DNA from: a virus
Direction: 5' to 3' (one strand)
Virus record (IMG/VR): IMGVR_UViG_3300027851_000100
Location: 1 to 28,890 of that record
DNA: 28,890 nt
The notes under the pieces were generated by a model. The model saw only the letters and a program-made list of their open reading frames with translations, did not search any database and was not told the DNA's origin. The translations under genes and the position numbers were made by a program. Each line of letters starts with the position of its first letter. Position 1 is the first letter of the stretch. Below are positions 1 to 28,890 of this stretch, one piece after another.

Positions 1-3000
1 CATCCTTCTCAGCAGGCACAGCAAAGATCTCATCCACACGGTGGGCCAAGACATGATCATAACCGGTCGAGACCGGGGATTCACGATAGCCTTCAGCTGC
101 AATCACGTGGGACTGCTGGATACCGATGAAGTTCACACGTTTCGGGTCATCGCGGTCGGCGAATGGACTGATCAGTGCCGACGTCGATACCAGAGAGCTT
201 GCGCCATCTTTCTCTTTGTCGAATTGACGGATCGTTCCACGTACCGAGGCGATGTTGGCATTCGGTGACATGTAAGTGATTACCGCCACGTCTCCAGAGT
301 CCACCGTACTTTCCGAAATGAAGCCGATATCACTTTCCTTATACAGACGTGCTTCCGCAGTCATCGACCGACCACTGCGGCCACCACGGCCACCGTAGGT
401 AATGATCTCTTTCTGCTTCAGGTTCTGGATCGGGTTGATATCATCCACGATAGCCGAGGCCGGGTCTTGAACGATGTTCGTCCAGACGTCATGGGGATTC
501 ATACTCACCTGAGAGTTGACAGATGCACTGCGGGAGTTGTAGACACGGATTGCCCTGACGAGTTCACCGTAGATCGCACCTGGGATACGTTCGTACCCTT
601 TAGCACGCTCCTGCCCTTCCACCAATCCATCCGCACCTTCGACACGCTGGGGGACATAACGGGTGACCAGTAGTTCGCAGGCCCGAACCAACAGAGGGAT
701 AAACTCGGTCGGTTCTTTCATCCATTCCAACACGCCTTTGGTGATGGGATCGACCCACATGGCGTTCATCAGATCTAGCTCACGCATGTACCGCAGGCCG
801 ACGTTGTTCGCTTCCAAGATCGTGAAGTATACGTCCTTGGTGTTGTAGCTGTGTCGACTGTAATTGCGGATCTGCTTGTGGTAGAACGTGTACCCACTGA
901 AGATCAGACTACCGAGCACATCACTCTTTTCCAGGATCAGTGTTTCATCCAGGAACTTGATTGCGTACTCATCGTCCGACATCTGAACCCGAGTACCGAC
1001 AGGAACTGCACGATAACGGACTTTCGTCATCTCGAGCAGCTTGTCAAGACCCAGCATATAACCCAATGCCATACCGACAGGAATTACCTTGCCGAAGATA
1101 CTGACCTCGGCCATGCCCACCGGCGCCTTATCACGCTGTAGACCCAGTATGTCTTCGATCTGGCCCAGTTCAGTGACAGCTCCGGTCGTCGGCTCGACGA
1201 TGTAGAACATGTCCGACTTGTCCACTGCAATGTAACGACTGTCCCGACGAGCACAGACCACCATCTCCGGGTTTTGCTTCTCGATGGCTTCTACCACAGC
1301 CATGTCGAAGACCTTATACCGGTTCCGGTTCTTGTAGTCGAACCAGAAATGATCCTGCGCTGTACGGAACGCCATCACTCGACTACCGATCACCGAGTAG
1401 ATAGTCGGCAGATCCAGCGTGTGGTCTGCCACATCCGCAATCTTCACGTTATGGATGCTATCGTCCTGAGGGTTTTGTCCCTTGGCAACAATCTGCTTTC
1501 CTACCCAGTTATCGTAGTTGAAGACCGCACGCTGAGAACGCTCTACAAACAACTTACTGTAGTAGGATGTCAACGCCACTCGGATAGGACTCACCTTCCG
1601 AATCGGGATGTCGCCTTTCTGGGTACGCATCCGATAACGCTGGCCGTTGGAGGTGTAAACACCCCGCTTATCCACGACCGGCACTCGGAAAGTGATAGTC
1701 GAAGGTTTGCCAGTGACCGGGGTCAATTGTACCCGGTGAACTTCGTAATGACTGACCGCGTCTTTGACCACTTCGATGTCATAACCCGTGACAGCAATAC
1801 CTGCTTTCTGCATGGACATAACAGAATTCAGGATATCTTTCTTCATCACCTTTTCGATGTACTGACTGTCCATCTTCTCGACAGTCGATTGCAGCATCGA
1901 TTTATCCCGTACCGATTCCATGTCGGGATAGGCCTCTCCCTCGGCGATGAGCAGATCTTCCTCCGAGATATCCAACGACTCACCGATGGTAACAGACTTG
2001 TCCCATGGGTTTGCCATGGTCTGATACGACGTTGCCAGACGCTGCATGCGACGATACTGACCAGCGGTCATGAGGTCTTTGTCAGTCAGCTCGTCGATCT
2101 TCTCCTGAATGTTACTGGTCAGGGTGTGTTCGACAAGGTTACTGGAAACAGCTTGGATCGAGGACTCTGCTGGAGCAGTTTGATTGGTCTCAATAACCAG
2201 CTCACCGTCTTCGTCAGTGATCTCAATATCGCCAGGGGAATCGCCTGGTTCATCCAGTTCTTCGGAGAGGTCTTCTTCTTCCTCTACCAGAAGTTCGTCA
2301 GCACCGGTAGCAGCCAGTACAGCTTCATCTTGATCAGCGTCAGCCTTTTCGGTCTGCTTGTCGATTTCAGATTGATCTTCGGAGGGTTCATCGAAATCTC
2401 CATTGTCTTGGGCACCGCCTACTGCCGGATTAGTCTGTTCGATTACTCGAGACAACATACGGAGGAAGCGGACTTGGATGACTTTCGGATCGAGGCCATT
2501 GGCGTTTTCCATCGACGGATACATGTCGTCATCTAGGCTGTCGTCGGCCAGACTTTCCATGGACAGATAACGAGCAAACTCCAGCTCGAAATCAAACTCC
2601 ACTTCTGGTTCGGTGGAAGTCAAAGCTTCCATCGAGACACCGGCACCCTCTTTACGCCAGCTGTTGAGTAGACCGAGGTTAATCGTGATTACACCCGCTT
2701 CACGACGAATGACAAGGTCAATCTCGCTCAGACGGGATTCATCCAGTCGAGCCATCGGCGTACGACTGCGTTGATCACCCAGCCAGCACCAGATATCAAG
2801 AAGATCCAGACGCTCACGCGTACTGAATACTTTCATCAGCATCGGGGTCATACCTCTCTCAGCTTTACGCAGATCACTGAGGGCTGGCAATGTAGCGGGG
2901 AGATCCATTACGATCAGGTGATGGCGCTCATTCTGAGTCTTGAGCTGATTGAACTTCTCCCACATGGTGGAGCGAAGGTTCTTCCAGTTCCACCAACGAC

Positions 3001-3415
3001 TCAGAGCAGAACGCTGGTACTTGTACATGTGACCGACCATGGCGTAGTTCACAACCACCATGTTCGTCAGTTCTTTCGTCGCCTGATCGTAGTCACGCAT
3101 TGGACGTACCATCATGTTCTGACGACGGTATTCTTGCTGCATGGGGCCAATCAGGCGATACGTCGGGCGTGGGTTACCTTCCTTGACAAGGAGGTCGCTG
3201 ACGTGGTCGATGAAGACCAGCCGCTGGGCTGCCTGAATGACAGGACTATCTGTACCAGGGCCGAGTTCAGTCTCAGTCAGCGGCATGTAGTGATAGACAC
3301 TGCCACGTGGCAGTGCGAGTCGAGCCAATGGGCGTACCTTGGGGTTTTCAAGACCCCCAAGGCGACGAATCCCAAAGAGTTTCTCGAAACGCTCGTACAT
3401 GAGCATTACAGACAT
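1..3415 (-). CDS. Virion RNA polymerase beta-like subunit, N-terminal part (phiKZ gp178-like), partial
   Basis: The gene runs off the left edge after 1138 complete codons, so its C terminus is missing. I translated this frame by hand from the ATG at 3415, which has GGAG 8 bases upstream. It aligns with bacterial RpoB in several blocks. A YGGRGGRSGRS stretch with a downstream SDIGFIS corresponds to the GPGGLTRERAG and THYGRVCP region. DRDDPKRVNFIGIQQSHVI corresponds to the EHDDANRALMGANMQRQAV region, followed by an STGYD block like VGTGME. A DKRGVYTSNGQ segment resembles the TFIINGTERV region. In phiKZ-type phages the polymerase beta subunit is split into separate N- and C-terminal proteins. 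The adjacent beta-prime gene and transglycosylase gene indicate the virion enzyme rather than the non-virion one. An acidic low-complexity insert occupies roughly residues 330-405. The gene lies 21 bases downstream of the beta-prime gene and is probably cotranscribed with it. Confidence 0.9.
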   Translation of the reverse strand, partial: MSVMLMYERFEKLFGIRRLGGLENPKVRPLARLALPRGSVYHYMPLTETELGPGTDSPVIQAAQRLVFIDHVSDLLVKEGNPRPTYRLIGPMQQEYRRQNMMVRPMRDYDQATKELTNMVVVNYAMVGHMYKYQRSALSRWWNWKNLRSTMWEKFNQLKTQNERHHLIVMDLPATLPALSDLRKAERGMTPMLMKVFSTRERLDLLDIWCWLGDQRSRTPMARLDESRLSEIDLVIRREAGVITINLGLLNSWRKEGAGVSMEALTSTEPEVEFDFELEFARYLSMESLADDSLDDDMYPSMENANGLDPKVIQVRFLRMLSRVIEQTNPAVGGAQDNGDFDEPSEDQSEIDKQTEKADADQDEAVLAATGADELLVEEEEDLSEELDEPGDSPGDIEITDEDGELVIETNQTAPAESSIQAVSSNLVEHTLTSNIQEKIDELTDKDLMTAGQYRRMQRLATSYQTMANPWDKSVTIGESLDISEEDLLIAEGEAYPDMESVRDKSMLQSTVEKMDSQYIEKVMKKDILNSVMSMQKAGIAVTGYDIEVVKDAVSHYEVHRVQLTPVTGKPSTITFRVPVVDKRGVYTSNGQRYRMRTQKGDIPIRKVSPIRVALTSYYSKLFVERSQRAVFNYDNWVGKQIVAKGQNPQDDSIHNVKIADVADHTLDLPTIYSVIGSRVMAFRTAQDHFWFDYKNRNRYKVFDMAVVEAIEKQNPEMVVCARRDSRYIAVDKSDMFYIVEPTTGAVTELGQIEDILGLQRDKAPVGMAEVSIFGKVIPVGMALGYMLGLDKLLEMTKVRYRAVPVGTRVQMSDDEYAIKFLDETLILEKSDVLGSLIFSGYTFYHKQIRNYSRHSYNTKDVYFTILEANNVGLRYMRELDLMNAMWVDPITKGVLEWMKEPTEFIPLLVRACELLVTRYVPQRVEGADGLVEGQERAKGYERIPGAIYGELVRAIRVYNSRSASVNSQVSMNPHDVWTNIVQDPASAIVDDINPIQNLKQKEIITYGGRGGRSGRSMTAEARLYKESDIGFISESTVDSGDVAVITYMSPNANIASVRGTIRQFDKEKDGASSLVSTSALISPFADRDDPKRVNFIGIQQSHVIAAEGYRESPVSTGYDHVLAHRVDEIFAVPAEKD

Positions 3416-3436
3416 TGTGAGATCTCCATCAGGCTG

Positions 3437-5092
3437 TTAACCAGCCGACTGTTTGCTCTGGTTGTGCTTGAAGCGACCAGTGAGGTTAGTCACTACGTAC
3501 TTCAGCGTGTCGTAGTCGTAAGACGATGTCAGGTTACCACCTGCATCAATCCAATGTTGCCGCGAACGAAGAACCCGATCGTTTTCCGTCAGGGCTTCTT
3601 TGGACATGACCAGTGTGGCGCTACCGGTGTCACCGTCGAAGTCCGCACCCAAGCCAACGAGCTTGGTGGAATGAGGAGACTGCGTGTCCATATAAGAAGT
3701 CGAACCCGTCATCGGGAACTCCTGAGCCACATACTCAGGATCCTGATGAGGTTCCCAGTTGTCGTCCAGTTCCACACGACGTTCACCGACCACAGTCGTC
3801 TTCACATACACACGACTCGGGTAGTTGGAACCCAGGCCAGTGATGGGGTAACGACAGATCTGAGCGAAGTACTTGTTCCACGATTGGTAGCCGCAGAGAT
3901 AAAGTAGTTCGACAAGATTGATCGGATGGACGTGGTCACGGTTGAGGTGAGCAGGCATCTCATGCAGATCAAAGAAGATCTTGAAGGTATCGTCGTCACC
4001 CTTATAGATGAGGGCCAGGTAATGGCCTTCAATCTCAATCGGACGGTGACGCATGTCAACCATCTGGTAACGGTCGATTACCGACTGCAAGCCATCGCGA
4101 GTTGTCCAGGTGTCCCGTGCTTCCGGAGAGAGACTGACCCATGTAGGACGCAGTGTCTGTTTATCGATCAACTGAGCCTGCCCTTCGCCAGCCTGGATCA
4201 AATGGCCGAAAGTTTTGCGCAGATGATGGATCGTGACAGGCGTAAGTCCTTTGATCACCTGGAACAGGCCGAGTGTGGTGCTGTCGAAGCCAGGGGCGTT
4301 TGAATCGTTCAGGTTGGCAATGGACGTATCCATTACGGTCAGAACGTTTCGAGTACCGTACGTCACACGGCGAGATGCCCACTTGTCCAGGATGAAGCCG
4401 TTCTTACCAGCCAGCATGCCTTCGATCAGTTCGTAGATCTGCAACATGGTGTTGGTGAGAGCATTACGAGCGATGTCGAATGCAGGAGACTCCATGTCGC
4501 GGGTCACTGGAATGGTGTTCGAGATGGACAGTGCGCGGTAATAGAGATCGTGAATCTCGTTCTTCGTGGCAACACCGTTGTCATTGATTTCGATGTCACG
4601 TACACCGGCTGGCAATACAGGAATGTACTGAGTCAGAGCATCCTTACGCCATTGGTTGATGAACTCAACGCGGATCTGACGAGTCGGGGATTTACTCTTA
4701 CGGAACTCCATTTCATGGAAGTGCCGAACGAAGAAACTGTAGCCTGTTTCAGCCTTGTCACCGACGTCCGCCACAAAGTCTTTGGTCACTGGATCAAAGA
4801 TGGCAGTCGCACGACCAGTGATGATCTCTTTATAGATAGACTTGAGACTCATCAGATCACGGAAGATCTTCGGGTGGAAAATCTGGACTTTCAGGTTGAT
4901 GTAAGAGAAGGTGGTATCTCGCTCATCGGAACCCACTCGTCCAAAGATCTTGGTGGAGTACAGTCCTTCATCGTGGAACTCACTACTGGCACCATCGTAG
5001 ATGTCCAGACTGGTTACCGGGATGAGACCTCTCACCCGCTCCTTGGTCAAGACCATCGGCCAGACCTTGGCTGGCACTTCAGCGTAGTTCAT
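3437..5092 (-). CDS. Virion RNA polymerase beta-prime-like subunit, N-terminal part (phiKZ gp180-like)
   Basis: This 551-residue protein aligns with the N-terminal part of bacterial RpoC. DEGLYSTKIFG matches the ERDGLFCARIFG block. YIPVLPAGVRDIEINDNG followed by IHDLYYRAL matches VLPVLPPDLRPLVPLDGG and LNDLYRRV. GKNGFILDKWASRRVTYGTR matches the [20 protein letters not shown] block near the lid. The catalytic magnesium motif is GADFDGD at residues 482-488, with all three aspartates (484, 486, 488) kept and the usual leading Asn replaced by Gly. The N-terminal zinc-binding cysteines of bacterial beta-prime are not seen. The protein stops about 63 residues after the active-site loop, as expected for a split beta-prime; the C-terminal part must be encoded elsewhere. 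AGGA lies about 8 bases before the start codon. It is the first gene of the leftward pair and is divergent from the giant tail protein. Confidence 0.93.
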   Translation of the reverse strand: MNYAEVPAKVWPMVLTKERVRGLIPVTSLDIYDGASSEFHDEGLYSTKIFGRVGSDERDTTFSYINLKVQIFHPKIFRDLMSLKSIYKEIITGRATAIFDPVTKDFVADVGDKAETGYSFFVRHFHEMEFRKSKSPTRQIRVEFINQWRKDALTQYIPVLPAGVRDIEINDNGVATKNEIHDLYYRALSISNTIPVTRDMESPAFDIARNALTNTMLQIYELIEGMLAGKNGFILDKWASRRVTYGTRNVLTVMDTSIANLNDSNAPGFDSTTLGLFQVIKGLTPVTIHHLRKTFGHLIQAGEGQAQLIDKQTLRPTWVSLSPEARDTWTTRDGLQSVIDRYQMVDMRHRPIEIEGHYLALIYKGDDDTFKIFFDLHEMPAHLNRDHVHPINLVELLYLCGYQSWNKYFAQICRYPITGLGSNYPSRVYVKTTVVGERRVELDDNWEPHQDPEYVAQEFPMTGSTSYMDTQSPHSTKLVGLGADFDGDTGSATLVMSKEALTENDRVLRSRQHWIDAGGNLTSSYDYDTLKYVVTNLTGRFKHNQSKQSAG

Positions 5093-5178
5093 GATGACAT
5101 CCTATTTATTAAGAGTGCCGTTTTGAGGCAGTTGGTATGAGAGAGACTTAGTATTTTAAGCCTAAATGGAGAATTCCG
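5093..5178. promoter_or_regulatory. Divergent intergenic region between polymerase and tail-protein genes
   Basis: These 86 bases separate the leftward polymerase pair from the rightward 2096-residue gene and must hold start sites for both. On the plus strand TATG lies at 5136-5139, 39 bases before the ATG at 5179, and TGGAG at 5167-5171 is a good ribosome binding site. No TATG is present for the leftward direction, only AT-rich stretches such as AATAAATAGG just before the beta-prime ATG. That side may use a different promoter class. Confidence 0.45.
5136..5139 (+). promoter_or_regulatory. Candidate late promoter core TATG
   Basis: TATG is the conserved core reported for phiKZ late promoters read by the phage non-virion polymerase. 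Here it lies in the leader of a virion protein gene, where late expression is expected. A tetramer alone is weak evidence; support comes from its recurrence before other plus-strand units in this window (16437, 20938, 24683). Confidence 0.35.
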
Positions 5179-8100
5179 ATGGCAAAGAAAGGCGATACGG
5201 ATCTCGACAACATCGACTTGGATGATTTTGATTTTGACGTCCCTGAATGGAATGACAATGATCCAGTTGATGACAAGTCGAGATCTCCCGTTCAGAGGAT
5301 CACCTCTGGTGCCCTCATGGGGGCCAAAGATGAAATCGTCAGTGTCTCCGGCGTACGCAAAGCTTTGTCGATGGCATTACCGTCGGGCTATGGCCTGGCT
5401 GCAGACACGATTGAGAACGTCGCTTCTGATGCACGATCACTATACGATAAGGTCGCTTCTGAGCAAGGAGACTTGATCAGAGGTAGTAAAGGCTTTGGTC
5501 GTAAAGCGATGCAATCGGTGGGTAATCGTGTCCTGCCGAAGAAGCTGGCCGATCGGCTCAACAGCGCACTTGAAGACCACGATGAATATCGTGCCAAGTC
5601 CGCTGACCAGATTCGCCGAGAGCAAGAAGAAAGCGATATCGCTGCCCTCACCGAGATCTTCCGTGCTCGGGGTCTGGCGGATGAGACTCGTGCCCAGAAA
5701 GACGATGTGGATAAACTTGAAGCTAAGGCACTAGAACAAGCCCGTTTCAAGTCTAACATCCAGGCACTGACCTCTATCAACCGTAGCATGGCCCGTCTGG
5801 TCGGCTACCAGGATAAGGTCACTGCACGTTATCAGCAGAAGATGCTTGAGCTGACGTATCGTCAGTATGCATCGACTCGGCAGCTGACGGAAATTATGTC
5901 CGAGAGCATGGCGAAACACAGTCAGATTCTCGAGAAGATTCGTCACAACACCGCTCTCCCTGAAGCAGTGAAGATCCGGGGCAGTGAGATGTTTGGTCAG
6001 CTGGCCAGACAGCGTCTCATGGGGGCTGGACTTAACACCGTCAGTAACTTTACCGCCAACTACGGTAAACAGGTATTGGACAACGTCTCGGGTATGGTTC
6101 AAGGTATTCTGAACCCTATCAGCGAAGCCCAGGCCATGGCTGGTGGCATGGATGGCATCGATAAACATGAGATGGGAGGTCGTCTTCTGGGGTCGACAAT
6201 CGGGTCGACTGTTCGGGATTATGCGTCTTTGCATTTGTCCCCACTTCTCCAGAAGAACAAAGCCATCGCCAAGGGTGGCGAAAAGCTTCGTGGCATGTTC
6301 ACAGGTCTTCCACAGCGTGTGAATGAATACGCTAAGTCTGAGACTAAGGATAAGTCGACATGGCGAGGTGTAGCCACACAGATGTTCAAGGACTTCCTTC
6401 CGAAGTTCCAGATGGAGACCGGTACCGGGATCACATCACCGGATCGTCTTGACGAGATGGCGACCTTTGACAAGCTATCGCGTCGGTCTCTGATTGAGAT
6501 CATTCCAGGTTACCTGTCGGAGATCGCCCACTGGACCCGTATCGCTGTAACTGGTGATAAGGACAGCGAAAAGCAAGTCTTTAACGTGGTGCGTGGCGGG
6601 TTCACTTCCGAGAAAGACCATCTGAAAGATGTTAGTCGCCAGATCATCAGTCGATCTGAGCGTGAGTCATTGAGAGGGGCCGCCGATAACTTCATGAAAG
6701 AAATCGGTGGAGATACCATGTCTGGACGCGCACAACGTGTCCTTAAACAGAAGATCCTGGAAGAAATTGCCAACGGCAATGACTTGGTTCCAGCTCGCCT
6801 TGCACAACGAACCAGCTACCCTGGTGAATCTGACGACGTCATTGATGAGATTGTAGCACTGATTCAAGATACCTTCAATATCGACGAAGATGGAAAACCG
6901 ATCAGTTCGTCCACCGAGGGCGACGCTCGTTTTAACGACATCCGTGATAAGTTCCTGAACATGACCAGCATGGTACCTGCCATGGGGGATCGCGTACGCG
7001 TCCTTAGTGACGTGTTTGGAATGGATGTGATGCGCAAGTTGGGTTATGTTGAACGCAATAAGGATAGTCGCCAGGATAACATCAACCCAAACAAGTTCTG
7101 GAGTACCATTTTCGATGATGACAACGATGAAGGTAAGGGAGGAGCTTCGAAAGGTGGGTCGAATGCTTCTGATCACACTCCTCGGGGTGGGGATAATAAT
7201 CAAGGGACTACTGACTACCGTAATACTGGCTCCGATCGTGCTCGTCGAACTGACGATATGGTTTCTAACCGGCGCAAAGGAAATCAAACAGGCCAGGGAC
7301 TCGAGCAATTCCTAGGCGATAAGAGCACCCTGATCACCATCCTGCGTGAATCCCGTGATTTCCATGCTCAGACAGTCGAACTCCTTAAAGAGATGGGTTA
7401 TCCGACTGGAAGTACCGGAGAACGTGTTAAAGTTGACTGGTCCAAATACAAGGGTAGTCTGTCCGAAACTGCTCGTAAATATGCAGGTAAAGGAAAAGAC
7501 ACGTACAAGAAAGCAAAAGCCCACGCTCAAGATCTTTGGATTATGGGCATGGATCATCCTACCCTCCAGGAATGGAAGCTGAAGGCTGGTCACTATAAGG
7601 ATGAAGCAACTGGGAAGACCATCAAGGTCTGGGATGATATTCAGAGTAACGTCACCGATACCAGGGGTAAGGTGGTGGCGTATTACGAAGATATCATGAG
7701 CAACGGGGTCATTGCCGACAACACCGGTAAGATCAAAGCTTCCTTTGCTGAGAAGTACGCCAAGTTCAAAACCAGTAGTGCCGGACAGTACACGTCTGGC
7801 ATGATCAACGACGTGAAGAGCCGCGCCAAGGCGCTTGATACGGATATCCGTCTTCACGGTGGTGCTTCTGCCTACGCCTCGAAAAAGGCCTCTGACCTTG
7901 TCGACAAGACTAAATCCGAGGGTCGTAAGTTTAAGCCACGTCTCAAGCGTCTCATGAAGTTCTTCACCGGCGGTAAGGCAGGGGATGACATCACCTCCGA
8001 ACTGACTGGTAATCATGAAGAAGACATGCTGACACTGGCTATCCGTAGCACCCAGCTTCAGTATCAGACGCTTAAGGAAGTGACAGTCGAGAAAGTCCGG

Positions 8101-11100
8101 AAGGGTTCCTACCTCGATATGTTCGCACGCCGTAAAGAACTGATGAACGATGCCAAGGAAAAAGCCAAAGGGAAATACGATCAAGTCGCAGGTCTCTTTG
8201 GTAAAGGCGGTGCTCTTGCTGGGTTGGCTAGTCTACTGGGCAGGAATGGCGCAGACGGAGAAGATGGCGAAAGCAGCGGCGGGATCATGGATTCGATTGG
8301 CGACTTCTTCGGAGGAGGTGGCGATGAGGGTGATCGCAAGAGTCGTAAAGACAAGCGTCGAGCCAAGCGCAAAGGTAAGTTGGGTAAACTGACTAACTGG
8401 GGCGGACGACAGCTCGATAAGCTGGGTAGGTTTGGTAAAGCTGTGAAGTTGGGCGGTAAGGGTGTTGGCCTACTGGGTCGTGCTGCCTGGGGCGGGACTA
8501 AACTGGCATGGAAACTGGGCAGAGGAACGCTTGGTCTGGCCGGTCGAGTTCTGTCTAATCCGGTCACCAGGATGGTGGCAGGTACGGCGGGAAGGATGGC
8601 GATCGGTGCTCTTGTCGGCGCTGCTGGTCTGGTCAGTGCACCCGTACTACTTGTAGGTGGAGCTGTTCTGACAGTCGCGGCTGGTGCTGCCCTCATCTAC
8701 AACCTGTCCCGTGATGAGCTTCCACCATTGTCTCGTGTCAGGATGGCGCAGTATGGTATTAAGCCTCGGCCCGATACCGATAACTACAAACGCATCATGC
8801 AGCTCGAGAAGCTCTTCCAAGATATCACCGCTGTCGACTCGGATGGGAAAGCTACGGTGAATATCAAATCTTTGGACATGCCCAAAGTTGGAGAGATCTT
8901 TAACATCAACATGGACGCCCCGTGGGAAGAGAACGGACTCCTACAATCCACGATCAAGTACATCGAGACTCGTTTCTCTCCAGTGTTTACCACCCATCTA
9001 TCGAACTATCATGCCCTGACCAAGAATTCAGACCTCAGTCAGATCGACTCTAAGCTTACCGGTGATGTGGCTCTCGGGTTCCTGGACAAGGTCGCAATGA
9101 AAGATCGGTCCGATATGTTCAACATGATGGCTGGTCCGTTCGAGGATGATCTCGAAATGGATGCCGGTGATGTAGAAGACACTGTAGATGATGCTCGTAA
9201 GCTGATCAAGGAAGCGGCTGAGAAGGAAAAGAATAAGGGTAAGTCTGCAGCTGAAGTTCATGCTGATAAGACACGTGCCTCTATTGAGGCTGGTGCTGCC
9301 GCTGCGATTGGCGCTAGTGCCGTGGGTGCTGTTGTGTCCAGTAGTGCTAAACAGACGGAACGAGACGCCAGTGGTAAGAACTACACGGGTGGCGGTAAGG
9401 GATCTACAACAGCAGTCGCCGAAAACCTCCAGAAGTCTTCTGCCGCGATGGGCGGTACCGGTGTGGCAGCTGCCGCAGCGGCGATGGCTGGAACGTACGC
9501 TGCTACCATGAAGGATCGTGATACTGGTCTGGACGATGGCAAGCCTGTTCGTTATCGTATTTACGGTTTGATGGACATGGCTGAAATCAAGGTAGGGCAT
9601 CTGAGTCATCTGGAAGCGATTTGTTTCCCTATGGTGACGTACGATGCGGCTGGTCAAGCTACCTTGAAAGATACCAATGCGGCGTACACGGCAGCAGAGA
9701 AGATCTTCGCACCCATCGGTAAGGATATCGATGCGTTCTACGTGTGGTTCCATCGTCGTTTTACTCCGGTGTTCTTGGCGTACTGTACTGAAGTGCGTGC
9801 TAGGGCAAATATCGACGCTGCGGAAGCAGCCGTTCGACTGAAACCCAATGAGCTTCTTGAAGTCCTGCGAGCGATTGTCAACACGAAAGACGCTGCGGGT
9901 ATTTCGGTTTGGGACATCGGTGAGTCGCCATGGAGCGGCTACTTCATGAACGATAACCAAAACACGGTTAAAGACGCCCTCTACGCGCTATCTCTGAAGG
10001 TCAAGGATAAAACCCTGACTGAACCCTCGGGTCAGAGTAAAGGACGTGTACGTGGTAAGGACGGCGAGTTCATTGAGGAAGACCCTACTCAGAAAACGAA
10101 ACCTGAGTCTGCTACCAACCCGTCAGCTAACGCAACAGCGGGTAGTGGTAACGGCGAGCCGAGTAATAAGGAAGAGAGTGGTGGACTATGGGGTAAAGTC
10201 AAGGGGTGGTTCAGTAGTGACAGTAAGGCAGCGCAGCAGGGGGCAACCTCGGTTAATGGTCAATCTGTCAATACCTCAACTGCTACTGGCGCTACTGCGT
10301 TCCCGGCTGCCGCTCCTGTCAACCACCCAGGTGGCGGCACAGGTGGTAACATCAATGACATCCCTCAACCGAAAGGAGATGGATGGGAAAATAACCGCGA
10401 TACCATCATTGCTGCGGCAAACATGGTTGGTGTGGATCCTGCATTGGCGTCTAGTATTGCCGGTGTCGAATCTAACTACCGTCCAGCGGCAAGGCCGTGG
10501 TCTAAGAAGGAACAGCGGTACCTGTCATCAGCAGCTGGATATTACCAGGTGATTAACGGAACCTGGGATTACCTAATGGGTAAGTATGGTGCCAAATACG
10601 GTATCAATCCAAATACTACCCAGATGGATCCACGGGCTAATGCCCTGCTAGGGCTCGAGTATATCCGTGAGAACATTGACATCGTTGGAGAAGGTGCTAA
10701 CCGTGCCGTTACAGATACCGACGTTTATCTGGCTCACTTCCTCGGTCCAAGTGGCGCTAAGCGCTTCGTTAAAGCTCCTCCGGGAGATCCGGCAATCAGC
10801 CATGTGTCCAGCGACCAAGCCAATGCCAACAAAGCCATCTTCTACGACGGAAACGGAAGACCCCGCACCGTCGCAGCCGTTTACGAAGACTTCAATAACA
10901 AATTGAAGAAACATCGTAAATCAGATGCGCAACAAATTGCTGCCACGCTGAAGGGTGGTGGTAGTACGATCGAACCGACAGCTGAGACCGCCAGTGGTGA
11001 CACGGTAGTGGCCGATACGACTACGACTGAAACTCCGTCGATGGTCAAACCGGCTAGCGATACCCCAACCGTAAGCACCGCTAGTGCAAATACTGTGGCA

Positions 11101-11469
11101 GATGCAACTGCGCCTGCGTCGACTGAGAATGTCGCGGAGAAAGCAGAAGAGCGTCAAGTACAGAACACTGCCGCTCCGATGGCAGTGTCAGCGCGTACAG
11201 CGGATACTCAGAGTTCGGCACAGACCAAAGCCACAACAGAAACCTTCGGGGGACTGGACAAAGGCGTAGGTCGTCTGATCAGTGTGAACGAGTCCCAGCT
11301 TGAACAGCTGGTGACCATGGTCGGGTTGTTGAAAGCAGGTGTTATGGAAATGCCGAACGCGGATGCTGTCACTAAAGACATGCAAGCTAACGCCGCTAAA
11401 GCGTTTACCCCATCTACCAGCGCTCCACGCCCGGCCGCCAAGAGCACTGTCTCGGTAGGTCGCGTGTAA
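5179..11469 (+). CDS. Giant virion tail protein with embedded lytic transglycosylase (phiKZ gp181-like)
   Basis: This 2096-residue protein carries a goose-lysozyme/SLT-type transglycosylase domain at about residues 1736-1868. The motif ALASSIAGVESNY contains the probable catalytic Glu1764 and is followed by AAGYYQVINGTW and ALLGLEYI, the usual SLT blocks. Its N terminus is acidic (DLDNIDLDDFDFD). Residues about 60-600 look mostly helical. About 1015-1180 is rich in glycine and lysine and ends in a strongly hydrophobic stretch near 1141-1177 that could span a membrane. The tail after 1890 is rich in Thr, Ala and Ser. In phiKZ the 2237-residue gp181 is a structural peptidoglycan hydrolase encoded beside the virion polymerase genes, so size, domain and position all agree. 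The likely role is local cell-wall opening during DNA injection; a channel or tape-measure role is possible. The start has TGGAG 7 bases upstream. Confidence 0.88.
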   Translation: MAKKGDTDLDNIDLDDFDFDVPEWNDNDPVDDKSRSPVQRITSGALMGAKDEIVSVSGVRKALSMALPSGYGLAADTIENVASDARSLYDKVASEQGDLIRGSKGFGRKAMQSVGNRVLPKKLADRLNSALEDHDEYRAKSADQIRREQEESDIAALTEIFRARGLADETRAQKDDVDKLEAKALEQARFKSNIQALTSINRSMARLVGYQDKVTARYQQKMLELTYRQYASTRQLTEIMSESMAKHSQILEKIRHNTALPEAVKIRGSEMFGQLARQRLMGAGLNTVSNFTANYGKQVLDNVSGMVQGILNPISEAQAMAGGMDGIDKHEMGGRLLGSTIGSTVRDYASLHLSPLLQKNKAIAKGGEKLRGMFTGLPQRVNEYAKSETKDKSTWRGVATQMFKDFLPKFQMETGTGITSPDRLDEMATFDKLSRRSLIEIIPGYLSEIAHWTRIAVTGDKDSEKQVFNVVRGGFTSEKDHLKDVSRQIISRSERESLRGAADNFMKEIGGDTMSGRAQRVLKQKILEEIANGNDLVPARLAQRTSYPGESDDVIDEIVALIQDTFNIDEDGKPISSSTEGDARFNDIRDKFLNMTSMVPAMGDRVRVLSDVFGMDVMRKLGYVERNKDSRQDNINPNKFWSTIFDDDNDEGKGGASKGGSNASDHTPRGGDNNQGTTDYRNTGSDRARRTDDMVSNRRKGNQTGQGLEQFLGDKSTLITILRESRDFHAQTVELLKEMGYPTGSTGERVKVDWSKYKGSLSETARKYAGKGKDTYKKAKAHAQDLWIMGMDHPTLQEWKLKAGHYKDEATGKTIKVWDDIQSNVTDTRGKVVAYYEDIMSNGVIADNTGKIKASFAEKYAKFKTSSAGQYTSGMINDVKSRAKALDTDIRLHGGASAYASKKASDLVDKTKSEGRKFKPRLKRLMKFFTGGKAGDDITSELTGNHEEDMLTLAIRSTQLQYQTLKEVTVEKVRKGSYLDMFARRKELMNDAKEKAKGKYDQVAGLFGKGGALAGLASLLGRNGADGEDGESSGGIMDSIGDFFGGGGDEGDRKSRKDKRRAKRKGKLGKLTNWGGRQLDKLGRFGKAVKLGGKGVGLLGRAAWGGTKLAWKLGRGTLGLAGRVLSNPVTRMVAGTAGRMAIGALVGAAGLVSAPVLLVGGAVLTVAAGAALIYNLSRDELPPLSRVRMAQYGIKPRPDTDNYKRIMQLEKLFQDITAVDSDGKATVNIKSLDMPKVGEIFNINMDAPWEENGLLQSTIKYIETRFSPVFTTHLSNYHALTKNSDLSQIDSKLTGDVALGFLDKVAMKDRSDMFNMMAGPFEDDLEMDAGDVEDTVDDARKLIKEAAEKEKNKGKSAAEVHADKTRASIEAGAAAAIGASAVGAVVSSSAKQTERDASGKNYTGGGKGSTTAVAENLQKSSAAMGGTGVAAAAAAMAGTYAATMKDRDTGLDDGKPVRYRIYGLMDMAEIKVGHLSHLEAICFPMVTYDAAGQATLKDTNAAYTAAEKIFAPIGKDIDAFYVWFHRRFTPVFLAYCTEVRARANIDAAEAAVRLKPNELLEVLRAIVNTKDAAGISVWDIGESPWSGYFMNDNQNTVKDALYALSLKVKDKTLTEPSGQSKGRVRGKDGEFIEEDPTQKTKPESATNPSANATAGSGNGEPSNKEESGGLWGKVKGWFSSDSKAAQQGATSVNGQSVNTSTATGATAFPAAAPVNHPGGGTGGNINDIPQPKGDGWENNRDTIIAAANMVGVDPALASSIAGVESNYRPAARPWSKKEQRYLSSAAGYYQVINGTWDYLMGKYGAKYGINPNTTQMDPRANALLGLEYIRENIDIVGEGANRAVTDTDVYLAHFLGPSGAKRFVKAPPGDPAISHVSSDQANANKAIFYDGNGRPRTVAAVYEDFNNKLKKHRKSDAQQIAATLKGGGSTIEPTAETASGDTVVADTTTTETPSMVKPASDTPTVSTASANTVADATAPASTENVAEKAEERQVQNTAAPMAVSARTADTQSSAQTKATTETFGGLDKGVGRLISVNESQLEQLVTMVGLLKAGVMEMPNADAVTKDMQANAAKAFTPSTSAPRPAAKSTVSVGRV

Positions 11470-11473
11470 CCAT

Positions 11474-11507
11474 AGATGGGAGGGGCAACCCTCCCATCTT
11501 TATTTTC
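11474..11507 (+). terminator. Intrinsic terminator after the giant tail protein gene
   Basis: An 11-bp perfect stem (11474-11484 with 11489-11499, AGATGGGAGGG) closes on a GCAA loop and is followed by TTTATTTT. It starts 4 bases after the stop codon and 23 bases before the next coding start is reached at 11522. It may only partly separate the two tandem genes, because no clear promoter core lies between it and the next gene. Confidence 0.85.
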
Positions 11508-11521
11508 ATCAGAGGTCAGTC

Positions 11522-13621
11522 ATGAGTACAGTTCTCGACGATAAGTGGGTGAAATCGGCTTTCTGGCTGTCCAGTGAAAATGTCGAAGGTGGTAACTCAG
11601 CCATCGTCAACCGCATTTACTCGACATCCATGCAGAAGGCTACCGACACCACGCTCGGTGGTAACTTCGTTATCAACCCACTTTGCCAATTCACACGCTA
11701 TGCTGATTTGAAGCATAACGTCTATTCCAGTAAGAACGGTCGAGGGGACAGTATCCTGATCCCGGACATCTCCCGTTCTAACACGACCAGTGCCAACCGT
11801 TCAAACGGCATGGGTCGAGTCTATTCAGAGAAGTACGACGACAACATGCAAGTCGTTCACTTCCGGATGGGCTATCCCCAGTTTAACAGCCTGACGTCGT
11901 TCTATGCGAACTACTATTCAGTTCCGGCCGCTTCCATGGCCCGTCAGGGTCGTGCACCAGGGTTCTTCTACACCTTGGGTTGGACGTTAGGTTCTGTAGC
12001 CACCATCCCGGCGATGCCGTTTATCTTCGCTGGTAAGGCGATGAAGTTCTTCCTGCGACGCCCTGCCAGTAAGTACTATTACCTGAAACACTCTATGTTA
12101 CCGTATTGGTCAGCGGTGTCGTCGATGGTGAACGGTATTGCGGCCACTATGGGTATCATGCCACGACCGATCTACGAAGGTAACCGTCCTCTTCATGAAC
12201 CTGACACCGGCATTAGTCAGTTGGACGTAAATGCCTACCACAAGATCATTCCATCGATCTACCGTAAGAACGGTGGTATCGACGTGTTCGCTGTGGCTCA
12301 ACGGGGTCAGCTGCTAGTCAATATGCGTCGTGACATGCTCAGTGATGAGTTGAACAACCTGACATCCCGTGATGAAGTTCGTGACGCGTTCAAGAAGCGG
12401 CTCTACGGTCAGGACATGGAAAACGTCTACGGTATTGCTGCCAAAGCCACTTCCACCTATGAAGACTATGTCAACATGTGGAGGAAGAGCGAAATGCTGG
12501 GTAAGATGGAGAAGGAGCCTACAACTGACGATGAAGGTAACGTCTCCACCGACAACACCAGCATGGAACGTGTACAGCGGGTTGACAGTGGAGTCATTGA
12601 CCGTTTCGTCAATGCGTTCGATTCCGAACGCCGTATGGGCTCTGAGTTCCTTTCTGTGAGAGTTGACTTCACGGGCACTCAGACAGAGTCGTTTAACAAC
12701 TCTGCTAAGGAGCCCAGCATCAGTGGGACGATCAACAACATCTCAGCCACTGCTCGAGAAACTCGTTTCAGTATGTTTGACGGAAACCTTGATAGTACTG
12801 GTGCAGTAAGTGCGGTGGTCGACAGCTTCAAAGACTTTGCCATGGGCGCTGCTCAAGGGTTCGGTGTCCAGGGACTTGCTCAGTTGGCAGGCTCAGCTTT
12901 CGTGGACATCCCAAAGGTCTGGGACAGCTCGAGTTGCGATTTCAACAAGCTGACATTGAACATCCCGCTGAGGTCCCCGTATGGAGATCCACTGTCAAGA
13001 CTCCAGAACTTGATCCTTCCGATGTGCTGCTTCTTTGCCATGTCTGTTCCATTGGCCACGGGTAAGCAGTCGCACACCGCCCCATTCCTGATCGAATACT
13101 TCGCTCAAGGTCGAGCGCACTCTCGTCTAGCGATGGTAGAAAGCCTGAGCATGACACGGGGTGTAGGTGATATCGGCTGGAATAACAGTGGCGGGTTCCT
13201 TGGTGTGGATATCCAGTTGGGTCTACTCGACCTCACTAACGCAATCAACATGCCGCTCAACCCATCGTACGAACTGTCCGACCGTGTTATTCAGGCGGCT
13301 GGTTACGGTGTGGGTGCAGCGTCTGGTTGGTTGGCTGGTGGATCCCCTAGCAATGCTGGTGAAAACGGTGTAGCCATCGCATCCGCCCTGCTAGGCTCTA
13401 CTTACGACGACGATAACAACTACACGGATTACTTGTCGATTCTGGCAGGCATTCCGCTGGAAGCTGAGATCAACGGTATGCGTAAGTGGGCTGTTCGACT
13501 CGCGCGTCAGCAAGCGGCCTTCGATGACAGTTATTCGCCAGAACGTGCTGCCATGTGGGCAGGGGAAACCCTGTTTGGTGAAGTGGTGAAAGCATTCTCC
13601 ATGGCGACCGACCGTCGATAA
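11522..13621 (+). CDS. Probable virion structural protein (phiKZ gp182 position)
   Basis: This 699-residue protein has no catalytic motif that I recognise. It follows the gp181-like gene in the same direction, with GAGG 6 bases before the ATG, and a structural role is inferred from that position. Residues about 147-177 form a long hydrophobic stretch (APGFFYTLGWTLGSVATIP and following) and a second lies near 195-213, so membrane contact is possible. The C-terminal third holds a block of strand-like sequence (KLTLNIPLRSPYGDP, then APFLIEYFAQGRAHSR and ending near GVDIQLGLLDL). Its general look recalls tail or baseplate proteins, but I cannot tie it to a named family. The middle (about 330-360) is polar and low in complexity. 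It ends at a convergent hairpin. Confidence 0.8.
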   Translation: MSTVLDDKWVKSAFWLSSENVEGGNSAIVNRIYSTSMQKATDTTLGGNFVINPLCQFTRYADLKHNVYSSKNGRGDSILIPDISRSNTTSANRSNGMGRVYSEKYDDNMQVVHFRMGYPQFNSLTSFYANYYSVPAASMARQGRAPGFFYTLGWTLGSVATIPAMPFIFAGKAMKFFLRRPASKYYYLKHSMLPYWSAVSSMVNGIAATMGIMPRPIYEGNRPLHEPDTGISQLDVNAYHKIIPSIYRKNGGIDVFAVAQRGQLLVNMRRDMLSDELNNLTSRDEVRDAFKKRLYGQDMENVYGIAAKATSTYEDYVNMWRKSEMLGKMEKEPTTDDEGNVSTDNTSMERVQRVDSGVIDRFVNAFDSERRMGSEFLSVRVDFTGTQTESFNNSAKEPSISGTINNISATARETRFSMFDGNLDSTGAVSAVVDSFKDFAMGAAQGFGVQGLAQLAGSAFVDIPKVWDSSSCDFNKLTLNIPLRSPYGDPLSRLQNLILPMCCFFAMSVPLATGKQSHTAPFLIEYFAQGRAHSRLAMVESLSMTRGVGDIGWNNSGGFLGVDIQLGLLDLTNAINMPLNPSYELSDRVIQAAGYGVGAASGWLAGGSPSNAGENGVAIASALLGSTYDDDNNYTDYLSILAGIPLEAEINGMRKWAVRLARQQAAFDDSYSPERAAMWAGETLFGEVVKAFSMATDRR

Positions 13622-13624
13622 CGG

Positions 13625-13657
13625 CATAGGGGAGGGGCGGTTGCCCCTCCCTTTATG
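13625..13657. terminator. Bidirectional hairpin between convergent genes
   Basis: A 9-bp GC-rich stem (13630-13638 with 13643-13651, GGGAGGGGC) has a GGTT loop and extends outward through CATA at 13625-13628 pairing with TATG at 13654-13657. It lies between the end of the 699-residue gene and the end of the leftward gene, whose TAA stop (13653-13655) sits in the right arm. There is no long T run on either side. Confidence 0.75.
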
Positions 13658-14657
13658 TTGTCGTCTGGACAAGAAGAGGAAACTGCTCACGAATGAGTTC
13701 GCCAACTGTTTTCTCAGCGTACTCTGGGGCTAACTGAACCCAAGGGCCTAGTTCCTGATGAAGCTGCAGAACCTTCTTACCATCTTCACTGATTGAAATC
13801 ATGTTACCGAGGTCTATGATGTCAGTACCTTCTAAGCTGTACAAGTACCAGCGAGAATCCAACTGTGCCATCTTGTTGTAGAGATCGTCAGAGTACCCTT
13901 CAAGACTAGCGGTCAGCGGAGAAGGAAGAGTGTACCGACTAAGGAACGTCCTCACGAAATCGGATTTCTCTGCCATGATCTCATCCGGATTCAACTGGTC
14001 AAGCAATTGATCAAGGGCAGTCATATCCCCAGATGATGCCACCGCCGGAACACTGTAGAGAAGAGCCTGACGATAGACGGTAGGATCGATGTACTGTTTC
14101 ACATCACCGATGTAGTAACTCGACCCATATTCGATACTCTCCGTCAGGACAGCACCCCATACAGCCGCCTCGTAACCGATATTGATGTATTCTGCAATCT
14201 CATCGTTACCGGTGAGCGATCCAATCAAACCCGCCAATTCACCGTAGTTGGAGATATCGGACGGATCGCCGTACATGATCTGGTTGGCCACCTGATTGGT
14301 CGCACTCTTGATCTTCCCGATGGTCTCAGGTTTAAGTTCAAGGAATGCACCAGCTTTACCGAGGATGCTGTCCCCAGCAGTCCGGATGATACCTGCCGAA
14401 GAAGTACCAAAGACACTCAATCCTTGTTCGAGTAATTGACGGCCACTCAGACCAGACGCTTTGGCTTGAGCAATAGCCTGGATACCGTTGGCAATACCAC
14501 GTACACCGCCAGCCCGATCAATGAGCTTATTGCCGATACCTTTAGCGGCATCGAAGAGCTTATTGATTGGTCGTGTATTGCTGATGTCGTATGCATCGAC
14601 GGCTTCTAGGTTCTCCGTAGCATCCGACTTAAACAGTGGAGAAGAGATCAGTGACAT
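13653..14657 (-). CDS. Conserved-type phage protein, possible virion component
   Basis: The ATG at 14657 (protein begins MSLISSPLFKSDATENLEAV, 334 residues) is preferred to a TTG at 14672 because GAGG lies 6 bases before it. The sequence is mostly helical by appearance. It has a glycine/alanine-rich amphipathic stretch at about residues 35-110 (GIGNKLIDRAGGVRGIANG and following) and a more acidic C-terminal half. I see no signal peptide, catalytic motif or known domain. It is the last gene of a leftward unit (16410 to 13653), downstream of a strong terminator at 14674-14713, so its expression may need read-through or another promoter. A virion role is inferred only from closeness to the tail genes. 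Confidence 0.75.
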   Translation of the reverse strand: MSLISSPLFKSDATENLEAVDAYDISNTRPINKLFDAAKGIGNKLIDRAGGVRGIANGIQAIAQAKASGLSGRQLLEQGLSVFGTSSAGIIRTAGDSILGKAGAFLELKPETIGKIKSATNQVANQIMYGDPSDISNYGELAGLIGSLTGNDEIAEYINIGYEAAVWGAVLTESIEYGSSYYIGDVKQYIDPTVYRQALLYSVPAVASSGDMTALDQLLDQLNPDEIMAEKSDFVRTFLSRYTLPSPLTASLEGYSDDLYNKMAQLDSRWYLYSLEGTDIIDLGNMISISEDGKKVLQLHQELGPWVQLAPEYAEKTVGELIREQFPLLVQTTT

Positions 14658-14673
14658 GATCGACCTCGACAAA

Positions 14674-14713
14674 GAAAAAATAAAAGGTAATGAATGGGGA
14701 CCGAAGTCCCCAT
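14674..14713 (-). terminator. Intrinsic terminator with UUCG loop
   Basis: Read on the minus strand, an 8-bp stem ATGGGGAC/GTCCCCAT (14694-14713) closes on a TTCG tetraloop with a C-G closing pair, the most stable RNA tetraloop type. It is followed by a T-rich run containing CTTTTATTTTTTC. It begins 5 bases after the stop codon of the NADAR-like gene and ends 17 bases before the next start codon at 14657. Confidence 0.88.
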
Positions 14714-14717
14714 GTCA

Positions 14718-15308
14718 TCATTCGGCGTCGTTAGCCTGACGGGCCATCATACCTTCCGGGTTGTTCAGATGGAACTCGATCTCGTCATTGAGTTCTTTCC
14801 GGATGGTGGTCAGTGTACCGACGTTCACCAGCGCAGTGCGCAGGAGTTGCCAGTAATCCAACTGCCATTGATGATGGTTCAGGGTATGGATCCGCTCGCC
14901 GTACACGTAGTAGTGTGCCAGCGGTAGGTCGTTGCTCTTCAGCTGCTCTTGTAGCGTCGGATTACGATCCAGTTTTTCCAACATGCCCAACTTGAACATC
15001 TTGTTGAACAGTGGGTAATGCTTGCTCGGCATGACCTTGCCTTTCTCGCGCGCTTTCATCCCTTTGAGGATACGGAACTCGTCGTCGAGGAAGTTGGTCT
15101 TCATGTAGTACCACAGTCCTTCCAGTGTACGGAAGTGACCGAAGTACGGGTGTTCGATATTGCACTCACTGAGGTTGCTCAGCTGGCGTCCCAGGACGGT
15201 GGCTCCGCGCGTATAGACGTTGATGTGCGTGACGCCATCGTCATTCACGGAGTACTCGATCTTCGCAGGAGTCTCTGTCGACATGGTGTTTTCCATTAGT
15301 TGTGCCAT
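14718..15308 (-). CDS. NADAR/YbiA-like protein (possible ADP-ribose or N-glycoside hydrolase fold)
   Basis: The central part follows the layout of E. coli YbiA and other NADAR proteins. LSNLSECNI resembles the FSNF strand, FRTLEGLWYYMKTNF resembles the WPTSEHYFQAQKF helix, and FRILKGMKAREKGKVM resembles the IRRVSSP-to-GR region. MLEKLDRNPTLQEQL resembles MREALRAKFEQHAELRALL, and there is a late DYW. NADAR enzymes remove ADP-ribose from DNA guanine, and some are antitoxins or phage counters to DarT1-type defence; whether this protein does so is inference. The match is by eye and divergent, and the N-terminal 30 or so residues are outside the domain. The start is uncertain: ATG at 15308 (used here, 7 bases after the upstream stop), 15296 or 15284, while a longer frame to 15353 would overlap the upstream gene. 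A strong terminator follows. Confidence 0.5.
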   Translation of the reverse strand: MAQLMENTMSTETPAKIEYSVNDDGVTHINVYTRGATVLGRQLSNLSECNIEHPYFGHFRTLEGLWYYMKTNFLDDEFRILKGMKAREKGKVMPSKHYPLFNKMFKLGMLEKLDRNPTLQEQLKSNDLPLAHYYVYGERIHTLNHHQWQLDYWQLLRTALVNVGTLTTIRKELNDEIEFHLNNPEGMMARQANDAE

Positions 15309-15315
15309 ATGGGTA

Positions 15316-15915
15316 TCAATCGTCGAAATCGATTTCAAAGCGAGGTCGCTCATCTACTTCCTCCACTCGTTCATCGTCGAATGATTCGAAGTCATCATCC
15401 TCTTCAGGGAGGACAATCTCATTCATCCTGGCATTTAGTTTTCTATGCGTCACGAAATCGGTGTCGTCGGCATCGTCAGCGTCATAGTTAGTGATATCGC
15501 TGGAGGAGTTCATCCCGCCAGCAACAGCGATTTGCAGAGAGTCCATGTCCGAGTAGGGGTTTTTCCCCATAGGCGTTTCGACGGTAATTAACGACCCGTC
15601 CTTCAATTCCATGGTGATACTCATAGAATAGCGTTTAGGGCCGATGATTTGCACGGCTTTCTGAAACGTTTTCCATGTGACATCACGCTTGGCAATTGCT
15701 CGGTTGAAGTTATTACGCTCCTGACCGATATCTTTAGCCGTTTTACGGACACGCGACAAAGGACTCTTCAAGAAGAGAGTGAGGCGGGTGTTCCACTTCT
15801 CTGGCCCGATCTCCATCTTTCCAAGAAGAAGTCTGAACAGACGCGTCAATGGAGTTTGTGACTCCTCGACGAGCTTGTCCCTCGCATTCATCATGCGGAC
15901 TTGTTCTTTGCTCAT
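15316..15915 (-). CDS. Hypothetical protein with acidic C-terminal tail
   Basis: This 199-residue protein matches no family I recognise. The N-terminal two thirds are basic and mixed helix/strand, including an IIGPKRYSMSITMELKDGSLI stretch around residues 90-110 that reads like paired strands. The last 60 residues are strongly acidic, with DADDADDTD and PEEDDDFESFDDERVEE. Acidic tails of this kind occur on DNA-mimic and single-strand-binding partner proteins, but nothing else supports such a role here. AGGT lies 8 bases before the ATG. It is the middle gene of the 16410-13653 leftward unit and its stop codon lies 7 bases before the chosen start of the NADAR-like gene. Confidence 0.78.
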   Translation of the reverse strand: MSKEQVRMMNARDKLVEESQTPLTRLFRLLLGKMEIGPEKWNTRLTLFLKSPLSRVRKTAKDIGQERNNFNRAIAKRDVTWKTFQKAVQIIGPKRYSMSITMELKDGSLITVETPMGKNPYSDMDSLQIAVAGGMNSSSDITNYDADDADDTDFVTHRKLNARMNEIVLPEEDDDFESFDDERVEEVDERPRFEIDFDD

Positions 15916-15933
15916 TGGTAAGTACCTGGATGA

Positions 15934-16410
15934 TTATCGTAGACATCCTCGTGAAGCGACCATGACGGCCAGGATATCCTCGATGACGAAGTTGCATTTT
16001 CTTTGGTAATACGGACTGTCAGCCTTGTCCAGTTTCCCGAACGAATCTAACAGCTTAAGGATATGATGCCGATGTTCACGTACCCAGTCCAAGGGATGGA
16101 TCAAGTGATTGGCATCGCTGATGAACGACTCGAAACCAACAGTCCGGAAAGTCACGGGGTATTTCCATTGATCGGAGAAATAACCTTGGTCACTGACCAC
16201 TGCCGCTGCATCGATCAGGCGGTCACTCAGATCTTCAAGATCTGAAGAGGCCACTCGGATAGACACCATTCGAGCTTTACGTACACTGAATTCTTTCTTG
16301 GTTAATTCATCGAGATCTCCTAGTTGAGTGAATAGATTGTCGTAGATTGTAGCTCCCTCGGTAGGCTCACTGTCCTTCTTCCGGAACCATTTGAGAAACC
16401 ATTTCCACAT
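15934..16410 (-). CDS. Hypothetical protein, first gene of leftward unit
   Basis: This 158-residue protein has no recognisable domain. The N terminus is tryptophan-rich and basic (MWKWFLKWFRKKDSEP), which could form a short amphipathic membrane-binding helix. The rest looks helical, ending in an HILKLLDSFGKLDKADSPYY region and a final CNFVIEDILAVMVAS helix. AGGGGC before the ATG serves as the ribosome site. It starts the leftward unit, divergent from the 176-residue gene at 16469. A 17-base near-palindrome, CAGATCTTCAAGATCTG, lies within it at 16228-16244. Confidence 0.75.
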   Translation of the reverse strand: MWKWFLKWFRKKDSEPTEGATIYDNLFTQLGDLDELTKKEFSVRKARMVSIRVASSDLEDLSDRLIDAAAVVSDQGYFSDQWKYPVTFRTVGFESFISDANHLIHPLDWVREHRHHILKLLDSFGKLDKADSPYYQRKCNFVIEDILAVMVASRGCLR

Positions 16411-16468
16411 GTTTGCCCCTTAGTGTTAGCCGATCTTATGAAAAGACTAACTTTTTCGGAGATTTCTG
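16411..16468. promoter_or_regulatory. Short divergent intergenic region
   Basis: These 58 bases separate the leftward 158-residue gene from the rightward 176-residue gene. The plus strand has TATG at 16437-16440 followed by AAAAGAC, then GGAGA at 16458-16462. No matching TATG is seen for the leftward direction. Confidence 0.4.
16437..16440 (+). promoter_or_regulatory. Candidate late promoter core TATG
   Basis: The TATG core lies 28 bases before the GTG start at 16469. The following bases (AAAAGAC) resemble those after the TATG at 20938 (AAAAACA). It is assigned by analogy with phiKZ late promoters; position in a short divergent gap is the main support. Confidence 0.38.
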
Positions 16469-16999
16469 GTGAACACCATCAACCCAATTGAAGGCGATCT
16501 GATGCCTGTCGGTGATGATGAATTCTTGGGTGATGCTCCCATGATCATCAATGAATCTGTCGACCCGACCGATGTCATTAAGACCACGCAAAAGATTCGT
16601 ATCGCCATGGTTAAGCAAGAGCTTAAACAAGGCGTACCTAAAGCGGATAAAGACAGTCAAGTGTTCATGCAGTTGCTGCGCGACCTTGATACTGCTGCAC
16701 TGACCACTCGGAAGATTGACGTGGAAGAACGGCAGCTCGGTGAATCCGAACGACTGGCTCAAGCCCAGAACGAATTGCTTCGTATGCTCGACGGCAAGAA
16801 CCCGTTCGTGTCGGTCGATTTGCCTGGTAGCCCGTCTCTCGTTTCCGTGGCACGTGACACTGTCACTATTCTTCCTCGTCCTGAACTGGTACCCGGACTC
16901 ATGGCCCAAGGTACACAGCCAGTCGACGTAGATAAGTTCCTCACCGACATCAATGCCAGTGAGGCTTCGCTACTTCAGGAAGATGAAGACGAGAATTGA
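16469..16999 (+). CDS. Hypothetical acidic helical protein
   Basis: Translation starts at GTG (16469) with GGAGA 6 bases upstream, giving 176 residues. The N terminus (about 1-35) and C terminus (ending EASLLQEDEDEN) are acidic. Residues about 38-105 are charged and likely helical, with a heptad-like run through DVEERQLGESERLAQAQNEL suggesting a coiled coil. I do not recognise a family; small terminase subunits and scaffold-like proteins can look like this, but no specific motif supports either. It is a single-gene rightward unit between two leftward units. Its last 25 bases overlap the end of the convergent 257-residue gene, and the next strong hairpin for its transcript lies inside that gene (17158-17190). 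Confidence 0.78.
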   Translation: MNTINPIEGDLMPVGDDEFLGDAPMIINESVDPTDVIKTTQKIRIAMVKQELKQGVPKADKDSQVFMQLLRDLDTAALTTRKIDVEERQLGESERLAQAQNELLRMLDGKNPFVSVDLPGSPSLVSVARDTVTILPRPELVPGLMAQGTQPVDVDKFLTDINASEASLLQEDEDEN

Positions 17000-17748
17000 G
17001 CTTGACCATCGTCGGGCAGACGATACGTACCAGGCAGTAAGAAGCAGTAATCACTCACCGGGATGTGTTCCAGGTGAACGTACTCTTCCATGATCATTTC
17101 AAAGTGACCATGTCGATCTTCTGGTTTGAAATCCCCTTCTTCTTCCTTGACCACTCTCTCCCCAGGATCTTCAACAAAGATCCTGGGGAGTATGACCGTC
17201 AGCCCGTTAAGCGGGGTCACCAGGAGTTGCTCATGATGAGCTTCCAACCATGTGTGAAAGTCATAAGTGATCCAGCCGTTATAGAGGTATTCCATCTGAC
17301 CGGGTGACATTTCGGAAGGGGACAGACTGACCACACCAACATTGGCGTAGGGTGGTAACAGAGATTCCAGACATCCCTTGATCATCTCTGTCGTAGGCCC
17401 CGGCAGAAAGTAAGGATGCATGTTGATGTCCACTCGGATCTCTGATACATCCACGCCTCTGAAGAAACGTTCCTTCAGACTGTCGATGTAATTCATCAGG
17501 ATCGGGACTATCCCAGTAGTCATGCTGTTCTGAAGGATGGTCTGGTCACGACGAGAGTAACGCTCTTTGAACACCTCGTTGGTGATAGCACCATTCGTTA
17601 GCTTCTCAAAGTCATCGAGTTGACGGTTCCGGTAAACCATCAAATCCAGGTGTTTGGATACTTCTGGATTTATATCGATTAACGTCCCCATTCGTGTATC
17701 GAACAGGGCGTCCATGTCCAGGAGTAGGTTAAACGCACTACCTTCCAT
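16975..17748 (-). CDS. Hypothetical protein, 257 residues
   Basis: No family is recognised. The protein is a mix of helix and strand; a central segment (INMHPYFLPGPTTEMIKGCL, about residues 108-127) and a strand-rich later part look globular. The C terminus ends in a run of serines (QAQFSSSSS). TAGGAG lies just before the ATG at 17748. It is the last gene of the leftward unit 19265-16975, 32 bases after the previous gene. Its 3-prime end overlaps the convergent 176-residue gene by 25 bases. A perfect 14-bp hairpin is embedded in the coding sequence for ILPRIFVEDPGERV. The overlap and embedded hairpin suggest antisense contact between the two transcripts. Confidence 0.78.
   Translation of the reverse strand: MEGSAFNLLLDMDALFDTRMGTLIDINPEVSKHLDLMVYRNRQLDDFEKLTNGAITNEVFKERYSRRDQTILQNSMTTGIVPILMNYIDSLKERFFRGVDVSEIRVDINMHPYFLPGPTTEMIKGCLESLLPPYANVGVVSLSPSEMSPGQMEYLYNGWITYDFHTWLEAHHEQLLVTPLNGLTVILPRIFVEDPGERVVKEEEGDFKPEDRHGHFEMIMEEYVHLEHIPVSDYCFLLPGTYRLPDDGQAQFSSSSS
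17158..17190 (+). terminator. Strong hairpin inside a gene, candidate terminator for the opposing transcript
   Basis: A perfect 14-bp inverted repeat (17158-17171 CTCCCCAGGATCTT with 17177-17190) has a CAACA loop. It sits in the 257-residue minus-strand gene, about 160 bases past the stop of the rightward gene ending at 16999, which has no hairpin of its own. On the plus strand it is followed directly by TATG (17191-17194), as in the convergent hairpins of this window. Confidence 0.5.
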
Positions 17749-17780
17749 AGACTTCTCCTAAGGATAATGTATTGCCAAAT

Positions 17781-18269
17781 CTACTTGAGATCAGACCAGG
17801 CCAAAAGAAAGAGGAAGATCACCCAGTGGTTGTCCGTCAACATCGTAATGACGGCAGTCATGTCGGTGGTGTATTCCTTCATGTGTTTGGGCGTCAGTGG
17901 AGAACGATGGGGCCACGAGATGGTCTGAGCCAGGTGTGTAATGAACGACTTACTGTCTGTATCCGAGATGGGATTGTGCAGTACCATGTACGACGCACCG
18001 TTCATCACGAAGTCCATGAGTGATTCACGGACCTCAGGGTTTTCTTCATCAGTGCGTTCGACATAACGGGTCCAGAGCTTTTCCAGCTCTGGACCCGATG
18101 CGAGAGAGAACCACCGAACACGGCGAAGTTCAAGCAGATCTTCTTCGATGATTTTGGTTCTCAGGTCGAGCGCGATGTTGGCACTGTCGTTGAAGAAGAT
18201 GTTGCACCAGTCTTTGATAGAACTGAGGTGACCTTTCAACTGTCGAGCGTTTACATCGGCAAAGGACAT
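17781..18269 (-). CDS. Hypothetical protein, 162 residues
   Basis: No family is recognised. The sequence looks mainly helical, with a charged stretch around residues 35-50 (DLRTKIIEEDLLELRRVRWF) and a hydrophobic C terminus (NHWVIFLFLLAWSDLK) that could pack in a core or touch a membrane. The ATG at 18269 directly follows the TAA of the upstream beta-clamp-like gene, so the two are translationally linked; the only ribosome-site candidate (GGATG) lies within the upstream gene. A perfect 13-bp inverted repeat (18067-18097) is embedded in the coding sequence for SGPELEKLWTR. Tight linkage suggests a partner role with the upstream protein, which is inference. Confidence 0.78.
   Translation of the reverse strand: MSFADVNARQLKGHLSSIKDWCNIFFNDSANIALDLRTKIIEEDLLELRRVRWFSLASGPELEKLWTRYVERTDEENPEVRESLMDFVMNGASYMVLHNPISDTDSKSFITHLAQTISWPHRSPLTPKHMKEYTTDMTAVITMLTDNHWVIFLFLLAWSDLK
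18067..18097 (-). repeat. Perfect 13-bp inverted repeat inside a gene
   Basis: Arms CGGGTCCAGAGCT at 18067-18079 and 18085-18097 with a 5-base loop. On the minus strand, the coding strand here, the hairpin is followed one base later by TATGTCG (TATG at 18065-18062). That matches the bases following the convergent hairpins at 21850 and 26131. It could attenuate the downstream 257-residue gene, mark an RNA processing site, or carry an internal promoter. Confidence 0.55.
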
Positions 18270-18971
18270 TTAGGTTTCATCCAGGTTGTTGTCGATCATC
18301 ATACCGCGATACAAGATCGCAACGGTCGACGTTGACTGAGTAACGCCGCCACCAGCGGTGACGTCTTCGATACTGGCTTCCCCGTGCTCGATCAATTGAC
18401 GGTCGAACTCGTTCTGGGCCAGCTTATCACCACCCCTGACTTTGATCTCTTCGATGAGAGTGTTTTCAAGACCGTGCGACAATTGAGCTTGGAGTTCGGG
18501 GAACGAAATCTTGGAACCTTTTGACTTACCCGTTACCTGTCCAGACATCTCATCTACGTGGCGTGAGTCAGCCGGGATGGACGACTTCTTCGTCAGCATT
18601 TGTGCTTGTCGACGAATCGTCATGTGCAGCGTCAGGTATTTCTGCGGGGTCAAGTAGGTTAACTTGGTGTGAGGATCAGTCAGCCAAAGTTGTTCGAAGA
18701 ACTCGTAGCCAATCTTATCTGCCACCGCCATCAGGTTTTCCATCGTGACACGAGGATCCTTCAGGTTAGGCATGACAAATGGCAGGATTTCTTGTTTGAC
18801 CAAATCTTCGTCATCGGCTGGTTTCGCGAGTGACCGGATATAGACGTCAAACTCAGAGTCAGACATCTCATCGAGGCGCTGTTTCATGAGGTCAGCGTTA
18901 TAACGGTCACCCGGAATGATACCCGCGATAGATTCGACAATGAAGTCAGTGACCTGTTTGCGACTGGCCAT
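18270..18971 (-). CDS. Stand-alone protein resembling the C-terminal clamp of RNA polymerase beta
   Basis: This 233-residue protein aligns by eye with the last 150 residues of bacterial RpoB. [14 protein letters not shown] (about 94-107) parallels [37 protein letters not shown] (109-128) parallels [40 protein letters not shown] (142-161) parallels [20 protein letters not shown], and [19 protein letters not shown] (164-182) parallels [20 protein letters not shown]. The last 50 residues are extra (GGGVTQ and [13 protein letters not shown]). Residues 1-80 have no clear counterpart. The N-terminal beta subunit is encoded 15 kb away in this window and a full C-terminal beta subunit is expected elsewhere, so this may be an accessory clamp piece, a duplicate or a convergent look-alike. 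AGGA lies 7 bases before the ATG. It is followed without a gap by the 162-residue gene. Confidence 0.45.
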   Translation of the reverse strand: [233 protein letters not shown]

Positions 18972-18980
18972 AGCGGTTCC

Positions 18981-19265
18981 TCAATGTACGGTGGGTAGAT
19001 CGTTCTTGACGATCAGAGGCAGTACCAGCAGACGGAAGTGACGCAGCCAATCGCGAGTGGCAATGTCATCTACCAAGCAGGCGCGCTCCGAGATGGTGGA
19101 AACATGCAGGGACGAGAGCTGATCGCGCCAGAAACGATTCAGGGCGACGATTTCATCTTTGTCCGTATTGGCAGTGCTGCGAAACTGCCGCGTGAAGCGG
19201 GTCGCAGCACTGGGGTTTTTCTCTGCCAGTAGATCAACTACGGCAGCGACCACGTTAGTGCTCAT
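18981..19265 (-). CDS. Hypothetical small protein, 94 residues
   Basis: No family is recognised. The protein is mostly helical by appearance, with a basic first half (SAATRFTRQFRST) and a hydrophobic end (LRHFRLLVLPLIVKNDL). It is the first gene of the leftward unit 19265-16975, just after the terminator of the UvsX gene. Its ribosome site GGAGG is spaced 7 bases from the ATG but lies within GGGAGGACCTCCC, which can fold on itself (19266-19278), so its translation may be repressed or switched. Nine bases separate its stop from the upstream-read neighbour's start at 18971. Confidence 0.72.
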   Translation of the reverse strand: MSTNVVAAVVDLLAEKNPSAATRFTRQFRSTANTDKDEIVALNRFWRDQLSSLHVSTISERACLVDDIATRDWLRHFRLLVLPLIVKNDLPTVH

Positions 19266-19278
19266 GGGAGGTCCTCCC
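19266..19278 (-). promoter_or_regulatory. Hairpin covering a Shine-Dalgarno sequence
   Basis: On the minus strand GGGAGGACCTCCC lies directly before the ATG at 19265. It can form a 5-bp GC stem (GGGAG with CTCCC, GAC loop) that pairs the ribosome site GGAGG. Tiny in size but directly against the start codon, it would limit translation initiation unless melted or bound. Confidence 0.45.
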
Positions 19279-19292
19279 GATTAATGTTGGGG

Positions 19293-19326
19293 TTAAAAGG
19301 ATCTCTGCCTCATCCGCAGAGATCCT
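19293..19326 (-). terminator. Intrinsic terminator of the UvsX gene
   Basis: On the minus strand an 11-bp stem AGGATCTCTGC/GCAGAGATCCT (19316-19326 with 19298-19308) with a 7-base loop is followed by TTTTAACC. It starts 7 bases after the stop codon at 19334. Confidence 0.85.
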
Positions 19327-19333
19327 CAGATGA

Positions 19334-20893
19334 TTAGGATGCTTTGGCATCCTGACGCTCAGAGATCTTTTTGATCAACTCAGCGGCAGTCATTTTCTTT
19401 TCGGTCGAAGTTCCGGCTACCGCCTCAGTAGCATTAGCAACTGAAGCAAAGGACTTCTCTTTCGCCTTGACAGCTGCATCGTACCAATACGGGCGGTAGG
19501 TGCCCTTACGCATGTTCAGCAAATCCATGGTGGACAGGAACGGAATGTCAGCGTAGGCGCCTTTCTCTTCCAGCGGCAACCAGAAGCCACGGGTATCGAG
19601 CAGCAGTTCCCAGTCATAACCATGAGCAGCAATATCCTCGTACAGTTCACGAGGGGAGCACAGGAGGCCTTCCGGCAGGTCATGCCAGAGGTTAGCCATC
19701 ATGCACATCTCAGCCGTGATGTTCATGGCACGCTGCAGGCGAGAATCCGTTTCCATCAGACGACGGATCGATTTACGGGTTAGGTTCACCGACGGATGGA
19801 TATCCAGACGGAAGTTAGGCTTGCCTTTCGCCTTGTTACCGTCCTTGTCGGAGATACCGTAGTAGTCGAAGCCCTTGCAGTACACAAACTCGGTCAGCGA
19901 GGGTTTGAGACCTTCGGACTGAGAGACTACCACTTCGAACGGGATACCCGACGGCCCCGACTTACCACGCAGGTTGACCAGCGTGATGCAGATCAGGTCG
20001 GTATCGCCTTTCAGATCGTCTTCATCGTCACGCGGGAACTCAGGCAACTTATCACCATCGATCATCGGAACGAGGGATACACAGTACCAGCAGTTCGCAG
20101 TTAGGAAGCTGAAGTTTTCCGGCACCTTCTTGAGCTTGAGGTCGCCTTTGAGGAACTTGAGTTTCTTGACGTTCGGCTTGTACATGTCGAGCTGGTATTC
20201 CTGACCGACGTGAGCAGTCATCAGGAAATGCACGCCAGAACCACCGGTCACACCAGTTACCTGGTCGATCAGCTGACTCTTCGCACCAGCGCCTTTCATG
20301 GCGACCATGTTCAATTCTTTACCACCGACGTCGCCCTTCTCGTACATGTCCATGACTCCTTCGGTCTGTAGGCCTGACAGAGAGTCGAGGAAGACGAGTG
20401 TCGGGGATGGAATCTTGATCAGTTCGCCAGAAGTCTCATCCATGAACGGGGTGGTGATCAAGATTGATTTGTCAGCACGTCGATCATCGGCGTATTCACG
20501 CATGGCATTCCACCAACCGTTACCGGTATATGTGTTGGCATCGGTGAACAACATACGACCTTCTTCCACCAGATCTTTACCAAACAGCTCGGGGAATTGA
20601 CGGAAGACGTTATGGATACGGCCTGGAGAAAGCGTATTCTCTGAGTCATGCGCCATCATAATGGCCAGGGAGACTCGGTTCATGACCGAACCTTCTTGGA
20701 ACAGAGAAATCACTGTCTTGAACATGTTGGGTAGGCCAGCAACACCAGTGAAGTGGTTCAGACCACCACACAGGATCGATTCGCCATGCTTACCTTTGTA
20801 ATACTTGCCTGTCTGGATATCAAAGAGAGCACCGATGTTCCACATGGGACGGATGGAAGGCGCCTTCTTGAATTTTGCGAATGGATTAGACAT
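19334..20893 (-). CDS. uvsX: UvsX/RecA-type recombinase
   Basis: This 519-residue protein has the core of a RecA-family strand-exchange ATPase. The P-loop is GLPNMFKT at residues 53-60, a variant without the usual Gly before Lys; T4 UvsX has a similar FKS form (GPSKSFKS). The catalytic glutamate region is AHDSENTLSP with Glu85, matching the YDSEFGITP block of UvsX. Walker B is TLVFLDSLSG with Asp170. A later LRGKSGPSGIP segment could be in a DNA-binding loop. The C-terminal 150 or so residues exceed the length of T4 UvsX (391) and end in a charged Ala-rich tail. The role is DNA pairing in recombination-dependent replication and repair, beside RNase H and SbcC-like genes. AGAGG lies about 6 bases before the ATG. 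It is a single-gene leftward unit with its own terminator. Confidence 0.85.
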   Translation of the reverse strand: MSNPFAKFKKAPSIRPMWNIGALFDIQTGKYYKGKHGESILCGGLNHFTGVAGLPNMFKTVISLFQEGSVMNRVSLAIMMAHDSENTLSPGRIHNVFRQFPELFGKDLVEEGRMLFTDANTYTGNGWWNAMREYADDRRADKSILITTPFMDETSGELIKIPSPTLVFLDSLSGLQTEGVMDMYEKGDVGGKELNMVAMKGAGAKSQLIDQVTGVTGGSGVHFLMTAHVGQEYQLDMYKPNVKKLKFLKGDLKLKKVPENFSFLTANCWYCVSLVPMIDGDKLPEFPRDDEDDLKGDTDLICITLVNLRGKSGPSGIPFEVVVSQSEGLKPSLTEFVYCKGFDYYGISDKDGNKAKGKPNFRLDIHPSVNLTRKSIRRLMETDSRLQRAMNITAEMCMMANLWHDLPEGLLCSPRELYEDIAAHGYDWELLLDTRGFWLPLEEKGAYADIPFLSTMDLLNMRKGTYRPYWYDAAVKAKEKSFASVANATEAVAGTSTEKKMTAAELIKKISERQDAKAS

Positions 20894-20974
20894 GATGCCT
20901 CTTTACCATGATGGAGTGTAAGTTATTACGCAAACGATATGAAAAACATCTTTCTTTTAACACGGAGCTTTTAA
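20894..20974. promoter_or_regulatory. Divergent intergenic region between uvsX and a virion-type gene
   Basis: These 81 bases must start both units. The plus strand has TATG at 20938-20941 and GGAG at 20964-20967. The leftward direction has no TATG; its AT-rich sequence (minus strand GCGTAATAACTTAC) could belong to the early or middle class, which would suit a replication gene. Confidence 0.4.
20938..20941 (+). promoter_or_regulatory. Candidate late promoter core TATG
   Basis: TATG followed by AAAAACATC lies 33 bases before the ATG at 20975. The downstream context resembles that of the TATG at 16437. It is assigned by analogy with phiKZ late promoters. Confidence 0.4.
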
Positions 20975-21805
20975 ATGAGCATCGACACATCCGACAATTT
21001 TGCCACCGCATCCCTGGAAGACCTGGAGAATCTCGCTCGAGTAATCTCCATGGAAGGTCTGGCCATCGGTGCTCTGAACTTCGATCCGAAGCGCCGCTTT
21101 AACCAGTTCATGGATCAAGCAGGTCAGTTCTTCAAGAAAGTGAAGTTCGAAGCTCTGGCCTCCTTCAAGGTTGCCAGCGGTGACATGAACAGCGTGGTTT
21201 CCCACTACGGTTACGTTCAATCTGCCACGAAAGAGATCGTCGTACCTGAAGGTTTCATTGGTCAATGGCTGCCTTACAGCGCCTGTCTTAAGGAAGCCAT
21301 GCAGAAGGCGTCTAAGAGCGAGTTCGTGATCCGGTCGTTCAATGATACGTTGGGTCGACTGATCAACGATCCTGAGCTTCTCAAGGCCCTTTCCGGCGTA
21401 GGTCATAGCGGTCAGACCAACATGGGTCTCGACGAAGCCATGCGTTACATCGGCAAGACCTTCTTTGACGGCCGTAGTAACCACATCACTCGTACCCTGG
21501 GTGCTGTTGTTGAACGAACTGCTGACATTCCTCAGGTACATAACAACGTCAACGATGCCATCGCCCTTGACAAAGCCCATCCGGCTAGCAAGGTACTGGA
21601 AGCGATCGACCGCACCATGCAACTTGCCAACACCATCGTACCGATGGCTGAAGGTAAAGACTCCATCTCCAAGGCCGCACTTCAGGAACTGATCGATATC
21701 ACCCTGGAACTGGCCCGCGAAATGGAAGCTTATGGTGTCCTACTGTTCCGCATCCGTCAGTTCTCCGAGTCCCTCAAAGACTCCGTGAAGATGCTGAAAA
21801 AATAA
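20975..21805 (+). CDS. Probable virion-associated helical protein
   Basis: This 276-residue protein has no recognised catalytic motif. It looks almost wholly helical, with long amphipathic segments such as DLENLARVISMEGLAIGALN near the N terminus and LAREMEAYGVLLFRIRQFSE near the C terminus, ending in a basic KMLKK. The isolated rightward position, the TATG promoter core and the strong GGAG site 7 bases before the ATG fit a well-expressed late structural protein; this is inference. It has no signal peptide or membrane segment. The gene stands alone between two leftward units and ends at a bidirectional hairpin. Inner-head or scaffold proteins of this phage group can have this helical character, but I cannot assign one. 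Confidence 0.78.
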   Translation: MSIDTSDNFATASLEDLENLARVISMEGLAIGALNFDPKRRFNQFMDQAGQFFKKVKFEALASFKVASGDMNSVVSHYGYVQSATKEIVVPEGFIGQWLPYSACLKEAMQKASKSEFVIRSFNDTLGRLINDPELLKALSGVGHSGQTNMGLDEAMRYIGKTFFDGRSNHITRTLGAVVERTADIPQVHNNVNDAIALDKAHPASKVLEAIDRTMQLANTIVPMAEGKDSISKAALQELIDITLELAREMEAYGVLLFRIRQFSESLKDSVKMLKK

Positions 21806-21812
21806 GGCCAGC

Positions 21813-21854
21813 GACATAGATGATGGGAGGGCACCTGTCCCTCCCATCTATGTC
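21813..21854. terminator. Bidirectional hairpin between convergent genes
   Basis: The left arm GACATAGATGATGGGAGGG (21813-21831) pairs with CCCTCCCATCTATGTC (21839-21854), leaving a 3-base bulge and a 7-base loop. CATA and TATG lie at opposite ends of the base, and there is no long T run. It closes both the rightward 276-residue gene and the leftward unit ending at 21858. Confidence 0.78.
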
Positions 21855-21857
21855 GTC

Positions 21858-22241
21858 TCAGACGGTTTGCTCGTGATGCTGGTAAGACTGACGAAGTACT
21901 TGCTCGACGTCTCGGAGCATAGTCTCACGGTCCAGATACCGTAACCATCTTGGTATCCTGCCGTACACATACTCCACCGCTTGCTTGTACTCTCTACGCT
22001 CACAGGCCTCTACCACCTTATCCACCATTCTATCTTTCCACAGCATTTTGGCGGCCATCGCTGGCAACGTTAATGACCGTGGGTCGTTGACCAGGTAGAA
22101 CAGGCGATTGAATTCTGCCAGGAGAGACTCGTCAGGGTCGTAGTTACGGATCAGACGGAAGTACAGGCTCGCTACAAACAGTGTTCGCTTGCAGGTTTGC
22201 CAGAAACCGTGAGATTGGTTTATCGCAACAGATCGGTACAT
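21858..22241 (-). CDS. Hypothetical basic protein, 127 residues
   Basis: No family is recognised. The sequence is rich in arginine, tyrosine and helical segments (VDKVVEACERREYKQAVEYVYG, about residues 73-94) and has no membrane segment or signal peptide. It is the last gene of the leftward unit 24651-21858. Its ATG lies 14 bases after the RNase H stop, and an AAAGGG overlaps that gap as a somewhat distant ribosome site. Its position behind RNase H could mean a nucleic-acid role, but the sequence itself shows none. Confidence 0.75.
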   Translation of the reverse strand: MYRSVAINQSHGFWQTCKRTLFVASLYFRLIRNYDPDESLLAEFNRLFYLVNDPRSLTLPAMAAKMLWKDRMVDKVVEACERREYKQAVEYVYGRIPRWLRYLDRETMLRDVEQVLRQSYQHHEQTV

Positions 22242-22255
22242 AAACCGAGCCCTTT

Positions 22256-23758
22256 TTATTTCACGAGTTTGAAGTTGCCGAACGGATTAGTCCAAAGACC
22301 TATATCGTCATCAGTCTCAATTACAGTAGCGTAACGGAAGACCGAATCAGATTCACGCCAGGTCAGGACTTCCACTCGCTTAACAACATCAGCGAGTGCC
22401 GACAGCGCATTTCGACCAATGATGTCTGAGCCCATGATCAGCCTGACTTTCGTCTTACTGAATGGTACTACAGTCATCGCCCTGAGTTCACGAGCTACAG
22501 CGGTATTGAAGTTAACGCTTACGTCGAGGTGTTTCACCGTGTTGGTGATTTCCTTACGAAGTTTGCGAGTCACTTTCCCCTTCTTCTCGATCGACTCATA
22601 GAGTAGGTCTGTCAGGTCGGTGGAAATGATGGACTTATCCCCATCGAGATACTGTTTCAGAATGGTCGTCATGGCAGAGAGGTTATCTACGTTGTAAAAG
22701 TAGAGACCTGTCGGGGTCGCATGATGAATCAACTGAGCACGTTTGTCCGTCTGAAGGCTATGGTTAGCTTTGTTGCCTTTGAAGACACCCAAGCCAAACC
22801 GAATGATGTCTTCGGTGACCGCTGCATTGGTCAGCGTACGCATGGCGCCGATGTACAGATGGCCTACCTGGATATCATCCTTCTTCACGAAATGATCACG
22901 GACTCTCTCGAGAACATCGATTGGTTCTTTTAAGAATAAAACCGCGTTACTGCTGTCGGATTGGGGCTTGGCTACGTCTTCGTCGTCGCCGTGCTGTCCT
23001 GTCCAGTAGATGTGGCGGCCATCCTTGTCGAACTGTCGGTCGGTCTTGTCAGAACTGAAATACCACTTAGGTTGATCAAGCATGCGATTGTAGTTCACAG
23101 TGCTCTTCCAGTACCCTTCGGGCTGCTCTTCGAATTTATAGGTAACCGAGAGGTCGTTCAAGCCAATGCAATTGCCTTTACTGGCCCATTGGTCAGCCTT
23201 CTCGTTTCCGATATGGCCGTTGTGCCCCTTGATCCACGTCAGTGTTACCTGGTTGTTGGCGTCACGGAGACGACTCAGCAATGAATCGACTGCCTCCCAA
23301 TCCTTACGATTGGAAATCTCGTCGCCATCGCGGTTACGCCAGCCGGTTTGTTTCCAGCGATCAAGATACTGATTGATACCATTGACCACGTACTTCGAAT
23401 CGGAATAAATAAGCGTATGACTCAGACCTTTATCGAGAGCATAAGTCAATGCTTCTTTGGCCGCCAATAGTTCGGTATGGTTATTGCTTCCGGCACCCGG
23501 TACACCACCAAAACTATCGACGTAGTTCTTGATCACAACCGCTTTGGTTTCATCTTTACTGTCAGAATAACCATTAACGGTCGGAGTAGAACCCGGTACA
23601 CCACTGCCTTTGTTACTTTCCGGTGAGGCTTCTGGAGAGAACACGTATCCGTGCAAACCCCATCCACCAGCACGTTCTGTGCTGTAAAAGCCTCCGTCAG
23701 CATACAAGACCCCGTTGTAGCTGACTGATACGGTGTTATCCTTCAACTCAGACATCAT
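22256..23758 (-). CDS. RNase HI-type ribonuclease with large C-terminal domain
   Basis: Residues about 12-195 form an RNase HI domain that cleaves the RNA strand of RNA:DNA hybrids. The acidic residues are Asp21 (YADGG), Glu96 (NNHTELLAA), Asp120 (IYSDSKYV) and Asp189 (NEKADQWA), with His179 in KGHNGHIGN; all catalytic positions are present. Between Asp21 and Glu96 there is a long polar insert (about residues 41-90) absent from E. coli RNase HI. The remaining 300 residues match no domain I know and include ITNTVKHLDVSVNFNTA and a KVRLIMGSDIIGRNA segment. phiKZ gp155 is a known RNase H-like protein. It likely removes primers or R-loops. The ATG at 23758 overlaps the upstream TGA; the second ATG at 23755 has better spacing to AAGG. 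Confidence 0.9.
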   Translation of the reverse strand: MMSELKDNTVSVSYNGVLYADGGFYSTERAGGWGLHGYVFSPEASPESNKGSGVPGSTPTVNGYSDSKDETKAVVIKNYVDSFGGVPGAGSNNHTELLAAKEALTYALDKGLSHTLIYSDSKYVVNGINQYLDRWKQTGWRNRDGDEISNRKDWEAVDSLLSRLRDANNQVTLTWIKGHNGHIGNEKADQWASKGNCIGLNDLSVTYKFEEQPEGYWKSTVNYNRMLDQPKWYFSSDKTDRQFDKDGRHIYWTGQHGDDEDVAKPQSDSSNAVLFLKEPIDVLERVRDHFVKKDDIQVGHLYIGAMRTLTNAAVTEDIIRFGLGVFKGNKANHSLQTDKRAQLIHHATPTGLYFYNVDNLSAMTTILKQYLDGDKSIISTDLTDLLYESIEKKGKVTRKLRKEITNTVKHLDVSVNFNTAVARELRAMTVVPFSKTKVRLIMGSDIIGRNALSALADVVKRVEVLTWRESDSVFRYATVIETDDDIGLWTNPFGNFKLVK

Positions 23759-24177
23759 TGTACCTTATTAGAAAACAATACATCTCCCATTCCCATGGGA
23801 TATGTAGAGTCCATTTTGAAAAACTCATTGACCAGTTTCTGGCACTTGGAGTTGTACTGAAGGATATCTTCGTTCACGTACGTCTCTTCGTTGTGAATGT
23901 ATGTCTTGAGTTTCTCGGCGTAGGTAAGAAGGACATCATTGACTTCGTCGGGGGCGAGCTGAGTGATGTCCACCCTTGGGAATATTGGCTTATTGTGTCC
24001 TAGACGGATCTGTCGCTTGAATTCACCACAGTCATCAGATGTCTGCGCTGCAGATAGCGAATAGAAGTTATTCGACCTGCTATCGATGTTCTGCACAACC
24101 GTGCACGATCCTAGAGCGACACCAATCCACATAACGGCGAAGAAACGACTCCCTGTTAGTATTCCTGGTTTTTTCAT
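23755..24177 (-). CDS. Lipoprotein, candidate outer-membrane spanin (Rz1-like)
   Basis: This 140-residue protein begins with a typical lipoprotein signal: basic MKKPGILTGSR, a hydrophobic FFAVMWIGVA, then the lipobox LGSC with the lipidated Cys at about residue 25. The +2 residue is Thr, not Asp, so outer-membrane sorting is expected. The mature part has a helical stretch (about 70-115, PDEVNDVLLTYAEKLKTYIH). It lies 9 bases downstream of a gene with one membrane segment and a periplasmic coiled-coil-like part, the arrangement of separated Rz/Rz1 spanin pairs that fuse the two membranes at lysis. It is larger than lambda Rz1 and not proline-rich, so the role is inferred from topology and order. 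Its TGA overlaps the RNase H start. Confidence 0.65.
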   Translation of the reverse strand: MKKPGILTGSRFFAVMWIGVALGSCTVVQNIDSRSNNFYSLSAAQTSDDCGEFKRQIRLGHNKPIFPRVDITQLAPDEVNDVLLTYAEKLKTYIHNEETYVNEDILQYNSKCQKLVNEFFKMDSTYPMGMGDVLFSNKVQ

Positions 24178-24186
24178 GATATAGAC

Positions 24187-24651
24187 CTATTCGCTAAGTC
24201 TTCTCCAGCGTTCAACCATATCGCTGGACGGTGGTCGATTAGAAACCGGCGGATTCTCAGGTTTCTGGCGAGGTGCTGGAAGTGGTTTTGGCTGAACTGG
24301 TTTAGTACTAGCCCTTTCTTCCTTAACGTTTTGTTGCCCGGTTCCGGCCTTAAGGTCGTAATACTTCTCTTTGTACCAGGCAAGCTGATCGGTTAGATAT
24401 GGTACTTTTTCATCAATTTGTTGACGCAGATCAGTTTGTGATCGAGTCAGGTCTTCAATGGTCTTCTCCTGATCTTTAACAATCAGGATCACATGGAAGA
24501 ACAACGCAGCCATCACCACAAAGCCTGTGCTTGTGAAGATTAAAGGCAGATTCTCATGTACAAACTGTCTGAACGTCCGATCGCGTAGCCACATCTCTCG
24601 GAGAAAGAGAGCCAGCGCTTTCAGCATCTTAAACAGCGTTACTGATCCCAT
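24187..24651 (-). CDS. Single-pass membrane protein, candidate inner-membrane spanin (Rz-like)
   Basis: This 154-residue protein has a basic 35-residue N terminus and one membrane segment (about 36-60, LPLIFTSTGFVVMAALFFHV). It then has a charged heptad-like helix (KDQEKTIEDLTRSQTDLRQQ to about residue 98) and a proline-rich tail (KPVQPKPLPAPRQKPENPP). N-in topology with a periplasmic coiled coil is the i-spanin plan, and the adjacent lipoprotein gene supports it. The N-terminal cytoplasmic part is longer than in lambda Rz, and the proline-rich region is in this partner rather than in the lipoprotein. The ATG at 24651 has GAGAAG close upstream; ATG at 24627 is an alternative. It is the first gene of the leftward unit. 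An unrelated membrane-associated virion factor is the main alternative. Confidence 0.6.
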   Translation of the reverse strand: MGSVTLFKMLKALALFLREMWLRDRTFRQFVHENLPLIFTSTGFVVMAALFFHVILIVKDQEKTIEDLTRSQTDLRQQIDEKVPYLTDQLAWYKEKYYDLKAGTGQQNVKEERASTKPVQPKPLPAPRQKPENPPVSNRPPSSDMVERWRRLSE

Positions 24652-24682
24652 GGCTTCTCGTGGCACCCTATTACCGGAATGG

Positions 24683-24686
24683 TATG
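24683..24686 (+). promoter_or_regulatory. Candidate late promoter core TATG
   Basis: TATG 61 bases before the ATG at 24748, within a divergent gap. The leader is longer than for the other TATG cores in the window, so the assignment is weaker. Confidence 0.3.
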
Positions 24687-24713
24687 GACGTTTCTTGTTA
24701 TTTTTAACATTGT

Positions 24714-24717
24714 CATA
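24714..24717 (-). promoter_or_regulatory. Candidate late promoter core TATG (minus strand)
   Basis: Minus-strand TATG 62 bases before the ATG at 24651. It is the only leftward unit in this window with a TATG in its leader, which would suit late expression if the unit carries lysis genes. Confidence 0.3.
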
Positions 24718-24747
24718 GTTTACGTGGCAATTACACCGGAGACAAAT

Positions 24748-26100
24748 ATGTATAAACTCAAGGCGTTTGGTCAGATTGCCGCGCTGATCGACAACACGCG
24801 TGCCGTAGTCGCTCCGGTGGGTGAACTCTCGCCCATGGCACTCACCTATTCGCGTGAAAAGGAATATTTGACGTCGGCAGCCACACCGGGACACTCCATG
24901 GTGGTGTTTTCGACTACTAAAGACAGCGAGGCCGTTCAAGCCGACCCTGTCCTGGTCGCAAAGCTCCTGCTCATCAATAAGTGGGCACTCGAACGAGCGA
25001 TGGCAGGTGCCTTCAACTCGTCCATCGAATCCTTCCGTACAGCATTCATTCAGCAATTCGGGTCTCAATATGCCATCTGGTCTGTAGGGACCATGGTGGA
25101 GGCTCAGTCGAATGTCTGGATGCCTGGTGTTATCCAGATTCGTGACATTGCCGACGACGAGATTCAATACACCATCTGGTACGCCACCGAACAGTTCGAG
25201 CAGCAGTTCGATGAATACCAGATCGAAGTTGTCGGCCCTACCGATGAACTCGATGTGTTTTTCATGGGCCGTGCAGCTGTCAAAGCAGCATTGGCAGAAC
25301 GTACCCCTGATGAAACCATAGCGTTGATCCAGGCTGCGAAAGAAGGGTATCCAGATACGTATCTCCAGAGTGAGATGTTCGAGTGGTTCGACCCGATTGA
25401 TCCGACCGATGTGGATCTTCGAATCGCTACCTACTGGTCTCTTGTGATCTACGGTATCGCTGGTCGTAACGTCGACTCTATCAAGGAAGCGATCCGTGAC
25501 CATATCCTGGAGAACAGCACCCATACCAAAGAGGAATGGGCTGCCATTTTCCCTGAGATCTTCACATCGACCGAGTTCATCTTTGTGCCGATGTGGAACG
25601 AGTACGCCATTCCTAACCGTACCCTTGAAGCAGGTATGTATTCTTCGTCCGTCAGCATTGTCAAGGCAGCTGCTGAACTGAAACGCCTGGTACGTGGTGA
25701 AGGATACACTGATGAGTTCATTGACCAGAATGCTGAATTGTTCGGTGCTGCCCATCGCGCTATCTCGGTAACTGTCACTGGCGGTCCTTACAACCGTGAC
25801 GGCATCGTCCAGTTCGGTCAGCGTTACGAAGACTACATCAACGTGGATTCCACGTCGGTGGACTTCGGACGCATGTCTCCGGAAACTCGTCGCTTCGTTC
25901 TGCGTCTGGCAGAGATGTTGGCAGTGGCGGAAGACATGACTCCAGATTCGGCAGTCCCTGTCGAGCTGACTCGTCTGGTCCGCGAGGGTGTATTGTACGT
26001 ATCTTGCACACTGGATCGTTTCCAGTTGATCGTTGCGTCGAAGTTCTCGGCCAATGACGAGAGTCTTCTCGAAGGTACTGGTGAGCCAGAACTGGCCTGA
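24748..26100 (+). CDS. Probable virion structural protein, 450 residues
   Basis: The ATG at 24748 (protein begins MYKLKAFGQIAALIDNTRAV) has GGAG 6 bases upstream and is preferred to in-frame codons further left, which would add a hydrophobic leader with no ribosome site. No catalytic motif is recognised. The sequence mixes strands and helices, with acidic character throughout (IDPTDVDLRIATYWS, then IRDHILENSTHTKEEWAAIF) and a C-terminal strand (GVLYVSCTLDRFQLIVAS). A structural role is inferred from the isolated late-type unit, good translation signals and codon quality; family unknown. It stands alone between leftward units and ends at a perfect bidirectional hairpin. Confidence 0.78.
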   Translation: MYKLKAFGQIAALIDNTRAVVAPVGELSPMALTYSREKEYLTSAATPGHSMVVFSTTKDSEAVQADPVLVAKLLLINKWALERAMAGAFNSSIESFRTAFIQQFGSQYAIWSVGTMVEAQSNVWMPGVIQIRDIADDEIQYTIWYATEQFEQQFDEYQIEVVGPTDELDVFFMGRAAVKAALAERTPDETIALIQAAKEGYPDTYLQSEMFEWFDPIDPTDVDLRIATYWSLVIYGIAGRNVDSIKEAIRDHILENSTHTKEEWAAIFPEIFTSTEFIFVPMWNEYAIPNRTLEAGMYSSSVSIVKAAAELKRLVRGEGYTDEFIDQNAELFGAAHRAISVTVTGGPYNRDGIVQFGQRYEDYINVDSTSVDFGRMSPETRRFVLRLAEMLAVAEDMTPDSAVPVELTRLVREGVLYVSCTLDRFQLIVASKFSANDESLLEGTGEPELA

Positions 26101-26103
26101 CAG

Positions 26104-26134
26104 CATAGAGAGGAGGCTAGGCCTCCTCTCTATG
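26104..26134. terminator. Bidirectional hairpin between convergent genes
   Basis: A perfect 14-bp stem (CATAGAGAGGAGGC at 26104-26117 with 26121-26134) and a 3-base TAG loop. It sits between the ends of the rightward 450-residue gene and the leftward 113-residue gene. CATA opens and TATG closes it, as in the hairpins at 13625 and 21813. Confidence 0.85.
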
Positions 26135-26137
26135 TCG

Positions 26138-26479
26138 TTATCGTGGACAGCCAAGCTTGTCCAGTTCTGCATCCTTGCTTTCTTTGAGGTAGATCCCTGG
26201 ACAAGACTTCAGACAGTTAATGACTTCTTTCTCACCCAGGTGTTTGATCATCTCGTTGATACTCATGATAGCAGGTCCAACGCCGTCAACGTGACAGTAG
26301 ACCATACCGAACTTCTTCCACGTCTCCAGATCCGGTTCGATGGAGCACTCCGAATGGAGCTGGAATTTACGACGATAGAGGTAAGGGAGATCTCGACCTG
26401 GGGCACACCACTTGTTTTCACCAGAACCGCGAGTAGCGGCCCCAATGAAGAACTCCAGACTGTTCTTGGGGATCAACAT
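26138..26479 (-). CDS. Hypothetical cysteine-containing protein, 113 residues
   Basis: No family is recognised. Six cysteines are spread through the protein (in NKWCAPG, HSECSIE, VYCHVD, NCLKSCPG and the terminal LGCPR), with a HxxxC pair that could bind metal, though no standard zinc-finger spacing is clear. The ribosome site AAGGAG overlaps the TAA of the upstream SbcC-like gene, 12 bases before the ATG, so the two are translationally coupled. A partner role in the nuclease complex is possible only by position. The gene ends at the bidirectional hairpin 26104-26134. Confidence 0.75.
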   Translation of the reverse strand: MLIPKNSLEFFIGAATRGSGENKWCAPGRDLPYLYRRKFQLHSECSIEPDLETWKKFGMVYCHVDGVGPAIMSINEMIKHLGEKEVINCLKSCPGIYLKESKDAELDKLGCPR

Positions 26480-26491
26480 TGGGACTTCTCC

Positions 26492-28890
26492 TTAAATGAT
26501 GCTGACGTGTGTGTTGTACTCTCGCTTCAGAGACACATGGGAGTCATCGATCACCGCAATCTGACTATTCGGGTAACTGTTCTGCCCCTCGAACGAGTGA
26601 CTGATGAGATATACTTGGGAGTACATTTCATCATCGAACAATTCCTTCAGAGCCAGTGTCAGGTTGAGGCGATGGACTTCATCGAACGTACGACCGAGTT
26701 CATCCAAGTACAGAGGATATCCCTGCAAGTCGAGGAACTTGTACACCACCAGACGGAAAGCCTGATTCACGATGTCGAGTTGACTATCGGAACCGAACTC
26801 AATATCAGGGATAGTGTTTTCAGTCGAGTGAACGTACATCGGAAACTTGTAGTTCAGTTCACCATCTTCAATGTCACATTTGTCGAGAGCGAGGTTGTAA
26901 CCCCAGACTTTCGCAATGACGTTGTTGATGGAGTCAATGAAGGTATTGATGAACACCATGATCTGTTCGGCGATAATACCGTCTCTTGGAGACAGTAACT
27001 TCTCCAGTTCGATAAGGGCGAGTTCTTCATTCTTTGCTTCTTGTAGCGATCGGTTCAGGTCATTGACAATACCGATTTGGATCTCGGCTTCAGCCAATGA
27101 TTGCTCCAACAAACCCAACTGAGATTGGCAACGACGTACTTGAAGATCAATCTCCTCAACCACGGTGAATCGAACCATCTCGTCGAGTAATCCACTGACC
27201 CTGTCCTTGTACTCACGAGCTTTCTCAGAAAACTCACGAGCCGCAATCAGGTTCTGATGGAAGTTGAAGATATCGCTGAGTTGCCGCTTGGATTCCAGCA
27301 GGTGTTCCTTGAGATCCAGGACACGGGAACTTAAGGCATTCGCCACTGTTCTCAGTTGGTTCGAACCATCCAGTTGCCTTAGCTGGTCAAGCTTCTCAAC
27401 GATGGGTGCCATTTCCTGGTCAACCACACGGATACGAGAACTGGTCAGAACATCCTGAATGAAGGAGTTGCACTGTTTAACGAGTACACGCCCCTTGGCG
27501 AAACCACCGGCATTGGCAATGGACGTCCACAGCTCTACCAGATCAGGATTGCGATCACGGATCGAATACAGCGCTGACATGACCTGTTCAGCTGCGCGAG
27601 CTGCCTGTATCCATTCAGTGACATCGAGGATCTTAGCATCCATACTCTGTTTGAACGCATACCCTTTATTCAGAAGTTGTCGGATAGACGCTTCTTCATC
27701 GCCGCTCACACCTTCTTTGAAGGTATGGTTACAGTTAGGGCAGTTGATCGCCTTGCAGTTCTGGATGTGGTTGAGACGATACTCCAATTCACTGATCCTA
27801 GCAGTACCGGCCATTAACTTATTCTGGAGTTCGGAGAGTTCGGATTGCTTCTGCGCCACGAGGGAACGATCGCTCAGACTTTCGTCCGATGCATTTACCT
27901 CATGGAGCAGTTGAACTACCTCACTTACGATTTCACCACAATAAGAATGAACTGGGAGTCGCTCTGGGTTGACTCCGGAAGAGAATGTCTTCTGGAGATC
28001 TTCCTTGCGTTGCTTCAGTTCCGCGAGTTGTTCGTGCAGTGCCTTAGGATCGACCCCTTCCAGTTCATTGATGTCGTAAAGCTGCTTATCGACTTCCTGA
28101 TACTGAGCCTCAACTTCTTGCAAGGCGGCCTCCAGCATCTTGACACGAGACTTCATAGCCTCCATGGTCTCGACAACAACGTCCATGTCACTGGACGATA
28201 GGGAGGACGGCATAACACTTCGATGTTTCTCTGCAAAGACGATCATGTTATCAATCTCACTGACGTAAGAATGGTACATGTGTTCGTACTCAGCAAAGGA
28301 GTTCAACAGACCTTCACGGTTCGAGTGCTGGTGTAGCTTGATCAACTGTCGGTGAGTTTCTTCAGACTGCTTGCGCAGAGCCTGGAATGTCTCATCGTCG
28401 ATCTTCTTCGCTGTCTCATTGACCAGACGCCCGGAGAGGTGCTTGATCACTGCTGCTGTGTCACGTGCAGCACGTTTGATCCGACCATGAAGCTTGATCA
28501 CATAGTTGAAGTCAGCAGACGACAACAATGTGATCCAGTCACGACGTTCAATCGAATTCATCTCAGTGAACTTGACTTGACCTGTCAGGACATTATGGAG
28601 TTCCTGGGTCATTCCAAAGTGCTCACGGATCAGTTCTTTCTGAACTGCACCAGTATGACCGACGTTCAGTTCCTCATCATCGCAGATGAAGCTGTGCAGG
28701 GGGTTCTTACCGCTGAAATCCGTACGCAGTTCGTAGTGCTTTCCGTTATTGGACACATGCAGGAGTTTATATGCTCCCTGACCTTTCTCAAAGTCACGTG
28801 CCTCACCAGGCAATACTGTAAAACCGATCTTCAACAGACTCGACTTACCGGAGCCGTTGGTTCCCAGGATAATCTGGGTCTTTGCAGTGG
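26492..28890 (-). CDS. SbcC/Rad50/gp46-like recombination ATPase, partial at right edge
   Basis: The coding frame enters from the right edge; the codon at 28834-28832 is an internal TTG, and the true start lies outside the window. About 799 codons are visible. A P-loop GTNGSGKSS is encoded at about 28864-28838. Long charged helices fill the middle, and a zinc-hook CPNC (27731-27742, within AINCPNCNHTF) lies near the centre, as at the coiled-coil tip of Rad50/SbcC/T4 gp46. Near the C terminus YPLYLDELGRTFDEV resembles Walker B with its D-loop, and a final VYLISHSFE resembles the H-loop. The partner is an SbcD/gp47 nuclease, likely upstream beyond the window. The complex resects DNA ends for recombination, matching the UvsX gene nearby. 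Confidence 0.9.
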   Translation of the reverse strand, partial: TAKTQIILGTNGSGKSSLLKIGFTVLPGEARDFEKGQGAYKLLHVSNNGKHYELRTDFSGKNPLHSFICDDEELNVGHTGAVQKELIREHFGMTQELHNVLTGQVKFTEMNSIERRDWITLLSSADFNYVIKLHGRIKRAARDTAAVIKHLSGRLVNETAKKIDDETFQALRKQSEETHRQLIKLHQHSNREGLLNSFAEYEHMYHSYVSEIDNMIVFAEKHRSVMPSSLSSSDMDVVVETMEAMKSRVKMLEAALQEVEAQYQEVDKQLYDINELEGVDPKALHEQLAELKQRKEDLQKTFSSGVNPERLPVHSYCGEIVSEVVQLLHEVNASDESLSDRSLVAQKQSELSELQNKLMAGTARISELEYRLNHIQNCKAINCPNCNHTFKEGVSGDEEASIRQLLNKGYAFKQSMDAKILDVTEWIQAARAAEQVMSALYSIRDRNPDLVELWTSIANAGGFAKGRVLVKQCNSFIQDVLTSSRIRVVDQEMAPIVEKLDQLRQLDGSNQLRTVANALSSRVLDLKEHLLESKRQLSDIFNFHQNLIAAREFSEKAREYKDRVSGLLDEMVRFTVVEEIDLQVRRCQSQLGLLEQSLAEAEIQIGIVNDLNRSLQEAKNEELALIELEKLLSPRDGIIAEQIMVFINTFIDSINNVIAKVWGYNLALDKCDIEDGELNYKFPMYVHSTENTIPDIEFGSDSQLDIVNQAFRLVVYKFLDLQGYPLYLDELGRTFDEVHRLNLTLALKELFDDEMYSQVYLISHSFEGQNSYPNSQIAVIDDSHVSLKREYNTHVSII

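Follow-up and report, generated by a model that had tools for sequence, protein, structure and literature searches.

A spanin-like inner-membrane protein and lipoprotein pair beside the RNase H gene of phiKZ-related giant phages

Upstream of an RNase H-like gene in a phiKZ-related giant phage, two neighbouring genes encode a one-pass membrane protein and a lipoprotein, raising the question of whether they are the lysis spanins of the phage or a membrane bridge with another task. The DNA analysed is a viral record of 28,890 bases (the window), whose nearest isolate is Pseudomonas phage pPa_SNUABM_DT01 (DT01), with 76.7% DNA identity across one gene and 74.2% identity between the RNase H proteins. 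Another IMG/VR record, 6,105 bases long, agrees with the window throughout its length (6105 of 6105 positions) and was not treated as independent evidence. We defined the slot as the stretch between the RNase H gene, used as the anchor, and a divergent structural gene at the position of phiKZ gp157 (Table 1). A first-pass annotation had placed both genes upstream of RNase H, and both were found on the minus strand at the coordinates it gave. They are separated by 9 bases, and the last 4 bases of the lipoprotein gene are shared with the beginning of the RNase H gene. A sigma-70 promoter scan found 0 promoters, against 4.4 expected by shuffling.

Table 1. Coordinates of the slot locus in the window and of overlapped pairs in related genomes
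Genome	Feature	Coordinates	Strand	Remarks
Window	Slot inner-membrane protein gene	24187..24651	-	154 aa; phiKZ gp156.1 position
Window	Slot lipoprotein gene, candidate outer-membrane	23755..24177	-	140 aa; phiKZ gp156 position
Window	Codons of the cytoplasmic segment, residues 1-34 of the inner protein	24550..24651	-	conserved
Window	LGSC lipobox codons, lipoprotein residues 22-25	24103..24114	-	
Window	RNase H-like gene, phiKZ gp155 homologue	22256..23758	-	directly 3' of the lipoprotein gene
Window	Next same-strand gene, phiKZ gp154 position	21858..22241	-	no assigned function
Window	Divergent virion structural gene, phiKZ gp157 position	24679..26100	+	other boundary of the slot
DT01	Canonical overlapped pair	254741-255522		scan
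G001	Canonical overlapped pair	32476-31716		scan
G002	Canonical overlapped pair	57922-58703		homology; missed by the scan
phiKZ	Canonical overlapped pair (gp141/gp141.1)	144487-145240		scan
201phi2-1	Canonical overlapped pair (gp226 is the inner protein)	157971-158649		scan
FLC6	Overlapped pair	92517-91682		scan
Yong MS32	Overlapped pair	41654-41033		scan

Architecture of the two slot proteins

Membrane and lipoprotein calls were made from motifs and hydropathy. By hydropathy, the slot inner protein carries a single transmembrane (TM) segment at about residues 35-57 and zero cysteines. A cytoplasmic helix (about 2-34) precedes the TM segment, which is followed by a periplasmic helix to about residue 105, a Pro-rich linker (about 106-142) predicted to be disordered, and a conserved helix at 143-153. 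The structure model (pLDDT 76.7) has three helices, at 2-23, 25-110 (long) and 143-153 (short), with disorder between the last two. Hydropathy and model together give one N-terminal TM segment and a helical periplasmic domain, as in the inner partner of a two-component spanin, and the arrangement fits a bridge in which a small helix for binding sits at the end of a Pro-rich, flexible linker. The first-pass description of a one-pass protein with a periplasmic helix, and with the proline-rich part in the inner rather than the outer partner, is borne out, the latter lying at about 106-136 in a region predicted to be disordered. Lambda Rz/Rz1 shares the plan of an inner-membrane helix and an outer-membrane lipoprotein, but has its proline-rich region in the lipoprotein and its genes embedded, and no shared sequence was found. 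When the model of the inner protein was compared with viral structures in Foldseek, 9 matches came up at E-values to 10, and none of them reached 0.001.

The window lipoprotein begins with basic residues and continues with a hydrophobic stretch, an LGSC motif at residues 22-25 with the lipid-bearing Cys25, and Thr at +2; the lipobox, the +2 residue and the spacing from the upstream gene are exactly as first annotated. Its further cysteines are Cys50 and Cys112. Its structure model, with one helix at 76-125 plus the signal helix, is weak (pLDDT 61.7), too poor for the fold search, from which it was left out.

Family searches with the two window proteins returned nothing above cut-off in Pfam and NCBIfam, and no spanin family up to E=1 in PHROG. 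A few distant slot members gave weak PHROG matches, to phrog_812 (0.0074; 1/14) and to phrog_214 and phrog_739 (2/20 each). Profile searches of solved structures gave best E-values of 0.069 and 0.055, which are chance-like.

Conservation of the pair at the RNase H slot

Twenty-five records were examined at the slot. In 16 of them, a lipoprotein gene comes after the gene of a one-TM protein: the window, DT01, three IMG/VR records, LucasX, PA7, phiKZ, FLC6, FLC9, Noxifer, PhiPA3, HPP-Temi, 201phi2-1, Yong MS32 and EaH2. The other nine (SNUABM_37, Ea35-70, Moabite, Proteus 10, PCH45, EaH1, FBKp24, EL and OBP) have a one-TM protein without a lipoprotein. With three extra loci added, and with PA7 and phiKZ counted once because their pairs are identical, the distinct pairs number 18. 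Besides the window and DT01, the loci with the pair include L003, L004, L005, L159, L161 and L163, the sequence of L162 being that of L161 there. Within the window's own group, the pair occurs in 8 distinct loci at 36-60% identity to the window; DT01 has it in the same order, with 43.6% (inner) and 51.9% (lipoprotein) identity over the aligned parts.

The gene order, inner protein then lipoprotein, is the same in 18/18 distinct loci, matching the adjacency and order of spanin genes. The lipobox motif and the +2 rule are the criteria for a lipoprotein signal and for outer-membrane sorting; judged by motif only, all 18 slot lipoproteins have a lipobox and none has Asp at +2, as an outer partner should. 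Each of the 18 also has exactly two extra cysteines, 57-64 residues apart, so that every pair carries two periplasmic cysteines in its lipoprotein. Among known two-component spanin pairs, 507/528 have at least one periplasmic cysteine, according to PMC6139136. Between L159 and L161, changes are few and favour synonymous sites in both genes (inner protein, dN 0.046 and dS 0.087; lipoprotein, dN 0.030 and dS 0.096).

Profile searches extended these relationships. A profile of 14 slot lipoproteins matched 13/22 records, always at the slot bar one weak extra match, and the 201phi2-1 slot lipoprotein, which is outside the 14 members, scored 4.8e-19 at its slot. A leave-out profile built on window-group and phiKZ-group members, with E-values computed for 500 sequences, found LucasX (5.1e-11), FLC9 (1.8e-6), EaH2 (0.001) and FLC6 (0.0063) and did not match Yong MS32 (1.3), which was grouped by position and cysteine spacing only. 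The phiKZ-group lipoprotein profile matched the window (5.2e-5) and did not match DT01 (1.9). By these profiles, the slot lipoproteins look like one family. For the inner protein, the phiKZ-group profile matched the window (5.6e-4), FLC6 (3.9e-9) and FLC9 (1.7e-8), and the reverse search with the window-group profile did not match phiKZ gp156.1 (E 3.0). The pairs gp156.1/gp156 of phiKZ, gp180/gp179 of PhiPA3 and gp242/gp241 of 201phi2-1 share slot, plan and profile relationship with the window pair; the phiKZ-group inner protein differs from the window's in being 95-99 aa long, without the Pro-rich linker and the ERW-containing C-terminus. A slot-protein profile matched 22/25 records, mostly by construction, since matched rows had built the profile; its untrained matches were 201phi2-1, G003, G004 and G005, and it missed Yong MS32, EL and OBP.

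The nine slots without a lipoprotein demonstrate that an inner-type protein can exist alone, which would suit two adjacent membrane genes with separate functions and no complex between their products. This reading is very improbable: the lipoprotein never occurs without the inner protein, both being present in 18/18 distinct loci that have the lipoprotein. Moreover, we rejected the nine lone proteins as proven homologues of the paired ones, as a 17-member paired-inner profile gave them E-values of 0.11 to 4.9 and the best value from any profile was 0.012, for FBKp24 with the window-group profile. As far as the leave-out profiles reach, position and topology, not sequence, link them to the paired proteins; lacking significant similarity, they may be other proteins. 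The slot pair is real and more than a set of chance neighbours.

Overlapped Rz/Rz1-type pairs in related genomes

We scanned 11 genomes (2.90 Mb) for same-strand neighbours encoding a TM protein and then a lipoprotein: DT01, phiKZ, 201phi2-1, Ea35-70, EL, OBP, FLC6, EaH2, Yong MS32 and the IMG/VR relatives G001 and G002, with LucasX left out. The scan criteria had been relaxed after stricter versions missed pairs already seen by homology. The scan returned 21 pairs: 8 at the slot, 9 overlapped Rz/Rz1-type pairs elsewhere (examples in Table 1) and 4 others (about 1.4 per Mb). EL, OBP and Ea35-70 carry an overlapped pair and lack the slot lipoprotein; in EaH2, the scan found the slot pair alone.

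The canonical pairs of phiKZ and 201phi2-1 lie directly upstream of an endolysin gene, and phiKZ gp141 matches phrog_7584, 'Rz-like spanin', at 8.6e-70. As phrog_7584 matches also occur in 5/14 control genomes, weak matches to this family count little. These two pairs resemble the slot pair in having a TM protein followed by a lipoprotein and in sharing its genomes, but differ in their overlapping genes adjoining endolysin and in phrog_7584. A profile of five canonical lipoproteins matched 10/25 records, all 10 of them slot-pair carriers and 5 of them the profile's own rows; the independent matches were G003, PhiPA3, HPP-Temi, Noxifer and FLC9. The FLC9 match is weak (0.007), although it adjoins a phrog_7584 match. 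Against the slot profile, the canonical lipoprotein of FLC6 scores 0.018, so a distant relationship between the two lipoprotein families is possible. Next to the DT01 canonical pair no separate endolysin could be recognised, and a search of DT01, G001, G002 and G003 for PG_binding_1 gave nothing. Tables 3 and 4 of Kongari et al. 2018 (PMC6139136) list phiKZ, 201phi2-1, EL, OBP and Ea35-70 as overlapped singletons, a listing that fits the canonical pairs and not the slot pair; the phiKZ entry is presumably gp141/gp141.1.

These pairs bear directly on the first-pass proposal that the slot pair is the phage's spanin pair, with no other convincing pair in the genome. Its anatomy and the EaH2 scan result speak for that proposal. 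All three near-full-length relatives scanned (DT01, G001 and G002), as well as phiKZ and 201phi2-1, nevertheless carry another Rz/Rz1-type pair, and G003 has the lipoprotein of one. Judged on these relatives, the window being a 28.9-kb fragment, the sole-pair proposal is very improbable. The i-spanin/o-spanin plan itself survives as anatomy (the TM protein first, a periplasmic domain that is helical, a residue other than Asp at +2, and two conserved periplasmic cysteines in the lipoprotein) and fails as an identification of the phage's spanins. Virion membership, which would have spoken against a spanin role, was not indicated: gp241 and gp242, the slot proteins of 201phi2-1, have no mass-spectrometry note, whereas the canonical inner protein gp226 has one. 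The remark that spanins often go unannotated in giant phages is half right, as the slot genes are called in the phiKZ record but given no function.

Since the relatives also possess a canonical pair, the RNase H-linked pair would be a second bridge of the spanin plan. That its two proteins form such a bridge is probable. The pair is spanin-like in anatomy and a candidate lysis spanin only.

Constraint on the cytoplasmic tail and the possible role of the pair

We compared identities on the two sides of the inner membrane. Across DT01, G001 and G002, the 34 cytoplasmic residues of the slot inner protein have an identity of 0.72 against 0.40 for the periplasmic part. In the canonical inner protein the order is reversed: the cytoplasmic segment is very short (about 6 residues, identity 0.32), and the constraint lies in the periplasm (0.53). 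Among the eight window-group inner proteins, identity is 0.74 in the tail, 0.44 in the periplasmic helix, 0.29 in the Pro-rich linker and 0.62 in the last 12 residues. The block REMWLRDRTFRQF in the cytoplasmic segment is invariant in 7/7 aligned rows, and DT01, aligned apart, differs at 1 position. Cytoplasmic and periplasmic identities are 0.65 vs 0.29 in the phiKZ group, and 0.55 vs 0.23 and 0.57 vs 0.41 in two groups of lone slot proteins. In all four groups, the cytoplasmic tail is the most conserved part, in place of the periplasmic constraint expected of spanins. Selection thus acts mostly on a part that would be a mere anchor in spanins, whose membrane anchors are regarded as localisation signals only (Kongari 2018, PMC6139136). 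Tail conservation alone does not prove a cytosolic partner.

The main rival to a docking or tethering role holds that the slot genes supply another fusogenic pair of lysis spanins, redundant with the canonical one or conditional, that would act at the end of infection. The slot pair has the full two-component anatomy, the inner-then-outer gene order, a conserved cysteine pattern like that of T4 and a plan of helix, Pro-rich linker and terminal helix. T4 PseT.3/PseT.2 offers a close comparison, with a one-TM inner protein containing 0 cysteines, a lipoprotein with two periplasmic cysteines, and separated genes outside the lysis cassette (PMC6139136). With the anatomy of a bona fide separated spanin and this precedent, a second lysis spanin is fully possible, and by analogy the T4 spanins' position away from the lysis genes is the best argument for an auxiliary lysis role. 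The slot pair nonetheless departs from T4 in the 34-aa cytoplasmic tail that is the inner protein's most conserved part, in the Pro-rich stretch of the inner protein and in the second Rz/Rz1-type pair of the relatives. That conserved tail, the canonical pair already present, the lack of a PHROG spanin match for either window protein and transcription with a mid-infection, replication-essential gene (PMC12571901) all count against auxiliary lysis, which we regard as quite possible but somewhat less likely than the preferred reading.

The transcription evidence comes from phiKZ, in which PHIKZ155 is reported to be co-transcribed with PHIKZ154, PHIKZ156 and PHIKZ156.1, to be highly expressed at 20 min in a ChmA-dependent manner and to be essential for genome amplification independently of its own nuclease activity (PMC12571901). 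Through this co-transcription, the phiKZ slot pair is probably made mid-infection, and from synteny we infer that the window homologue behaves likewise. Among the papers searched, none was found to assign phiKZ gp156.1/gp156 a function.

Mid-infection expression in phiKZ (PMC12571901) would also suit superinfection exclusion or receptor shielding, in which the lipoprotein would block an outer-membrane step and the membrane protein DNA entry. A weak match to the Cor exclusion family (0.011) was obtained for the slot lipoprotein of the distant Yong MS32, but it is confined to 20 residues of the signal peptide. Genes for exclusion lipoproteins usually stand alone, and no link ties the pair to any receptor, making exclusion quite unlikely.

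We lean towards a tether or docking role over auxiliary lysis because the constraint is inverted, the operon is shared and a canonical pair is already present. The preferred reading, held tentatively and at somewhat less than an even chance, is that the slot pair is a separated spanin-like bridge between the inner and outer membranes, the second such pair, with a cytosolic docking or tether role rather than that of main outer-membrane disruptor. The complex would be produced mid-infection alongside the gp155-like protein. The lipoprotein would receive its lipid and reach the outer membrane, with disulfides formed by its two cysteines, and the C-terminal helix conserved in the inner protein would meet the helical domain of the lipoprotein beyond the flexible Pro-rich linker. 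The main job of the pair would then be to hold some component at the envelope by means of the cytoplasmic tail, or else to keep the two membranes tethered while infection proceeds.

A bolder and unlikely version makes the inner protein a phage-made membrane anchor for the cytosolic machinery of nucleus-forming phages, docked by the tail helix and, in only some lineages, fixed to the outer membrane by the lipoprotein. That machinery could be the PhuZ spindle pole, the inner-membrane site of capsid assembly or a gp155-linked step of nucleus maturation. A 2020 review describes the phage factor that sets the polar position of PhuZ as still unknown and the cell membrane as the site of capsid formation (PMC7950403).

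The locus cautions that a TM protein paired with a lipoprotein is not, on that ground alone, a lysis spanin. As phiKZ is a model phage, it also draws attention to two genes that have no function in its record and that share the transcription unit of the essential PHIKZ155. If the pair is indeed a second bridge with a docking tail, it would provide a concrete candidate for the connection between the interior of a nucleus-forming phage and the cell envelope.

Slots holding a one-TM protein alone

The slot between the RNase H gene and the divergent structural gene was found to contain a lone one-TM protein, without a lipoprotein, in Moabite, PCH45, EaH1, FBKp24, Ea35-70, SNUABM_37, Proteus 10, EL and OBP. 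Comparison within two groups of these proteins, one comprising Moabite, PCH45, EaH1 and FBKp24 and the other Ea35-70 and SNUABM_37, demonstrated that conservation is highest in the cytoplasmic part.

Window genes and an identical record

The IMG/VR record IMGVR_UViG_3300006033_000365 is identical to the window at 6105/6105 bases. The SLT-domain protein gene has a positional counterpart in Pseudomonas phage pPa_SNUABM_DT01 (DT01), the closest isolate, where the annotation names a gp181-like tail-associated endolysin. PHROG matches of the gene at the NADAR position were to families of unknown function.

Coordinates of features in the window and in related phages
Feature	Location	Strand	Basis or remark
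2096-aa protein with SLT transglycosylase domain	window 5179-11469	+	Pfam, 1.3e-05
Gene at the place of the DT01 NADAR-domain-annotated gene	window 14718-15353	-	position relative to DT01
gp141.1, longer reading	phiKZ AF399011 144848-145240	+	start upstream of the annotated one
Canonical-pair lipoprotein	201phi2-1 NC_010821 158260-158649	+	upstream of endolysin

The separate Rz/Rz1-type pair of related phages

Relatives carry a separate, overlapping Rz/Rz1-type pair elsewhere in their genomes. Genes around this pair in DT01 (MW735835 253650-257346) gave no match to known lysis families. The 201phi2-1 lipoprotein of this pair carries no annotation in the record, and its inner partner, gp226, is annotated there as a virion protein by mass spectrometry. 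In phiKZ, the annotated gp141.1 start (144953) is probably wrong, because the upstream start restores the lipoprotein signal LNGC.
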